64,000 bases of DNA from Caulobacteraceae bacterium. Lineage in GTDB: Bacteria > Pseudomonadota > Alphaproteobacteria > Caulobacterales > Caulobacteraceae. The stretch lies in NCBI GenBank assembly GCA_947475415.1, contig CANJLH010000005.1, forward strand, positions 142,292 through 206,291. Reading direction: 5' to 3'. Below, piece by piece: positions 1 to 64,000 of this stretch. The notes beneath the pieces were generated by a model. It did not search any database, had not been told where the DNA came from, and was given only the letters and a program-made list of their open reading frames with translations. A program made the translations under genes and the position numbers. Position 1 is the stretch's first letter, and every line of letters begins with the position of its first letter.

Positions 1-1
1 G

Positions 2-49
2 AAGGCCGCCGCGCTCGCCATGCTGCAGAAACATGTGATCGTCCCATGA
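2..49 (+). CDS. rnc: Ribonuclease III, C-terminal end (partial)
   Basis: Only the last 15 codons of a gene entering from the left are visible; the reading frame ends KHVIVP and stops at 47-49. The stop overlaps the era start in an ATGA arrangement, so the two genes are translationally coupled. In alphaproteobacteria the gene directly before era is usually rnc, and the Ala/Leu-rich tail fits the end of the RNase III double-stranded-RNA-binding domain. Identity rests on position more than on sequence. Confidence 0.55.
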   Translation, partial: KAAALAMLQKHVIVP

Positions 50-978
50 CCCACGCCGGATTTGTCGCCGTAATCGGCGCGCCAAACGCAGGCAAGTCGA
101 CCCTTGTCAATCGCCTTGTGGGCGCCAAGGTCTCCATCGTGACTCAGAAGGTGCAGACCACCAGATTCCCAGTTCGGGGCGTCGCCATGGAGGGGGATGC
201 CCAGATCGTTCTGGTGGACACTCCTGGCATCTTCAGTCCGAGACGGCGTTTGGACCGCGCCATGGTGCGGTCCGCCTGGGGCGGCGCGGCGGATGCTGAC
301 GCTGTAGTGCATCTGGTCGATGTTCAGGCGGAGTTGGCTGTCGGCGAAAGTGGCGCGAGGTCGGCGGATCGCCGATCAGCACAGGACGTCCAGACAATCA
401 TTGAGGGGCTCAAGACCGCCGGCCGCAAGGCAATCCTGGTGCTCAATAAGATCGATGGCGTCAAGCGCGAGCGCATGCTGGCGGTCGCCAAGGCTTTGTT
501 CGACGCCGGCGTCTATTCGGAGGCCTTCATGATCTCGGCCGCCGACGGCGCGGGCGTGGACGACCTTAAGTGTCGTTTGGCTGCCCTGATGCCGGAGGGA
601 CCATTTCTGTATCCTGTGGACCAGACTGCGGATTTACCCGTCCGCTTGATGGCCGCCGAAGTCACCCGCGAGAAGCTCTACCTTCGCGTCCACGAGGAAC
701 TGCCCTATGCCGCCGCGGTTGAGACCACCGCCCTGGAGGAGAAGAAGGACGGCTCCCTTCGACTGGAGCAGACAATCTATGTTGAGCGCGAAAGCCAGCG
801 GCCGATCATCCTCGGCAAGAATGGCCAGACCCTGAAGTGGATCGGTCAGAAATCCCGCGAGGATCTTGCAGATTTACTTGAGCGGCCCGTGCACCTTTTT
901 CTCACCGTCAAGGTCGATGAACGCTGGCAGGACAAGCGTGAGAACTACTCGGGCGTGGGGTTGGACTTTGATGCCTAG
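46..978 (+). CDS. era: GTPase Era, ribosome assembly factor
   Basis: Era binds the 3' end of 16S rRNA and assists 30S subunit maturation. The 310-residue product has the G1 loop GAPNAGKST at residues 11-19, G3 DTPG at 58-61 and G4 NKID at 133-136, followed by a C-terminal KH RNA-binding domain with the GKNGQTLKWIG segment. Between G3 and G4 there is an Arg/Ser-rich insert of about a dozen residues (around 98-112) compared with textbook Era; I think it is lineage-specific. It follows rnc with a 4-base overlap and precedes recO by 14 bases, the usual rnc-era-recO operon. Confidence 0.97.
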   Translation: MTHAGFVAVIGAPNAGKSTLVNRLVGAKVSIVTQKVQTTRFPVRGVAMEGDAQIVLVDTPGIFSPRRRLDRAMVRSAWGGAADADAVVHLVDVQAELAVGESGARSADRRSAQDVQTIIEGLKTAGRKAILVLNKIDGVKRERMLAVAKALFDAGVYSEAFMISAADGAGVDDLKCRLAALMPEGPFLYPVDQTADLPVRLMAAEVTREKLYLRVHEELPYAAAVETTALEEKKDGSLRLEQTIYVERESQRPIILGKNGQTLKWIGQKSREDLADLLERPVHLFLTVKVDERWQDKRENYSGVGLDFDA

Positions 979-992
979 GGTGCGCCCCATCT

Positions 993-1724
993 ATGGAGTT
1001 TGAAGACGACGCCTATGTACTCTCCGCTCGCCAGTTCGGCGAGAGCGGCGCCATCGTTGATCTGATCACCGCCCGTCATGGGCGATACGCCGCCCACATC
1101 GCAGGTGGCGCTTCACGGCGCATGAAGCCCGTGCTGCAAGCCGGTGCGCGGGTGCTTGCCCGCTATCGGGCGCGGGTGACAGAACAATTGGGTTCCGCCA
1201 TGTTGGAGCCTGTAGGTGAGGGGCCCGCGGCCCTTTTCGATGACCCCCTGGCTTTGGCGGGTTTGGCTGCAGCGGCGGCGGTGACGGCCGGCGCGTTGCC
1301 GGAGCGCGAGCCACATCCAGGCGCCTTCCTGGCCTTTGAGGCGCTGAGCGGCTCGCTGAGCCAACCCGAAAGCTGGCCGGCCGTGTTTGTCCGTTTCGAA
1401 GCTGGCCTGTTGCAGGACTTGGGCTTTGGCCTCGACCTCTCCAAATGTGGGGCGACAGGCGCCGTGGATGACCTGATATACGTTAGCCCCCGTACGGGCC
1501 GCGCCATCTGCCGCGATGCGGGCGCCCCCTACATAAAGCGCCTGCTTACGCTGCCGCCATTCTTGCTCTCTGCTCAGAGCGGCCTGAATCCAGGCGACAT
1601 TGGCGCGGGCCTGGCCCTGACAGCCCACTTCCTGGAAGCCTTCGTGTTCAATCCCCTGAATCGTCCTTTGCCTCCGGCTCGCCATTGGCTGGTGGATCGA
1701 CTTGCGGACGCTCATCGCCTCTAG
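993..1724 (+). CDS. recO: DNA repair protein RecO
   Basis: RecO promotes RecA loading onto SSB-coated DNA in the RecFOR pathway. The 243-residue protein starts with the RecO OB fold (AYVLSARQFGESG, then the GRYAAHIAGGASRR segment) followed by the helical C-terminal domain. The zinc-finger cysteines found in some RecO proteins are mostly absent; only KCGATGA and one further Cys remain near residues 150-170, as I recall for alphaproteobacterial RecO. The ATG at 993 gives the normal N-terminus. It lies 14 bases after era and 78 bases before parC. Confidence 0.93.
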   Translation: MEFEDDAYVLSARQFGESGAIVDLITARHGRYAAHIAGGASRRMKPVLQAGARVLARYRARVTEQLGSAMLEPVGEGPAALFDDPLALAGLAAAAAVTAGALPEREPHPGAFLAFEALSGSLSQPESWPAVFVRFEAGLLQDLGFGLDLSKCGATGAVDDLIYVSPRTGRAICRDAGAPYIKRLLTLPPFLLSAQSGLNPGDIGAGLALTAHFLEAFVFNPLNRPLPPARHWLVDRLADAHRL

Positions 1725-1737
1725 CCTCGTCCAGCTA

Positions 1738-1755
1738 CGCCGCGGCGACGCGGCG
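1738..1755 (+). terminator. GC-rich hairpin with GCGA tetraloop between recO and parC
   Basis: A perfect 7-bp stem (CGCCGCG/CGCGGCG) closes a GCGA loop, a GNRA-type tetraloop, 14 bases after the recO stop. No T-run follows, so this is not a canonical intrinsic terminator. It may act as an RNA stability or processing element or a weak terminator. The rest of the 78-base gap shows no clear promoter. Confidence 0.3.
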
Positions 1756-1802
1756 CCCCTCTGACGTTACAAGCCAATCATGAAGCCGTCGGTGATTCGC
1801 CC

Positions 1803-4046
1803 ATGACCCTCCACGCACCACCATCCGGCGATGGCGACCGGATAATCGACGAGCCCCTGGCCGAGGCGCTATCGCGCCGCTACCTCGCCTATGCGCTCTC
1901 TACCATCACCGGCCGGGCCCTGCCCGACGTGCGTGACGGGATGAAGCCCGTTCAGCGCCGCGTGCTCTACGCCATGAACGAGATGCGGCTGAACCCCGAG
2001 TCTGCGTCGCGGAAGTGCGCCAAGGTGGTGGGCGAGGTGATGGGCCAGTACCACCCGCATGGCGACCAATCGATTTATGACACCTTGGTTCGAATGGCGC
2101 AGAGTTTCGCCCTGCGCTACCCGCTGGTGAATGGCCAGGGCAATTTCGGCAATATCGACGGCGATAACGCCGCCGCCATGCGCTACACCGAGTGCAAGCT
2201 CACCGAGGCCGCCAAGCTCCTGTTGGACGGCATCGACGAAGACGCCGTCGATTTCCGCCCGACATACGACAGCCAGGACAACGAACCGGTGGTGCTGCCG
2301 GCCGGGTTTCCGAACCTGTTGGCCAATGGCGCGACAGGTATCGCCGTGGGGATGGCGACTTCGATCCCGCCACACAATGTCGGCGAACTGATCGACGCTT
2401 GCCAGTTGCTGCTGGACAATCCGGACGCCACCACCGCTGACCTTATGGCCTATGTACAAGGACCGGATTTCCCCACCGGCGGCATCATCGTCGAACCGCG
2501 CGCAAGCCTGCTGGAAACCTATGAAACCGGCCGTGGCGGGGTTCGGACACGGGCGCGCTGGACCAAGGAAGAGACTGGGCGTGGAACCTATCAGATCGTC
2601 GTCACCGAGATGCCCTATCAGGTAAAGAAGGCCGAGCTGGTGGAGCAACTGGCGAACTTGATCGACGCCAAGCGCGTCCCGTTGCTCGGCGACGTGCGCG
2701 ATGAGTCGGCCGAAGACGTACGCCTGGTGCTGGAACCCAAAAGCCGCAACGTCGAGGCAGAGGTTCTGATGGAGAGCCTGTTCAAGCTCTCTGACCTGGA
2801 GACCCGATTTTCGGTGAACATGAATGTTCTCGACGCCCGCGGTACACCCGGCGTGATGGGGCTGAAGACGGCTCTGCAGGCCTTCCTTGACCACAGGCGC
2901 GAAGTTCTGGTCCGCCGCGCCCGCCACCGACTGGGAAAGATCGAGGCGCGGCTACACATCCTCGACGGACTGATGATCGCCTACCTCAACCTCGACGAGG
3001 TGATCCGCATCGTCCGCTATGAGGACGAGCCCAAGGCCAAACTGATCGCGGCCTTTGACCTGACTGACATTCAGGCCGACGCCATCCTCAACACCCGGTT
3101 GCGCCAGCTCGCCAAGCTGGAAGAGATGGAGTTGCGGCGCGAACACGCTGAACTCTCGGAGGAACGCGACGGTATTACCAGTTTGCTGGGTTCTGACACC
3201 CAGCAGTGGAAACTGGTAGGCGTCGGACTGTCGGCTGTGCGTGAGGTGCTTGGCCCCCACACCGAACTGGGAAAGCGCCGCACCGACTTCGCCGACGCCC
3301 CCGTCATAGATGCCGAAGCGGCCCTGGAAGCCATGGTCGTGCGCGAGCCGATCACCGTGATCCTCTCAGATCGTGGCTGGATCCGCGCCGCACGGGGCAG
3401 GGTGGAGGACCCCTCGGAACTGAAGTTCAAAGAGGGCGATTCCTTGGGCTTCATGGTCGCGTGCGAGACCACGGATAAATTGCTGATCTTCGCCTCCGAC
3501 GGACGCTTCTTCACCCTGGCCTGCGACAAGCTCCCCTCGGCGCGCGGTCATGGAGAGCCGCTGCGCCTGATGATCGACCTAGATGACAAGGTCGGGATCA
3601 TAGATGTTTTTGTTCACCGTCCGGGCGGAAAGCGCCTCGTCGCTTCCAGGGCCGGTTATGGCTTCCTGCTACCGGAGGATGAAGCCGTCGCCTTCCGCCG
3701 CGCTGGCAAGCAGGTGCTGAACGTCGACGCCAAGGGTGCGGCTGTTTCGCTGCCGATGATCGGCGACCAGGTGGCGGTCGTGGGCGACAACGGCAAGATC
3801 CTCATCTTCGCCGCCGACGAGTTGCCGGAGATGGCCCGCGGCAAAGGCGTCAAACTGCAGAATTACCGAGAGGGCGGCCTACGCGACGCGACGCTGTTCA
3901 ACGCCGCCGAGGGCGCCACATGGATCGACGCCGCCGGGCGCACTCGCGTCTGGACTGAGTGGCGCGAGTGGGCGGGCAAGCGAGCCGGAGCTGGAAAGAT
4001 GGCGCCCAAGGGCTTTCCGACGACAAAACGCTTCAGGCCGAAGTAG
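1803..4046 (+). CDS. parC: DNA topoisomerase IV subunit A
   Basis: ParC is the DNA-cleaving subunit of topoisomerase IV, which decatenates daughter chromosomes. At 747 residues it has the usual ParC length. The winged-helix active-site segment AAAMRYTE places the catalytic tyrosine at residue 128; the quinolone-determining stretch HPHGDQSIYD lies at 84-93. The C-terminal third (about 500-740) has the repeated strands of the ParC beta-pinwheel and is shorter than a GyrA tail, without a GyrA box. The position equivalent to E. coli ParC Ser80 is Gln89 here. Confidence 0.95.
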   Translation: MTLHAPPSGDGDRIIDEPLAEALSRRYLAYALSTITGRALPDVRDGMKPVQRRVLYAMNEMRLNPESASRKCAKVVGEVMGQYHPHGDQSIYDTLVRMAQSFALRYPLVNGQGNFGNIDGDNAAAMRYTECKLTEAAKLLLDGIDEDAVDFRPTYDSQDNEPVVLPAGFPNLLANGATGIAVGMATSIPPHNVGELIDACQLLLDNPDATTADLMAYVQGPDFPTGGIIVEPRASLLETYETGRGGVRTRARWTKEETGRGTYQIVVTEMPYQVKKAELVEQLANLIDAKRVPLLGDVRDESAEDVRLVLEPKSRNVEAEVLMESLFKLSDLETRFSVNMNVLDARGTPGVMGLKTALQAFLDHRREVLVRRARHRLGKIEARLHILDGLMIAYLNLDEVIRIVRYEDEPKAKLIAAFDLTDIQADAILNTRLRQLAKLEEMELRREHAELSEERDGITSLLGSDTQQWKLVGVGLSAVREVLGPHTELGKRRTDFADAPVIDAEAALEAMVVREPITVILSDRGWIRAARGRVEDPSELKFKEGDSLGFMVACETTDKLLIFASDGRFFTLACDKLPSARGHGEPLRLMIDLDDKVGIIDVFVHRPGGKRLVASRAGYGFLLPEDEAVAFRRAGKQVLNVDAKGAAVSLPMIGDQVAVVGDNGKILIFAADELPEMARGKGVKLQNYREGGLRDATLFNAAEGATWIDAAGRTRVWTEWREWAGKRAGAGKMAPKGFPTTKRFRPK

Positions 4047-4059
4047 GCTCTTGCCTGCC

Positions 4060-4086
4060 TTGACATTCCCCGGGGCGCATGCGCCC
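4060..4086 (+). promoter_or_regulatory. TTGACA box and 14-base palindrome upstream of aspS
   Basis: Between parC and aspS there is a TTGACA hexamer at 4060-4065 and a perfect palindrome GGGCGCATGCGCCC at 4073-4086. A run of six T lies about 10 bases further on. The TTGACA could be a -35 element for aspS, although no good -10 sits at 17 bp; the palindrome could be an operator or part of a weak parC terminator. Seen in sequence, function inferred. Confidence 0.3.
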
Positions 4087-4121
4087 TTCCGCGCCTCATT
4101 TTTTCCTGACGGTTCGCCACC

Positions 4122-5900
4122 ATGCACGCCTACCGCACCCACACCTGCGGCGCGCTCCGCGCCGCCGACACCGGCCAGACGGTCCGCCTTTCCGGCTGGA
4201 TTCACCGCAAACGGGACCATGGCGGTCTGCTGTTCATCGACCTTCGCGACCACTATGGATTGACACAGCTAGTGCTGCATCCGGGCGACAACGACTTTTC
4301 GGTCGTTGAGCGATTGCGGGCCGAAAGTGTGATCCGGATTGACGGCGCCGTAGTGGCCCGCACGTCCGAAACCGTAAACCCGAACCTGCCAACAGGCGAA
4401 GTCGAGGTCCGCGTCGTCGCCGTAGAAGTGCTTGGCGAGGCGGCCGAGCTGCCGCTACCGGTGTTTGGCGAGCCAGACTATCCTGAAGACATCCGGCTCA
4501 AGAACCGACACCTGGACTTGCGGCGCGAGACACTACACCGCAATATCGTGTTGCGCTCCAAGGTGATCCAATCGATCCGCACCCGCATGATCGATCAGGG
4601 TTTCCTGGAGTATCAGACCCCGATTTTGACGGCGTCGTCGCCTGAGGGCGCCCGTGACTTCCTGGTGCCGTCGCGCCTGCACGCCGGCAAGTTCTATGCG
4701 CTGCCCCAGGCCCCCCAGCAGTTCAAGCAGCTGTTGATGGTCTCGGGCTTCGACCGCTACTTCCAGATCGCCCCTTGCTTCCGCGACGAGGACCTGCGCG
4801 CCGACCGGTCTTTAGAGTTCTACCAACTCGACGTGGAGATGAGCTTCGTCACCCAAGAGGATGTGTTCGCAGCCATCGAGCCTTTGATGCATGGGATCTT
4901 CGGCGAATTTGGCCAAGGCAAACCGGTGACGCCGTACCCATTCCCACGCATCCCCTATCGTGAGGCGATCGCCAAGTACGGGACTGACAAGCCAGATATG
5001 CGCAATCCGGTCGTGATGCAGACCGTTTCTGAGCATTTCCGCGATGGTGGTTTTGGCCTATTCGCTCGGATCCTTGAGGATCCCAAGAACGCGATCTGGG
5101 GCATTCCCGCACCCAAGGGCGGTTCGCGCGCCTTTTGCGACAGGATGAATTCCTGGGCGCAAGGCGAAGGCCAGCCCGGTCTAGGTTACATCTTCTGGAG
5201 CGAAGACCAGGGCGGTTGGGGTGGACCGATCGCCAAGAACCTGGGAGCCGAGGGGACGGCAGCAGTCATGGGGCAACTCGGATTAGGGCAGGGTGACGCC
5301 GCCTTCTTCGTCGCCGGGGATCCGAAGGTTTTCTACAAGTTCGCCGGCGCCGCGCGTACGCGGGTTGGAGCGGAGCTGAAGCTGGTCGATGAAGATCGTT
5401 TCGAGTTCGTCTGGATCGTCGATTTCCCAATGTATGAACTGAACGAGGAGACCGGCCTTGTCGACTTCTCGCACAATCCCTTCTCGATGCCGCAAGGGGA
5501 ACTGGAGGCCCTGGATTCCAAGGATCCCCTCGACGTCCTGGCCTACCAGTACGACATCGTCTGCAACGGCTATGAACTTTGCTCCGGCGCAATCCGCAAC
5601 CATCGCCCGGAATTGATGCTGCGCGCCTTCGAGATCGCTGGATATGGCCCCGAGGTGGTCGAGGAACAGTTCGGCGGCATGCTCAACGCCTTCCGACACG
5701 GCGCGCCGCCCCACGGCGGCCTGGCGCCCGGCATCGACCGCATCGTCATGTTGTTGGCTGGCGAGACGGCAATCCGCGAAGTGATCGCCTTCCCGCTCAA
5801 TCAGCAGGGGCAGGATCTGATGATGAACGCCCCGTCAGACGTGACGGAAAAGCAATTGAAGGAACTGCACATCCGAACGGCAATGCCGATCAGGGTCTGA
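4122..5900 (+). CDS. aspS: Aspartyl-tRNA synthetase, non-discriminating type predicted
   Basis: Charges tRNA-Asp, and probably tRNA-Asn, with aspartate. The 592-residue protein has the bacterial class IIb layout: N-terminal OB anticodon-binding domain, class II catalytic core with motif 2 ([10 protein letters not shown]) near 220-230, a GAD insertion domain and motif 3 (GLAPGIDR) at 533-540. The anticodon-domain segment HRKRDHGG carries His33, aligning with the His31 typical of non-discriminating AspRS such as that of Pseudomonas aeruginosa, and NPNLPTG keeps the accompanying Gly. Such enzymes work with the GatCAB amidotransferase. The 3' end overlaps the convergent pentapeptide gene by 11 bases. 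Confidence 0.96.
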
Positions 5901-6609
5901 CGTCAGTCGCCGAGGATGATGGTGCGCGGCCCCCAGGCCGCCGGAGCAGTATCTGGACACTGGCGCACCCTCGCGCCACCAACTTGTTCGGCAGCCGTGT
6001 GCGGGCGTCGCCGCAGGCTTCTTCCAACTGCGACTGCTGAAGTCCTTGCGCTTTCGAGAGGTCCGTTCCGCCGATCAGGGCGCCGGTGAGATCGGCGCCT
6101 TGGAAATCGGCGCCCTCGAACAGACCTCCATTCAAGATGGAGCCCTGCAAGGAGGCGTCACGGAAACTGGCGCGGCGGGCGTCTGCCCCGCTGAGGCTTG
6201 CGCCCATAAGGCCGGCCTTATCAAGGCCAGCATCCGCTAATTTGGCCGCCGATAGGTTGACGCCTCGCAGTTCCGCCCCCTGCAGTTTCGCTCCGGTGAG
6301 GTTCGCCCCAGCGAAGCTGGCGCCGGTCATTCCAGCCTGACGAAGATCCGCACGGCTAAGATCTGCGTTGTCAAAGTTTGACCCTACAAAACGTGAGCCC
6401 CGCAGGTCGGCGCCGACCATGGAGGCGCCGGTGAATTTGGCTCCGATGAACTGCGCGCCGACCAGCTTACGGCCCGACAATTCACACCTGGAGCAGGCGC
6501 CGCCGAAGGACACTACGCGCGCCACCGCCCGATCGCCTGCAAACACGTTGCGTGGCGCGGCAAGCATTAGCGCCGAGGCGACAAACAGCAGAGTGGCGAG
6601 GCGGATCAT
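5890..6609 (-). CDS. Secreted pentapeptide-repeat protein (larger paralogue)
   Basis: The 239-residue product starts at the ATG at 6609, which gives a clean signal peptide ([16 protein letters not shown], then APRNVFA). The mature part is almost all A(D/N/S)LxG-type pentapeptides, expected to fold as a right-handed quadrilateral beta-helix. It opens with a CSRC motif just before the repeats and closes with a conserved cap containing ACGD...RGC. The next upstream minus-strand gene has the same architecture, so the two are tandem paralogues. DNA-mimic pentapeptide proteins such as Qnr are cytoplasmic; this one should be periplasmic or outer-surface. Function unknown. Confidence 0.85.
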
Positions 6610-6686
6610 CAAACACCTGAAAGGCAAGTTCGCGCCATTTCACGCATAACCTGGCCACAGCGCCACTTAATTCGCGGTAACGCGCC

Positions 6687-7175
6687 TCAGCAGGCCCGGA
6701 TATGCAGGCCGGCAGGCACGGTGGTCGCAGTGTCGCCACAGGCCTGGTTCAGTTGCGCCTGGGTGACCCCCACGACGCGATCCATTTCCGCGCCGGAAAA
6801 ATTGGCGCCGGACAAGTTCGCGCCACGCAGGTTCGCCCCCTGAAGGTATGTCCCAACGAATGAGGCGTTGGTCAGGTTCGCGCCCGCAAAATTAGCGCCG
6901 CCGAACACAGCGCCGTAGGCGTCGACATCCCGAAGGTCCGCGCCCGAGAAATTCGACCTGTTCATCACCGACAGGCTCAAGTCTGCTTGGCGAAGTCGCG
7001 CTCCGCTGAAGTTTCGACCATGCATTTCAGCTCCACCAAAGCTCGCCTGGAAGAGGTTGCAGCCTGGGCAACTTGCACCGCCGCGAGCGCGGCTAATCTG
7101 AGCCGCGTTTTGAGCCTGGGCGGGTAGAGCTAAAGCAAGGGCGCTGAGTAGGCCAACGGTCAAGTGCGATCTCAT
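6687..7175 (-). CDS. Secreted pentapeptide-repeat protein (smaller paralogue)
   Basis: A 162-residue protein with a signal peptide (MRSHLTVGLLSALALALPAQA), a CPGC motif at the beginning of the mature chain, about 15 pentapeptide units (SGADLRD, AGANLTN, RGANLSG and similar), and a cap ending ACGDTATTVPAGLHIRAC. The same four-Cys bracket frames the downstream paralogue 77 bases away, which suggests disulfide-capped ends on an exported beta-helix. The NrdJ-like gene lies 109 bases upstream on the same strand, so the three may be co-transcribed. Function unknown. Confidence 0.85.
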   Translation of the reverse strand: MRSHLTVGLLSALALALPAQAQNAAQISRARGGASCPGCNLFQASFGGAEMHGRNFSGARLRQADLSLSVMNRSNFSGADLRDVDAYGAVFGGANFAGANLTNASFVGTYLQGANLRGANLSGANFSGAEMDRVVGVTQAQLNQACGDTATTVPAGLHIRAC

Positions 7176-7284
7176 TATGGAACGCGCCTTTCAAATTTCG
7201 TCGTTTTCAGGCGGGCCGAGCAATTCTCCAGCCAACTAAAAGGCACCCTATCAGACGCAGATGAACAGGGCGTTGGCGGCGCGG

Positions 7285-9663
7285 TTACCCCGCCAGATCG
7301 TCATCCGCGCGCCCCGCGCGTGTCCCACAACTTTCGCAAATCAGGCTGGCGCCCTTTTGCACTACAGCCATATCACCGCAGGCAGGGCACGCCTCTGCAG
7401 GATCCGATCGACTACGGCGGCTTGTCGCGCCGACTGGCAAGAACACCAGGTTGTCAGGCGCCGCTCCGCGTGAAAAACCCCGAGAGATGAACCTCGAGGC
7501 GGGTTGCGGTTCGGCGTCCGCCGCACCCCGACCTAGTCCATCGGCGTTCAGGGCCGCAGCGTCGGCATTCGCTAGGTCGTGGCGCTCAAGATAGGAAACC
7601 CCAAGTTCTCGGAAAATGTAATCAAGAATTGAGGTCGCCGACTTCACCGAGTCGTTGCCGGTTACTGGCCCAGCGGGTTCAAACCGGGTAAAAACGAATG
7701 CCTCGACGAACTCGTCCAGCGGAACGCCGTACTGAAGGCCAATGGATATCGAGATCGCGAAATTGTTCATCAGCGATCGGAAGGCGGCCCCTTCCTTGTG
7801 CATGTCGATGAAGATTTCGCCGAGTTCGCCATCGTCATACTCCCCGGTGTGGATGTAGACCTTATGGCCGCCGACGCTTGCCTTCTGAATATAGCCCTTA
7901 CGGCGGTCGGGCAGCTTGCGTCTTGTCCTGTCGCGCTCGACGACACGCTCCAACACACGCTCTGAAACCGGCTCGGGCCTGGGCTCAGTCCTCACCTCAG
8001 GCTTCAGTTCAGGTGTCGCTAAGCGCGGTTCCTTCGGTACAGTAATTTCAAGGTGCGCAGATTGAGGCGGGCTTCGTCTGCGTAGGTGGAGAGCCTCCAC
8101 GCCCGCAGCGCACGCAGCATCGAACCATGTTTGCGCCAACCGAGGTGGGGCGTCCCAAGGAAGTTCAAGTTCGGCGATTGCCGGCGCGGCCAGGGCGGGC
8201 TGCAGGGCGCCCAACATTGCGAGATAAGGTCCTTCGCCCAGTACATCGCTGGTGCGGAGGACCTTGCGTTGTTCTTCACCAAGGAAGGGGGCGTTCGACA
8301 GATCGTGGGCGCCCAATGCGAAGGCTTGGGCCACCTCGATGTCCGCATCAGAGAATCCCCAGTATCGCAAAAGATCAAATCCTGGGTCCGACATTCGTTC
8401 CGGGTCGACATCCAGAACGTCCCGGAGGAAACCTTCGCCGATGACCGCACAATTGACTGCATCGGCAAGTTTCGCGGCGCCGGGCAGGGCCTGCTCAACG
8501 GCCGCGATCTCATGAGAGGTCAATCCTTTGCCTAGAAGCGCGTCGCGACTAACGCCAGGCGCGCCTTCAAGCGTCAAACAACCGATCAACAATTGGCGCG
8601 CTGCGTTGACATCCGCTCCGATGGCATGAAGCGCCCGCTCGGCGACGGCTGACAGCGCACCATCGACCGATTTAGGGGTCTTCCAGGGCCGAACGCCGAT
8701 TTGTGAGACGCCAATGCGCGCGGCCAACTCGGCGTCCTCAAAAACGCCAATGCCGCCCTCAAGGGAGGGCGCCGCCTGCCAGACGACATCGCCCGCCCAT
8801 GTCACCAACTCGGATGCCGCAGCGCGCGCGGCGTCCGAGTCATAATCCAACCCTTGAGATGTCAACCAATCGCCAAGCCCGGCCAACGCGATGAGCGCGG
8901 GCTCAGGACCGGCGGCCTGCAACGCTTGGGCTGTCAGCCTTAGGACAGTCTCAAGTGCGGCGTCATCCAAACCATCATCTAACCAGAAGGCGTCCAGCCG
9001 CACCGCAGCCCTGCGCGCAGTCGCGGCGCGTCGAACACGTTCTACCGCTTCATCCCCGGGGCTTAGCACCACACGGCCGGTTTCCCAGGCGGCAAGGATG
9101 GCTGTTTGCGTATCGGCGTCTGGTGAAAGCGCACAAACAAGGCTGAACGGCGCGGCCGGCGCCTTTGGCGGTCGGGCGCGCCAATGCTCCGCACCAGCTT
9201 TCGCTAGAGTGATCGCATCAAGGATTAGCGCATCGGATGCTCCACACTCTCGGGCTGCTAAGGCTGCGCGCGCCAGGCTGACATTGCGCGCCGGATCCGA
9301 GCAGGCTGCGGAATCGCCCTCACATCGCCGAACCGCATCGATGACTGCCTGTAGAGCTTCTGAGACTTGGCCGACCGCCGCCGTCGCCGCTCGACGTCCA
9401 CGTTCTGTCAACAGGTGTCGGTCGATGGCTTCACTGAAGGAGGCGCCGCTCGCTGACTCGATGGGCGACGACTGGGGCTCAGCAATAGCAATGACCCGGC
9501 GATCGATCGCCTCGTTCAATTCTACTCGAAAGCGCGCCCGCGCTTGACTGTCATCCGCCTGAGCCCGCTCTGTGATCCTGCTTCCCAAGGGTTCCATTGC
9601 TGCGTCTTCCTGGGTCGTCGATTCGACGGGTGTTACCTTCGCCTCAAATTTGATGTTCATCAT
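7285..9663 (-). CDS. Degenerate NrdJ-like protein with TSCPD domain and C-terminal zinc ribbon
   Basis: The last 210 of 792 residues match the end of alphaproteobacterial class II ribonucleotide reductase NrdJ: a TSCPD domain (about 590-700; [20 protein letters not shown], then [11 protein letters not shown]) and a four-Cys ribbon (C759, C762, C776, C779). The preceding region still follows NrdJ weakly, for example YDSD at 274-277, a [13 protein letters not shown] stretch near 430-442 and [10 protein letters not shown] near 485-494. The reductase NPCSE motif and the barrel's catalytic cysteines are absent, and NrdJ proteins are normally about 1,200 residues. I infer a pseudoenzyme with another role. 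Start: ATGATG at 9663, with GGGAG 6 bases upstream; a longer reading to 9744 is possible but unsupported. Confidence 0.85.
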
Positions 9664-9829
9664 GACCGACTCCCGGTCGAGTAGGTTACCCTGACTGCTC
9701 GCATGGGCAATAGATATTGGGCTCAAGGGCTGACGCCACACCATATCTTGGCTTTTTGCGTGACTGGACGTCGCTGGCCGGCAGACCTATAGTCCGCCAG
9801 CCCTTGTGCAACGCAGAGTTCCGCCAATC
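9664..9829. promoter_or_regulatory. Divergent promoter region with an SD-loop hairpin at the nrdJ-like start
   Basis: This 166-base gap separates the divergent NrdJ-like and NDUFA12 genes and should hold both promoters. On the minus strand, GACCG-GGAGT-CGGTC (9664-9678) forms a 5-bp hairpin with the Shine-Dalgarno GGAG in its loop, directly before the ATG. Further up, GATATTGG and CCATATC form an imperfect inverted repeat near 9713-9747. I found no convincing cobalamin riboswitch or NrdR box. Confidence 0.35.
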
Positions 9830-10234
9830 GTGTTCAAGTTCCTGCAATCGATGTTCACTTGGTGGAATGGGGCGACAATTGGCATCCGTTTTACAGTCGG
9901 TCGCCGGGCCCGCTTTGTCGGCCAGGATGACGCCGGCAATCGTTATTTCGAAGCCCGAGACGACAAGGATTCCTTTGACAAGGGGCTCAAGCGCCGCTGG
10001 GTGATATATGAGGGCTATGCGGAGGCCTCGAAGGTGCCCCCTGAGTGGCACGGCTGGTTGCATCATACCTTCGATGACCCGCCGAATGTGACGCCACTTC
10101 CCGTTAAGTCCTGGGAAAAGGCGCATATTCCAAACCTGACCGGCACGATCCACGCCTATAAACCGCAAGGGGCCATCGCCCGCGGCGGCGAACGGCAGGC
10201 CGCGGCAGGTGATTACGAAGCCTGGGTCCCCTAG
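9830..10234 (+). CDS. NADH:ubiquinone oxidoreductase accessory subunit, NDUFA12 family
   Basis: Homologue of mitochondrial complex I subunit NDUFA12 (B17.2), one of the few supernumerary subunits also present in alphaproteobacterial complex I. Diagnostic pieces are the N-terminal FTWWNGATIGIRFT, then GQDDAGNRYFEARD, RRWVIYEGYAEASKVPPEWHGWLH and PHIP-like KAHIPNLTGT. The family usually begins just before FTWWNG, so I take the GTG at 9830 (134 residues); an in-frame GTG at 9806 would add eight residues. It is followed after 8 bases by the DUF2155 gene. Confidence 0.88.
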   Translation: MFKFLQSMFTWWNGATIGIRFTVGRRARFVGQDDAGNRYFEARDDKDSFDKGLKRRWVIYEGYAEASKVPPEWHGWLHHTFDDPPNVTPLPVKSWEKAHIPNLTGTIHAYKPQGAIARGGERQAAAGDYEAWVP

Positions 10235-10242
10235 GAATTCAG

Positions 10243-10938
10243 ATGTATTATCGTCCACCGATCACGGTCGCATTCGCACTTTGTCTCTGCGCTATGGCAT
10301 GCGTCGGATTGGTGAATGCGCAACCCGCGCCTGGACCAGTTTCGGAAACGCCTCCCGGGACGGCAATTGTTGCGCCGACAGATCCCGGAATCCCGTCTGG
10401 GTCGCCGCCGGAAGAGACCGCGCCAGCCCTGTCTGGTGAAGAAGCCCCTCCCAGCGTGGTGACACCACCGATCGCAACCTCTGCGCCGGCTGTTCAAGCT
10501 AATGAAGTGGCGGCCGCTGCGCCACCAGAAGCGAAGGTCGCTGAAACCCCGGCCGAAGCGCTGAAGCGTACGCGTTCCAATGTCGCAATCATCCAGGCGC
10601 TCGACAAAGTCACCGCCGAGAGCATCCGGTTCGAAGCCGAGGTGGGAAAGCCGGTCCGCTATAAATCGCTAATCTTTACAGTTAAGGCGTGTGAAAATGC
10701 CGCCCCGGATGAAGCTTACGACGATTCAATCGTCTATCTGACAATCGATTCTCAGCCCCGCTCTGCGCCAGGCAAGTCCGCCCAACCGGCCAGGCAGGCA
10801 TTCCGTGGTTGGATGTACGCCTCGTCTCCAGGGCTGAATCCCCTGGAGCACCCTGTCTATGACGCTTGGGTGATCACCTGCAAGGCCGTCGTGCCGGATC
10901 CCGGCGCATCGCCGAAGGGTGGAACACCTAAAGCCTGA
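10243..10938 (+). CDS. DUF2155 family exported protein
   Basis: The 231-residue protein has a signal peptide (about 1-26, ending GLVNA), a Pro/Ala-rich low-complexity linker (about 27-110), then the DUF2155 domain (about 115-220): a [14 protein letters not shown] start, FTVKAC, an [24 protein letters not shown]-type core and an ITC end. The two Cys may form a disulfide in the periplasm. The function is not established. NDUFA12-DUF2155-aat is a neighbourhood I recognise from alphaproteobacteria. Its final 82 bases overlap the convergent aat gene. Confidence 0.85.
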
Positions 10939-11525
10939 AAATCCGCATCCTCTCTGAGCGCCAGTTTCAATCTGCGGCGATACTCACGGCGGCTGATCTC
11001 TTCAGTTCCAAATTGCGAAAGGTGTTCGGTCTGGAACTGAGCGTCCAGCAATTTGAATCGACCGGCGATCAGACGCGCCACAAGGTGCACGAGCGCCGCC
11101 TTGCTAGCGTCCCGCTCGATGGAGAACATGCTTTCACCGAAGAATGCTCCGCGCAACGAGACCCCATAGAGACCTCCCACCAATTCGCCCTCACGCCAAC
11201 ATTCAACACTGTGTGCGTGTCCCAGATGGTGTAGCGCGAGATAGAGTCGTTCGATCGACTGGTTGATCCAGGTGTCCGGATGGCCCGGACGTGGTGCTGC
11301 GCAGGCCGCCACCACATCCGAAAACACCGTGTCAATACGGACTTCAAATCGGTCGCTGCGGACAGTCCGGGCCAATCTACGGGAAATGTGAAATCGGTCG
11401 AAGGGCAGGACCCCGCGCCGCTCCGGATCGACCAGAAACACTCGATCATCATTGCGGGAGTCAGCCATGGGAAAAACTCCATGCGCGTAGCAGTTGAGCA
11501 ATTCCTGGGGGCCGAACAGATCCAT
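10857..11525 (-). CDS. aat: Leucyl/phenylalanyl-tRNA-protein transferase
   Basis: Aat adds Leu or Phe to proteins with N-terminal Arg or Lys, marking them for ClpAP through the N-end rule. The ATG at 11525 gives the standard start ([20 protein letters not shown]) and a 222-residue protein; an upstream start at 11579 would add 18 unconserved residues. Family landmarks are the [36 protein letters not shown] and [15 protein letters not shown] segments. The C-terminus VITQAS matches the usual TQTS-type ending, so the 82-base antisense overlap with the DUF2155 gene involves real coding sequence on both strands. Confidence 0.95.
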
Positions 11526-11572
11526 GGTCGTGGGGCCTAGCCTAGTGGATTGGAAGCCGCCATGTTGGCGGT

Positions 11573-12208
11573 GTGACAAAGGGTCGGTTCATTACATTCG
11601 AAGGCGGCGAAGGGGCGGGTAAGTCAACCCAACTCCGAAAGCTTGCTGCGCAAATGACTGAAGCGGGGCGCGAGGTCGTAATGACCCGCGAACCCGGTGG
11701 CTCACCCGGCGCGGAACGGATCCGCGAACTGCTGGTGAATGGCGCTGCGGACCGTTGGTCGGCGATGACCGAGACCCTCTTGATGTACGCCGCGCGACGC
11801 GATCACATTGAACGGGTGATCGCCCCCGCCCTGAAGCGGGGCGCCTGGGTGCTATGTGACCGATTTGCCGACTCAACACGGGCATATCAGGGCGCCGCGG
11901 GCGGCGCCGACCCGGCGCTTATCGCGGCCTTGGAGTCCATGGTGTTGGGGGATGTGCGGCCTGACCTCACTTTGATCCTGGACCTACCGGTGGAGGTTGG
12001 GCTGGTCCGGGCCGGTGAGCGCGGTGCGGCCGAGAGCCGGTTTGAGTCTAAGGGTGCGCCATTTCACCGGCGCCTGCGACAAAGTTTCCTCGACATCGCC
12101 AAGGCTGAGCCGGCGCGATGCCTCGTAATTGATGCGGCGAAGTCAGAAGACGTGGTCCAGACCGCGATCTTCAGGGCGGTTAGCCTTCGGTTTGGACCCA
12201 ATGGCTGA
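11573..12208 (+). CDS. tmk: Thymidylate kinase
   Basis: Phosphorylates dTMP to dTDP. The 211-residue protein has the P-loop [12 protein letters not shown] at the N-terminus, the DR(F/Y) motif in [14 protein letters not shown], and [11 protein letters not shown] before the lid. The start is GTG at 11573 ([12 protein letters not shown]), 47 bases from the divergent aat start. The end overlaps the holB start by 8 bases, giving the alphaproteobacterial tmk-holB pair. Confidence 0.96.
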
Positions 12209-13202
12209 CGATCCCGTCCCACATCCGCGCGAAACATTCGCATTGCTGGGTCATGAAACCGCCGAGTTGAATTTTGCCGACGCGATAGCCCGCGGACGTC
12301 TCCACCACGCATGGCTGCTTGTGGGAAATGAAGGACTCGGGAAGGCGACCTTTGCCTATCGCGCGGCTCGGAGACTTCTCGGCGCCCCGACAGCCTCGTC
12401 GCTCGGAATCCTTGGCGCCGATCCTGAGCACCCTGTGAGCCGGCAAATTCTGGGGCGTGCGCACCCGGACCTCATGGTTCTTGAGCGGTTCGGTGACGAC
12501 GGAAAGCCCCGCAAGGTCATCCCGGTGGATGACGCGCGCAGGCTGGCGGAGTTCTTCTCTAAGTCTCCCGCCATCGCACCGCACCGCGTGGCGATCGTCG
12601 ATGCGGCCGATGATCTCAACAACAACGCGGCCAACGCTATCCTCAAGACGCTGGAGGAACCGCCCCCTAAAGGTATCCTTCTGATGGTGTCGCATGCGCC
12701 TGGCCGATTGGCGGCGACGATCCGGTCGCGTTGCCGACGTCTCGTTTTTCGCCCGCTCGAAGACGCGGTGACGGCCTCGTTCGTTCAATCACGACGCGAT
12801 CTGAACCAGCTTGACGCCCTGCGGCTCGCGCGGATGGCGCAGGGAGCGCCCGGCCGCGCGTTGACTCTTGCTGCTTCTGGCGCGCTAGCCATGGACGATG
12901 CCGCCCGCGAACTGCTTCTGCAGGCGCCGCAATTTGACGAAACGCTGGCGCTGACCCTGTCGGATCGTTTCAAGGGTGGGGACGGCATGTTGCAGTTCAG
13001 TCTGTTGCTCGAACGCATTTCCGAGCAAGTGCATGAGTTGGTGCTCAACCGGGTGGGGGAGGGCGCCCATCCGCTTGATCGGTGGGCGCAAGCATGGGAG
13101 ACCTTAAAAGGCATGCCGCGCGAGGTCGAAGCGCTCAATCTCGACCGCGTCGATGCGTTTTACACAGCCCTAACCGAGCTGCGCGAGGCGGCCCGCGCGT
13201 AG
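12201..13202 (+). CDS. holB: DNA polymerase III subunit delta'
   Basis: Clamp-loader subunit that helps load the beta sliding clamp. The 333-residue protein has the AAA+ fold with GNEGLGKAT in the P-loop position, a sensor-like NNNAANAILKTLEEPP segment and the SRCRRLVFRP sensor-1 region. The ATG at 12201 overlaps tmk by 8 bases; longer readings run into tmk and are not supported. In many alphaproteobacteria metG follows, but here a TatD hydrolase gene follows after 6 bases. Confidence 0.93.
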   Translation: MADDPVPHPRETFALLGHETAELNFADAIARGRLHHAWLLVGNEGLGKATFAYRAARRLLGAPTASSLGILGADPEHPVSRQILGRAHPDLMVLERFGDDGKPRKVIPVDDARRLAEFFSKSPAIAPHRVAIVDAADDLNNNAANAILKTLEEPPPKGILLMVSHAPGRLAATIRSRCRRLVFRPLEDAVTASFVQSRRDLNQLDALRLARMAQGAPGRALTLAASGALAMDDAARELLLQAPQFDETLALTLSDRFKGGDGMLQFSLLLERISEQVHELVLNRVGEGAHPLDRWAQAWETLKGMPREVEALNLDRVDAFYTALTELREAARA

Positions 13203-13208
13203 GATCCG

Positions 13209-13985
13209 ATGCTTATCGACAGTCACGTCAATCTACACGCGCCGCAATTCGATGAAGACCGCCAGATGGCGATTGACCGAGCGCGGGCGGCCGGCGTCGC
13301 ATTGATGATCAACATCTGCGACAAGGTATCCCACTTCGAAAAGGTGCGAGCTGTCGCCGATGCTCCCGATATCTGGTGCACGGTTGGGACACACCCGCAT
13401 GAGGCAAGGGAGAACCCCGATCTGACCTCGGCGGAGCTTCTGGCGCTGGCGGCTGATCCGCGCGTTGTCGGAATTGGTGAAACTGGCCTGGACTTCCACT
13501 ATGATCTCAGTCCTCGGGACGTGCAGGCACAAGTCTTCCGGGCCCATATCGCCGCGGCGCGGGAATCTGGCCTACCGCTTGTGATTCACACCCGCGAAGC
13601 CGATGCGATCATGGGCGATATACTCGAAGATGAGTTCGCAAACGGCCGCTTTAAGATGCTGATGCATTGCTACACCAGCGGCGCCGAATTGGCCGCAAGG
13701 GCCGCGGCGCTTGGGTCCTGGTTTTCCGTGTCGGGGATCGCTACTTTTAAAGCTGCAGATGACGTACGCGCCGTGATCGCAGATATGCCAGCGGATCGGA
13801 TCATTGTGGAGACGGACTGTCCATACTTGGCTCCGGCGCCTTTTAGGGGGCGACGCAACGAGCCGGCATATATCGGTCACGTACTTGCCAAGCTCGCCGA
13901 AATTCGCGGTTGGACTTTAACTGAGGCCGAACAACGAACTGAGGTTGCATTTTTCAATTTGTTCAATCGGATACCCAGACATTGA
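13209..13985 (+). CDS. TatD-family metal-dependent hydrolase with an altered first metal motif
   Basis: A 258-residue TIM-barrel hydrolase of the TatD/YcfH family (putative 3'-5' DNase or DNA-quality enzyme). Metal-binding landmarks are GIGETGLDFHYD, VIHTREAD, MHCYTSG and VETDCPYLAP. The first motif, normally DSHxH, reads DSHVNLH, so the second histidine is replaced by Asn8. This may be lineage-typical but could change metal use. The gene sits in a chain holB-tatD-MBL hydrolase-formyltransferase with spacings of 6, -4 and -1 bases. Confidence 0.9.
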   Translation: MLIDSHVNLHAPQFDEDRQMAIDRARAAGVALMINICDKVSHFEKVRAVADAPDIWCTVGTHPHEARENPDLTSAELLALAADPRVVGIGETGLDFHYDLSPRDVQAQVFRAHIAAARESGLPLVIHTREADAIMGDILEDEFANGRFKMLMHCYTSGAELAARAAALGSWFSVSGIATFKAADDVRAVIADMPADRIIVETDCPYLAPAPFRGRRNEPAYIGHVLAKLAEIRGWTLTEAEQRTEVAFFNLFNRIPRH

Positions 13986-14806
13986 GCGGGATCCTTGAAA
14001 TCACTATCCTCGGGTCTGGCTCATCTGGCGGGGTGCCACGGGCGGACGGCGAGTGGGGAGAATGCGACCCCCATGAGCCCAAGAACAATCGCACACGCTG
14101 CGCCCTGCTTGTCCGTCGGCGCGGCACAGGCGCAGAACACGAGACAACCGTCGTTGTCGATACTTCACCGGATTTTCGGCTGCAGTCGGCGCAGGCTGGG
14201 GTCAAGCGGCTTGATGCGATCCTGCTCAGTCACGACCATGCCGACCAGATCCACGGGATCGACGATGTTCGAGCTTTCTTCCTGCGCCAGCGGACGAAAA
14301 TCCCGTGTTACATGGATCCACCGACGACAATTTCCCTGATGCGCAGATTTGGCTACATCTTTGAATCCGAAGCCGGATATCCTGCGATTTGCACCGCCAA
14401 GGCGCTCCCCCCCCATGGTCAGCATTGGGCCGTGGAGGGCCCTTCAGGTATCATTCCGGTGGTGAGTTTTGACCAGGATCACGGGGGAATCCGGTCGGAA
14501 GGATTCCGGTTTGGCGATGTGGCTTATTCCAGCGATGTGGTGGACCTGACCGATGAAGCGTTCGAGGCGCTGGACGGCCTAGATGTCTGGATTGTGGATG
14601 CCCTCCGGCACAGACCGCATCCAACTCATGCTCACCTCGAACGAACCTTGGAATGGATCGCCCGGGTTAAACCCAGGCGCGCGATCCTCACCAACATGCA
14701 TATCGATCTCGATTACAATGCCTTAGTCCGCTCTCTTCCCGATGGTGTGGAGCCCGGATACGACGGGCTACGGTTTGAGCATCAGCTCACAACGGTGTTT
14801 GGCTGA
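13982..14806 (+). CDS. MBL-fold metallo-hydrolase, PhnP-like
   Basis: The 274-residue metallo-beta-lactamase-fold protein starts with the TTG at 13982, overlapping the tatD stop by 4 bases. N-terminal ILGSGSSGGVPRADG is typical of the PhnP-like branch (cyclic phosphodiesterases). The metal motif is SHDHADQIHGIDD: HxHxDQ instead of HxHxDH, which I recall from alphaproteobacterial members. A later NMHIDLDY gives another ligand. The physiological substrate is unknown; the tatD-MBL pairing is common in the class. Confidence 0.87.
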   Translation: MSGILEITILGSGSSGGVPRADGEWGECDPHEPKNNRTRCALLVRRRGTGAEHETTVVVDTSPDFRLQSAQAGVKRLDAILLSHDHADQIHGIDDVRAFFLRQRTKIPCYMDPPTTISLMRRFGYIFESEAGYPAICTAKALPPHGQHWAVEGPSGIIPVVSFDQDHGGIRSEGFRFGDVAYSSDVVDLTDEAFEALDGLDVWIVDALRHRPHPTHAHLERTLEWIARVKPRRAILTNMHIDLDYNALVRSLPDGVEPGYDGLRFEHQLTTVFG

Positions 14807-15444
14807 TGTCTCAACGTCTTAGATTAGGATTTCTAGCCTCTCGGAACGGTACCAGCGCCCGCGCGATTGTGTCGGCCATTAGGGCAGGTGATCTCGACGC
14901 CGAACCGTGCTTGATGGTCAGTAATAATCGGAACGCTGGCGCGCTCACCTTCGCTGCTGAAGTGGGAATGCCTGCGCTTCACATACCAACCCAGACAAAC
15001 CCCGAATCTGCTGATGAGATTTTGAGCCAAGCGCTTGAAACCGCAGGAGTTGAGTTGGTGATCTTGTCGGGATATTTGCGCCGGCTTGGTCCCAAAACCT
15101 TAACGCGCTATCGGAATAGAGTTCTGAACATTCACCCCGGTCCGCTGCCGCAGTTTGGCGGTCATGGCATGTACGGACGCGCGGTGCATGAAGCCGTTGC
15201 AGCGAGCAGTCTGGCAGAAACAAGCGCCTGCATTCACATTGTGGACGAAGAATACGACCATGGACCGGTCATCGCACTTAAATCCGTGCCGCTGGAGGAA
15301 GGTGACACGGCGCTTGATATCGAAAGGCGAGTGACGGGCGTTGAGCCGGAATTCTTTGTGCAGACACTGCGCCGGATTAGTGAGGGAGATCTGACGCTCC
15401 CGCCCGACTTCAGGACGCGCAATATTTCTGATAATATTCCTTAG
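14806..15444 (+). CDS. PurN-like formyltransferase
   Basis: A 212-residue formyltransferase-fold protein. The catalytic region is VLNIHPGPLPQFGGHGM, with the Asn and His of the NxH motif, and the third catalytic residue is Asp in VDEEYDHGPVI. True PurN proteins usually read NIHPSLLP and have a GSNLQ-type N-terminus; this one has LASRNGTSARAI, so it is a divergent subgroup. It may be glycinamide ribonucleotide formyltransferase or act on another amine. The start ATG overlaps the MBL gene stop by one base. Third positions are visibly less GC-rich than in later genes. Confidence 0.75.
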   Translation: MSQRLRLGFLASRNGTSARAIVSAIRAGDLDAEPCLMVSNNRNAGALTFAAEVGMPALHIPTQTNPESADEILSQALETAGVELVILSGYLRRLGPKTLTRYRNRVLNIHPGPLPQFGGHGMYGRAVHEAVAASSLAETSACIHIVDEEYDHGPVIALKSVPLEEGDTALDIERRVTGVEPEFFVQTLRRISEGDLTLPPDFRTRNISDNIP

Positions 15445-15567
15445 GCGCAAAAAGCCGGACGCATTCCCGTCGCCCTTCAATCCCCCCTTCCTCCGCCAAA
15501 ATCGCTTGTGCGAGAAGGCGTGGGGCGTCCACTAACGCCCGCGAACAAAACGCTACTGGGAGGGCCA

Positions 15568-17094
15568 ATGGTCGAGGCAAGCAACTGGCGGATAGAGCCG
15601 CATGGGCTGGGCCAACTCCTGAGCCTGCAAGCGGCCTCCGATCCGCTTCGACCGGCCCTTACATTTGACGGCCAGACACTTTCCCGCGCGGAACTCGATA
15701 CGCGTGCGAACAGAATGGCGCGGGCTTTGGAAAGGCTGGGTGTCGAGCAAGACGACTTCGTTTCTGTCGTACTACCCAACGGATTCATGCACCACATCGT
15801 GACCTTCGCGATCTGGAAGTTGGGCGCAACGCCGGTGCCGCTGTCTTCCAAATTACCGGATATCGAGTTGCGGGCGATCGTCGATCTCGCCAGGCCCAAG
15901 TTGGTTGTGGGACCGGACCCAGCGCGGCTGCCGGGACACCGGGTTGTCGCGGAGATTGTTCCGGACAGCGACCTGTCCGACGAACCGCTGCCCGAAAAAA
16001 TCGCCAGGTCATGGAAGGCGATCACCTCTGGGGGCTCGACGGGACGGCCCAAATTGATCGTGGACGCCGGACCGGCAGCAAGCATCGCCGAAAATCCAAG
16101 CATGGTGCTCAAGATCGAAACTGACGACATCATGCTCCACCCGGCGCCGATCTATCACAACGCCACATTTGCCCAGACGAACTGGGGTCTCTGCTGGGGT
16201 TGCCATGTGATCGAAGTTTCCAAATTCGACGCCCAGGAATGGCTAAGGCTCGTGGAGCGTTACAAGGTGCGCTGGGCCTATCTAGTGCCGACCATGATGA
16301 GTCGGATCTGGGCCTTGCCGAAGGAGATTCGCGATGCCCACGATCTCTCATCCCTAAGGGTCGCGATCCACATGGCGGCCCCCTGCCCGCCTTGGCTCAA
16401 GCAGGCCTGGATCGATTGGCTGGGTCCCGAAAAGATATGGGAAGTTTACGCCGGAACCGAGGGGATCGGTGGCACTGTGCTGAGCGGCCAGGAGTGGTTG
16501 GATCACCCTGGAACCGTGGGCAAACCGTACGCTGAAGTGGCGATTCTTGACGAGGATGGGAGGCCCTGCCCGACCGGTGAAGTAGGCGAGATTTTCTTCC
16601 GCCCTCCGAACGGTCCTGGCTCCACCTATCGCTATATCGGCGCGGAGATGCGTCAACGGGATGGCTGGGAGACCCTGGGCGACATGGGCCGGCTGGACGA
16701 GGATGGCTACCTCTACCTGGCTGACAGGCGGACGGACATGATCGTGTCCGGCGGGGCCAATGTGTTTCCGGCCGAGATCGAGTCGGCGCTGGAGGAGCAT
16801 CCAGCGGTGGCGACCAGCGCCGTAGTGGGTATGCCGCACCCGGATTTCGGTCGTGCGCCGCACGCGATCATCAGCTTGCGCCCTGGGGCTGTTCCGCCCT
16901 CCGCGGCTGATTTGGAGGCGCATCTGGCGGATCGGTTGGCCCGCTACAAACTTCCATATTCCTATGAGATCTCAGCCACACCGCTGAGGGACGATGCAGG
17001 CAAGATGCGGCGCTCAGCGCTCCGCGATGAGCGTGAGGCTCGCATGGCAGCCGGCGAAGTGTTCCTGCCTCTGCGGGCGGGTAAGCGCACGTGA
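15568..17094 (+). CDS. Class I adenylate-forming acyl-CoA ligase
   Basis: Activates a carboxylic acid to its CoA thioester through an acyl-AMP. The 508-residue protein has the P-loop TSGGSTGRPK (about 170), the A5 motif YAGTEG, A7/A8 (LGDMGRLDEDGYLYLADRRTDM), the GGANVFPAEIE hinge and a C-terminal lysine in GKMRRS. The ATG at 15568 has GGGAGGG 3-9 bases upstream; the longer reading from 15508 lacks this. It resembles bile-acid/cyclohexyl-type ligases more than long-chain FadD, but the substrate is not determinable. First gene of the four-gene operon with ACAD, MFS and mazG. Confidence 0.88.
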   Translation: MVEASNWRIEPHGLGQLLSLQAASDPLRPALTFDGQTLSRAELDTRANRMARALERLGVEQDDFVSVVLPNGFMHHIVTFAIWKLGATPVPLSSKLPDIELRAIVDLARPKLVVGPDPARLPGHRVVAEIVPDSDLSDEPLPEKIARSWKAITSGGSTGRPKLIVDAGPAASIAENPSMVLKIETDDIMLHPAPIYHNATFAQTNWGLCWGCHVIEVSKFDAQEWLRLVERYKVRWAYLVPTMMSRIWALPKEIRDAHDLSSLRVAIHMAAPCPPWLKQAWIDWLGPEKIWEVYAGTEGIGGTVLSGQEWLDHPGTVGKPYAEVAILDEDGRPCPTGEVGEIFFRPPNGPGSTYRYIGAEMRQRDGWETLGDMGRLDEDGYLYLADRRTDMIVSGGANVFPAEIESALEEHPAVATSAVVGMPHPDFGRAPHAIISLRPGAVPPSAADLEAHLADRLARYKLPYSYEISATPLRDDAGKMRRSALRDEREARMAAGEVFLPLRAGKRT

Positions 17095-18335
17095 ACTTCG
17101 ACGATACGCCTCAGGAGGCGGCGCTTCGCCGTCGGGCGCAGGACTGGATCGCGGCCAATGCGCCCCACGAGTTGCGCGAGGAGCTGCAGAACGCGCCGTT
17201 GTTCTCGCTGGAACTGAAGAGCGTCGACTCCATGACCGCGGCAAGGGCCTGGCAGCGAAAAAAGGCTGAGGCCGGCTGGGCTTGCGCGCACTGGCCCAGC
17301 GCCTATGGCGGCCGTGACGCGAGCCGGCTGGAACGGGTGATCTGGGACCAGGAGGAAGGCGTCTACGCCCGACTTTCGCAACCCTTCTCGATCGGCGTCG
17401 GTATGACCGGGCCGACCTTGATGGCCTATGCGAGCGAGATCCAGAAGCGTACGTTGCTGCCCAAGCTGGTGAACGGGGAAGAGGTCTGGTGCCAGCTGTT
17501 CTCGGAGCCGGGCGCCGGGTCTGACGTGGCGGGCCTGTCGACCCGGGCGGTCCGGGAGGGCGACGGCTGGCGGGTGCATGGTCAGAAGGTGTGGACCAGC
17601 TGGGCCCATGAGGCGGCTTGGGGGCTGTTGTTCGCCCGCACCGATCCCACCGCGCCCAAACACAAGGGCCTGACCATGTTCTTTATCGACATGCGCCAGC
17701 CCGGCGTGAGCGTGAAGCCGATTCGGATGATGAACGACAAGCGGGTGTTCAACGAGGTGTTCTTCGACGGCGCCTGGGTTCCCGATACACAGCGGCTGGG
17801 CGAGGTGGGCGGCGGCTGGCAGGTCTCGATCACCACTCTGATGAACGAGCGGCTAGGCAGTGGCGTGCCCACGGGCTTTGAGCAGCTGTTCCAGCTCTGC
17901 CTTCGCCTGGAGGGAGACAACGGTCCACTGGTGGACGACCCCGCGGTGCGCTCCAACCTGGCGCGGTGGGCGGCGACGGCTTCCGGGCTTCGCCACACGC
18001 TCAACCGCGCCCTAACCAGCCTGTCGAGGGGCGAGACGCCGGGGCCCGAGAACTCGGTGGGCAAGCTGGCCACCGCCTCGACCCTGATCAACATCACCCA
18101 GTACGCCATGGATCTTTTGGGCGAGCAGGGCCAGCTTTCGGCGGCGGCCAATGAGCATGGCGGCGGCTGGTTCCAGGCCATGGCGCTCAGGTCCCCCGCC
18201 CTGCGCATCGAAGCGGGCTCCGACGAAATCCTGCGCAACATCATCGCTGAACGGGTTCTGGGGCTGCCGGGTGACATCAGGGTGGACAAGAATGTGCCCT
18301 TCGACGCCATTCCCACACGCGGCCGACCGGGATGA
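17091..18335 (+). CDS. Acyl-CoA dehydrogenase family protein
   Basis: FAD-dependent alpha,beta-desaturase of acyl-CoA thioesters. The 414-residue protein starts with GTG at 17091, overlapping the ligase stop by 4 bases (GTGA). It shows the FAD-binding LFSEPGAGSDVAGLSTRA and KVWTSWAHEA segments and the C-terminal RIEAGSDEILRNIIAERVLGLPGD signature common in steroid/FadE-type dehydrogenases. It probably acts on the product of the adjacent ligase. The preceding ligase and following transporter overlap by 4 bases each. Confidence 0.93.
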   Translation: MNFDDTPQEAALRRRAQDWIAANAPHELREELQNAPLFSLELKSVDSMTAARAWQRKKAEAGWACAHWPSAYGGRDASRLERVIWDQEEGVYARLSQPFSIGVGMTGPTLMAYASEIQKRTLLPKLVNGEEVWCQLFSEPGAGSDVAGLSTRAVREGDGWRVHGQKVWTSWAHEAAWGLLFARTDPTAPKHKGLTMFFIDMRQPGVSVKPIRMMNDKRVFNEVFFDGAWVPDTQRLGEVGGGWQVSITTLMNERLGSGVPTGFEQLFQLCLRLEGDNGPLVDDPAVRSNLARWAATASGLRHTLNRALTSLSRGETPGPENSVGKLATASTLINITQYAMDLLGEQGQLSAAANEHGGGWFQAMALRSPALRIEAGSDEILRNIIAERVLGLPGDIRVDKNVPFDAIPTRGRPG

Positions 18336-19687
18336 GCGGAGAACCCCGCTCGGCGCGGACGTTGGCGGCCTGGGCCCTTCCCTGCCTACCCATGGCCGGG
18401 CTCAACCTGCCGCTGGTTGTCTATCTGCCGGAATATTACGCCAGCGAGCTTGGTCTCAGCCTGGCGGCGGTGGGAGCCACTTTCCTGATGGTGCGCCTGC
18501 TGGACATCGGATTCGATCCGTTCATCGGCGGGGTGATGGACGCCACCCGTTCGCCGATTGGGCGCTTCAAATTCTGGTTCCTGATCAGCGTTCCTTTGAT
18601 GGTCGCCTCGTCCTACGCCCTGTTCATGGCCAAGCCGGGCGTGACCTCCGGCTATCTGCTATTCTGGCTGGTGGTGGTCTATGCGTCGGCGTCGATCTCG
18701 ACTCTGGCGCAGTTGGCCTGGGGCTCGGTGCTGTCGGGGGACTACAACCAGCGTTCGCGGATCTACGGCTGGTGGCAGGCCGGCAATGTGGTGGGGATCA
18801 TCCTGGTCTTGACCCTGCCCGCAGTACTGCCGCTGCTGGGCGTCGGCGGCCACGCGGCGGGCGTGCGGGCGATGGGCTGGTTCATCGTCATCCTTGCTCC
18901 GCTGACCATCGCCTACGCCACCTGGCGCGTGCCTGAGCCGGACGCTGGTGCGGCGCAGGCCAAGCCCGGCCTGGCGGACTATCTGAACCTGTTCCGCCAG
19001 CCCAATGTGGTGCGCCTGCTTTTGGCCGACTTCCTGATCGGGGCGGGACCGGCGATCACCGGCGCCCTGTTCTTCTTCTTTTTCGAACGGGTGAAGGGGT
19101 TCCAAAAGGACACCGCCAGCCTGCTGCTGCTGATCTATTTCGTTGGCGGACTGATCGGTGCGCCGCTGTGGGCGTGGCTGGCGACCCGGTTCGGCAAGCA
19201 TCGGACTCTGGCGGCCTCCAACGTGCTCTATGCGGCGGCGACGGTGGGCGCATTGGCCATTCCGCCAGGCAGCGTGCCCATGGGGGCCCTGCTGATGTTC
19301 CTGATCGGCGTACCCTATGCGGCGGGGGCGTTCCTGTTGCGGGCGATGATGGCCGATGTGGGAGATGAGGTGCGGCTGCAGGCTGGGAAGGATCAGACCG
19401 GTCTCCTCTATGCGCTGTTGTCTGGCACTCTGAAGATCGGATCGGCGATCGCCGTGGGCGTGGCATTTCCGCTGCTTCAGGCGCTGGGGTTCGATGCGCG
19501 CCATGGGGGCGGCTCAGGCGGGCTTGAGGGGCTGAAATGGCTGTTCGTCCTGGCGCCCGCGGCGCTGGCGCTTGCGGCAAGCTGGCTGATCGTCAATTTC
19601 CCCCTCACCGCCGAACGCCATGCGCAGATCCGCCGCCACCTGGATGCCGAGGCCGCCGCCGCCGGAGACCCCCATGCCGTCCATTGA
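18332..19687 (+). CDS. MFS transporter, GPH-like sugar/organic-acid symporter family
   Basis: A 451-residue inner-membrane protein with about 12 hydrophobic segments. The loop after helix 2/3, DIGFDPFIGGVMDATRSPIGRFKFW, matches the DxxxDPxxGxxxDRTRTRWGRFRPW-type signature of the glycoside-pentoside-hexuronide symporter branch. The start ATG overlaps the ACAD stop by 4 bases. In this operon it is a good candidate importer for the acid activated by the upstream ligase. Substrate unknown. Confidence 0.9.
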   Translation: MSGEPRSARTLAAWALPCLPMAGLNLPLVVYLPEYYASELGLSLAAVGATFLMVRLLDIGFDPFIGGVMDATRSPIGRFKFWFLISVPLMVASSYALFMAKPGVTSGYLLFWLVVVYASASISTLAQLAWGSVLSGDYNQRSRIYGWWQAGNVVGIILVLTLPAVLPLLGVGGHAAGVRAMGWFIVILAPLTIAYATWRVPEPDAGAAQAKPGLADYLNLFRQPNVVRLLLADFLIGAGPAITGALFFFFFERVKGFQKDTASLLLLIYFVGGLIGAPLWAWLATRFGKHRTLAASNVLYAAATVGALAIPPGSVPMGALLMFLIGVPYAAGAFLLRAMMADVGDEVRLQAGKDQTGLLYALLSGTLKIGSAIAVGVAFPLLQALGFDARHGGGSGGLEGLKWLFVLAPAALALAASWLIVNFPLTAERHAQIRRHLDAEAAAAGDPHAVH

Positions 19688-20492
19688 GCCCCCCACCGAC
19701 GCAAGACCCATCGACCGGCTGATCGCCATCATGGCCCAGCTGCGCGACCCCCAGACCGGGTGTCCCTGGGACCGAGAGCAGACCTTCGCCACCATCGCCC
19801 CTTATACGGTGGAGGAGGCCTATGAGGTGGCCGACGCCATTGAGCGCGACGACCTGCCGGCGCTCAAGGATGAACTGGGCGACCTGTTGCTACAGGTGGT
19901 GTTCCATGGGCGGATGGCCGAGGAACAGGGAGCCTTCGCCTTCGAGGATATCGCCGCCGCCATCGCCGACAAGCTGGTGCGCCGCCATCCGCATGTGTTC
20001 GCGGGCGAGCGCTACGACAGCGTCGCCGAACAGACCGCGGCCTGGGAGGCCGGCAAGGCCGCCGAGCGGGCTGAAAAGGGCGCCGGCGGCCTGCTCGACG
20101 ACGTGCCCGCGGGCATGCCGGCGCTGACCCGCGCGGTGAAGCTCTCCAAGCGGGCGGCCAAGGTGGGCTTCGTCTGGCCCACTATCACCGAGGTGCTGGC
20201 CAAACTGCACGAGGAAGTGGCCGAGTTGGAAGTCGAGATCGCGGCTGGGGATGTGGCGCGCTCGGAAAAGGAGCTGGGCGACGTGCTGTTCGTGGCCGCC
20301 AACATCGCCCGCACCTTAGGGATCGATCCGGAAGCGGCCCTGCGAGGAACCAACGCCAAATTCGTGCGCCGGTTCGGCTTCATCGAGGCGGAACTGGCCA
20401 AGCGGGGCCGCACCCCGGAACAGTCGGACCTTGCCGAGATGGACGCTCTGTGGGAGGCGGCCAAGGCGGCGGAGCGGGCGATGGAGGGCTGA
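19674..20492 (+). CDS. mazG: Nucleoside triphosphate pyrophosphohydrolase MazG
   Basis: All-alpha NTP pyrophosphatase that removes aberrant nucleotides and can affect (p)ppGpp levels. The 272-residue protein has two MazG repeats: DPQTGCPWDREQT and EEAYEVADAIE...DELGDLLLQVVFH in the first, EEVAELEVEI...ELGDVLFVAANI in the second. The ATG at 19674 has GGAG just upstream and overlaps the MFS gene by 14 bases. In many alphaproteobacteria mazG follows hflX on the same strand; here it ends a catabolic-looking operon and faces hflX. Confidence 0.95.
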   Translation: MPSIEPPTDARPIDRLIAIMAQLRDPQTGCPWDREQTFATIAPYTVEEAYEVADAIERDDLPALKDELGDLLLQVVFHGRMAEEQGAFAFEDIAAAIADKLVRRHPHVFAGERYDSVAEQTAAWEAGKAAERAEKGAGGLLDDVPAGMPALTRAVKLSKRAAKVGFVWPTITEVLAKLHEEVAELEVEIAAGDVARSEKELGDVLFVAANIARTLGIDPEAALRGTNAKFVRRFGFIEAELAKRGRTPEQSDLAEMDALWEAAKAAERAMEG

Positions 20493-21099
20493 GCGTCCTC
20501 TGCCACGCCGGGTCCCACGGCGGCCAGGTCTCGGGAGGGTTGGGGTCGGCGTTGAAGAGGCTCAGTCCGGAACCTTCGCCGTTCAGTTCGTCCGCGCAGT
20601 CGAGGCGTTCGTATTCGGTCCAGCGGGGCATATGCGAGGCCGGTCCACGAAACCCCGATCCTCCCCGCGAAGGCGGGGACCCAGGTGTTTTGTGTGTTTC
20701 AGCGGTCGGCGCCGCGATGGGCTTGATGTCAAGCCTGCCGGCGCCGATGGAGCCAGGAAAAAAGCCTGGGTCCCCGCCTTCGCGGGGAGGATCGGTGGGG
20801 GGCTGATTTTTGCGCCGGATTTCCGCCCGCCGCTCGCGGTTGGAGATGCGGCATTCCCGATCGAGGCGGGCCTTCAACGCCAGGGTCTGGCGCAATGACC
20901 GGGCGGTCTGATTGTAGAGCCGGCCGAACACGGCGGCTTGTTCCGGGGTGTCGGTTTCCAACGCGCGCTGCTGCTGATCTCGGGCCAGCACGAGGGTCAT
21001 CTTGGCCAGCTCATCGAGATAGAGCTCGTGCCGTTCGATGATGTTTTCGTCTTCGTCGCGCACGAACAAAGAGAGAACATGGATTGGGGTGGAAGTCAA
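20380..21099 (-). CDS. Hypothetical protein carrying an in-frame palindromic element
   Basis: A 239-codon minus-strand reading frame of unknown function. Residues about 12-100 look like a genuine protein: charged, helix-forming (ERHELYLDELAKMTLVLARD, then AAVFGRLYNQTARSLRQTLA), ending in a basic stretch. Residues 102-149 are encoded by a 141-bp inverted-repeat element (20655-20795). The tail is Pro-rich and the last 113 bases lie antisense to mazG, so the C-terminus may be non-functional. The start is uncertain: TTG at 21099 or GTG at 21063, neither with a good Shine-Dalgarno. Confidence 0.5.
   Translation of the reverse strand: MTSTPIHVLSLFVRDEDENIIERHELYLDELAKMTLVLARDQQQRALETDTPEQAAVFGRLYNQTARSLRQTLALKARLDRECRISNRERRAEIRRKNQPPTDPPREGGDPGFFPGSIGAGRLDIKPIAAPTAETHKTPGSPPSRGGSGFRGPASHMPRWTEYERLDCADELNGEGSGLSLFNADPNPPETWPPWDPAWQRTLSPPSPAPPPWPPPTERPSRQGPTVPGCGPAWPVPPR
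20655..20795. repeat. 141-bp composite palindromic (REP/RPE-like) element
   Basis: Two perfect 31-base arms in inverted orientation, 20655-20685 and 20765-20795, both containing CTCCCCGCGAAGGCGGGGAC or its complement, flank 79 bases. Each arm is itself a hairpin (CCCCGC-GAAG-GCGGGG). The centre holds a nested inverted repeat, TCGGCGCC (20706-20713) with GGCGCCGA (20740-20747), around GGCTTGATGTCAAGCC. Such GCGAAGGCGGGG repeats are familiar dispersed elements in sphingomonads and Caulobacter relatives. The length is a multiple of three and keeps the host reading frame open. Confidence 0.8.
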
Positions 21100-21357
21100 G
21101 GGTTTCGAGGGTTCGATCGCCCACGAACGAGTTGAAGGTGTCGTTGGGGGTGGAAAACGGGCCGGGGTTCAATTTTTCGAGGATCAATGCCATGCACCTT
21201 AGAAACGACCGGATTTGCCGTAGGCCAGTGAGCGGGAAATGGGGTGGCGAAAGGGTGGGATTAGGCCCGCCGCGCGGGCAGCTTCAGGCCTCTACCGCAT
21301 CGGATCGGCCCAGGCCTACGCTGACATCGCCTCGGCTCTCAGCCCGTCAATCCGCCC
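21100..21357. other. Intergenic region between the hypothetical gene and the FAD oxidoreductase
   Basis: This 258-base stretch has no gene I would call. On the minus strand a short frame (21193 to 21011, 60 codons, beginning MALILEKLNPGPFSTPND) has a plausible bacterial N-terminus and runs into the start region of the hypothetical gene in another frame. It could be a small protein or the true 5' end of that gene broken by a frameshift. No terminator was recognised. Confidence 0.3.
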
Positions 21358-22644
21358 TCACCCACCCATATACGCAATCGCCAGATCGGCGGCCTTCCGG
21401 CCGGTGTGGGCGCAGGCCTGGGTGCCGCCGTCGCCGTCGGCGATGACGGAGTCGCCGACATTCCAGAGGTTCGGGATCGGGGTTTCCTGGGGCATGTTGT
21501 ACCCGGGACAGGTGCGCGAGGCGGGCCAGTCGCCGGTCATGGGGGTGGCGGCCAGCACCCGGGCGCCCTCGAAGGCGGGGTATTCGCGGCGTAGTTCGGC
21601 CAGGGCGGTGTCGATCTCCGCTTGAGGATCGAGGGGTTTGGCGCTGTCCTTGGGGATGGAATAGGCCACGTGCAGATGCCAGCCCGGGGGCGCCATCTCC
21701 GGGCAGGTGGCGGTGAGTTCTCCCAGAAGACACAGGCTCTCGGTGTTGGCCAAGGTGATGAGGGCGGGGGTTTCCAGAACCCGGGTTGGGGTGGCCAGGT
21801 AGAAGTTGAACATGGTGGTGGGGCGGATGGTGTGGGCCGCGCGGGCGGTGTAGTCGCCGCCCATGGCCGCCTCCCCCACCAGGGCGATGGTGGCGGTGAC
21901 GCCCGCGTCGCTGATCACCGTGCGGGCCTTGACGGTGGACTTCGCGCCGTCGGCCTCAAGCTCAACGCCGGTGGCGACGCCGTCTGCGGTGAGAATGCGC
22001 AAGGCGCGGGTGTGAAGCCGGATCTCGCCGCCCTTGGCGCGGATGGCGCCGGCCAGGTCGTTCCAGATTCCGATCGTGCCCCGGGGGCAGAAGCCGATGG
22101 GGGTGGCGGCGCTGCGGGCGAAGAAGGACAGGAAGGCGCGGGCGGGCAGGTCCTGCGGATTGGCGGAGAACAGAACCGCACAGAGGTTGCGGAACAAGCC
22201 GTGTACAGTCCTGTTCCTGGTAAAGCCGTTGAGCCAGGCCTTGGTGGAAAGCTGTGCGTCGGGCAAGTCGCCGCGGCGGGCGTCAGCGAACTTGGCGCCG
22301 ATCTTCGCCGCGCTTTTTGTGAGGCCGGACAACAGCAGGCCCAGCCCACCCTTCTCAGAGTCAACAATCTTGCCGTCCACCCGGAACACGGTGCGCGGCT
22401 GGGGCACGCGCACGTCGTACTCTAATCCGGACTCGGTCATGATCTGCTCAAAGAGGCCGCCTCGCTTGAGGGCGATGGCGCCGGCGTTGACGATGAATCC
22501 GTCGATCTCATAGGAGGTGGCCCGACCGCCGACACGATCGTGATCGTCGACGACCAGGACCGATTTGCCGGCATTGACCAGACAGGCGGCCGCGAACAGG
22601 CCGCCGGCGCCGGCGCCGACAACCACCGCATCAAATTGGTCCAT
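21358..22644 (-). CDS. Phytoene-desaturase-like FAD oxidoreductase
   Basis: The 428-residue protein has an N-terminal Rossmann dinucleotide fold (VVVGAGAGGLFAAACL, then VLVVDDHDRVGGRAT) and the C-terminal FAD-contacting PNLWNVGDSVIADGDGGTQA. This is the layout of the CrtI/amine-oxidase-like NAD(P)/FAD superfamily. No carotenoid genes lie nearby, so it is likely a general flavin dehydrogenase/isomerase of unknown substrate. The ATG at 22644 has a strong GGAGGAGGGAG site. It lies 77 bases downstream of hflX on the same strand. Confidence 0.85.
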   Translation of the reverse strand: MDQFDAVVVGAGAGGLFAAACLVNAGKSVLVVDDHDRVGGRATSYEIDGFIVNAGAIALKRGGLFEQIMTESGLEYDVRVPQPRTVFRVDGKIVDSEKGGLGLLLSGLTKSAAKIGAKFADARRGDLPDAQLSTKAWLNGFTRNRTVHGLFRNLCAVLFSANPQDLPARAFLSFFARSAATPIGFCPRGTIGIWNDLAGAIRAKGGEIRLHTRALRILTADGVATGVELEADGAKSTVKARTVISDAGVTATIALVGEAAMGGDYTARAAHTIRPTTMFNFYLATPTRVLETPALITLANTESLCLLGELTATCPEMAPPGWHLHVAYSIPKDSAKPLDPQAEIDTALAELRREYPAFEGARVLAATPMTGDWPASRTCPGYNMPQETPIPNLWNVGDSVIADGDGGTQACAHTGRKAADLAIAYMGG

Positions 22645-22721
22645 GCTGAGCTCCCTCCTCCAAAACCGTCACAGGCGCGATAGCGCATCGGGAGGGTGGC
22701 CGTCGTCAAAACATTTCTCGG

Positions 22722-24038
22722 CTAGACCCTCACCTCAGACGCCGGAAACATCTGCTCGAACTGGCCGAGCGCCTTGGGCGTCAGCCGCACGGAGAGCGTC
22801 GTGGCGCCGTCAGGCAGGACGGAGCGGTTCATGACCCGGCCATGTCGGTAGAGCCAGGCGATAGCGGCGCCGTCGCCTGCCGGGACATGGGCGGCCACAG
22901 GAGGGGCTTCGTCAACGAGGCCGGCCACGGCGGCCAGAAGGGCCTCGCACCCCTCCCCCGTCACGGCGGAGACCACCAGGGCCGGCGGATGGGCGCGCCG
23001 CGCGTCACCGGCGACCTGGGCGCGGGCGTCGTCGTCCAGGAGGTCGGCCTTGTTCCAGACCTCCACCACCCGCCGCTCGTCGAGCTCCACGCCCAGTCGC
23101 TCCAGCACGGTGCGGACATCGGCGGCCTGAGCATCGCTCTCCTCGCTGGCGATATCTCGTACGTGCAGGATGACGTCGGCTTCCTTCACCTCCTCCAGGG
23201 TGGCGCGGAAGGATTCGACCAGTTCGTGGGGAAGGTCGGAGATGAATCCCACGGTGTCGGACAGGATGGCCGGACGGCCGTCGGGAAGTTTCAGGCTGCG
23301 CAGAGTGGGATCGAGGGTGGCGAACAGCATGTCCTGCGCCACCACCTCGGAGGCGGTGAGGCGGTTGAACAGGGTGGACTTGCCGGCGTTGGTGTAGCCG
23401 ACCAGCGCCACGGTGGGATAGGGCTGGCGCTTGCGCGCCTGGCGCTGCAGGCCGCGGGTGCGGCGCACCTCGCCCAGTTCCTTCTTCAACCGGGCGATTT
23501 TTTCAGCCAGCAGGCGACGGTCGGTCTCGATCTGGGTCTCTCCCGGTCCGCCCATGACCCCGAAACCGCCACGCTGACGCTCCAGGTGGGTCCAGGTGCG
23601 CACCAGGCGGGAGCGTTCGTAGGAGAGGCGCGCGAGCTCCACCTGCAGGCGACCCTCGCGGGTGCGGGCGCGGCGGGCGAAGATCTCCAGGATCAGGCCG
23701 GTCCTGTCGATGACCTTGACCTTCCAGGCCTTTTCCAGATTACGCTGCTGTACGGGCGTGAGCGCGTCATCGACAACGGCGACGTCGGCCTCAAGGTCAT
23801 GGCAGAGCTCGCCCAATTCCTCCACCTTGCCCTTGCCGAACAGGGTGGCGGGGGTGCGGCCACGCAACGGCGCGGTCAGGGCGCGGGCGACCACCAGATC
23901 GAGGGCCAGCGCCAAGCCCACGGCCTCGTCCAGTCGTGCAACAGCGCCGCGCGCAGGGGCGCGTTCCTCACGCTGGGGATGGACGACAATGGCCCGCTGG
24001 GGCGGCGCCTCACGGTCGACGGATTTTCTGGAACTCAA
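22722..24038 (-). CDS. hflX: GTPase HflX, ribosome-associated
   Basis: HflX splits and rescues stalled ribosomes. The 438-residue protein has the N-terminal HflX domain ([26 protein letters not shown]), the [12 protein letters not shown] linker, then a G domain with [15 protein letters not shown] and NKAD. The start is a TTG at 24038 whose TTGA overlaps the hfq stop, so translation is coupled to hfq. hfq-hflX is a conserved pair across proteobacteria. Confidence 0.95.
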
Positions 24039-24277
24039 TCTTCATCGTCCGCCGGCTCATACAGCTGCACGGGCTGAGACGGCATGATGGTGGAAATGGC
24101 ATGCTTGTAGACCAGCTGCGACTGGCCGTCCCGGCGCAGCAGGACGCAGAAATTGTCGAACCAACTGACCACGCCCTGAAGCTTGACGCCGTTCACAAGG
24201 AAAATGGTCAGCGGGGTCTTGGTCTTGCGAACCTGATTGAGGAAGGTGTCCTGCAGGTTCTGTTTCTTGTCGGTCAT
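24035..24277 (-). CDS. hfq: RNA chaperone Hfq
   Basis: Hexameric Sm-like protein that mediates small RNA-mRNA pairing. The 80-residue product starts [15 protein letters not shown] at the ATG at 24277; longer in-frame readings add residues foreign to the family. Sm1 ([19 protein letters not shown]) and Sm2 (YKHAIST) are intact, with a short acidic tail (EPADDED). It overlaps hflX by 4 bases. The 70 bases upstream, before the aminotransferase stop, should contain its promoter. Confidence 0.98.
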
Positions 24278-24347
24278 GGCTTTTCGCCTCTTCGTTGATC
24301 GGGGCGAAGTCCGCCCCACACACAGAATGGCGGCGAAACCGATCTGA

Positions 24348-25211
24348 TCAGACCGCCGCCGCCATCGCTCGTTCAATATATAGCTTCCGAAGGCGCATCG
24401 CCACAGGTCCCGGCGATCCATCTCCGATCATTGCGCCATCCAGCTTGACGATGGGCAGAACCAGGGCGCCGGCGCCGGAAATGAACATTTCCCGGGCGCC
24501 CACGGCGTCCGCCGGCGTGAATGGCCGCTCGCTGACCTTCAGGCCAGTTTCGCGAATGACGTCGATGAGCGTGTTGCGGGTGACGCCGCGAAGGATGTTG
24601 GCATTGGTGTCGCGGGTTCGCAGCGACCCGTCCTGGTCGACGATCCAGACGTTCGAGGCTGCGCCTTCGGTGATGAAACCCAGGTCGTCCACGAACAGCG
24701 CTTCGCCCGCCCCCTGCTCGGCTGCGGCTTGTCGGGCAAGCACATTGGGCAACAGGCCCACGGTCTTGATGTCGCACCGGCCCCAGCGGTTTTCCGGCGT
24801 GGTGATGGCGCCGACCCCCTTCGCAGCGCGCGCCTCGGCGGCGACGCGGTCGACGGCCTTGACGGTGATGATCACGCCCGGGTGCACAGGGGTCCTGGGA
24901 AAAGCGTGGTCGCGTGGCGCTGCGCCGCGGCTGACCTGTAGGTAGACCAGACCGTCGCGCACGCGATTGCGCCGCACGGCCTCCTTCAGCACATAGGTCA
25001 GAGCCGCGCGCCCCATGGGCTCGGCGATGCGCAGTTCGCCAAGGCTGCGGGACAGGCGCGCGAAGTGGCCCTCCGCGTCCACGAGTTTGCCGTCGAACAG
25101 GGCCCAGACCTCATAGACCGCGTCGGCGAGTTGCAGCCCGCGGTCCTCGATATGGACAGCGGCGTCGGCGTGCCGGACGAACCGGCCGTTCACATAGGCG
25201 ATGCGCCCCAC
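24348..25211 (-). CDS. D-amino-acid aminotransferase-like fold-type IV PLP enzyme
   Basis: A 287-residue class IV aminotransferase. The PLP-binding lysine is K149 in [36 protein letters not shown] and the [10 protein letters not shown] segment give the cofactor-phosphate contacts. This is the dat gene that sits between ntrX and hfq in many alphaproteobacteria, supplying D-amino acids for peptidoglycan or degrading them. D-alanine versus branched-chain specificity cannot be told from the motifs alone. The GTG start at 25211 overlaps the ntrX stop by one base. Confidence 0.88.
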
Positions 25212-26602
25212 TAGTTGACCTCTTCGTCCACGGCCTTGGCGCTGGACAGCCCCAGGGATTTCAGTTTGCGATGCAGCGCGGAGCGCTCCATGCCGATGAA
25301 ATTGGCGGTGCGCGAGATGTTGCCCGAGAAGCGCAGCATCTGGGCCGAAAGATACTCACGCTCGAACACCTCGCGAGCTTCGCGTAGAGGAAGCGCGATA
25401 ATCTTTTCCGCGCCAACGCCGTTGGCATGATCGCTCACCGCGGCCTCGGCGGGCAGCATGTCGGCGCTGATGAGATCGGCGGGATCGCCGGAGGCCAAGA
25501 TCAAGATGCGCTCGATATTGTTGCGCAACTGACGCAGGTTACCGGGCCAGGCGCGCACCTGCAGTGTGGCGAGGGCATCATCGCCGAGACGCCGGCGCGG
25601 CATGCCGGTGGCTTCGCAGATGCGGGCGATGAAATCCTCTATCAGTTCGGGAATATCTTCGCGGCGTTCAGCCAGGCCAGGGACATTGACTGGCACCACA
25701 TTCAGGCGGTGGAATAGATCTTCCCGGAATCGTCCGGCGGCGATCTCGCCGCGCAGATCGCGAGAGGTCGAGGAGACCACGCGCACATCCACCTGTACGT
25801 CGTTGTCTCCGCCCACTCGCCGGAAGCGCTGTTCGACGAGGACCCGCAGGATGCGGCTCTGGGTTTCGCGGGGCATGTCCGCCACTTCGTCAAGGTAGAG
25901 CGTGCCGCCGTGGGCGCGTTCAAACACGCCAACACGCACCGAGCGACCGCCCTCCGCTTCTTCGCCGAACAGGGCCTCATCCATCCGTTCGGGCGCCATG
26001 CCGGCCGCGCTGATGGCGACGAATTCGTTCTTGGCGCGGGCGCTGGACTGATGGATCAGCCGGGCAACCGTCTCTTTGCCGGACCCCGGCGGACCTGAGA
26101 TCAGGACGCGGCTGTTGGCGCCGGCGAGTTTGGCGACCAGTTGACGCAACTGCTGGGCGGCCATGGATTTTCCCAACAGGCCTTCAGGCGTGATTGCCTG
26201 CGTCCGCAGGTGGCGGTTCTCCCTGCGCAGGCTGGCCGCCTCCATCGCCCGTTGGGCCAGCAACAGCAGGCGGTCAGACTTGAAGGGCTTTTCCAGGAAG
26301 TCGTAGGCGCCGCGCTTGATGGCGGACACGGCGGTTTCGATATTGCCGTGGCCGGAGATCATGATCACCGGCAGGTCGGGGTCCATCTGCTTGACCAGGT
26401 CGAGCAGCTCCAGACCGTCCATGCCGCCGCCGTGCATCCAGATGTCAAGCACAAGCAGGGACGGTTTACGGGCGCGCACGGCGGCGAGTGCAGACTCCGA
26501 GTCGGCGGCGGTACGGACCGCGTAGCCTTCGTCCGCCAGGATTCCGGCAACCAGCTCGCGGATATCCGCTTCGTCATCGACAACCAGCACATCAGAGGCC
26601 AT
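25211..26602 (-). CDS. ntrX: Response regulator NtrX
   Basis: Partner of NtrY in nitrogen, redox and envelope control. The 463-residue protein has a receiver domain (VVDDEADIRELV; phospho-acceptor D53 in VLDIWMHGGG), an AAA+ domain with Walker A GPPGSGKE at 170-177 and LDEVADMP, and a Fis-type helix-turn-helix (SRTANFIGMERSALHRKL). After LFG (211-213) the sigma-54 contact loop GAFTGA is missing; EEAEGGRSVRVGVFERAHGG is found instead. It is therefore unlikely to activate sigma-54 promoters directly. Located 9 bases after ntrY. Confidence 0.95.
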   Translation of the reverse strand: MASDVLVVDDEADIRELVAGILADEGYAVRTAADSESALAAVRARKPSLLVLDIWMHGGGMDGLELLDLVKQMDPDLPVIMISGHGNIETAVSAIKRGAYDFLEKPFKSDRLLLLAQRAMEAASLRRENRHLRTQAITPEGLLGKSMAAQQLRQLVAKLAGANSRVLISGPPGSGKETVARLIHQSSARAKNEFVAISAAGMAPERMDEALFGEEAEGGRSVRVGVFERAHGGTLYLDEVADMPRETQSRILRVLVEQRFRRVGGDNDVQVDVRVVSSTSRDLRGEIAAGRFREDLFHRLNVVPVNVPGLAERREDIPELIEDFIARICEATGMPRRRLGDDALATLQVRAWPGNLRQLRNNIERILILASGDPADLISADMLPAEAAVSDHANGVGAEKIIALPLREAREVFEREYLSAQMLRFSGNISRTANFIGMERSALHRKLKSLGLSSAKAVDEEVN

Positions 26603-26611
26603 GTCGCACCC

Positions 26612-28828
26612 TTACTCCGCCGCCGCGGACGATGGTGACTTCACCAGCGCCTCAACGGGTAATTGCAGTATGGCTTTGGCGCCCGGACCGCTCGCAGCGT
26701 CGGTCAGGATCAGGTCGCCGCCGTGGTCTTCCAAGATCCGCTTGACGATGGCCAGCCCCAAGCCTGCGCCCTTTTCGCGCGTCGTCACATAGGGTTCCGC
26801 CAGGCGATGCCGGTCCCGAGCGGGCAGACCGATCCCGTTATCCTCGACTTCAAAGGCCGCGCCCTGATCGTCGCAGGTCAGGCGGGCCGTGATGCGGCCT
26901 CTGGGCGCGTCCGCGGGGCGGGCGCCGATGGATTCGGCGGCGTTCTTCAGGACGTTGGTAAGCGTCTGTCCCAGCATCCGGTCGTCGCATCGCAGGATTA
27001 CCTTGGGAACGGGCTCCATTACCTCCACATCGATATCCGGCGAGGCGACGCGGCGAGCGAACACCGCTTCACGCAGCAGCTCGGCGGCGTCGTGGTCGCC
27101 AAACTTGGGCGCCGGCATGCGGGCGAAGGCCGAAAACTCATCCACCATCCGGCCAATGTCGCCCACCTGCCGTACGATCGTGTCGGTGCAGCGGTCGAAG
27201 GTCTCTAGGTCCTCAGCGGCGATGTTTCTGCGGAACTTGCGGCGGATGCGTTCGGCCGACAGCTGGATCGGGGTGAGCGGATTCTTGATCTCGTGGGCGA
27301 TCCGGCGAGCGACGTCCTTCCAGGCGGCGTTGCGCTGGGCGGCGGCAAGGCGCGTGATATCGTCGAATGTGAGAACCAGACCGCGCTCAGAGGGGCTGGC
27401 GCGAACCCGCAGGCGTCGGGTCTCACGGCCCCGGACCACGTCCACCTCCGCTTCTGCGTCACCGGCCGCCATGGCCTGGCCAGTGACCTCGGCCAGCTCC
27501 GGCGCAACGTCGGCAAGGGTGAGGCCTCGGCCCTGGTCGGGCGCCGTGATGCTAAGCAGCGCCACGGCTTGGCGATTCGCCGCGGAAATTCGGCCGTCCG
27601 GATCAAGTCCAATGACACCGGCGCTCACTTCGGACAGCACCGTCTCGATGAATTGCCGTCGTTCCTGAGCCTCAAGGCTCGCACGTCGCAACGCGGCTTG
27701 CTGAACCTGAAGATCATTGGTCATGCTATTGAATGCGCGCGATAAAACGGCGATCTCCTCAAAGTCGCTGTCTGCCGCGACGCGAGCGGTCAGATCACCG
27801 GCGGCGACGCGTCCCGCAGCCTGAACCAGACGGCCGATCGGACCGGAAATCGCACTGGCCAGAGCCATGCCGAACCACACCGCCCCGACGAAGACCAGCA
27901 GCGCCGTTTCGACATAGCTGAGCACGAAAACGGTCTGGACACGCTGGCGGTTCAGTTTGGCGTCGCGGTAGGCGGCGAGGGATTCCGAGGTGTCGCGCAG
28001 GTGGGTGATGATGCCGTTCTCCACCGGACGGACGACATAAAGATAGGCATCGGGGAAGGACTTCAACCGGTAGACGCCGCGGATCAGGTTGGCGTTCTCA
28101 ACGATGTCCATGTGAATGTCGCCCTCATCGGCGACGTTGAAGCTTGCGGTGGGCGGAATGGCGAAGGCCGGCGCGTCCTGGACCTCGGCGCGCGCCAATA
28201 CGCGACCCTTGTGATCCACCAGATAGGCGGCGGGAAAGCCATGGTAGGCCGACAATTGAGCCAGGAAGTGGCTGAACGCCACCGGCGTCGCCTGCAGCGC
28301 GGGCGCGGCGTTGTTGAGATCGCCCGCCATCAGCGTCACGTGGTCGCCGATATAGCGTTTTTGTTCATCCACGTAGCTTTGAGCGGCCGTGGCGGAATTG
28401 CCGACGATGGTCTGAACCCGCTGGCTGAACCAGCTATCGACGCCTCGGGTGACCAGCGCCCCGTAGAACAGCGCCACCACAATGGCGGGGACGACGGCCG
28501 CGAAGGCGAACAGGGCCACAAAACGCATGTGGAGCCGGGCGCCCGCATCGTTCGCCTGAGCCTTGCGCAGGGCAAGGAACCGCAAACCGATCACCAGGGC
28601 GAGACCAAAGATCAGCGCCAGGTTGAAGCCCAGCACGGTCAGTATGATCGCACTGGCCCGGCCCAACGGCCCCGCCTGAGGCGGCGAGGCCGCCAGCAGG
28701 ATCGCGAAAAAGGTGAGCAGCGCCGCCAGGGCGAAGCCACAGAACAGCCCAAAGCGCACCCGTGGCGAGAAAGGGCGCGGTGCGTGGATCGCGGCCCTGT
28801 GGTCGCGGTCAGTTGGCTGTGGCGACAT
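26612..28828 (-). CDS. ntrY: Sensor histidine kinase NtrY
   Basis: Membrane sensor of the NtrY-NtrX system. From the ATG at 28828 the protein has 738 residues: two or three N-terminal membrane helices (about 30-105), a periplasmic sensor stretch, another helix near 285-305, a HAMP domain, a PAS domain, then HisKA ([20 protein letters not shown]) and the ATPase domain (NVLKNAAESI, DNGIGLP, GAGLGLAIVKRI). A TTG at 28849 is an alternative start. It lies 59 bases downstream of ntrC in the same orientation. Confidence 0.95.
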   Translation of the reverse strand: MSPQPTDRDHRAAIHAPRPFSPRVRFGLFCGFALAALLTFFAILLAASPPQAGPLGRASAIILTVLGFNLALIFGLALVIGLRFLALRKAQANDAGARLHMRFVALFAFAAVVPAIVVALFYGALVTRGVDSWFSQRVQTIVGNSATAAQSYVDEQKRYIGDHVTLMAGDLNNAAPALQATPVAFSHFLAQLSAYHGFPAAYLVDHKGRVLARAEVQDAPAFAIPPTASFNVADEGDIHMDIVENANLIRGVYRLKSFPDAYLYVVRPVENGIITHLRDTSESLAAYRDAKLNRQRVQTVFVLSYVETALLVFVGAVWFGMALASAISGPIGRLVQAAGRVAAGDLTARVAADSDFEEIAVLSRAFNSMTNDLQVQQAALRRASLEAQERRQFIETVLSEVSAGVIGLDPDGRISAANRQAVALLSITAPDQGRGLTLADVAPELAEVTGQAMAAGDAEAEVDVVRGRETRRLRVRASPSERGLVLTFDDITRLAAAQRNAAWKDVARRIAHEIKNPLTPIQLSAERIRRKFRRNIAAEDLETFDRCTDTIVRQVGDIGRMVDEFSAFARMPAPKFGDHDAAELLREAVFARRVASPDIDVEVMEPVPKVILRCDDRMLGQTLTNVLKNAAESIGARPADAPRGRITARLTCDDQGAAFEVEDNGIGLPARDRHRLAEPYVTTREKGAGLGLAIVKRILEDHGGDLILTDAASGPGAKAILQLPVEALVKSPSSAAAE

Positions 28829-28887
28829 CGCCCTTGAGTCTAGGCGCAAGTGTGTTGGATTCTCAACAGCTATGTTGCCGCAATGCG

Positions 28888-30327
28888 TCAGCGCCGCCCT
28901 CGCGCCATCTCGACTCCAAGATCCTGGATCTTCTTGCGAAGTGTATTGCGATTGAGGCCCAGGATGTCGGCGGCGCGCACCTGGTTGCCCCGGGTGGCGG
29001 CAAGCGTGAGCTGGATGAGGGGGCGCTCCACTTCCTCCAGGATGCGGTCATAGAGCCCCTCGGGTGGGATTCCGTCCGGCTGGGCGGCGAAGTAGCTCGA
29101 AAGGTGCCGCTCAACGATCTGAGCAAGAGTAAGGGGGCCTTCGTCTCCAGCGGCATGGATTTGATGGTCGGCCAGTTCGCGCTCGACAATTCGGGCGGTG
29201 ATCAAGTCCTCGGCGTAAAGGGCGCAGATCCGACGGATCAGGTTTTCCAGTTCGCGCACATTGCCCGGCCAGGGGTGGAGTTTCAGCCGGTCCAGAGCTC
29301 CCGCGTCGATGGTCTTGGCGGGCAGGCCTTCCCGGTTGGCCCTGAGCAGGAAGGCGCGGGCCAGCTCGGGGATATCCTCCACACGATCCCGCAGCGGCGG
29401 AAGTCGGATCGGCGCCACATTGAGCCTGAAGAACAGGTCCTCGCGAAACAGGCCCTGCTGGATGAGGCCGCGAAGGTCGCGATTGGTGGCCGCGATCAGG
29501 CGTACATTGGGCCGGCGGCCTGTCTTGGGGTTGAGAGCGGGTTCCGAGCCGTCGATCACGCGCAACAGTCTGGTCTGAGCGTCCAGGGGCATGTCGCCGA
29601 TTTCATCTAGGAACAATGTTCCGCCATCGGCCTCCACAAGTTTGCCGAAGTCGCCATCCTCACGACCGAACAATTCGGTTTCGACGCGCTCCCTCGGCAC
29701 TGCGGCCAGGTTGATGACCACGAACCGGCCATCGCGGCGGCGCCCCATGTCATGTAGGGCGCGGGCCACCAACTCCTTGCCGGTGCCGGACTCACCCAGG
29801 ATGAGCACCGTGAGGTCCGCTCCGACCAGGCGGGCGACGGTGCGATAAACGTCCTGCATAGGCGCCGAGCGGCCGATCAGCGGCAAACGTTCGTCGCGAA
29901 CCGCGCGTGCCTGCGCCTTCGCCGCCTCGGAATCCGCGGGACGGGCCAAGGCGCGCCGTGCGGCCGAAGTCATGTCGTCCAGGTCGAAGGGCTTCGGAAT
30001 ATACTCAAAGGCCCCGATCTCGGCCGCGCTGACGGCGGTGAGCAGGGTGTTCTGCGCGCTCATGACGATGACCGGCAGCTTGGGACGCTCCTTTCGAATG
30101 CGCGGCAAGACGTCGAATACGTTTTCGTCTGGCATCACCACATCAGTGACGACCAGATCCCCTTCCCCATCAAACACCCACTTGAGCAGGGTTGTGGCAT
30201 TGCCAGTGGCCCGCACCTGGTAGCCCAAGCGGGTAAAGGTCTGACTCAAGACCAGACGGATCGAGGCGTCATCGTCCGCAATCAGGATCTTCTTGTTGGC
30301 GTTGCTCACATTGGTCATGACAGTCAT
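28888..30327 (-). CDS. ntrC: Nitrogen response regulator NtrC lacking the GAFTGA loop
   Basis: The 479-residue regulator has a receiver domain (ADDDASIR; D62 in TDVVMPDE), an AAA+ domain with Walker A GESGTGKE at 178-185 and [10 protein letters not shown], and a C-terminal Fis helix-turn-helix ([20 protein letters not shown]). After ELFG (218-221) the sequence is GREDGDFGK, so the sigma-54-contacting GAFTGA loop is deleted. This matches what is reported for Caulobacter NtrC, which works without sigma-54. It overlaps ntrB by 4 bases and probably controls glutamine synthetase and PII genes elsewhere. Confidence 0.96.
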
Positions 30328-31430
30328 TCGGGCCGCTCCTCATCAGAGGCGATCGGGAGCGATACGCGAAACATCGTTCGCCCGGGTTCAGATTCGAAGT
30401 CGATGTGCCCGCCGTGGGCGACCACCAACTTGGCGACAAGGGCGAGGCCCAGACCGACGCCATTCGGCTTGGTGGTGACAAAGGGTTGGAACAGACTCTC
30501 GCGCAGGTGTGCGGGCACGCCGGGACCATTGTCGATGATGCGGACCTCCAGGGGAGCGCCGCGCAGGGATTGGCCGCTCGTTGAGCGCACTCGCACCCCG
30601 TGTCGGTAGGAGGTCTGGATCGATATCTCACCGCGCCCGTCACGGCGGGCATGGGCGGCCTCAGCAGCGTTCTTCACCAGATTCAGGAAGATTTGGATCA
30701 ACTGATCCTCATCGCCTGATGTGGGCGGTAACGAGGGGTCGAAGCGTTCGCGGAAAACCAGGCCTTCGGCGACCCCATTGACCGACAGAGCGCGGACGCG
30801 GTCCAGCACCTGGTGGATATTGATCGGCGAGCGCGCCGGCGGCGCGTCATCGGCGAAAGCCTCCATCCGATCCACCAGCCGGCGCACACGGTCGGTCTCG
30901 TCGACGATCAACTGGGCAAGTGGAATGTCGTCGGCCCTGACACCGGTTTTCAGCAGCTGGGCCGCACCGCGAATCCCCGCCAGGGGGTTCTTGATCTCGT
31001 GGGCCAACATGCGTCCAAGGCCGACGACGGAACGCAGTCCCGCAACCTCGTTCCCACTGCGATCGCCGCTGCGGTCGTGGAGTGTAAGCAGCAAGGCGCC
31101 GCCCCCCAGCGGCGCGGCCCAGCCATCAGCCTCAAAAGGCGTTAGGCCGAACAGGTTGATCTCCATGCCCCGCTCGCGCACCCGGGCGTCCTCCGAAATG
31201 GCGCGGTTGATGAGGCCGAGCAAGGCGGAATCCTGCGGCAGGGCGGCGGTAAAGCGGCCGCGGGCAAGCAGGCCGAGGCCCTGGCCGAACAAGGCTTCGG
31301 CGGCTTCATTGGCGGCGGCGAGACTGCCGTCGGCGGCCAGTACGAAAGCCGGTTCGGGACTGGCGTCGAAGGCGGCGATTTTCATGGGATCATTGGAGAA
31401 GGGAGATGTGGCGGTGCGTTGCTGGCTCAT
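30324..31430 (-). CDS. ntrB: Nitrogen sensor histidine kinase NtrB
   Basis: Cytoplasmic PII-responsive kinase/phosphatase for NtrC. The 368-residue protein has an N-terminal PAS domain ([22 protein letters not shown]), HisKA with phospho-acceptor His144 in [20 protein letters not shown], and the ATPase domain ([31 protein letters not shown]). No transmembrane helix is present. The ATG at 31430 overlaps the dusB stop by one base (TGATG); a GTG one codon earlier is also possible. Translationally coupled to both dusB and ntrC. Confidence 0.96.
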
Positions 31431-32452
31431 CACGCGGCGAGCCTTTCCGGCGGGTCACGCCAGAGCGCGGAGAGCTCTCGCTCTACATCGCCGGGCGCAT
31501 CAAGGCGGCAAAGCCGGGCGCGCTCACTTCGGCGCACCGCGGGATCCGCCGGCCAGGGCGCACTGTTCACGTAGGCGGCCAGATGCTTGCGAAACACCTT
31601 CAAGCCAAGCCTCTCACCATAAAATGCTAGACTGGCGCGGAAGTGGGCCATGGCTATCGACAGACGCGCCTCAACGCCGGGAACCTCAAATCGATTGTCT
31701 GAAAGTTCCGCTTCGATCTGAGCGGCGATCCAGGGCCGGCCATAGGCGCCCCGACCGATCATCACCGCGTCGGCGCCGCTTTCATCCAGAGCCTGGCGGG
31801 CGCTTTTCGCATCGACAATGTCGCCGTTGACGATCAGCGGCAGCCTTGTCGCCCGTCGTATCTCGGCCACGGCCCGCCAGTCAGCCTGACCGCTGTAGAA
31901 CTGGCTGCGCGTGCGTCCATGCACGGTAATCGCCCGCGCGCCGCGCGCTTCGGCGCGGGCGGCGATCTCCGGCGCATTGCGCGAGCTGTCGTCCCAACCC
32001 AGCCGCATCTTGACCGTAACGGGCGTCTTGGAAGAGTCGACCGCCGCGGCGACGAGCGCCTCCGCGAGATCAGGGCGGCGCATCAGCGCCGAGCCAGACT
32101 GGATGCCGGTGACCTCCTTGGCCGGGCAGCCGAAGTTTAAGTCGATGATCTGCGCCCCCGCTTCAGCGGCGATCCGGACGCCGGCGGCGATCTGGGCCAC
32201 TTCGCATCCGACCAGCTGGACAACCATCAGCGGCAGGCCCTCGCCAACAGCGGCGCGCCGAACGACATCCGGCCGACCCCGCGCGAATTCGGCGCAGGCG
32301 ACCATCTCGGTGGCCACATAGGGCGCACCCAGGCGGCTGGCGGTTTGGCGAAACGGCAGGTCCGAAACCCCGGTCATTGGGGCGAGCCAGACTCTCCCAG
32401 GCACCTGGATTTCGCCCACCTGCACACAGCTGCTTATTTCTTGAACACTCAT
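31430..32452 (-). CDS. dusB: tRNA-dihydrouridine synthase DusB
   Basis: FMN-dependent enzyme reducing uridine in the tRNA D-loop; historically nifR3. The 340-residue protein has the TIM-barrel start WLAPMTGVSDLPFR, QLVGCEVAQIA, the DLNFGCPAKEV active-site loop with the catalytic Cys, TVHGRTRSQFYSG and NGDIVDAKSA. It is first in the dusB-ntrB-ntrC-ntrY-ntrX operon and is divergent from ispDF across 76 bases. Confidence 0.95.
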   Translation of the reverse strand: MSVQEISSCVQVGEIQVPGRVWLAPMTGVSDLPFRQTASRLGAPYVATEMVACAEFARGRPDVVRRAAVGEGLPLMVVQLVGCEVAQIAAGVRIAAEAGAQIIDLNFGCPAKEVTGIQSGSALMRRPDLAEALVAAAVDSSKTPVTVKMRLGWDDSSRNAPEIAARAEARGARAITVHGRTRSQFYSGQADWRAVAEIRRATRLPLIVNGDIVDAKSARQALDESGADAVMIGRGAYGRPWIAAQIEAELSDNRFEVPGVEARLSIAMAHFRASLAFYGERLGLKVFRKHLAAYVNSAPWPADPAVRRSERARLCRLDAPGDVERELSALWRDPPERLAA

Positions 32453-32528
32453 GGTGCCTTTGTTTTAGGCAGTTTGTGCGGCGCGGTAAAGCCTGGACTT
32501 CAGACTTGGCCAGCCTAAAGACGCTATC

Positions 32529-33671
32529 GTGAAATTTTCCGCCGTCATCGTCGCCGCCGGCCAAGGTCTTCGCGCCGGGCCGGGCGCACCTAAGGGTTGG
32601 CGCCTGTTGGGCGGCAAGCCGATGCTGCGCTGGTCGGCGGAAGCCCTGTTGAACGCCGGGGCCGATGAGATCGCCGTGGTGGTGGCGGGCGATCGGCTGG
32701 GCGAGCTGGATGGCGCGCTGTCTGGCCTGAGGCGCTGGCGGGGCGTAGCGGGCGGCGACGTGCGCGGCGCGTCGGTGTTGGCCGGCCTGGAGGTTTTGAC
32801 GGGCGATGATCAACATATCGTCCTGGTGCATGACGCAGCGCGGCCGTTCCTCGGGACAGCACATGTGAAGACGTTGATCGATGCGATGGAGAACGGCGCC
32901 GCGGCCGCGGCCCCTGCCCTCCCGGTCGCCGACAGCCTGAAGCGTCGGAGCGCAATCAACGTCACAACGGAATCGCGAGACAACTTGTTCCGGGTGCAGA
33001 CGCCGCAAGCCTTCCGCCTGGGGGCGCTGCGGGCCGCCTACGAAACGGGCGGCGTGCAGGCCACGGATGATCTGGCGCTGGTGGAGTTATCCGGCGGGCG
33101 GATCGAACTGACGGCCGGTGATCCAATGCTGATGAAGCTGACCTATCCGGAGGATTTCGTCATGGCGGAGACGTTGGCCGGCGGAGCGCGGCAGGTGCGG
33201 TTGGGACAGGGCGTTGACGCCCACCGGTGGGGTCCTGGCGATGGGGTTTGGCTCTGCGGCGTGCGCATCGCGCATGACCAGAGCCTTATCGGTCACTCCG
33301 ATGCGGATGCAGGCCTGCACGCTCTGACGGACGCCATCCTGGGCGCTATCGGCGACGGGGATATCGGCCAGCACTTCCCTCCCTCGGATCCCCAGTGGCG
33401 CGGGGCGGCGTCGGCGCGGTTCCTGGCCCATGCGGCCGGACGGGTGGCCGAACGCGGCGGGCGCATTGTGAACGTCGATGTAACCCTGGTCTGCGAGCGG
33501 CCGAAGGTTTCGCCGCACCGCGAGGCCATGCGCGCGCGCCTGGCCGAGATCCTCAAGATCACTCCGGACCGGATCAGCGTGAAGGCCACCACCACTGAAG
33601 GCATGGGGTTCACCGGCCGCGGCGAAGGGCTCGCCGCCATGGCGCTGGCGACGGTGGAGTTGCCTGCCTAG
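32529..33671 (+). CDS. ispDF: Bifunctional IspD/IspF of the MEP isoprenoid pathway
   Basis: The 380-residue fusion carries 2-C-methyl-D-erythritol 4-phosphate cytidylyltransferase (about 1-220: [26 protein letters not shown]) and 2-C-methyl-D-erythritol 2,4-cyclodiphosphate synthase (about 222-380: GQGVDAHRW with the metal Dx[33 protein letters not shown]). The fusion is normal in alphaproteobacteria. Start is GTG at 32529. It converges with the spermidine-synthase-like gene 7 bases away. Confidence 0.97.
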
Positions 33672-33678
33672 CTGAATG

Positions 33679-35922
33679 TCAAGGCAACCAGCGCCAGGCC
33701 TCCTTCAAACGGGCATAGAGCGCGCCGGGAACGTTGGTGTAGTCATCTGTCCAGGCCCGGACCTTGGGTGGGCCCGGATCGGTCCAGCGGGAATCGGCGG
33801 CGAAGGGTGCGAGAGCGTGCGCGTCGCGGGCGATGATCAGGGCGTCCTCGGCAGATTCCCAAAGGACCGGAGACGAATCCGCCTTCTCATGTCGCTGAAG
33901 CAGGGCGACACCGCCCGCTGCGTGGGCGACCGCGATGGCCGGGCTGCGCAGCTCGAGGTTTCGGTTTGACAGGTGAAGGATCAGAACGCCGTCAGGCTTC
34001 AGGCGTTGGAGGTAGTTGCGTACCGCCTCAACCGTCAACAGGTGCGCCGGCACGCTGTCTGATGAGAAGGCGTCGATCAACAGGATGTCGAAGACCCCGG
34101 CCGGCTGGCGCGCCACCGTGAGGCGGGCATCGCCGATGACGAAGTCGACCCGGCCCTTGGCGCAATAGGTGGTGTAGCTGAAGTGAGCCGGATCGGTGGA
34201 CACCTGCTTCACCAGCGGATCGATCTCGAAGAAGGTGAGATGATCACCGGGTCTGGTGTAGGCCGAAACCGTACCAGTCCCCAGGCCCACCGCACCGACA
34301 TTGATCGCGGTCTTGCGCGCCCGTACCGAGGTGAACACTTGGCCGATCGGGGTTTCCGGGGCATAGTAGGTCAGGGGTCGGCAACGCCAGCGCGGATCCT
34401 GGGCCTGGGCGCCGTGCAGGGTGGAGCCGTGGGCCAGCATGTGGACGGTTCCGCCCAGCTGCGGGATCCCGCCCTCGGTCTGGCGCAGGACACCAAAGAA
34501 GCTGCGCCAGGTGTGGTGCTCACCGGTGGTGCGCTCCTGGAGAACGAAGGCGGAAAGGGTCACAAGGGTCAGTGCGATGAAATAGATTCCAGCATCCTTG
34601 CGCAGGATGAAGACGCCCACGACGGCGCCCGCCAACATCAACTTGATATAGATCTCGTCAACGCCATGTGACGACAGAACAGGCGCCGCGGCGGCGCCCA
34701 ACACCACGATCGCCAGCCAGATCCAGCGCTGCAACTTGATGGGGCCCCTGTCCCAAGGCCGCGCAAGGGCCGATAGCACGAGCACCAGCGGGTATTCCCA
34801 GACATTGTTGAAGATTACCGGCGCCACGAAGGCGTTGAATCCGCCGCCCAGGACGCCACCCAGGGACATCCAGAAATAAAACTGGGTCAGCTGACCCGGA
34901 GGCGGGCGCCGGGCGACCATCGCCTGGTGACACATCAAGGCGGTGAGGAAGAAGCCCGCCAGCTGGACGAACATCAGGACCAGAATTGGGCCAACCTTGA
35001 AAGGCATCAACACCGCTGCCGCCGCAGCCGCAGCAGCCTGGAACATCAGGGTGGTTTCCGGCCTGATCAGCGGCCGATCCTGGAAGGCGATCACAAAGGT
35101 GAGCAGGTAGAGCGCCAACGGTAGCACCCAAAGGAAGGGCGCCGAGGCCACATCGGTGGTTATGTGGGTGGTGACGCCCAGCATCAGGCTGGACGGAATG
35201 GCGGCAAGCGCCACCCAGATCAGCCGCTCGCGCCAGGTGACGGGCCTTTCCGCCAAATCTCTGACGACTTCGGCCGGGCCCTGATCACGGGCGCGGGCGA
35301 CCACCAGACCCAGGCTGGTCATCAGGATCAGGAAGGCGATGTACGCCGCGCTCCACCCCACCGTTTGTGTATGGACGGCGAGCATGGGCTCAACGACGAT
35401 AGGATAGGCCAGCAGGGCGATCAGGCTGCCCAGGTTGCTGGCGGCGTAGAGGGAATATGGACCTTTGCCCTCGCCCACATGCATGACCCGCGCGTACCAG
35501 GCCTGGACCAGCGGCGCGGTGGCCGAAAGGATGGCGAAGGGCGGGCCGATGGACAGGGTCAGCACGCCCAGCAACCACATAACCGGGTGGTCCGAGGTGG
35601 GCGGTCCCAGCGCCTCGTGCACCCGAAGGGGCAGAACCAGGGCCGCGGCCGCCAGGATCATCGCATGGACGATTACCTGCGACCGCACCGAGCGCAGCCG
35701 CTGAAGCAGGTTGGCATAGCCGTAACCGACCAGCAGAGCGGCCTGGAAGAAGGCCAGGCTGGTATTCCAGATCGATGGACCGCCGCCCAGCAGGGGCAAC
35801 ACCAGCTTGGCGATCATTGGCTCCACCAGGAACACCAAGGCGGCGCTGGCGAAGATCGCCGTGGCGAAAAACGCCGGCGAAATGGCGGGGCGCCGCGGCG
35901 CTGCGGCGTCAACTGTCGTCAT
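33679..35922 (-). CDS. Membrane protein with C-terminal spermidine-synthase-like domain
   Basis: A 747-residue protein. The N-terminal ~470 residues form about 12 or more hydrophobic helices (LVEPMIAKLVLPLLGGGPSIWN is the family's typical first loop). The C-terminal part has a Rossmann methyltransferase/spermidine-synthase fold: GAVGLGTGTVSAYTRPGD, FFEIDP, FVIGDARL and LLIDAFSSDSVPAHLLT. These fused MFS/SpeE-like proteins are widespread but not proven polyamine synthases. It sits between cinA and ispDF, which are neighbours in many relatives, so it looks like an insertion into a conserved block. Confidence 0.85.
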   Translation of the reverse strand: MTTVDAAAPRRPAISPAFFATAIFASAALVFLVEPMIAKLVLPLLGGGPSIWNTSLAFFQAALLVGYGYANLLQRLRSVRSQVIVHAMILAAAALVLPLRVHEALGPPTSDHPVMWLLGVLTLSIGPPFAILSATAPLVQAWYARVMHVGEGKGPYSLYAASNLGSLIALLAYPIVVEPMLAVHTQTVGWSAAYIAFLILMTSLGLVVARARDQGPAEVVRDLAERPVTWRERLIWVALAAIPSSLMLGVTTHITTDVASAPFLWVLPLALYLLTFVIAFQDRPLIRPETTLMFQAAAAAAAAVLMPFKVGPILVLMFVQLAGFFLTALMCHQAMVARRPPPGQLTQFYFWMSLGGVLGGGFNAFVAPVIFNNVWEYPLVLVLSALARPWDRGPIKLQRWIWLAIVVLGAAAAPVLSSHGVDEIYIKLMLAGAVVGVFILRKDAGIYFIALTLVTLSAFVLQERTTGEHHTWRSFFGVLRQTEGGIPQLGGTVHMLAHGSTLHGAQAQDPRWRCRPLTYYAPETPIGQVFTSVRARKTAINVGAVGLGTGTVSAYTRPGDHLTFFEIDPLVKQVSTDPAHFSYTTYCAKGRVDFVIGDARLTVARQPAGVFDILLIDAFSSDSVPAHLLTVEAVRNYLQRLKPDGVLILHLSNRNLELRSPAIAVAHAAGGVALLQRHEKADSSPVLWESAEDALIIARDAHALAPFAADSRWTDPGPPKVRAWTDDYTNVPGALYARLKEAWRWLP

Positions 35923-36008
35923 GAGCGCGAATCGCCTTGTGTCCAGGGGCGCAGAGATGTTGTGGTCTGCCCGCGAAGATGCCTAGCCCTGCTGGAGTTT
36001 GAGAGATC

Positions 36009-36500
36009 ATGTTTTCACTGGAGATCGAAACCCTGGCCCGCCTGCTGATCGATGAGGCGCGGCAGCGCTCACTGCGGATCGTCACCGCAGAGAGCTGCAC
36101 AGGCGGGCTGGTGGCCGGAGCGATCTCCTCGATCCCCGGGGCGTCGGACGTGCTGGATCGCGGCTTCATCTGCTATTCCAACCGGGCCAAGCAGGAGGTG
36201 CTGGGCATTCCCGGCGATCTGATCGCCGACCTGGGCGCAGTGTCTGAGCCTGTGGCGCGGATGATGGCGGAAGGGGCGCTGGAAAACTCCCACGCCCACG
36301 TGGCGGTGGCGATCACCGGGGTGGCTGGACCTGGGGGCGGCACACCGCGCAAACCTGTGGGCACGGTGCATATCGCCACGGCGCGGACCAATCAGGGGCT
36401 GCACCACAGGGAGGAATTCTTCGAGCTTGAGACCCGGGAAGAGATCCAGTTGGCCGCCGTGCAGGCGGCGCTGGAGGCGCTGCGGTCGCGGGTGGCCTAG
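36009..36500 (+). CDS. CinA C-terminal family, NMN amidohydrolase (PncC-like)
   Basis: A 163-residue stand-alone CinA C-terminal domain, which deamidates nicotinamide mononucleotide in NAD recycling. Conserved elements are VTAESCTGGLVAGAI with Ser29, YSNRAKQEVLGI, GAVSEPVARMMAEGAL, VAITGVAGPGGGTPRKPVGTVHIA. The N-terminal molybdopterin-like domain of full CinA is absent, as is common in alphaproteobacteria. It is divergent from the spermidine-synthase-like gene and ends overlapping the convergent COQ10-type gene by 4 bases. Confidence 0.93.
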   Translation: MFSLEIETLARLLIDEARQRSLRIVTAESCTGGLVAGAISSIPGASDVLDRGFICYSNRAKQEVLGIPGDLIADLGAVSEPVARMMAEGALENSHAHVAVAITGVAGPGGGTPRKPVGTVHIATARTNQGLHHREEFFELETREEIQLAAVQAALEALRSRVA

Positions 36501-36946
36501 AAGTCCCCGTAAAGTTGGGCCGCCCGGTCCTCGAAGCAGCCGATCAGGCGATCGACGGCGCGATGGAAGTTGGCCTGCAAGAGCCCGCTCAGCAGTCTCG
36601 ACTTGAACTCGAAGTCGATGTCGAATTCGACCCGCGCGCCGCCGGGCTGTTCAAAGAAAGCCCAACGGTTTGCGAGGGCGCGGAAGGGCCCCGAAATCAG
36701 GCTGACATCGATGCGTCGGGCCGGAGCGTCGCGGCGGACACGGGTGGAGAATCGCTCCCTCAGGCCGGCGAACCCGACGCTCGCCTCGGCGTCGAGGGTG
36801 TCGATCCCCTGCCCCAGATTGCGCTCGTTCCAGGTGCGCAGGCCCGAGATCCACGGCACGAACTCAGGGTAGCGCCGAACGTCGCCGACCAGTTCGAACA
36901 GCTGATCGGGAGCGTAGGGTAGATGCTTGACAACGTGGTGGCGCAA
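36497..36946 (-). CDS. COQ10/RatA-type START-domain protein
   Basis: A 149-residue polyketide-cyclase/START protein of the COQ10 group, which binds ubiquinone and supports respiration; the E. coli relative RatA was described as a ribosome-association toxin. The start region HVVKHLPYAPDQLFELVGDVRRYPEFVPW and GPFRALANRWAFFE are typical. The start is TTG at 36946, directly abutting the lipA stop (TAA-TTG), so translation is coupled. In alphaproteobacteria the lipA neighbour is usually interpreted as COQ10. Confidence 0.87.
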   Translation of the reverse strand: MRHHVVKHLPYAPDQLFELVGDVRRYPEFVPWISGLRTWNERNLGQGIDTLDAEASVGFAGLRERFSTRVRRDAPARRIDVSLISGPFRALANRWAFFEQPGGARVEFDIDFEFKSRLLSGLLQANFHRAVDRLIGCFEDRAAQLYGDF

Positions 36947-37909
36947 TTAGCCGGCCGCCTCGCGGTCCCGGCGCGCGGCTTGCAAGCGCTCAAAGTCTTC
37001 CCCGGCGTGGTGAGAGGAGCGGGTCAGCGGACTGGCTGATACCATCAGGAAACCCTTGGCGCGGGCGATCTCCTCATAGGCCGCAAATTCCTCGGGCGTG
37101 ACGAAACGGGCGACGGCGGCATGTTTGCGGGTCGGCTGCAGATATTGGCCGATGGTGAGGAAGTCGACGCCGGCGGATCGCATGTCGTCCATTACCTGCA
37201 TTACTTCTTCCTTGGCCTCTCCCAGCCCGACCATGAGGCCGGACTTGGTGAACTGGACCGGATCCTGCGTCTTCACCCGCTCCAGCAGCCGAAGGGAGTG
37301 GTAGTAGCGCGCGCCCGGGCGGATCGACAGATACAGGCGCGGAACAGTCTCCAGGTTATGATTGAAGACATCGGGACCGGAGGCGATCACCCGTTCATCC
37401 GCGCCTGGCTTGCGCAGGAAGTCCGGAGTGAGGATTTCAATTGTGGTCTGGGGCGCGGCGGCGCGGATGGCGGCGACGGTGGCGGCGAAGTGTTCAGCCC
37501 CGCCGTCGGCCAGATCGTCGCGATCCACAGAGGTGATGACGACGTGCTTCAGACCCATCTTGAACACCGCCTGGGCCACCCGTTCGGGTTCGCTGGGGTC
37601 CAGCGGACCTGGGCGTCCGGTCGCGACGTTACAGAAGGCGCACGCCCGGGTGCAGATATCCCCCATGATCATCATGGTGGCGTGGCTCTTGGACCAGCAT
37701 TCGCCCACGTTGGGGCAAGCCGCCTCTTCGCAGACAGTGACCAACCCGTGAGCCCGCACGATGTCGCGGGTGGCGGCGTAGCCGGACGAGCCGGGAGCAC
37801 GAACCCTGAGCCAGGGCGGTTTGCGCAACACCGGCGTATCCGGACGCGACTGCTTTTCCGGGTGCCTGGGGCGCGGCAGACCTGCGCGAGAGTCGATGAC
37901 GACGGCCAT
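36947..37909 (-). CDS. lipA: Lipoyl synthase
   Basis: Radical-SAM enzyme inserting two sulfurs into protein-bound octanoate. The 320-residue protein has the auxiliary cluster cysteines C60, C65 and C71 and the radical-SAM triad C86, C90, C93 (CTRACAFC), then [16 protein letters not shown] and the C-terminal SSHHAGED. The ATG at 37909 gives the family's normal N-terminus; a longer reading to 38185 adds 92 unrelated residues and covers the divergent lipoprotein gene. Confidence 0.97.
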
Positions 37910-38014
37910 GAACCCTAGATCGGCCCCCAAGCGGTTTCGTTCAAGCCGGTTTCGATCGAAACCCAAACCTGCGCGGGCTTGCCTATAACGCCGTTCGCGG
38001 GAACAAACGTCTGT

Positions 38015-39058
38015 ATGCGCCGCGCCCTGACCGTTCTTCTTGCTTTGTTGCTGGCGGGTTGCGGCATGAAGGACGCCCGCGCGCCGTTCCTCGACAGCCA
38101 GGCGCCGCCAGGGCTGGCGCCGCGTTTCTATCCGCCAGAAGGCTGGGCCTGGGGCCTCGCTCAGCCGAAACGCCAGCCACCGCAACGCTACGGCGTCGCC
38201 AGTCCGCCGGTGGTTCCCCGGGCGGAGGTGCTAATTCTCCCGGGGCTTGGAGAAAGCGCCGAGGTCTGGTTCGAGACGGCCCGCGAACTGGTCAGCCGCG
38301 GCGCGACGGTGTGGATTTTGGAGGGAGCGGGTCAGGCGGGCTCCGCGCGCTTTGGCGGCCAAAGGGAAATCGCCCACACGCCGGGCTATGAACCCGATGT
38401 GGCGGGCCTAATCGCCGTGCGCGACGAGGTGATGCGGGGCGGATCCGGCGCGCCAGTTTTCATTCTGGCCAGTGGAGACGCGGCGCCAGTGGTTCTAGTC
38501 GCTATCTCCAGGGGCCTGAGGGCGGAGGGACTGATCCTGACCTCTCCACACCTCACCACCGGTGTGATCATGTCGCCGTTGCGGGCGGCGGAAGTCCGGT
38601 TCGGATTGGGCGGGTTGCCCGCGCCCGGCGCTCAGCGCTGGCGACGAGACGGGCTGGACGGCGTGAAGCTGCGACTGACCCACGACGCATGGCGCGGCGG
38701 GATTAATGGCGCCTGGCAACTCGCCAATCCGGATCTACGTTTTGCAGGCCCAAGCCTGGGCTGGCGCGCTGGCCGCTTGGCGGCGAGCCGCGCGGCCCTG
38801 AGAGGCGCGAATGGTATAAAGGTTCAAGTGCTCGTGCTTGCCCCCAATTCTGACAGCAAGACCGCTCGTGAACTCTGCAGCCGGCTGGGCCGGTGCGACC
38901 TGCGCCTTTTCGGCGACGCGGAACCTGCCTTGCATCTTGAAGCCGACAGATATCGAGCCGCCTGGCTGGACGCCATTACGGCGCGAGTGTTCAGCGCGAA
39001 GGGGGAAGCCGCGCGGCCCGCGAAAATCGATCTGTCGGAACCGAAGATGTCCAGGTGA
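38015..39058 (+). CDS. Lipoprotein with alpha/beta-hydrolase-like fold, atypical nucleophile elbow
   Basis: From the ATG at 38015 the product has 347 residues with a signal peptide and lipobox (LLLAGC, lipidated Cys16). The fold resembles a lysophospholipase: [40 protein letters not shown], then [13 protein letters not shown] where a GxSxG elbow would be expected. That elbow has no Ser in the nucleophile position, so the protein may be catalytically inactive or use another residue. Divergent from lipA, followed 64 bases later by an AMP-binding gene. Confidence 0.7.
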
Positions 39059-39122
39059 GTATGCTTTTCAAGGCGCCGGCGCGCGGATAGGCTTGCGGCC
39101 CGACCCAGGGGAGGAGTTCAAT

Positions 39123-40691
39123 TTGTCAGCGTTCGACGCGCAGGCTAGCCAAAAGGCCGTGTTCGACGCCCTGGTCGATGCGCGCGCGGAGTATGGCGCC
39201 AAAAAGCTGATCCTTGAGGATCAGGAACGCAATCCACTGAGCTACACCGATCTTATCCGCGCGGCCTTCGCCCTGGGCCGAAAGATCGCGGCGATCACGG
39301 ATGTGGGGGAACACGTCGCCATCCTGCTGCCGTCGAGCGTCGGCGTGGTGATCACCTTCTTCGGATTGCATGCTTTTGGCCGTGTGCCGACGATGCTGAA
39401 CTTCACTGCAGGACTTCGCAACATCCGCGCGGCCTGTGAACTGGCAGGCGTAAAACGGGTCCTGACGTCGCACCGGTTCATCGAACAGGCCAAACTGCAC
39501 GACATCATCGATCTGCTCGAGCCGATGGCGGAGGTCACCTATCTTGAGGATCTGCGCGCCACCATCGGCTTGCGCGACAAGTTGGTCGCCGCGGCGGCCA
39601 GCGCCTTTCCCAAGGCGTTCCGCAAACCGGCGCGGCCCAGCGACCCGGGCGTTGTGTTGTTCACCTCCGGCAGTTTCGGGGCGCCCCGGGGCGTGGTGCT
39701 CAGTCAGGCCAATCTCACCGCCAACGTAGCCCAGATCGCATCCCACATCCGCCTCGACCCCGCCTGGGTGATGTTCAATCCCCTGCCCACATTCCACTGT
39801 TTCGGCCTAACCGGGGGCGTGATGCTGCCGCTGTTGACCGGCATGAAGGCCTTTGAGTACCCCTCCCCGTTGCATGTGAAACAAATTCCGCAACTGCTGA
39901 AGGCTACCGGAGCGTCGTTGTTGCTGGCCACGGACACCTTCCTCAACCAGTACGCACGGGTCGCGGAGCCGGATGAACTGTCCGGACTGCAGTTCATCGT
40001 CTGCGGGGCGGAGAAGGTGCGGGAGGAAACCCACAACCTGATCCACGAACGCTTCGGAGGCGTTCCCGTGCTGGAAGGCTATGGCGCGACCGAAGCTTCG
40101 CCAGTCATCGCAGTCAACACGCCGCTGGACAATCGACGGGGCACGGTGGGCGGGCTATTGCCGGGGATCGAGGCGCGTCTGGATCCCGTGGCGGGGATTT
40201 CAGGCGGCGGGCGGCTGTTCGTGCGTGGCCCGAACATCATGTCCGGCTATCTGAAGGCTGACGGCGGACTGGAAGCCCCGGACGGCGGCTGGCATGACAC
40301 CGGTGATGTCGTCCAACTCAGCGACGACCGCTGGGTGCGAATTCTGGGTCGTGTGAAGCGCTTCGCCAAGATCGGCGGCGAGATGGTGTCGCTGACGGCC
40401 GCGGAGGACCTCGCAACCTCGATCTGGCCGGATAGCCGCCATGCCGTGGTGTCGATGCCGGACCCAAGGAAGGGCGAGCGTCTGGTCCTTATCACCGACC
40501 GTCAGGGGGCGGATTCCGCCAGCCTTACCGCTCACGCCCAGGTAATCGGCGCACCGGAACTGGCCGTGCCGCGCAAGATCATCATCGCAGCGGAAGTGCC
40601 GGTGCTAGGCACCGGCAAGACCGACTACGTTGCGGTCCAGCGGATGGCGGAAGCCGACGCGAGCAGTTCCGGCAAAGCTAAACGCGCCTGA
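39123..40691 (+). CDS. AMP-binding acyl-ACP/acyl-CoA synthetase (Aas-like ligase domain)
   Basis: A 522-residue adenylate-forming enzyme. Motifs are FTSGSFGAPRGVVLSQANL (P-loop region), NPLPTFHCFGLTGGVMLPLL, VLEGYGATEASPVI and WHDTGDVVQLSD. The sequence is closest in style to the ligase half of the Aas acyl-ACP synthetase/acyltransferase family. Start: TTG at 39123, with GAGGAG 6 bases upstream; the open frame runs up to 38838 but that part overlaps the lipoprotein gene in another frame. It may recycle free fatty acids into membrane lipid. Confidence 0.87.
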   Translation: MSAFDAQASQKAVFDALVDARAEYGAKKLILEDQERNPLSYTDLIRAAFALGRKIAAITDVGEHVAILLPSSVGVVITFFGLHAFGRVPTMLNFTAGLRNIRAACELAGVKRVLTSHRFIEQAKLHDIIDLLEPMAEVTYLEDLRATIGLRDKLVAAAASAFPKAFRKPARPSDPGVVLFTSGSFGAPRGVVLSQANLTANVAQIASHIRLDPAWVMFNPLPTFHCFGLTGGVMLPLLTGMKAFEYPSPLHVKQIPQLLKATGASLLLATDTFLNQYARVAEPDELSGLQFIVCGAEKVREETHNLIHERFGGVPVLEGYGATEASPVIAVNTPLDNRRGTVGGLLPGIEARLDPVAGISGGGRLFVRGPNIMSGYLKADGGLEAPDGGWHDTGDVVQLSDDRWVRILGRVKRFAKIGGEMVSLTAAEDLATSIWPDSRHAVVSMPDPRKGERLVLITDRQGADSASLTAHAQVIGAPELAVPRKIIIAAEVPVLGTGKTDYVAVQRMAEADASSSGKAKRA

Positions 40692-40701
40692 TCCCTTCCG
40701 G

Positions 40702-41778
40702 TCAAAACGGTCGGACGACCCGCGCGTCGGGATAACCGACGGCCGCGACGCGATCACGAAGCGCCCAGGCCTCCATTTCGTCGGCAGAGGACTGCACGAT
40801 CACCCGGTAGATCGGCGATCCATTGCGGTCTGCTAGCTCCACATGCGCCTGGCCGGTCGCGCCTAGCGCCTGAGCGACGCGCTGCGCGCTGGCCTGGTCG
40901 CTGAAGGCGGCGGCCTGGACTTTGAACCTGGCCTGGGCCGGTTGCGGATAAGCTGGCGGATTGGAGGGCGGTGAATATGCCGCCGCGCCGTACGCGGGCG
41001 CTTGATAGCCTGGCTGCGGATAGACGGGTCGGGGATAGGCAGGTTGAGCGTAGCCTGGCTGAGTATTGCCCACTTGCGACGGATAGGCGCCGTAAGCCGA
41101 TGCGGCGCCATAGGGCGCGGCGGCGGGTTGCGACAACGGCTGTGTCGAGACCGTCCCCGGCGGCGGCATGGGCTGGGCCGGCGGCATGGCTGGCGCCGAA
41201 ACGGCGTACGGTCCGGGCGCCGAGGTGGTGGCGGCGGCGTATTTCACCCCATCGCCCACCCCCAGGGGCGCGGGACCGATGTAGCGGACCCGCACATTGG
41301 CCGTTCCATTCCGCTCATAACCCAGTTGACGGGCAGCCTCGCGGCTGAGGTCGATTAGGCGGCCGCCGACGAACGGGCCCCGATCATTCACGCGCACGGT
41401 CGCTTTGCGCCCATTGTCGAGGTTGGTGACCTCAACCAGTGAGGGCATGGGCAGGGTGGTGTGCGCGGCCGAGAGCGCATTCATGTCGAATATTTCGCCA
41501 TTGGCGGTCGGCTTCATGTGAAAATCGTCGCCGTACCAGGAGGCTATGCCGGTCGCGTCGTAATTGGGCTCTTCGCGTGGGACGTACCAGATCCCGGCCA
41601 CCTGATAGGGTTTGCCGACCTTGTAGACACCGCCCCGTCCCGGCGGCAGGGCGCCCGGCGCAGGCCCGGTGGCCTGTGGAGCGGGCATCTTGGTGGGAAG
41701 CGAAGGCTTCAGGGTCGCGCAGGCGGAAAGCGCGACGCCGGTAAGCAGGACGGCGGTTAAATTGCGGACGGCGGACAT
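40702..41778 (-). CDS. rlpA: Septal ring lytic transglycosylase RlpA, lipoprotein with SPOR domain
   Basis: A 358-residue outer-membrane lipoprotein (lipobox LSAC, Cys19). The double-psi beta-barrel catalytic domain (about 75-165) contains GIASWYGDDFHMKPTANGE, AAHTTLPMPS and VRVNDRGPF with the catalytic Asp. A long Pro/Tyr/Gln/Ala-rich linker (about 185-280) leads to a C-terminal SPOR domain (FKVQAAAFSDQASAQRVAQAL, then YRVIVQ) that binds denuded septal peptidoglycan. It cleaves glycan strands during cell separation. Converges with the AMP-binding gene 10 bases away. Confidence 0.94.
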   Translation of the reverse strand: MSAVRNLTAVLLTGVALSACATLKPSLPTKMPAPQATGPAPGALPPGRGGVYKVGKPYQVAGIWYVPREEPNYDATGIASWYGDDFHMKPTANGEIFDMNALSAAHTTLPMPSLVEVTNLDNGRKATVRVNDRGPFVGGRLIDLSREAARQLGYERNGTANVRVRYIGPAPLGVGDGVKYAAATTSAPGPYAVSAPAMPPAQPMPPPGTVSTQPLSQPAAAPYGAASAYGAYPSQVGNTQPGYAQPAYPRPVYPQPGYQAPAYGAAAYSPPSNPPAYPQPAQARFKVQAAAFSDQASAQRVAQALGATGQAHVELADRNGSPIYRVIVQSSADEMEAWALRDRVAAVGYPDARVVRPF

Positions 41779-41934
41779 GGCGGGCTCCTTGGCTGGCCAG
41801 AGGCGAATAGGAAGTCCTGCCGACGTTTTCAGTCCATTAGACTTGATCGGCGGTTAAGCGGGTTGGTTAATGGAACCTTTCGCGGGTCGCTGATGCAGTG
41901 CTCCACCGCGCACCCAACTGCCGGGAGACAGGTC

Positions 41935-43020
41935 ATGGATCGAATGCTGCGGTGTCTGGCGGTGATGGCCGCATTGTCACTTGGATTCGGATTCATGGGA
42001 CTTTGGTCGACCTCGGCCTTGGCGGCGGAACCCGCCATCCCGACCGATTGCATGGCGGAGGGGCCACTGCGCCCGGTTTGCGGTTTTCGCGGCCCGGAGG
42101 ATTTCGCGATCCTTCCGGGTGCAGGGGCGGTGCTCGTCAGTGAATTCCATATCGACGGCCAACCCAGCGCCATCAGCCTGCTCGACCTCAGGACAAGTGC
42201 GCGCCGGGTGCTTTACGAAGGCGGCGGCGGCCCAGCGCGGCCCGGCTGGGGAGACCCCGCCTGCCCCGGCCCGGTTGCGCGAGGTGTTTCGCCCCATGGC
42301 ATTTCCATGCGTCGACGCCCTGACGGGGCGCTGATGCTGGCGGCGGTGCAGCATGCGGGCCGCGAATCCGTGGAATTTTTCGAAGTGCTGGGGGCGAAAG
42401 ACAGTTGGCGGATCGAATGGCGCGGGTGCGTGCTCGCCATGCCATCGGGATCCTTCAACGACGTGGACCTGTTCGCTGATGGCGGTTTCATTGTGTCGCA
42501 CACCGGCGCAGCGGATCGGCCCGCCGCGGTCTATCGCTGGCGCGCCGCCGATGGCTTCAAGGAGATTCCTGGGACCCGGGGGACCTATATCAATGGTGTC
42601 CTGCTCGCCCCCGGAGATCGCCAGTTCTACGCCAACGACACCCCGGAAAATGAAACGCGCCTGTTCGACCTTGCGACCGGTCGGCGATTGGCCGCCGTCA
42701 AGGTGAGTTCACCGGATAACCTGGCCTGGGGGCCAGGCGGACGCCTGCTGATCGCCTCGTTTGATATGGCGGCGGGGCCATCATTTCCGGACTGCTTCAA
42801 GGCGGACCGGGGCGCATGCGTGAAGCCCTACCGAATCCTTAGCTTCACGAAGACCCTTACAAATCGTCAGGTCGTCCATGAGGGTGGTAGCGCGCTGATG
42901 GGCGCGTCATCCATCGGCGTCATAAGCGGAGACGAACTCCTCGTTGGCTCCGCAGGGGGGGATCGATTGCTTCGCGTTTATTTAGGTCGGGGATCTTTGG
43001 TGCAGAAGGGGAGCAATTAA
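41935..43020 (+). CDS. Secreted SMP-30/paraoxonase-like beta-propeller protein
   Basis: A 361-residue exported protein (signal peptide about 1-30, ending ALA). Repeated strand blocks (PHGISMRRRPDGALMLAAVQH, FNDVDLFADGGFIVSH, YINGVLLAPGDRQFYAND, NLAWGPGGRLLIASF) are typical of six-bladed SMP-30/arylesterase-type propellers. A periplasmic lactonase or esterase role is possible, but the metal ligands cannot be assigned with certainty. The ATG at 41935 follows GGGAGACAGG; the frame is open further upstream to 41863. Confidence 0.75.
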   Translation: MDRMLRCLAVMAALSLGFGFMGLWSTSALAAEPAIPTDCMAEGPLRPVCGFRGPEDFAILPGAGAVLVSEFHIDGQPSAISLLDLRTSARRVLYEGGGGPARPGWGDPACPGPVARGVSPHGISMRRRPDGALMLAAVQHAGRESVEFFEVLGAKDSWRIEWRGCVLAMPSGSFNDVDLFADGGFIVSHTGAADRPAAVYRWRAADGFKEIPGTRGTYINGVLLAPGDRQFYANDTPENETRLFDLATGRRLAAVKVSSPDNLAWGPGGRLLIASFDMAAGPSFPDCFKADRGACVKPYRILSFTKTLTNRQVVHEGGSALMGASSIGVISGDELLVGSAGGDRLLRVYLGRGSLVQKGSN

Positions 43021-43219
43021 GGATAACCGGACGGTAGGCATAGATAGCTAATGAGTTCCAGTTCGGAAAAACTGGATAAATACAGAATATCCGTTTTTAT
43101 TTGCTGCCTTCTAAGTGGATCATTGGTTCCAGTTGTGTTACATTAAAAACACATAAAAGTTAGGTCGGTAACAATGATGCTTAGGCGTTGATTCACGCCA
43201 AAAGCGTATAAACCGCTTC
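43021..43219 (+). promoter_or_regulatory. AT-rich upstream region of the Tad-like cluster with GTTCCAGTT direct repeats
   Basis: This 199-base gap is clearly more AT-rich than the surrounding DNA. It contains GTTCCAGTT twice (43055-43063 and 43126-43134), a small hairpin CCAGTT-CGGAAA-AACTGG (43058-43075) and a GTGTT...AACAC inverted repeat near 43134-43151. It most likely holds the promoter and an operator for the three pilin-like genes. No confident -35/-10 pair could be assigned. Confidence 0.45.
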
Positions 43220-44455
43220 ATGTGGTACGCGAAGAGCCAATCGCGAAACAAAGATCGCCGGCTTCTGCGCGATACACGCGGGAACATTGCGATGCTGTTC
43301 GCTCTGTTCCTGCCGGTAGTTGTCGGTGCGGCGGGATTTGGCGTTGAGACCACCTACTGGTATTATAAGCGGTTGAGCCTGCAAGCCGCCGCCGACGCCG
43401 CGGCCTATGGCGCGGCGCTGGAGCGCCGACAAGGCGGAACCAACGCGGAGATCCAGACGGTAGCCGAGGCCATCGTACAGGCGAACGGTTTCAACCCTGC
43501 GGTCACCGGCGTCGCCGTGAATCAGACCACGGTCAGCGGCGGCGGCACGACCAACGTGGTTCTTACAGACAAGGCGGAGCGCTTCTTCACCGCCCTGTTC
43601 ATTTCCTCCGATCCGCTGATGCACGCGAGCGCGACGGCGGCGTTTGGAACCTCGGACACCGCCTGCATCCTCGCCCTGTCGCCGACCGCCGGCAAGGCGG
43701 CTGACTTTTCCGGCAGCTCCACCCTGACGCTCGATGGCTGCAGCGTCATGTCCAATTCCAACGCCACCAACTCCATCAATGTCCAGGGGGCCGCAACCCT
43801 CTACACCACCTGCACCATGGCAGTGGGCGGGATCGCCTACACGAGCGGCCTGCACCTGACCTCATGCAGTTCGGTGATGCCCAACACGCCGTCAGCCGCG
43901 GATCCCTACGCCAGCGTGCCGGAGCCCGCGATACCCAGCGGCGGCTGCAAGAACAAAAACGCCAACAACCAGACGATCCAGCCCGGGTATTATTGTAACG
44001 GCCTGGATTTCAAAAATAATGTCACCATGGCTCCGGGGGTGTATTACATTGATACCGCCCAGGCGTTCAATCTCAACAACAACGCCGTGGTGACGGGAAC
44101 CGGCGTCACAATCTACCTCAAGGGCTCGGCCAGCCTCAGCATCAATGGCGGCGCCAAGATCACCGTCCAGGCCCCGACCACCGGAACCTATAGCGGCATG
44201 CTGTTCATGGGCGACCGCACCGCCGGCAGCGGCCTGATCAAGTTCAACGGCACGGCGGACTCGCTGATGACCGGGGCGATCTACTTCCCGCACCAGAACG
44301 TCACCTACAACGGCAATTTCTCGGGCATCAACGGCTGCACCCAGGTGATCGGTGACACCGTGACCTGGAACGGCAACACCACGGTTGGCGTCGACTGCTC
44401 CGCCTATGGGATGAACACCATTCCGGTGGGCTCCATCGTGAGGATGTCGGCGTGA
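43220..44455 (+). CDS. TadG-like pilus assembly protein with a Gly/Asn-rich beta-rich domain
   Basis: The 411-residue protein has a TadE/TadG-type N-terminus: RDTRGNIAMLFALFLPVVVGAAGFGVETTYWYY, one membrane helix, then QAAADAAAYGAAL. Instead of a von Willebrand domain, the rest is Asn/Gly/Thr-rich and strand-forming (GVYYIDTAQAFNLNNNAVVTG, SASLSINGGAKITVQAP, GLIKFNGTADSLMTG), which suggests a beta-helix like that of polymer-forming proteins. Several Cys could form disulfides. It overlaps the next gene by 4 bases. Probably a surface or Flp-pilus accessory. Confidence 0.8.
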   Translation: MWYAKSQSRNKDRRLLRDTRGNIAMLFALFLPVVVGAAGFGVETTYWYYKRLSLQAAADAAAYGAALERRQGGTNAEIQTVAEAIVQANGFNPAVTGVAVNQTTVSGGGTTNVVLTDKAERFFTALFISSDPLMHASATAAFGTSDTACILALSPTAGKAADFSGSSTLTLDGCSVMSNSNATNSINVQGAATLYTTCTMAVGGIAYTSGLHLTSCSSVMPNTPSAADPYASVPEPAIPSGGCKNKNANNQTIQPGYYCNGLDFKNNVTMAPGVYYIDTAQAFNLNNNAVVTGTGVTIYLKGSASLSINGGAKITVQAPTTGTYSGMLFMGDRTAGSGLIKFNGTADSLMTGAIYFPHQNVTYNGNFSGINGCTQVIGDTVTWNGNTTVGVDCSAYGMNTIPVGSIVRMSA

Positions 44456-44877
44456 TGCGCGGTCTCCTGCGCCGCCTGGCTGGAGACGAATCCGCGTCCG
44501 CGGCCATTGAGCTGGCCTTTGTGGCCCCGGTGATCGCCGGCATGGCGGTGGTGTCCTTCGGTATCTGGCAGACCGCCGGCCAGAACCAGAACGCCCGCGC
44601 CGCCGTCGACGCCGCCGCCGGCTACTATCTGAATGGGGGAACCAGCGACACCGATGCCGCGACCGTCGCGGCCAACGCCTGGGACGCCAAGCCAGCCGAT
44701 GGCGCGATCGCCACAAGTCGCGCCTACAAGTGCGGAACCACGGCCTCGACCGAGAACGCCACCTGTTCCGGCGGCCGCACGCCGGCCACCTATGTGACCG
44801 TGACGGCAAGCGGCACTGTCGCCCAAAGTCTGGGTCGCCCTACCGTATCGATCAGTCGGGTCGTCCGTGTTCGCTAG
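44452..44877 (+). CDS. TadE-like minor pseudopilin
   Basis: A 141-residue protein with the TadE signature: a short basic N-terminus, then ESASAAIELAFVAPVIAGMAVVSFGIW, a Glu-containing hydrophobic helix similar to prepilin segments, followed by an extracellular domain with two Cys. The GTG at 44452 (or the ATG one codon later) overlaps the TadG-like stop, and the end overlaps the next gene by 11 bases, so the three genes form one operon. Confidence 0.82.
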   Translation: MMRGLLRRLAGDESASAAIELAFVAPVIAGMAVVSFGIWQTAGQNQNARAAVDAAAGYYLNGGTSDTDAATVAANAWDAKPADGAIATSRAYKCGTTASTENATCSGGRTPATYVTVTASGTVAQSLGRPTVSISRVVRVR

Positions 44878-45265
44878 GTTCCTAAAGCGTCTCAGCCGCG
44901 ACCTGCGCGGTGTCGGCGCGCTGGAATTCGCACTCTGCGCGCCGGTGTTTATGATGCTGGTGTTCGGCATCGTCCAGTTCGGCTGGACCCAGCACGAGTT
45001 CTCATCGATCCGCTTCGCCATGGAGCGGGCCTCGCGGTCGCTGATGATCAATCCCAACACCACGCAATCGCAGCTGCAGACCCTGGTGAACGGCTATCTG
45101 CAGGGGACCACCAAAACCACGGTCACCGTCGCCCTCAGCAGCGCCACGACCGCTCAGGGGAAAATCGCCACCGTGAGCACCAATTACACGGCGGTGTTCG
45201 GGGCGCCGCAACTGGCCAGCTTCAGCATTCCCTATAACGTCACCATCAACGTGCCCCTGCGCTGA
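44867..45265 (+). CDS. TadE-like pseudopilin
   Basis: The 132-residue protein has the same layout: basic start, RGVGALEFALCAPVFMMLVFGIVQFGW helix with the conserved Glu, then a short Thr/Ser-rich extracellular domain. Start is GTG at 44867, 11 bases inside the previous gene. The main tad machinery (prepilin flp, tadA/B/C, rcpA) is not in this window, so these would work with a distant locus or a different export system. Confidence 0.82.
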   Translation: MFARFLKRLSRDLRGVGALEFALCAPVFMMLVFGIVQFGWTQHEFSSIRFAMERASRSLMINPNTTQSQLQTLVNGYLQGTTKTTVTVALSSATTAQGKIATVSTNYTAVFGAPQLASFSIPYNVTINVPLR

Positions 45266-45325
45266 CGCCGCGCGCTTGGCTTTCTCGGCCACACGTGGCA
45301 ACGGAGCCCCCGCACAGTCCCCAAT

Positions 45326-45415
45326 GGACGGGTGGCCGAGTGGTTTAAGGCAGCGGTCTTGAAAACCGCCGTGGGTTCACGCCCACCGTGGGTTCGAATC
45401 CCACCCCGTCCGCCA
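45326..45415 (+). tRNA. tRNA-Ser (anticodon UGA)
   Basis: A complete class II tRNA. The acceptor stem GGACGGG (45326-45332) pairs with CCCGTCC (45405-45411), followed by discriminator G and an encoded CCA (45413-45415). The anticodon loop CTTGAAA gives anticodon TGA at 45360-45362, flanked by GCGGT/ACCGC. The long variable arm GTGGG-TTCAC-CCCAC and the T-loop TTCGAAT confirm serine type. It lies between the Tad-like operon and the catabolic region. Confidence 0.97.
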
Positions 45416-45514
45416 ATGTTCCCGCCTCAATTCATTCCCTGAGCTAGCGCCGTGACTTCCCCGGCCGCCTGTTAGTAGACTTCCATCCGTTGTGAGCGGG
45501 AGGAGATACAAGGA

Positions 45515-46885
45515 ATGTTGACCGGAGCGGAATACCGGGCGTCGCTGGCCGATGGCCGCAGGGTCTACGCCGACGGCCGGCAGGTTGCGGATGTGGCGGG
45601 CCACGCCGACTTTGTAGTCCCTATCGCCGCCGCCGCCGGCGGCTATGATCGGTTCTGGAAGCCAGGTGACGCGGTCAATGAATATCTGAAACCGCCCGAG
45701 AGCGCTGACGCCCTGCGCGCGCATGGCGCCATGCGCGCCGATCAACTTACCCACGGCACTTTCACCTGCCTGATGACGCTGCTGACCGCGGGCGATCGAA
45801 TTGCAGACGTACGCCCGCAGGGACAGGCTGCGGCGCGGAAGTTCGTGGCCGAGGCGCTGCGCCGGGACATCCGCATGGTGGAGACCATCACCGACGCCAA
45901 GGGGGATCGCGCCCTGCCCCCCGCCAAGCAGTCCGATCCCGACGCCTATCTGCGTGTTGTGGCGCGCCAGGCGGACGGCGTGATCATCCGCGGCGCCAAA
46001 CTGCACGTATCGCTGGCGGCGATGGCCCACGAGCTGATGGTCATCCCCACCAAGGCGATGAAAAAGGACGAGGCGGACTACGCCATCGCCTGCGCGGTGC
46101 CGGCGAACGCCCCGGGGGTGAAAATCGTGTCGGTGGGCGCCCCGCCACATGGTGACCTCAGGGACTCGCCGATCGGCGCGGTCCGCTACAATCCGCAGTG
46201 CTTCATTATCTTCGAGGACGTGTTCGTGCCCTGGGATCGGGTGTTCCTGGACGGCGAGACCGAGCATGCCGCCAGCTTCGCCCATGCGTTGGGGCTGTGG
46301 TTGCGGGCGGGATCACTGGCGCAGGCGGCCAATGAGGCGGATGCAATCGTGGGCATGGCGCAACTGGTCGCCGAGGCCAACGGCCTGGAGAAGGTGGCCC
46401 ACATCCGAGAGAAGATCACCGACATGGCGTTGCACGCGACCATGGTCCGCGCCGCCTACGAGGCCTCAATGGCCAATGGTCAGGTTCAGCCCAATGGCGC
46501 GGTGCTGCCCAATGAGCTCTACGCTAACGCAGGCAAATATCTGGCCGCCGCCGAACACGGGCTGATGCTGCGCCATCTGCTCGACATCGCAGGGGGATCG
46601 GCCCTGACGGCGCCCTCACATGCTGATTTCGAGAATCCGGAAACCGGCGATCTGCTGCGCAAATATATGGCCACAAAGCCCGAGGTCGACGGGCTGTACC
46701 GGACGAAACTGTTCCATGCGGTGCGCGACATGACAGTAAGCAGCTACGCGGGCTACCACGCCATCGGACAGCTTCTGGGCGGCGGCGGGCTGAACGCGCA
46801 GCGGGTGGTCATGCGCGGACGTTATGATTTTGACCGAGCGAAACAATTCGCCCGCGACGCGTCAGGATTGGGTTCCAACACCTGA
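45515..46885 (+). CDS. 4-hydroxyphenylacetate 3-hydroxylase (HpaB) family flavoprotein
   Basis: A 456-residue protein of the HpaB/4-hydroxybutyryl-CoA dehydratase superfamily. N-terminal MLTGAEYRASLADGRRVYADG, HGTFTCLMT, AKLHVSLAAMAHELMVIP, RYNPQCFIIFEDVFVPWDRVFLDG and DIAGGSALTAPS match the acyl-CoA-dehydrogenase-like fold that uses FADH2. The iron-sulfur cysteines of the dehydratase branch are not evident, so a two-component monooxygenase is more likely. No flavin reductase gene is adjacent. First gene after tRNA-Ser. Confidence 0.82.
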   Translation: MLTGAEYRASLADGRRVYADGRQVADVAGHADFVVPIAAAAGGYDRFWKPGDAVNEYLKPPESADALRAHGAMRADQLTHGTFTCLMTLLTAGDRIADVRPQGQAAARKFVAEALRRDIRMVETITDAKGDRALPPAKQSDPDAYLRVVARQADGVIIRGAKLHVSLAAMAHELMVIPTKAMKKDEADYAIACAVPANAPGVKIVSVGAPPHGDLRDSPIGAVRYNPQCFIIFEDVFVPWDRVFLDGETEHAASFAHALGLWLRAGSLAQAANEADAIVGMAQLVAEANGLEKVAHIREKITDMALHATMVRAAYEASMANGQVQPNGAVLPNELYANAGKYLAAAEHGLMLRHLLDIAGGSALTAPSHADFENPETGDLLRKYMATKPEVDGLYRTKLFHAVRDMTVSSYAGYHAIGQLLGGGGLNAQRVVMRGRYDFDRAKQFARDASGLGSNT

Positions 46886-46938
46886 AACCGCCAGGCGCTT
46901 CGACCGTGGCCAGGGCCACGGCCGAAGCGCGGCCGTGA

Positions 46939-48597
46939 TCAGGTCCGCGACTTCCTGCAGGACCAGTTCGCGGCCTCATAAACGGCGCCCGGGACATTGG
47001 CTTTCGCCTTGTCGAAAACCGACACCATCGGGAAGGGGCAGATCAGGAAGTCGCGGGCGACGCCCACAGGCGCGGGTATCAACACCCCGGACTCGCTGGC
47101 GTTTGTGCGGAAGATGTATTGCGCCCGCTCCGCCCCCCGGTGGGTGATGACCGCGCCGGGCTGCTTACCCTCCTCCACCCAGGCGATCAGCGTCTGCATC
47201 AACTGGTCGGCATGGTCGATGGGACCCGTGCCGCCGCCGCAATGGCCCGCGCCGGGGATGTTGTAATAGGCGACGAACTTGGCCAGCCGATCGGCGCTCC
47301 CCAGCTTCTTTCCCTGGTCCTTGATGTAGTTTTCCACCGCGACGTTGGAGCAGCAGGGATCGCTGACGCCGGCCCAATAGATGGCCTTGTGACCGGCCTT
47401 CTCGAACGGGACCAGGTCGGGGTTGTTGTACTGGTTGAAGCCGATTTTCGCCTGAGCCGCGTTCATCTGCTCAATCTCCGCCTTGGTCAGCGGGTTCTTG
47501 ACGATGTCGCGGTCGGGCTGGTTGAGGTAGGCCCGCGCCCATGTGGTCTCGATCACCAGGGCGCTGGAAGTCTTGGCCGAATTCTCGGGCGCGGGGCTCG
47601 GATCCCAGGGTGGCGGCACGCGGCCCAGGAACATCCACATGCTCATGTTTGAGATCGGCATTGCGGTCTTATTGAGCAGGTTCTCAATCGAGGTGATCTC
47701 GGGTTGGGTGAGGCAGTTGGGCGCGTCGCCGGCCTTGCACTTCAAGGTGTTGAAGTTGAATTTGCACAGACGGTGATCCCAGATGACGCGATCTTTGGCG
47801 CCGTCGGTCATGTCGCAGGCTTCGGTGACCTTCTCCTCGGCGAACTTCAGTTTCGCCGGAGACAGCCATGACCCTGGTTCGCGGGTCATTTCGGCCACCT
47901 GGATGTCAAAGGACGAACCGTTGCTGGGCGGCGTCGGGTGGCCCGGCTCATGGCGTCCGCCGGGCCAGCCCAGCAACACGCCGTCAAAATCCTCAGGATG
48001 CCTGGCGATGGCCTCCTGGCCCATCCGCCCGCCGCCGGAGCAACCCGAGTGATAGCGCCAGATCTTGTCCACGCCGTAGTAGGCCTTTGTCATCTGTTGG
48101 GTGGAAACCGCCACCACATGGGCGCCGCGATGGATGTGGTCAGCCGCCATGGCGGGGTCCGACAGGAAGCTCCAGTCCAATCCAGGCGCCCTGTGACCGG
48201 TGTCGGTGCCGGCGGTGGCGAAGCCCTTGGCTACGGGATTGCCGCCGGGAATCTGCGAGTCCGTGGGGACATAGCCCGCTGAACCGCCCAGACCGATGAA
48301 GTAGTAGCGTCCTTTCCAGGCCGAACGCTCCGGCAATTGAAGGCGGAAGTAGTTGCGGTTCGGACGTGGATCGTTGGTGGTGACGAAACCCTCCACGCGA
48401 CAGTTGCGCACAGGCGTCTCGACCATGTCGGCGGAGAATACCGTGGTGTCAGCCGGCGCGGCGGCCTGCAGGCTGTCGACGTTGCAGCTAGCTGTGGATC
48501 TGGCCTGTCCGAACCCGTGCGAAGCCAGCGCCAGAGCCCCCAGGCCCACGGCCGCAGCCAGCAATGACCCACGCGCAATTCGTCGATTCAATCCCAT
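46939..48597 (-). CDS. Secreted tannase/feruloyl esterase family hydrolase
   Basis: The 552-residue protein has a signal peptide (about 1-31, ending FGQA). The nucleophile motif is HSGCSGGGRMG with Ser187 and adjacent Cys186; near the C-terminus GAGHCGGGTG provides the catalytic His with its neighbouring Cys. This CS-D-HC arrangement, with a Cys-Cys disulfide linking the catalytic residues, is the tannase-family hallmark. It would hydrolyse aromatic carboxylic esters such as feruloyl or galloyl esters outside the cytoplasm. The ATG at 48597 has GGGAGGA upstream. Confidence 0.9.
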   Translation of the reverse strand: MGLNRRIARGSLLAAAVGLGALALASHGFGQARSTASCNVDSLQAAAPADTTVFSADMVETPVRNCRVEGFVTTNDPRPNRNYFRLQLPERSAWKGRYYFIGLGGSAGYVPTDSQIPGGNPVAKGFATAGTDTGHRAPGLDWSFLSDPAMAADHIHRGAHVVAVSTQQMTKAYYGVDKIWRYHSGCSGGGRMGQEAIARHPEDFDGVLLGWPGGRHEPGHPTPPSNGSSFDIQVAEMTREPGSWLSPAKLKFAEEKVTEACDMTDGAKDRVIWDHRLCKFNFNTLKCKAGDAPNCLTQPEITSIENLLNKTAMPISNMSMWMFLGRVPPPWDPSPAPENSAKTSSALVIETTWARAYLNQPDRDIVKNPLTKAEIEQMNAAQAKIGFNQYNNPDLVPFEKAGHKAIYWAGVSDPCCSNVAVENYIKDQGKKLGSADRLAKFVAYYNIPGAGHCGGGTGPIDHADQLMQTLIAWVEEGKQPGAVITHRGAERAQYIFRTNASESGVLIPAPVGVARDFLICPFPMVSVFDKAKANVPGAVYEAANWSCRKSRT

Positions 48598-48696
48598 CAG
48601 AATATCCTCCCGTTCGCTATTTTCGCCATCTTCCGTCCCCTATTCGCAAACTCAATAGGGAAAACGCGCTGTGGCCAATCTTAGCCGGCGCTCATC

Positions 48697-49578
48697 TCAA
48701 AGATCGGTGGTCTTTTGGATCACGTCGTCTGCGAACCGGTGAAGTTCATCGTGGATTTCGGGCGCGGTGCGGCCCCGAACGGCGAGCGTGATCCGATGGA
48801 CCCCGACGTCGGCGTACCAGCGCGCCTCATCCGCCGACCGCGCCCCGCCGGAGGTCATTTCGATGCTGTCAGGGTCGCGACCATAGGCCCGGGCCTCATC
48901 ACGCACCCCGTTTATCAGACGCGGCAAGGCCTCATTGAGATCTTCATCCGGGAACACAAACGGGAAGTAGCCGTCGCCCTTTTCCGCTGCGCGCCGGATC
49001 GCGGCCTTGGAATTGCCGCCAATGTGAAGGGGAATGGCGCGATTGACCGGCCAGGGCCGGCATTCCATCTGGTCGAACTGGACATAGCGGCCCTTGAATG
49101 TCGCCACGTCCTCGCGCCACAGCAGCCGGATGGCGTCGATGTACTCGTCCATCCGCTTTCCGCGGTTGGTATACTCCATGCCGACGGCCTCATATTCCTC
49201 CGGAAGTTCGCCGACGCCTATCCCCAGCATCACCCGACCGCCGCTCAGGTAGTCGAGGGTGGCGGCGGCCTTGGCGAACACCACCGGCTGGTGCTCCGGC
49301 AGGATCACGACATTGGTGGCCAGCCTGATTTTGCTGGTCGCCTGGGCGACATAGGACAGCCAGATCAATGGGTCGGGAATGCCGCCGCGCCGGGCCAGAC
49401 GATCCATCTTTCCGTCCGGCATGCCGCGATAGGGGGTGGCGTTCGGCGCGCGCGACATGACCACATGCTCAGGGCACCAAAGCGACTCAAAACCCACGGC
49501 CTCGGCGGTCTGAGCCAGGGCGACGGCCACGTCCGGGTGCGGGAAACCGGTGCTTGCGAAGGCGATACCCCACTTCAT
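48697..49578 (-). CDS. LLM-class flavin/F420-type oxidoreductase (1)
   Basis: A 293-residue TIM-barrel enzyme of the luciferase-like monooxygenase group (TIGR03619-like). Landmarks: GFESLWCPEHVVMS, KIRLATNVVILPEHQPVVFAKAAATLDYLSGGRVMLGIGVGELPEEYEA, RMDEYIDAIRLLW and PLHIGGNSKAAIRRAAEKGDGYFP. These enzymes use F420 or FMN and act in catabolic pathways. It lies 40 bases after the thiolase-like gene, presumably co-transcribed with it and DUF35. Confidence 0.88.
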   Translation of the reverse strand: MKWGIAFASTGFPHPDVAVALAQTAEAVGFESLWCPEHVVMSRAPNATPYRGMPDGKMDRLARRGGIPDPLIWLSYVAQATSKIRLATNVVILPEHQPVVFAKAAATLDYLSGGRVMLGIGVGELPEEYEAVGMEYTNRGKRMDEYIDAIRLLWREDVATFKGRYVQFDQMECRPWPVNRAIPLHIGGNSKAAIRRAAEKGDGYFPFVFPDEDLNEALPRLINGVRDEARAYGRDPDSIEMTSGGARSADEARWYADVGVHRITLAVRGRTAPEIHDELHRFADDVIQKTTDL

Positions 49579-49618
49579 GGCCGTGGCCCGCGCCTTCCCC
49601 GCGCTATGCGCGTTCCCA

Positions 49619-50776
49619 TCAGTTTCGCAGGATGATGGCGCTGGTGGGCGCGCCGTCCGACGAGGTGATCAGGCAGGATTGCGCGTCAGCGACCTGGGCG
49701 GTTGAGGTTCCGCGCATCTGCTTCACACCCTCGATGATGTGATTGTAGCCGTGGCTGTAGCCGTCGGAGAGGCTGCCGCCGCCAGTGTTGATCGGCAGTC
49801 GACCACCGAGCTCCAATGTGCCGTTTTCGCTGAACGATCCGGCCTCGCCCGGCTTGCAGAAACCATAGGATTCCAGCTGCTGCAGCACCCATGGGGTGAA
49901 GGAGTCATAGAGCTGGGCCACGTCGATGTTCGAGGCCTTGAAGTCGGAGTAGCGGTAGAGCATCTCCGCGGCGATGTAGCCCTGAGTGTGCATCGGATTG
50001 ACGCCGAACAGGCTGCCCAGCATGCCGGAGTCGATGGTGATCCCCTGCCCGAAGCTGTGCAGATAGACCGGCTTGTTGGGGCAATCCTTGGCGCGGTCGG
50101 CGCTGACCATCACCACCGCCTGGGCAAGGTCGGTCTCAAGGCAGCAGTCGTAGAGCGACAGGGGATCGCAGATCCAGCGGCCGGAGAAGTAGGTGTCTCG
50201 GTCCAGGGTGCGACCGTACATGATCGATTCCGGCTTGCGGTTGGCGTGGGCGCGGCAGGCCATGGCGATGTTGCACAGGTGTTCGCGGGTGGCGCCCCAC
50301 TCATGCATGTAGCGGCGGAAAAACAGGGCCAGTTCGTCCACCGGTCGGATAATCCCGAAGGGATTGGTCCACATCAACCGATCCTTGACCCTGGGCGCCG
50401 TGCCCATCCAGGGCCGCTGCTCAGGCTTGGAGCGCTTGCGGGCTCGCCAGGCCACTGTCACCCGCGCCTGGCCGGTCACCAGGCCCATGGCCGCGTATCC
50501 GACCGTGGCGCATCCGCCGCCGCCACCGTGCGGCGAGCGAACGAAGTATGTCAGGTCACCGAGGCCGAGGTTGCGGGAGACCGCCTCCTCATCCGTAGTC
50601 TCGATGGAGAAGGACGACAGGCCGTCGACTTCCTTCGGGTCTATGCCGGCGTCGGCCAGCGCCGCGGCGATGGCCTGGCACGTCAGTTCCTGTTCCGAAG
50701 CCTGAAGGGCCTTGCCGACGCGGGTTTCACCGATGCCGACAATGGCGACGCGGTCCTTGATGATGCTGGGTTCCAT
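49619..50776 (-). CDS. Thiolase-like lipid-transfer protein (Ltp/retro-aldolase type)
   Basis: A 385-residue thiolase-superfamily protein with the non-canonical signatures of SCP-x/Ltp proteins: VAIVGIGETRVGK at the N-terminus, HGGGGGCATVGYAAMGLVTG (83-102), VAQLYDSFTPWVLQQLESYGFC, and GGSLSDGYSHGYNHI where classic thiolases read GGAIALGHPLG. With the DUF35 partner 11 bases upstream it matches the gene pair in which Ltp2-type proteins carry out retro-aldol cleavage of acyl-CoA side chains. The strong GGGGAGG Shine-Dalgarno supports the ATG at 50776. Confidence 0.85.
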   Translation of the reverse strand: MEPSIIKDRVAIVGIGETRVGKALQASEQELTCQAIAAALADAGIDPKEVDGLSSFSIETTDEEAVSRNLGLGDLTYFVRSPHGGGGGCATVGYAAMGLVTGQARVTVAWRARKRSKPEQRPWMGTAPRVKDRLMWTNPFGIIRPVDELALFFRRYMHEWGATREHLCNIAMACRAHANRKPESIMYGRTLDRDTYFSGRWICDPLSLYDCCLETDLAQAVVMVSADRAKDCPNKPVYLHSFGQGITIDSGMLGSLFGVNPMHTQGYIAAEMLYRYSDFKASNIDVAQLYDSFTPWVLQQLESYGFCKPGEAGSFSENGTLELGGRLPINTGGGSLSDGYSHGYNHIIEGVKQMRGTSTAQVADAQSCLITSSDGAPTSAIILRN

Positions 50777-50787
50777 GACCGCCTCCC

Positions 50788-51222
50788 CTATTCCACCGGC
50801 ATCCAGTACGGCAGGGCCACGTCCTCAGCCCTGTCGCGGAACACCACCTTGACCCGCAGGCCGATCTTTACGCGGTCCTGATCCACGCTGTTGATATCGG
50901 CATCGGGCGTGGCGACCAGATTGCCCGCCAGCCGCAGGGGCGGATGATCCTCTAGTTCCACATAGACGATCGGGAAGGGCGTATAGGCCTCGAACGCCGG
51001 CAACATGGGTTTGTAGACGAAGGCGTAGGTCCAGACTCGGCCATAGCCAGAGCAATCTATCCACTCGTGGCCAGTCTTGCGGCACTTGCCGCAGTAGGGA
51101 TGCGGCGGAAACCGCGCTTCACCACAGGACGTGCATTTCTGCACCACAAGGCGGCCCTGCTTGGCGGCCTTCCAGAACCCCTCGGTGTCCTCGTCATCGG
51201 TCTTGGGCAGAACCTCGGCCAT
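50788..51222 (-). CDS. Zn-ribbon OB-fold protein (DUF35), partner of the thiolase-like protein
   Basis: A 144-residue protein with a rubredoxin-like zinc ribbon (C30, C33, C44, C47; CTSCGEARFPPHPYCGKC) and a C-terminal OB fold (GYGRVWTYAFVYKP, PFPIVYVELEDHPPLRLAGNL, VKIGLRVKVVF). DUF35 proteins form complexes with thiolase-fold partners and steer CoA substrates. The ATG at 51222 is preferred because GGGGA lies just before it; one four codons earlier (51234) is possible. Divergent from the dioxygenase gene across about 150 bases that should hold both promoters. Confidence 0.88.
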   Translation of the reverse strand: MAEVLPKTDDEDTEGFWKAAKQGRLVVQKCTSCGEARFPPHPYCGKCRKTGHEWIDCSGYGRVWTYAFVYKPMLPAFEAYTPFPIVYVELEDHPPLRLAGNLVATPDADINSVDQDRVKIGLRVKVVFRDRAEDVALPYWMPVE

Positions 51223-51374
51223 TCCCGTCCCCATGCGTTTGTGTCGACTTCTTCCGGCACCTTAGGATCACCCCGACGGAGGGACAACGGAGCGCGGCAA
51301 CCTTTTTCCCAGGCGTTGCGCGAGCCTGACCATGCGGTAGTGTCAGGCGATGACCGCCCAAAGGGAGAAACAAA

Positions 51375-52415
51375 TTGTCCGCGACGCATGCGACCAAGGC
51401 GAAAGGACTTGGGGAGCTAAGGCGTGAACCCTACGCCCCAGGAAACGGATTGCCCCTGTTCCTGTATCCGACGGACGCGCGACTGGCGGACGATCGAGCC
51501 TTCTTTCAGGCGTGGTTCACAGACAATCGCGCGGCGATCGAGGATCTGACCGTGGAGGCAGGCGCCCTGGTGCTGCGGGGATTCGCCCTTAGTGACACGT
51601 CTGACTTCGCGCGGGTTGCGGCGCATTTCCCCACTCTCGACACCGGTTACGCCGGCGGCGCCACGCCGCGTCAGGCTTTGGCGGAAAAGGTGTTCGAATC
51701 CACCCGCCTCCCGGCGGCGCACAAGCTGCCGCTACATCAGGAGATGAGCTATCTGCCGACCTATCCGTCCAAGGTGGTGTTCTTTTGCCATGTGCCGGCC
51801 GAGACCGGCGGCGAGACCACCATCGGCGACATGCGCAAGTTCACCGCACGGGTCCCGGCCGACCTCTGGGAGCAGGTCAAAGCCCGCGGCGTCACCTATG
51901 TGCGCAATTATCGCGACCCGGCCTGGAGTTCCGGCAGCGATATCCTGGACGCCTATCATCGGCCGTGGACGGAAGCCCTGAGCGCCGATACGCCGGCGGC
52001 GGCCGAGGCCCGCTGCGCTGAGATGGGCTTTCGATTCGAGTGGATCGACAACGGCAGCATCACACTGCGGTTCTCCAACACCGGCATCATCAACCACCCG
52101 GTCACCGGGCAGGAGCTGTGGTTCAACCAGCTGCACGCTCAGTCCTTCATCAAGGAGAGCATTGGGCAGGAGCGGTTCGGCCTCTATGAAAAATACTACG
52201 GCCCGGAGACCCCGCTGCCGGTGAACACCACCTATGGCGACGGCGGTCGGATCGACCCGGCGCACATCGGCGCCTTGCACCCCATACTGGATGAACTCAC
52301 AGTCGGATTCCCCTGGCGCAAGGGCGATCTGATGTTCCTAGACAATTTCAACGTCGCCCACGGGCGCAACCCGTTCACCGGCGAGCGGGATACACAGGTG
52401 GCTCTGATCGCATGA
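51375..52415 (+). CDS. TauD/TfdA-family Fe(II)/2-oxoglutarate dioxygenase
   Basis: A 346-residue double-stranded beta-helix oxygenase. The iron facial triad reads H121-x-E123 (LPLHQEMSY) with distal H329 (NFNVAHGRNPF) and the 2-oxoglutarate-binding R338 (TGERDTQV). This is the TauD/TfdA or SyrP-like arrangement with Glu instead of Asp. The start is TTG at 51375 with AAGGGAG upstream; no in-frame ATG fits. It overlaps the following LLM gene by 4 bases, so both act together. Confidence 0.88.
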   Translation: MSATHATKAKGLGELRREPYAPGNGLPLFLYPTDARLADDRAFFQAWFTDNRAAIEDLTVEAGALVLRGFALSDTSDFARVAAHFPTLDTGYAGGATPRQALAEKVFESTRLPAAHKLPLHQEMSYLPTYPSKVVFFCHVPAETGGETTIGDMRKFTARVPADLWEQVKARGVTYVRNYRDPAWSSGSDILDAYHRPWTEALSADTPAAAEARCAEMGFRFEWIDNGSITLRFSNTGIINHPVTGQELWFNQLHAQSFIKESIGQERFGLYEKYYGPETPLPVNTTYGDGGRIDPAHIGALHPILDELTVGFPWRKGDLMFLDNFNVAHGRNPFTGERDTQVALIA

Positions 52416-53338
52416 AAATCGCTGCAGGCTTACTCAACAGCTGTCACGTCAAGGCGCTGCGCCAGCCCGTCTGGGAACGCAGCCTCACGCCGGCCCAGCA
52501 GGCCAAGGCCGCTCAGACGGCGGAGGCCCTGGGGTACTGGAAGATCGGTGTGCCCGAACACTTCCTCATTCCCCAGGACCATATCGAACTTTCCGGCGAA
52601 CATTACCCGCAGACCACCACGGCGTTGGGCTGGCTGGCCGGGGTTACCAGCACGATAAAGCTGGCATCCAACATCACCATCCTGCCGCTGCAGCACCCGG
52701 TGGCGCACGCCAAGATGTGGGGCACGCTGGACTGGTTGTCCGGGGGCCGCGCGATCATGATCGTCGGCGTCGGCTGGCTGAAGGACGAATTCGACGTGAT
52801 GGGCGTCGACTTTCATGACCGGGGCCGCATCTGTGACGAATATGTCGAGGCCATCCGCGAACTCTGGAAGCCGGGCGTGGCCAGCTATGAAGGCCGATAT
52901 GTGAAGTTCCGCGACGTCGCCTGCGCGCCGCGGCCGGTGCAACCGGGCGGAATTCCGATTTGGTTCGGCGGCGATGCCGACGGGGTGCTCAAGCGTATCG
53001 CCCGCCATGGCGACGGCTGGTCGGCCTTCCAGACCCCGCCGGATCAGATCCCGGAGAAGCTGGACTGGATGAAGTCGCAGGCCGACTATCACGGGCGGCC
53101 CATCGGGGTGGACTATTCGCTCTCGCACCTGTGGCTCGGACACGGCCATGTGGTTCGTGACGATGACACCCGCGGCTCCAGCCCCACAGACGCCCAGATG
53201 TTGATCGATCAGATCGGTTTCCTGAAGGACCTGGGGGTCACAGAGACCCGCGTGCCGCCGCCGGAACTGGCGGATTTCCAAGCCTATCTGGATTGGCTGG
53301 CCTGGGTCGCAGAGACGGTTGCACCGCACGTCAAGTGA
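52412..53338 (+). CDS. LLM-class flavin/F420-type oxidoreductase (2)
   Basis: A 308-residue luciferase-like TIM barrel: LGYWKIGVPEHFLIPQDHIELSG, KLASNITILPLQHPVAHAKMWGTLDWLSGGRAIMIVGVGWLKDEFDVMG, RICDEYVEAIRELW, IPIWFGGDADGVLKRIARHGDGW. It is only distantly similar to the other two LLM proteins here. The ATG overlaps the TauD-like stop by 4 bases (ATGA), so an oxygenase and an LLM reductase are made together. Confidence 0.88.
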   Translation: MKIAAGLLNSCHVKALRQPVWERSLTPAQQAKAAQTAEALGYWKIGVPEHFLIPQDHIELSGEHYPQTTTALGWLAGVTSTIKLASNITILPLQHPVAHAKMWGTLDWLSGGRAIMIVGVGWLKDEFDVMGVDFHDRGRICDEYVEAIRELWKPGVASYEGRYVKFRDVACAPRPVQPGGIPIWFGGDADGVLKRIARHGDGWSAFQTPPDQIPEKLDWMKSQADYHGRPIGVDYSLSHLWLGHGHVVRDDDTRGSSPTDAQMLIDQIGFLKDLGVTETRVPPPELADFQAYLDWLAWVAETVAPHVK

Positions 53339-53397
53339 CGTGGAACTATTGCACAAGGCGTTTTAGGATTATGTTTGCGCACTCCGGGAGGAAATCC

Positions 53398-53967
53398 ATG
53401 AAGCGTCTCTTTATCCTGACCGCCGCGGTCGTCGCACTCGCCTCGCCTGCATTTGCAGCCCTGAAGCCGGGGGACAAGGCGCCGGACTTCACCGCCAATG
53501 GCTATCTCGCAGGCAAGCCCTTCACCTTCAAACTGGCGAAGGCGCTGAAGAAGGGACCGGTGGTGTTGTACTTCTTCCCGGCCGCCTACACCGGTGGCTG
53601 CAACATAGAGACCCACATGTTCTCGGAAGCCAGCGCGGATTTCGCGAAGCAAAAGGCGACCCTGATCGGGATCACCGCCGGCAACGCCGAGCGACTGCAA
53701 GCCTATTCCAGTGACACCCAGTTCTGCGCTGGCAAGTTCCCCTTGGTGGCCGATCCCGGCGCGAAGATCGCGGCGCAGTACCAGTCCTCACTTGACCTGA
53801 CCCGGCTGCCGCCGGGCGCCAAGGCGCCCAAGGACATCTCCGGACGCACCTCTTATGTGCTGGCGCCATCCGGCGAGGTCCTACACACCTATGACGACCT
53901 GAATCCCAGCGATCACGTCAATCAGACGCTGGGGGCCCTGAAGGCCTGGCGCGCCAAGGGCAAGTAA
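53398..53967 (+). CDS. Exported peroxiredoxin (AhpC/TSA-BCP type)
   Basis: The ATG at 53398, after GGGAGGAAATCC, gives 189 residues with a signal peptide (MKRLFILTAAVVALASPAFA). The thioredoxin-fold peroxidase has PGDKAPDFTANGYL, FFPAAYTGGCNIE with peroxidatic Cys68 in a TxxC motif, and a second Cys110 that could serve as the resolving residue. It would remove peroxides in the periplasm, perhaps made by the nearby oxygenases and flavoenzymes. Confidence 0.9.
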   Translation: MKRLFILTAAVVALASPAFAALKPGDKAPDFTANGYLAGKPFTFKLAKALKKGPVVLYFFPAAYTGGCNIETHMFSEASADFAKQKATLIGITAGNAERLQAYSSDTQFCAGKFPLVADPGAKIAAQYQSSLDLTRLPPGAKAPKDISGRTSYVLAPSGEVLHTYDDLNPSDHVNQTLGALKAWRAKGK

Positions 53968-53976
53968 CCTGCACGC

Positions 53977-55281
53977 CTAATCGCGTTTTCGGTTTGGGCC
54001 GGCGTATCCGAACAGATAAGCCGCCACCTTGCGGATCTGAATTTCTTCCGAGCCTTCGGTGATCCGATAGCGGCGGTGGTGACGGTAGATGTGCTCGAAG
54101 GGCTTGTGGCGGGAATAGCCAAGGCCGCCGTGCACCTGCATCGCCCGGTCAGCGGCATCGCAACAAAGACGGTTGCCGATGAAGTTACACATGGACACCT
54201 TGTCGGACAGCGTCCGCTCGATCTCCTTGTGGTCCAGTTGGTCCATCTCCCAGGCGGTCTTGCGGATCAACAGGCGCAGCATCTCCGCCTGGGTGGCCAG
54301 CTCCACAAGTGGGAACTGGATGGCCTGGTTCTCGGACAGCGCCCGGCCGAACGGTTTGCGCTCGCGGGCGTATTTGACGCTCTCGTTGATGCAGAACACC
54401 GCTGCGCCCAGGGACGAGGCCGCCTGGCGGATGCGGTTCTGGTGCACGAAGCTCTGGGCCGCGCCCAGGCCCTTGTCCACCTCGCCCCAATAGGCGTCCT
54501 CGGGCACCCAGACATCGTTGAAACTGATCCGCGGGTGGTCGGTGGGCATGTTGAAGGTCCACAGCCATTCCTCGATCTTCAGACCGGGGCTGTCGGTGGG
54601 CACGATGAAGCAGGTGATCCCGTTGGCCTGACCGTCCTCACCGGAGGTGCGCGCAAAGGTCATCACATGGCTGGCCACATGCATGCCGGTGGTCCACATC
54701 TTCTCGCCGCGGATGATCCAGCCGGGCTTGCCGTCGCGGCTCGCCCGCTCGGCCCGGGTCTCCATGAAAGTGGCGTCGGAACCGTGGTTGGGCTCGGTGA
54801 GGCCGAAGGCGGTCTTGATGTGGCCGTTGAGCAGCATGTCATAGTCGCGCGCGTACTGCTCCGGCGTCGCATAGGCCTTGAACAACAGCACCATGGGATT
54901 GTTGCCGACGATGGAATGCTCGTTCTGCAGGTCATTGTGAAGGCCAAGGCCCTTGGCGGCCAGATGCTCGCGGATCACCGCCAAGTCGTACTGGCCGCCG
55001 GCCTTGCCGCCCAATTCCGTGGGCCAGCCATAGCGATAGTGACCTGCGGCGTCGGCCCGGCGCTTGGCTTCCTCCAGCAATTCCTCCCACTCCTTGCGCG
55101 GCAAACCGCCGGCTTCCCAGTCGGTGCGGGCGTACTCGCGCCGGTGATCGAAAAACCGCATGTTGTCATCGGCTTGTTCGAGTGGCTTGATTTCTCGCTC
55201 GATGAAGGTGTCCAGTTCACCCAGGTAGTTCATGAGGCGCTGTGGAACATTGAAATTCACGGCGTCGACGGCAGGGGTCAT
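53977..55281 (-). CDS. Acyl-CoA dehydrogenase, LvaC/ACAD11-like by context
   Basis: A 434-residue acyl-CoA dehydrogenase: FGLTEPNHGSDATFMETRA, KMWTTGMHVASHVMTFAR, NRIRQAASSLGAAVFCINESVKYARERKPFGRALSENQAIQFPL, QVHGGLGYSRHKPFEHIYRHHRRYRITEGSEEI. It is the last gene of a minus-strand operon after a DUF6285 gene and an aminoglycoside-phosphotransferase-like kinase. This order copies lvaA-lvaB-lvaC of the levulinate pathway and the domain pair of human ACAD10/11, which turn 4-hydroxyacyl-CoA into enoyl-CoA through a 4-phospho intermediate. Start ATG overlaps the DUF6285 stop. Confidence 0.87.
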   Translation of the reverse strand: MTPAVDAVNFNVPQRLMNYLGELDTFIEREIKPLEQADDNMRFFDHRREYARTDWEAGGLPRKEWEELLEEAKRRADAAGHYRYGWPTELGGKAGGQYDLAVIREHLAAKGLGLHNDLQNEHSIVGNNPMVLLFKAYATPEQYARDYDMLLNGHIKTAFGLTEPNHGSDATFMETRAERASRDGKPGWIIRGEKMWTTGMHVASHVMTFARTSGEDGQANGITCFIVPTDSPGLKIEEWLWTFNMPTDHPRISFNDVWVPEDAYWGEVDKGLGAAQSFVHQNRIRQAASSLGAAVFCINESVKYARERKPFGRALSENQAIQFPLVELATQAEMLRLLIRKTAWEMDQLDHKEIERTLSDKVSMCNFIGNRLCCDAADRAMQVHGGLGYSRHKPFEHIYRHHRRYRITEGSEEIQIRKVAAYLFGYAGPNRKRD

Positions 55282-55637
55282 CAGAGGGCCTCGTGCTTAT
55301 AATTGGGTTGGTCGATAGCGAGTTGGTCCAGGGCGGAGGCCTTGAGTGCGGCGAGCAGGCCCGGAGTTTGGACGCCATACACTCCAGCGCGCAATCTGGC
55401 GCAAAGCTCGGCGCTCAGTTCTTCGTAACCTCCTGTGAACCCCAACAGTTTGGCGAAGCGATCCGCGGCTGCAGCTTCGATTTCGGCGCCTTGCGCCAGC
55501 TCCCGACCGATCAGCGCCACCGCATTGGCCGCTACGCGGGCCAGAAAGGCGTTGCGTTCGTCCAACTGCGGGCGGATCTCGTCGATCCAGGCGCCTACGG
55601 CTCTTGCCAGCTGTTCCGCGGTGGGATGGGTGATCAC
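55281..55637 (-). CDS. DUF6285 protein (LvaB-like small partner)
   Basis: A 118-residue all-helical protein (HPTAEQLARAVGAWIDE, RVAANAVALIGRELAQG, YEELSAELCARLRAG). It starts with GTG at 55637, overlapping the kinase stop by 4 bases, and its stop overlaps the dehydrogenase start by one base. In the Pseudomonas putida lva operon a small protein between the kinase and the dehydrogenase is needed for 4-hydroxyacyl-CoA phosphorylation; this gene has the same position and size. Function inferred from that context. Confidence 0.78.
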   Translation of the reverse strand: MITHPTAEQLARAVGAWIDEIRPQLDERNAFLARVAANAVALIGRELAQGAEIEAAAADRFAKLLGFTGGYEELSAELCARLRAGVYGVQTPGLLAALKASALDQLAIDQPNYKHEAL

Positions 55638-56632
55638 AGGCCGGCCTCGAAAAGATTGATCAGGTCAATCTCGGCCTCGCTGACCCGGCGCCCGATCATC
55701 GGACGCTCAACCGAGTTTGTGAGACCGCTAGCCCAGCTGTCATACATGCGCATGCAGATCACCGCCCACATCAGCGACCCCATCGCCTGCCAATAGCGCA
55801 CGCGCCCAAGGGGGATCGCCGGGCCGCCGCCCTGTTCATAACCCGCCATCAGTTCCGCATAGTCGCCAAATCCGCCCACGGGCCGGTCCGGACGGCCGAA
55901 TCGCCAGGAGTTGACGCAGATCCAACCTAAGTCTTCGGCCGGATCCCCCAGGTGGGCCATTTCCCAGTCGAGGACCGCCGCTACGCCGACGCCGGGGTCG
56001 ATAATCAGATTTCCGTTCCGAAAGTCCCCATGCACCAGCACCGGCGCAACAGGGTCCGGCGCATTGACGCGCAGGTGACGGAAAGCCAATTCCAGGATCG
56101 GACGCTCCGGGCCGATAGCGCGATAGAGCCTTTCGTAACGATCCAGAACAACCGGGGCGTCTTCGACGGCAAGACCAATCCCCGGCGGCGGCGGCGCCCC
56201 GTGGATCCTGGCCATGATCTCCCCACACTGGCGGGCCAGTCCCGGGCGGACGCTCTCATACGCCGGGTCGGTGACGATGCGTCGGCCCAGGGTTTCGCCG
56301 TCAATGCGGGATGTCACATGCGCTTCGCCCAGCCCATCGGCCTCGTCGCACAGGTGGATCAATGGCGGAACAGGCGCGCCTGCGGCGGCGGCTGCGCGCA
56401 GCAGCGCCGCTTCACCGGCCAGATTGACACTCTGAAAGCCAGTGGGATCGACCTTGGGGAAGGCCCGTCGGCGGAGGATCAGCCGATCGGGCTCGCCGGC
56501 GGCGTCGATGTCAAACGCCCAGGTTTCGAGACTGGCGCCGCCGGACAGGCGCCGGGCGTCGACCAGGCAGGCGTGCGGCCCGCGCAGGCGCGCCGCCAGT
56601 CGCCCCAGCCCAACCAGAACATCCGTCTCCAC
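55634..56632 (-). CDS. Phosphotransferase (APH family), LvaA-like acyl-CoA hydroxyl kinase
   Basis: A 332-residue aminoglycoside-phosphotransferase-fold kinase: a hydrophobic ATP lobe with LILRRRAFPKVDP, VTSRIDGETLGRR, the catalytic loop H201-G-D203-F-R-N-G-N208, and DWE (D222) in VLDWEMAHLGDPAEDLGW. This branch, also found fused to ACAD domains in eukaryotic ACAD10/11, phosphorylates hydroxyacyl-CoA rather than antibiotics. GTG start at 56632. It precedes DUF6285 and the ACAD and follows the epoxide hydrolase by 9 bases, so all four are likely co-transcribed. Confidence 0.87.
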   Translation of the reverse strand: METDVLVGLGRLAARLRGPHACLVDARRLSGGASLETWAFDIDAAGEPDRLILRRRAFPKVDPTGFQSVNLAGEAALLRAAAAAGAPVPPLIHLCDEADGLGEAHVTSRIDGETLGRRIVTDPAYESVRPGLARQCGEIMARIHGAPPPPGIGLAVEDAPVVLDRYERLYRAIGPERPILELAFRHLRVNAPDPVAPVLVHGDFRNGNLIIDPGVGVAAVLDWEMAHLGDPAEDLGWICVNSWRFGRPDRPVGGFGDYAELMAGYEQGGGPAIPLGRVRYWQAMGSLMWAVICMRMYDSWASGLTNSVERPMIGRRVSEAEIDLINLFEAGL

Positions 56633-56641
56633 AGCCGCGCC

Positions 56642-57793
56642 CTACCTTATCTTTCGGAAAAACGTCCGGACGTCGGCCAGGAACAGATCCGGCGCCTCCA
56701 TGGCTGCGAAGTGACCGCCGCGGGGCATGTCGGTCCAATGGATGATGTTGTAGGTCTTTTCGCCAATCGAGCGGGGCGGCGGCGGAAAGGCCGGGTCTGG
56801 GAAGGCTGCAACTCCGGTCGGAATTTCCACGCGGGCGCCCTTGGCGATGGGTAGGTCGCGGACCTTTTCGCTGAAACCGCGATAGAGCCAGGTGGAGGTG
56901 ACGAAGGTGTCTTGCGCCAGATAGATCATCACATTGGTCAGCAGATCGTCGCGGCTATAGCGCGCCAGAAGTTCCGGCTCGCCGGCGGCATTCTTTGGCA
57001 AGTCCGACCAGTGGGCGAACTTCTCTATGATCCAGGCGGCGACGCCCAAAGGGCTGTCAGCCATGGCGAAACCCAGGGAATTCGGGCGGGTCATCTGGAC
57101 GTGGCTGTAGCCGCTCTCCTGGAACCGAAGACCATCTGCGCGCGCGGCCCAGGCCTTTTCCTCGTCCGTGACCGCGGCGGCGGCCCCAGAGAACATCATG
57201 TTCAGGTGAATGGCCTGGCAGTGCGCGGCATCCTGGATGGCGATGAGGGTGGTGACGATCGCACCCCAGTCGCCGCCCTGTGCGAGATAGCGGTCATAAC
57301 CCAAAACGTCGGTCATCAGCCTTGCGAACAGGCTGGCGACCATGCCGGGGTCGATAGGACGCGCAGGTTTGCCGGAAAAACCATATCCCGGCAGTGACGG
57401 GATCACCACGTGGAAGGCATCCTCAGCCTTTCCGCCGTGGCCCAGCGGATCGATCAGAGGCTCAATCAAGTGCTGGAATTCCAGCACCGAACCTGGCCAG
57501 CCATGGGTGAGTATCAGGGCGCGCGCGCCGGGAACCGCAGATTTCACGTGATAGAAATGAATATCTTGTCCGTCGACGTTGGCGAGGAACTGGGGATATC
57601 GGTTCAAGGCCGCTTCCGCCGCGCGCCAGTCGTAGCCATCGACCCAGTATGCCGCGAGATCGCGCATGAAGGGGACATAGGCCCCGGCCGACCAGCTGCC
57701 GGCATCAGGCATGGCCTCCCATGGGAAGGCGAGCACCTTGGCCAGGATCGCGTCGAGCCGCGCCTGCGGCAGGTTCACATGAAATTCGCGCAC
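56642..57793 (-). CDS. Epoxide hydrolase, EHN plus alpha/beta-hydrolase
   Basis: From the GTG at 57793 (AAGGAG 7 bases upstream) the protein has 383 residues. The N-terminal EHN region (FHVNLPQARLDAILAKVL, YDWRAAEAALNRYPQFLANVDGQDIHFYHV) is followed by the hydrolase core: LTHGWPGSVLEFQHLI (oxyanion HGWPG), AQGGDWGAIV (nucleophile Asp) and a C-terminal MPRGGHFAAME with the catalytic His. It converts epoxides to vicinal diols. A longer frame to 58267 is antisense to the lactonase gene and not real. First gene of the kinase/ACAD operon. Confidence 0.9.
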   Translation of the reverse strand: MREFHVNLPQARLDAILAKVLAFPWEAMPDAGSWSAGAYVPFMRDLAAYWVDGYDWRAAEAALNRYPQFLANVDGQDIHFYHVKSAVPGARALILTHGWPGSVLEFQHLIEPLIDPLGHGGKAEDAFHVVIPSLPGYGFSGKPARPIDPGMVASLFARLMTDVLGYDRYLAQGGDWGAIVTTLIAIQDAAHCQAIHLNMMFSGAAAAVTDEEKAWAARADGLRFQESGYSHVQMTRPNSLGFAMADSPLGVAAWIIEKFAHWSDLPKNAAGEPELLARYSRDDLLTNVMIYLAQDTFVTSTWLYRGFSEKVRDLPIAKGARVEIPTGVAAFPDPAFPPPPRSIGEKTYNIIHWTDMPRGGHFAAMEAPDLFLADVRTFFRKIR

Positions 57794-57863
57794 TGCACTG
57801 CTCCTTGGAGACGATCGCGCGAACGCTAGCCTATAGTCTCGACGCGGCAAGAGGAGACCGGTC

Positions 57864-58772
57864 ATGGACATCCAAGTCATCACGGACGGGCTGGAATTCC
57901 CCGAGGGGCCGATCGCCATGGACGACGGCTCGGTGATCGTCTGCGAGATCAAGTCCGGCCGTCTGACACGCATCACACCTGACGGACGAAAATTCCTGGT
58001 GGCCGAAACCGGCGGCGGGCCCAACGGGGCCGCGATCGGTCCGGATGGGGCGATCTGGGTGGCCAACAATGGGGGCGCCTTCCAGTACGTGATCCGCGAC
58101 GATCTCCTGATGTCCGGCAAGAGCGATCCCAACCACAAAGGCGGCCTGTTGCAGCGGGTGGATCTGTCGAGCGGCAAGGTGGAGACCGTGTTGGACAGCT
58201 TCGACGGCGAGCGGTTGATTGCGCCGAACGACCTGGTGTTCGACAAGCAGGGGGGGCTTTGGTTCACCGACCACGGCGGTGACGCGCCGGGTGTGCGACG
58301 GCTGGGCGCGCTGTATTATCTGGAGCCGGGTGGCAAACTCACGCGCCCGCGAGACTCAATGTTTTCCCCAAATGGCGTCGGCCTCTCTCCAGACGAGACC
58401 GTGGTCTATATGTGCGATAGTCACATGTCGCGGGTCTGGGCCTTCGACCTTACGGGGCCAGGCAAGGTCGCCTCGACCCGGGGACGGGGCCATGGCCGTG
58501 TCCTGGTGAATTTGCAGGGATATCAGCCGCTGGATTCTATGGCCGTCGAGGCCGATGGCCGGGTTTGCGCCGCCACGATCCAGAACGGCGGGATCACAGT
58601 GGTTGAAGCAGATGGCGCTGCGACCCACCTTCCGTTTCCCGACATCATGACCACCAACATCTGTTTCGGCGGCGAGGACATGCGTAGCGCCTGGGTGACG
58701 GGATCCTCAACCGGGCGGCTGTTCAAGACGCGTTGGCCGCGCCCGGGGCATCGGCTGAATTTCAACGCATGA
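57864..58772 (+). CDS. SMP-30/gluconolactonase family protein
   Basis: A 302-residue six-bladed beta-propeller lactonase: GLEFPEGPIAMDDGSVIVCEIKSGRLTRI (metal Glu in FPEGP), GGGPNGAAIGPDGAIWVANN, APNDLVFDKQGGLWFTDHG and FSPNGVGLSPDETVVYMCDS supply the usual divalent-metal ligands. It likely opens a lactone formed in the pathway. Divergent from the epoxide hydrolase; the ATG at 57864 has AAGAGGAG upstream. Confidence 0.9.
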   Translation: MDIQVITDGLEFPEGPIAMDDGSVIVCEIKSGRLTRITPDGRKFLVAETGGGPNGAAIGPDGAIWVANNGGAFQYVIRDDLLMSGKSDPNHKGGLLQRVDLSSGKVETVLDSFDGERLIAPNDLVFDKQGGLWFTDHGGDAPGVRRLGALYYLEPGGKLTRPRDSMFSPNGVGLSPDETVVYMCDSHMSRVWAFDLTGPGKVASTRGRGHGRVLVNLQGYQPLDSMAVEADGRVCAATIQNGGITVVEADGAATHLPFPDIMTTNICFGGEDMRSAWVTGSSTGRLFKTRWPRPGHRLNFNA

Positions 58773-58775
58773 AGG

Positions 58776-58792
58776 GCCGCCGACAAGGCGGC
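58776..58792 (+). terminator. Putative terminator after the lactonase gene
   Basis: A GCCGCC-GACAA-GGCGGC hairpin lies 4 bases after the stop codon and is followed by ATTCCCTCTTGCC. The stem is strong but the T-run is weak, so an intrinsic terminator is possible rather than certain. The remaining ~100 bases up to the response regulator are more AT-rich and may hold its promoter. Confidence 0.4.
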
Positions 58793-58897
58793 ATTCCCTC
58801 TTGCCTACGGCGCTAAACCAAAAATCAAGACAGGTTGCATAACGATTGGGCTCTATCTGTCGTCGTCGACGGCGTGATTGTAGTCAAGGGTCAGATC

Positions 58898-59392
58898 TTG
58901 AACTTGGGCGGCCTGAAAATCCTGCTGGTGGACGACAACCGGCACATCCGGCTGGTGATGCGCGACATTCTGAGGGCTGTTAACATCCGCGATGTATTCG
59001 AGGCCGGGGATGGCGCTGAAGGCCTTGAACTTTTGAAGAAAATCGAAGTCGATATCGTTATCACCGATCTCTCGATGCGGCCGATGAATGGCGTGGAATT
59101 CGTCCGGGCCCTGCGCCTCGACAAGGAAAATCCGAACCCTTTCGTGCCCGTGATCATGATGACCGGCCACGCCACCGCCAAGCGCGTCGCCGCGGCTCGC
59201 GATGCAGGGGTGAATGAATTCGTGGTCAAGCCGATCACCGGACGCAACGTGCTTGACCGCATCCGCCGGGTCATCGACGCCAACAGCATCTTTGTGCGCT
59301 CGCGGGACTATTTCGGTCCGGATCGCAGAAGGCGCGAAGACGCCGCCGAAACGGCTCCAAAGCGGCGGGCGTCAGACCAACATCTGATCTAA
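58898..59392 (+). CDS. CheY-like single-domain response regulator
   Basis: The 164-residue protein has a receiver domain (about 6-130): KILLVDDNRHIRLVMRDIL with the acidic pair, phospho-acceptor D57 in VITDLSM, MMTGHAT, and the conserved Lys in VVKPIT. The C-terminal tail contains YFGPDRRRRED, a basic motif I recognise from alphaproteobacterial regulators of this group, with no output domain. The TTG at 58898 (AAGGG 7 bases upstream) yields the family's normal start; a longer frame from 58835 is less likely. Converges with the CoA-transferase (4-base overlap). Its partner kinase is not in the window. Confidence 0.88.
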   Translation: MNLGGLKILLVDDNRHIRLVMRDILRAVNIRDVFEAGDGAEGLELLKKIEVDIVITDLSMRPMNGVEFVRALRLDKENPNPFVPVIMMTGHATAKRVAAARDAGVNEFVVKPITGRNVLDRIRRVIDANSIFVRSRDYFGPDRRRREDAAETAPKRRASDQHLI

Positions 59393-60585
59393 CGGATCAC
59401 CTTCCGCGACCTCAGTTGCGCAATCCGGTCGCCGGAATAGCCGATGGACGCGAGAATTTGGTCCGTGTGCTGGCCTATGTCCGGGCACTGGCTGGTGGGC
59501 TGCGCGGCCTGGGACCCATCGTCATTGAGAAAACCCACCGGCATCGCCGGGCCGCGATAAGTTCCGCGTCCGTCATTGTAGGGCACATCCACGAATGCGC
59601 CGGCGGCCAGGGCCTGGGGATCGTTCACCACCTCCGCGGTGTTCTGCACGGGCGCCCAACTGAATTCCGCGGTCTGGAGTTGGACATTCCACTCACTCAG
59701 CGTGCGTTCCCGGAAGATGTTGTCGAGGATCTCGATCACCTCGGTGTTGTGCTTCCGTCGGGATGCGGCGTCCTGGAAACGCGGATCAGTGAGAATTTCC
59801 GGGTGGCCTAGGACATCCAGAAACTCGAGCCGGGTCAGGTTGGCCGCGATCCAGCGGCCGTCGCTAGTGGGATAGAACCCGTTCATCGGGTTGACGTTGG
59901 CCGTGCGCGGCTGACTGGAGCCCACCCGCCCCACGGCAACCTGCATGGCCATGTCTGCGCCGCCGACAAAGACGGCCGATCTTAGTAGGGAGGTCTCCAC
60001 CGCCCGGCCCCTGCCCGTTCGCTGAACCTCAATGTAGGCTGCGAGGATGCCGGCGACCAAGCCGGTGGCTGTGATGCGATCGCCCATCGCCCGACGGATC
60101 GGCGTCGGCTCGGCGCCCTTGACTGTCATCAGATGGGCCAGACCTGAGCGCGACCAGAAGGCGGTATGGTCGATCGCCCGCTGCTGCGCGTCGGGACCGG
60201 TGCTGCCGTAACCAGAGATGGCGGCGTGAACGAGCCTGGGATTGATCTTCGAAAGATAGGGCCAGTCGAGGTTCCGCCGCACCAGCTTATCGGAAAGCAT
60301 GTTTGTGATGAAAACGTCCGCGTCTTTCATCAACGTCTCGATAATTTCGTGCGCTTCGGGCGTGCCCAGGTCCAAAGCCAGGGATTTCTTGTTGCGATTG
60401 TGCAGGTCCAGATCGGGATCGAACGGCAGGTCCTTCACCCCCAATCCCTGCATGATGTAGCGGCCGCGGTCGCCGTCGAGGGGCTCGATCTTGATGACGT
60501 CAGCGCCCCACTCGGCCAGCATGGTCGCCGCAACCGGACCGGCGGCGATCGAGGCCATTTCAATGACCTTCATTCCCTCAAGCAT
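59389..60585 (-). CDS. CaiB/BaiF family CoA-transferase
   Basis: A 398-residue class III CoA-transferase that moves CoA between carboxylic acids via an aspartyl anhydride. The N-terminal LEGMKVIEMASIAAGPVAATMLAEWGADVIKIEP and the NRNKKSLALDLGTPEAHEII segment are diagnostic; the catalytic aspartate is Asp169 in RAMGDRIT, the same number as in formyl-CoA transferase. It sits 32 bases downstream of the third LLM gene in one operon, and probably activates or recycles the pathway acid. Confidence 0.92.
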   Translation of the reverse strand: MLEGMKVIEMASIAAGPVAATMLAEWGADVIKIEPLDGDRGRYIMQGLGVKDLPFDPDLDLHNRNKKSLALDLGTPEAHEIIETLMKDADVFITNMLSDKLVRRNLDWPYLSKINPRLVHAAISGYGSTGPDAQQRAIDHTAFWSRSGLAHLMTVKGAEPTPIRRAMGDRITATGLVAGILAAYIEVQRTGRGRAVETSLLRSAVFVGGADMAMQVAVGRVGSSQPRTANVNPMNGFYPTSDGRWIAANLTRLEFLDVLGHPEILTDPRFQDAASRRKHNTEVIEILDNIFRERTLSEWNVQLQTAEFSWAPVQNTAEVVNDPQALAAGAFVDVPYNDGRGTYRGPAMPVGFLNDDGSQAAQPTSQCPDIGQHTDQILASIGYSGDRIAQLRSRKVIR

Positions 60586-60617
60586 GCCGGCGTCCTCCCA
60601 ACTGTCTCCAACGCTTA

Positions 60618-61463
60618 TTAAGCCAGCCCCAGTTCTCCGGCCAGCCTCCGCATTCCCTCCACCCGCTGATTGAGACCGCCCTCGGGGCTGCTGGCCGCCA
60701 CCGGTAGCACCAGGGCGTCAAATCCTAGTCGGGCGATTTGGGCACGATCCTCCCCAGTGGTGCGGAAAGCGTTCAGCATAAGTGTGAAGGCCCCCTGCCC
60801 GCCCAACTCAGTCCGAATCGCGCGCAGCTTGCTCACCAGGGATTGGGTGGCTTCGAAGGTTCGGTGCACGCCGATCCAGCCGTCATTCCGCGCGGCCCGG
60901 CGCAGAGCAGCGTCGTTGTTCCCACCGACCAGAATAGGGATTGGCGGCGGCGCGGGCGCCATCTGCACGCCCGGAAGATCATAGTTCGGTCCGTGGTGCT
61001 CCACCATCACGCCGGTCCACAGTTTGCGCAGGATCTCGATCATCTCGTCCATCCGCGCCCCGCGTCCCTCAAACCGCTCGTGCGCGTAGTCGAACTCCTC
61101 ACGCATCCAACCGGCGCCAAAGCCCCCGTAGACCCTGCCTCCCGACATGTGCGCGGCCGTGGACAGAGCCTTGGCCAGGGCCATGGGTTCCCGCAGCGGA
61201 GCGATGTAGACGCCGGTGGTGAACCTCAGCGTCCGTGTGCTGGCGGCCATGGCGGCGATGGCCACCCAGCAGTCCGGCCAATGGTCTTCAGGACGCCACA
61301 TGACGCTGCCGTCCTTGGAATAGGGATAGGGCGACTTCAGATCCCGCGGAAAGATCAGGTGATCGCCCATGGAGATACCCGCGAATCCCAGATCTTCCGC
61401 CGCCTGGGCTAGTGGGATCAGCTGGTCAATCTCGATCATGCTGAAGTTCAGCCAGTATTCCAT
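60618..61463 (-). CDS. LLM-class flavin/F420-type oxidoreductase (3)
   Basis: A 281-residue luciferase-like TIM barrel of the TIGR03619-type branch: DLGFAGISMGDHLIFPRDL, LRFTTGVYIAPLREPMALAKALSTAAHMSGGRVYGGFGAGWMREEFDYA, RMDEMIEILRKLW, IPILVGGNNDAALRRAARN. It is closer to LLM protein 1 than to 2. First gene of a two-gene minus-strand unit with the CoA-transferase; divergent from the SDR gene across about 110 bases. Confidence 0.88.
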   Translation of the reverse strand: MEYWLNFSMIEIDQLIPLAQAAEDLGFAGISMGDHLIFPRDLKSPYPYSKDGSVMWRPEDHWPDCWVAIAAMAASTRTLRFTTGVYIAPLREPMALAKALSTAAHMSGGRVYGGFGAGWMREEFDYAHERFEGRGARMDEMIEILRKLWTGVMVEHHGPNYDLPGVQMAPAPPPIPILVGGNNDAALRRAARNDGWIGVHRTFEATQSLVSKLRAIRTELGGQGAFTLMLNAFRTTGEDRAQIARLGFDALVLPVAASSPEGGLNQRVEGMRRLAGELGLA

Positions 61464-61572
61464 CGCGAGGACTCCGAAGGCGGCGCCTTGACGTCGGCGC
61501 GCTGACGGTCAGGAGTTGACCCAGAAGCGAAGCGGCGTCCAGACGTCAGCTGCTGGGATCGGGGAGAACGCC

Positions 61573-62376
61573 TTGCGCAACTTTAAGGATCGGGTGGCGG
61601 TCATCACCGGCGCTGCCAGCGGCATGGGCCGCGCCACCGCTCTGGCTCTGGCCGGCGAAGGCGTACACGTGGTGGTGGCTGACATCCACGACGATCGCGC
61701 AGCCGAGACCGCCGCCATGGCCGAGGCCTTGGGCGTACAGGCGCTGGCGGTCCACTGCGACGTGAGTGAATCCGCCCAGATCACCGCCCTGCGGGACGCC
61801 GCCATGGATCGCTTCGGCCGGGTCAACATCCTGATGAACAACGCCGGCGTGCTGCCGGTGGGCAGAATTGAGGACCAGCCCCTCGCGAGTTTCGAGCGGG
61901 CGATGCGGATCAATTTCCTGTCGGTGGTGGCGGGCGTGCAGGCGTTCCTGCCGGCTTTAAGCACCGCCGATGAAGCCCACATCGTCAACACCGCCTCCTA
62001 TGCCGGCCTGATCAGCTATGCGCCGGCCACCCTGGCTTACAGCGCCAGCAAGGCCGCCGTGGTCAATCTGAGCGAAGGCCTGGCGGTTTACCTGCGTCCG
62101 CGGGGCATCGGGATTACCTGCCTGTGCCCCGGGCCGGTCACGACCAATATCGGCGAACAGATCACCGTACATGGCCAGATGCCCGAGGCTCTGGGCGAGT
62201 TCGCCACCCGCACGACCCTCCGCCGCGAGGCATCCGAGGTTGGCGAGATGGTGGTCGGTGCGATCCGAGCGAACCGGTTCCTTCTGGTGACCGATGAGCG
62301 GATGCTAGACGAAGTCCGCGATCACGGCGCCGATCCGGAGGGGTTCATCGGGCGGATCATAGCGACCCTGTCATAG
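61573..62376 (+). CDS. Short-chain dehydrogenase/reductase
   Basis: A 267-residue classical SDR: TGAASGMGR cofactor loop, VADIHD ending strand 2 (acidic, favouring NAD), NNAG, Ser in TASYAG, and the YSASK catalytic motif. It oxidises or reduces a hydroxy/keto group in the pathway. The start is TTG at 61573 with GGGGAG 6 bases upstream (MRNFKDRVAVITG); a longer frame from 61516 adds an unrelated tail. It converges with the acyl-CoA ligase gene, 4 bases apart. Confidence 0.9.
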   Translation: MRNFKDRVAVITGAASGMGRATALALAGEGVHVVVADIHDDRAAETAAMAEALGVQALAVHCDVSESAQITALRDAAMDRFGRVNILMNNAGVLPVGRIEDQPLASFERAMRINFLSVVAGVQAFLPALSTADEAHIVNTASYAGLISYAPATLAYSASKAAVVNLSEGLAVYLRPRGIGITCLCPGPVTTNIGEQITVHGQMPEALGEFATRTTLRREASEVGEMVVGAIRANRFLLVTDERMLDEVRDHGADPEGFIGRIIATLS

Positions 62377-62380
62377 CCCC

Positions 62381-63940
62381 CTACCCTCCAAACATCACCC
62401 TCAGCGCCTTCTTGTCAGGCTTACCCACTGGGGTCTGGGGGATGGCGTCGATGAAGGTTACCGACTTGGGCGCCTGGAAGGAGCCCTTGATCTTGGCGAC
62501 GCTGGCGATCAACTCGTCGTCGACGGCGGTCATGCCCGGGCGCAGCACGATACAGGCCATGACAGCCTCGCCCCATTTCTCATGCGGGACACCTATCACC
62601 GCGGCCTGGGAGACGGCGGGGTGCTGGGTCAGGATGTCCTCGATCTCGCGGGGATAGACATTGAAGCCGCCGGTGACGATCATGTCCTTCTTGCGGTCGA
62701 CGATGCGCAGGAATCCGCCAGGATCGCGCACCGCCACATCGCCCGTGTGCAGCCAGCCGCCGGAAAAAGTCTCGGTGTTGAGTTGGGGATTGTCGCGGTA
62801 GCCGTCCATCACCAGGGCCCCGCGCACGCAGATTTCGCCGGGGGCTCCGTCGGGGACGGCGTTGTTCTGATCGTCCAGCAGTTCAACGTCCAGCCACGGA
62901 ACCGGACGGCCGCAGCCGGACAGGCGAACCAGGTCGCTCACGTCATGCTCGGCCTTGCGCATCACGGTGATGCTCATGGGCGCCTCGGCCTGGCCGTAGA
63001 ACTGGAAGAACACCGGGCCGATCCGCTCGATGGCCTCCTTCAGGCGCACTGGCGATATGGAGGAGGCGCCGTAGAACACCGTCTCCAGGCTGGAGAGGTC
63101 GAATTCCGCGAACCTCGGATGATCCAGGATCGCGTAAATCATGGTCGGCACCAGCATCATGCAGTTGATGCGGTGGGCCTGGATGGTTTGCATCACGGTG
63201 AGCGCATCGAATGTCGGCAACACCAACATGGTCCCGCCTTTCAGAAGCGTCGGCAGGATCATCGTGCCGCCGGCGTGGCTGAGCGGCGCGCAGGAGAGCA
63301 CCCGGGGCGGGACCGGCCACTCCCACTCGGCCAGCATGATCTGGAAGTTGACCAGCGTGGTGCGTTGCGTGGTGGCCATGCTCTTGGGCTTGCCGGTGGT
63401 GCCGCCGGAATAGCCCAGCCGATTGACGTCGCCGCCGCGCACCTTGGGCGCGATGAGCCTTTTGGGCGTCTGACGCGCAGCGAGCTCCACGAGGTCCGTG
63501 GCGAGATTGGATGGACCGAAAGCGGCCAGCTTCAGGTTGGGAAGTTCGCGCGCCAGTTCGGCGGCGCGATCGCCATAGCGCTCGGCGTCGAACACCAGAA
63601 TATCGACCCCGGCATCCTTCATCACATGCAGATGGTCGGCGAGACTGCCCATCGGATGCATGGGCACATAGATCGAGGCGGCGATCTGGGCCGCATGGCT
63701 GACGTGCAGGACCTCGGGGCGGTTGACCGACAGCAGCCCGACCCGTGAGCCCCGGCCGACGCCGAGGCTTTCCAGGGCCTGTGCGTAGCAGCTCGTGGCG
63801 TCGCGGACATCGCCGACGCTGAGGGTCGGGCCATCCAGCTGGTGCAGCAGCGGCCGGTGCGGATCCTGATTGAGCGCATTGACCAGGATCGAGGGCGTGT
63901 AACGCGCCCCGCGGATCTCGTCGTCATCGTCACCGAACAT
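62381..63940 (-). CDS. FadD-type acyl-CoA ligase (second adenylate-forming enzyme)
   Basis: A 519-residue adenylate-forming enzyme. Motifs: GYSGGTTGKPKSM (P-loop), FFQFYGQAEAP (A5), WLHTGDVAVRDPGGFLRIVDRKKDMIVTGGFNVYPREIE (A7/A8) and the catalytic Lys in TPVGKPDKKALR. It resembles steroid/branched-acid FadD enzymes such as FadD3/FadD17 in style; the substrate is unknown. The ATG at 63940 has GGGGAGG 6 bases upstream and is preferred over the one at 63955. The remaining 60 bases to the window edge contain its promoter side and no gene. Confidence 0.9.
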   Translation of the reverse strand: MFGDDDDEIRGARYTPSILVNALNQDPHRPLLHQLDGPTLSVGDVRDATSCYAQALESLGVGRGSRVGLLSVNRPEVLHVSHAAQIAASIYVPMHPMGSLADHLHVMKDAGVDILVFDAERYGDRAAELARELPNLKLAAFGPSNLATDLVELAARQTPKRLIAPKVRGGDVNRLGYSGGTTGKPKSMATTQRTTLVNFQIMLAEWEWPVPPRVLSCAPLSHAGGTMILPTLLKGGTMLVLPTFDALTVMQTIQAHRINCMMLVPTMIYAILDHPRFAEFDLSSLETVFYGASSISPVRLKEAIERIGPVFFQFYGQAEAPMSITVMRKAEHDVSDLVRLSGCGRPVPWLDVELLDDQNNAVPDGAPGEICVRGALVMDGYRDNPQLNTETFSGGWLHTGDVAVRDPGGFLRIVDRKKDMIVTGGFNVYPREIEDILTQHPAVSQAAVIGVPHEKWGEAVMACIVLRPGMTAVDDELIASVAKIKGSFQAPKSVTFIDAIPQTPVGKPDKKALRVMFGG

Positions 63941-64000
63941 GCACGTCCTCCCCACTTAGTACGCAGTCATCGCCGCAGTGTTCGGCGCGACGCGGGCTCA

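Follow-up and report, generated by a model that had tools for sequence, protein, structure and literature searches.

An NrdJ-derived pseudoenzyme of Caulobacterales, preceded in Caulobacteraceae by an NrdR-type box pair

Catalytically dead homologues of the RNR large subunit occur in betaherpesviruses, where they are RNR-derived pseudoenzymes with a non-catalytic job. In bacteria, the tail of the class II enzyme NrdJ has been studied in S. nassauensis. According to passages of Loderer et al. (2017, PMC5704485), C920, C923, C936 and C939 are the proposed zinc ligands of this NrdJ, zinc measurements having fitted three of the four directly, and C933/C945 form a redox pair proposed to re-reduce the active site. 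The TSCPD-containing tail is also needed for dATP/dGTP-induced oligomers (passages of PMC5704485). In most bacteria NrdR has two boxes separated by a spacer of 15-16 bp, as stated in part of PMC12051234. C. crescentus imports B12 and does not make it; B12 serves dNTP production there, with NrdJ listed as CCNA_01966 (sections of PMC6538847). Within the open-licence PMC literature, we found no description of an inactive bacterial NrdJ, no experiment on the dead NrdJ protein and little on the TSCPD domain.

The window analysed here is a stretch of 64,000 nucleotides from a Caulobacteraceae genome of 3.92 Mb (98% complete), whose genus was read as Phenylobacterium from sequence. Most named relatives of the locus (best 80 of 108) belong to Phenylobacterium and Caulobacter, and the locus of G023, a genome from the same genus, also occurs in the P. 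haematophilum record (L052 and L091). A single open frame runs over 7285..9744 on the (-) strand and codes 819 aa counted from the first ATG. The start at 9663 (7285..9663, (-); 792 aa plus stop) was preferred, since the longer version would extend across the upstream boxes described below. The initial annotation had placed an NrdJ-derived protein at 7285-9663, and the open frame is real. Its estimate of a protein about 400 residues too short was also accurate, since frames of six full-length NrdJs from the same order measure 1196-1272 aa, and the isolated NrdJ-like landmarks it had reported upstream are present in the translation. In a Pfam scan of the 792-aa protein, TSCPD (PF12637) was the sole domain above cut-off, at residues 595-687. 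NF005736, the alphaproteobacterial NrdJ model of 1222 positions, matched the protein piecewise (best stretch 346-742) with 385 bits, below the cut-off of 1737 for a functional class II RNR NrdJ. The best NF005736 score in the genome search was 349 bits. The N-terminus has diverged: the window protein does not have the EVLAPAxWTxARVEAWLDWA-like start found in many Phenylobacterium relatives (L002, L004, L008 and other same-genus loci).

Catalytic residues were tallied in 111 dead rows (five repeats, hence 106 distinct) aligned with 19 full-length NrdJs. The radical cysteine (reference position 501) and cysteines 224 and 512, which we take to be the two active-site cysteines reduced at each turnover, were present in 19/19 live and 0/106 distinct dead copies. 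The NPCxE finger loop with its thiyl-radical cysteine was distributed in the same way (19/19 live, 0/106 distinct dead). Its NPC was a gap in all 111 dead rows, and the 792-aa protein contains no NPCxE motif. The PTGTIG and SGGTTRRAAK stretches were deleted or rewritten in nearly all dead rows. The tail of live NrdJs carries six cysteines (19/19). The window protein has a four-Cys zinc ribbon at residues 759-779 (cysteines 759/762/776/779; 7327..7389, (-)), in which the redox pair of live NrdJ is missing, cysteine roles being those given in passages of PMC5704485. The four zinc cysteines were kept in 105/106 dead copies; in the remaining one, L083, the frame stops short of the ribbon. Equivalents of the C-terminal redox pair, by contrast, were found in 19/19 live and 0/106 dead copies. 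Dead row L112 has five tail cysteines, the fifth lying off the redox-pair positions. The electron path has therefore been lost and the structural zinc site retained. By its sequence, the 792-aa protein is thus a pseudoenzyme, i.e. an enzyme homologue without catalytic residues. This bears out what had been noted from the window alone, namely a missing NPCSE motif and no active-site cysteine pair, the latter lost in 106/106 copies at positions 224 and 512; a full set of active-site cysteines in the alignment with NrdJ would have spoken for an enzyme, and the dead rows lack them. The four-Cys ribbon noted at 759-779 also stands, with the refinement that two of the six tail cysteines of live NrdJ have gone. 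NrdJ-type tails of viral contigs fit the six-cysteine pattern in 34/35 cases, L223 ending before it. Three viral-contig frames of 220-266 aa (L206, L207 and L236) contain TSCPD and a six-cysteine tail, like a detached NrdJb.

The remnant of the RNR barrel covers residues ~40-535 (8059..9546, (-)), from which the finger loop and a number of substrate/effector stretches have been deleted or altered. AlphaFold2 modelled it confidently, with block means of 83-98 across residues 41-540. VIA-align superposed the model on T. maritima NrdJ 3o0n (Z 20.6, 346 aligned, rmsd 4.5) and on 7b9q (Z 19.2, 474 aligned, rmsd 7.0). The structure prediction proposed in the initial annotation thus aligns the remnant to RNR structures at Z ~20, and the modelled fold is still RNR-like, though reduced. 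Residues 107-153 (window 9205-9345) are the most conserved piece of the remnant, with the pattern RCxGDxxACxDPxxNxxLxR. Cysteines 114 and 121 of this pattern do not vary across a 60-row alignment, though in NrdJ they are not catalytic. The TSCPD domain occupies residues 582-701 (7561..7920, (-)), contains no cysteine and is 75-91% identical to the TSCPD of 15 other NrdJ or relic sequences. It was poorly predicted within the full-length model and was modelled separately. Foldseek of this model against the PDB gave no match at E<=0.001; the best VIA-align Z was 5.0 (3r07_C), IscU/SufU entries reaching 3.3-4.7, and the fold was accordingly not used to assign a function.

Substitution rates were estimated from 36 disjoint pairs, with medians taken from the 23 pairs with overall dN <0.14. 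Median omega among these close pairs was 0.13 over the full length; the barrel remnant had 0.14-0.19, and the tail 0.06. Pairs with dN >=0.14, 13 in number, were dropped and gave overall omega values of 0.23-0.75, some regional values exceeding 1, with dS saturating under the simple method used. Mean pairwise TSCPD identity was 0.87 in 23 dead copies, hand-picked to span families, versus 0.866 in nine live copies of the same order; in ten live NrdJs from other orders it was 0.838. Conversely, identity over residues 161-340 was 0.73 in live versus 0.225 in dead copies, and barrel identity over the order among dead copies was 0.22-0.27. These figures indicate that purifying selection acts on the dead NrdJ protein in Caulobacter relatives. 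The conserved tail and decayed barrel perceived in the window protein thus hold over the order. Loss of catalysis with selective retention, as had been suggested, agrees with the residue tallies, the low close-pair omega and a TSCPD identity equal to that of live copies; random drift, named in the initial annotation as the mark of a plain pseudogene, does not describe close pairs, in which substitution is not neutral.

The spread of the gene was surveyed in an even draw of 160 genomes from the order with completeness of 90% or more, using frame length as a proxy for live or dead. A match was found in 150/160. Within the window's own family, Caulobacteraceae (f1), 29/32 other genomes match, with frames of 574-994 aa, none being full length. 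Frames listed for family f5 are at least 1196 aa, f4 is mixed, and most frames of f2 and f3 measure 750-1060 aa. The remaining 10/160 genomes gave no match, and the five inspected (5/5) were clean losses. Elsewhere in the analysis, weak matches in G250, G267, G272, G337, G346 and G348 were left aside. The dead NrdJ gene is dispensable in evolution. The named loci are the best 80 of 108 relatives, and one of the two search patterns was the RCEGD..AC motif of dead copies. A C-terminal frame was found in 77 of these best 80 of 108, with NPCxE in 0/77; because the search pattern came from dead copies, this lack of live copies is no frequency. Three of the 77 come from strains named C. vibrioides, and all three are of the dead form. 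At its cut-off, NF005736 found nothing in 14 control genomes, C. vibrioides included, the profile being one that class I enzymes also match.

A quick tree of 58 rows (19 live and 39 dead), with long branches among the dead copies, grouped the 38 Caulobacterales dead copies in one clade (SH-aLRT 100), nested among live NrdJs from that order. Lineage f119 has a dead copy outside this clade, so the tree needs at least two changes. A tree of TSCPD only was poorly resolved and placed L154, L155, L158, L159 and L160, weakly, among other orders; the f5 rows L038 and L039 fell on an implausible branch and were taken to be mis-cut, and no row was obtained for L168. As far as sequence can tell, the tallies and the tree together demonstrate that the radical, active-site, finger-loop and redox-pair residues were lost, with the TSCPD and the zinc ligands kept, in one Caulobacterales clade.

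Seven relics from other alphaproteobacterial families (L154-L160) have frames of 918, 301, 280, 278, 565, 667 and 530 aa, respectively. NPCxE was found in 0/7, and TSCPD in 6/6 of those scanned. L155, L156 and L157 (278-301 aa) comprise TSCPD without a barrel, and L154 and L158-L160 have decayed barrels. The zinc ribbon is missing from 5/7. With the barrel missing in three relics and the ribbon in five, TSCPD is therefore the feature common to all. Class I NrdA was found in 7/7 relic genomes, one of which (G188) has a further large PF02867 match. The divergent neighbour of the window gene, an NDUFA12 homologue (9806..10234, (+)), was found in 78/80 named loci (best 80 of 108), in 6/7 relic loci of other lineages and in 5/10 live-NrdJ loci of other orders. 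Just downstream of the dead gene lie two pentapeptide-repeat proteins with signal-peptide-like starts (5890-6627 and 6687-7175, (-)), the nearer one (6687..7175, (-)) being a conserved neighbour in the survey. Matches to each were seen in 69/80 named loci (best 80 of 108) and next to the majority of live NrdJs in the order as well.

Two NrdR-type boxes lie upstream of the dead gene: box 1 (AGCCAAGATATGGTGT on the gene strand) at 9738..9753 (-) and box 2 (GCCCAATATCTATTGC on the gene strand) at 9707..9722 (-). They are 31 bp apart, start to start, and box 2 is 43 bp before the preferred start codon. A spacer of 15-16 bp between 16-bp boxes corresponds to 31-32 bp start to start. The pair was first spotted by eye; pairs were then scored against what we take to be the NrdR box consensus and compared with Markov shuffles. 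The window pair scored 23 of 32, a value reached by 0/200 shuffles. A single-box scan of the window with up to three mismatches per box returned nothing.

The pair was detected at p<=0.01 in all 78 testable loci among the named Caulobacteraceae loci (best 80 of 108; two untestable). It was also present at this level in 12/12 further Caulobacteraceae loci, window included; five of these repeat named ones, giving 85 distinct loci with a pair (named loci being the best 80 of 108). Scores of at least 20 were reached in 72/78 named loci (best 80 of 108) versus 6/234 random windows drawn from those loci, with possible overlap of some windows with the box site. A first pass centred on the open-frame start had given p >=0.34 in L081, L086, L104, L112, L120, L124 and L149. 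We read these seven frames as having a first base other than the gene start, and the region anchored on NDUFA12 then passed. Across the 75 loci scoring at least 19, core positions were nearly invariant, and the next in-frame start codon followed the pair at a median distance of 44 bp, a figure that is partly circular, being taken to the first in-frame start after the box and from pairs scoring at least 19 alone. Outside Caulobacteraceae, pairs at p<=0.01 were patchy or missing before dead copies (f2 1/7, f3 3/9, f4 dead 0/6, relics 0/6) and before live NrdJs (0/5 in the order, 1/5 in other orders).

Similar pairs precede class I nrdA in 19/20 regions (14/15 from Phenylobacterium and 5/5 from other families), the region without a pair being 179 bases cut by a contig end. 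NrdR (TIGR00244 over cut-off) was found in 39/40 genomes, the window's own included, G007 having none. These sequence data demonstrate candidate NrdR sites upstream of the dead gene in Caulobacteraceae and, within the same genus, upstream of nrdA, with NrdR present. The dead NrdJ gene is apparently under the same switch as the working class I reductase. Genomes from which the gene has been lost bear on the ownership of the boxes. In three g11 Caulobacteraceae genomes without the gene, NDUFA12 and the pentapeptide-repeat gene are separated by ~200 bp, and the highest-scoring pair within 3.5 kb reaches 16-17, a background value; the pair was thus lost with the gene in 3/3. Two f4 g10 genomes with clean gene loss gave best pair scores of 20 and 18 over 3.5 kb, and their dead relatives show no detectable boxes; therefore the g11 genomes alone speak to pair loss. 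Since the pair has gone there and NDUFA12 has stayed, the boxes in Caulobacteraceae seem to belong to the dead NrdJ gene rather than to NDUFA12.

The initial annotation had left to be checked whether a complete NrdJ or NrdAB exists elsewhere in the genome. Class I NrdA (621 aa) and NrdB (346 aa) are present on another contig, and no second match to the 792-aa protein was found in the genome at E<=0.001. A Pfam scan of this NrdA and NrdB revealed no ATP-cone. In 5/40 genomes (G001, G010, G021, G024 and G030), frames of 582-881 aa give one more full PF02867 match in addition to NrdA and the dead copy; it is likely to be another class II RNR. From the three loci of strains named C. vibrioides, we infer that CCNA_01966 is of the dead form. 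CC_1887, a 105-aa protein also found in eukaryotes (part of PMC1182365), would fit the NDUFA12 neighbour of the Caulobacter NrdJ gene.

Altogether, we consider it reasonably likely that the protein is an NrdR-regulated pseudoenzyme with a non-catalytic role in dNTP supply exerted through its TSCPD domain. A former B12-dependent NrdJ would have ceased to work as a reductase in genomes that had class I NrdAB, and the TSCPD, the folded barrel shell and the structural zinc ribbon would have been kept under purifying selection. NrdR would repress the dead gene together with nrdA at plentiful dATP, and the protein would be made when dNTP demand is high. It may then act on dNTP supply through the TSCPD. 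Most likely it would bind the class I reductase, in whose NrdA and NrdB no ATP-cone was seen, and modulate it or serve as its scaffold, or it would read dNTP levels. In the latter case it would resemble the tail of S. nassauensis NrdJ, which supports dATP/dGTP-induced oligomers. The boxes favour such a link to dNTP supply. Live NrdJs conserve TSCPD just as well, so it could have a partner other than NrdAB. A broader proposal, which we put forward tentatively and with more doubt than confidence, is that the TSCPD of alphaproteobacterial NrdJ has a second, catalysis-independent function in dNTP homeostasis. NrdJ would have been stripped more than once where NrdAB took over (in Caulobacterales, separately in at least f119, and as barrel-less relics elsewhere), and the relic, usually beside NDUFA12, would have stayed as a regulator or accessory of the replacing reductase.

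The main alternative, which we consider rather unlikely, is that TSCPD has long served alphaproteobacteria in a second role outside dNTP supply; the reductase would have decayed around it, and the boxes would simply have been inherited from the NrdJ promoter. TSCPD is indeed kept without a barrel in L155-L157 and with decayed barrels in L154 and L158-L160; all seven relic genomes have class I NrdA, six of the seven relics lie beside NDUFA12, and boxes go mostly undetected in f2, f3 and f4 dead copies. However, the Caulobacteraceae pair is present in every testable locus over deep divergence and was lost with the gene in g11, so it appears to be selected, and its poor detection before live NrdJs (0/5 in the order, 1/5 elsewhere) gives no support to simple inheritance from their promoter.

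Three further explanations appear far less probable. A detached tail subunit passing electrons to another reductase, like the split NrdJb of Pseudomonas, would have the same make-up of TSCPD and zinc ribbon (passages of PMC9669993), and five of 40 genomes have an additional full PF02867 match, interpreted as a second class II RNR. Nevertheless, the other 35 have no such match and the redox cysteine pair is missing in 106/106 dead copies, a loss that argues against a relay role of the NrdJ kind and makes this proposal very improbable. Slightly more improbable still is a B12 (AdoCbl) sensor built on the old cofactor site. The uptake of B12 by C. crescentus, which does not make it (section of PMC6538847), would suit a sensor, but the finger loop and other barrel stretches are deleted, and the barrel-less TSCPD relics of ~280-300 aa argue against B12 binding as the shared function; moreover, an Rfam search of 5800-11600 gave no match up to E=1, hence no cobalamin riboswitch or other known RNA. 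As for a plain decaying pseudogene, the least probable of all, the missing catalytic parts and a barrel identity of 22-27% over the order would be expected of one, as would the gene of G011, from the same genus, which is split over two frames, perhaps by sequencing error. Yet no listed match contains an internal stop, close-pair omega is low, TSCPD identity is 0.87 and the zinc cysteines remain in 105/106 copies; it was rejected on substitution rates and conservation.

If the proposal of a second TSCPD function were true, the annotated B12-dependent RNR of Caulobacter would not be a reductase at all. A Caulobacter pathway map treats the gene as a B12-dependent dNTP route (section of PMC6538847); since the loci named C. 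vibrioides carry the dead form, this link through CCNA_01966 needs checking. In the dead copies, evolution has uncoupled the NrdJ tail domain from catalysis: TSCPD is ~87% identical in proteins without an active site, and its function is now directly testable in a tractable laboratory strain.

Compared with known systems, the dead NrdJ shares with alphaproteobacterial NrdJ (NF005736/PRK07562; 7b9p, Rhodobacter sphaeroides) its descent, TSCPD, zinc ribbon, RNR-like fold and, often, the NDUFA12 neighbour. It differs in having neither the radical and active-site cysteines nor the redox pair, in being ~400 aa shorter and in scoring far below the family cut-off. The betaherpesvirus homologues are class I-derived, viral and unrelated in function, whereas the dead NrdJ is class II-derived and bacterial. 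With NrdJb, which provides the tail of the split class II RNR in Pseudomonas, it has in common a TSCPD (putatively IscU-like) domain and zinc ribbon set apart from a working barrel (passages of PMC9669993), but it keeps the barrel shell and has no redox cysteine pair. Finally, the box pair upstream of the dead NrdJ in Caulobacteraceae is a new finding. It resembles that of NrdR regulon members in its 16-bp boxes, its 15-16 bp spacer and its position before the gene; the members described in part of PMC12051234 are RNR operons coding working enzymes, and here the dead NrdJ differs.
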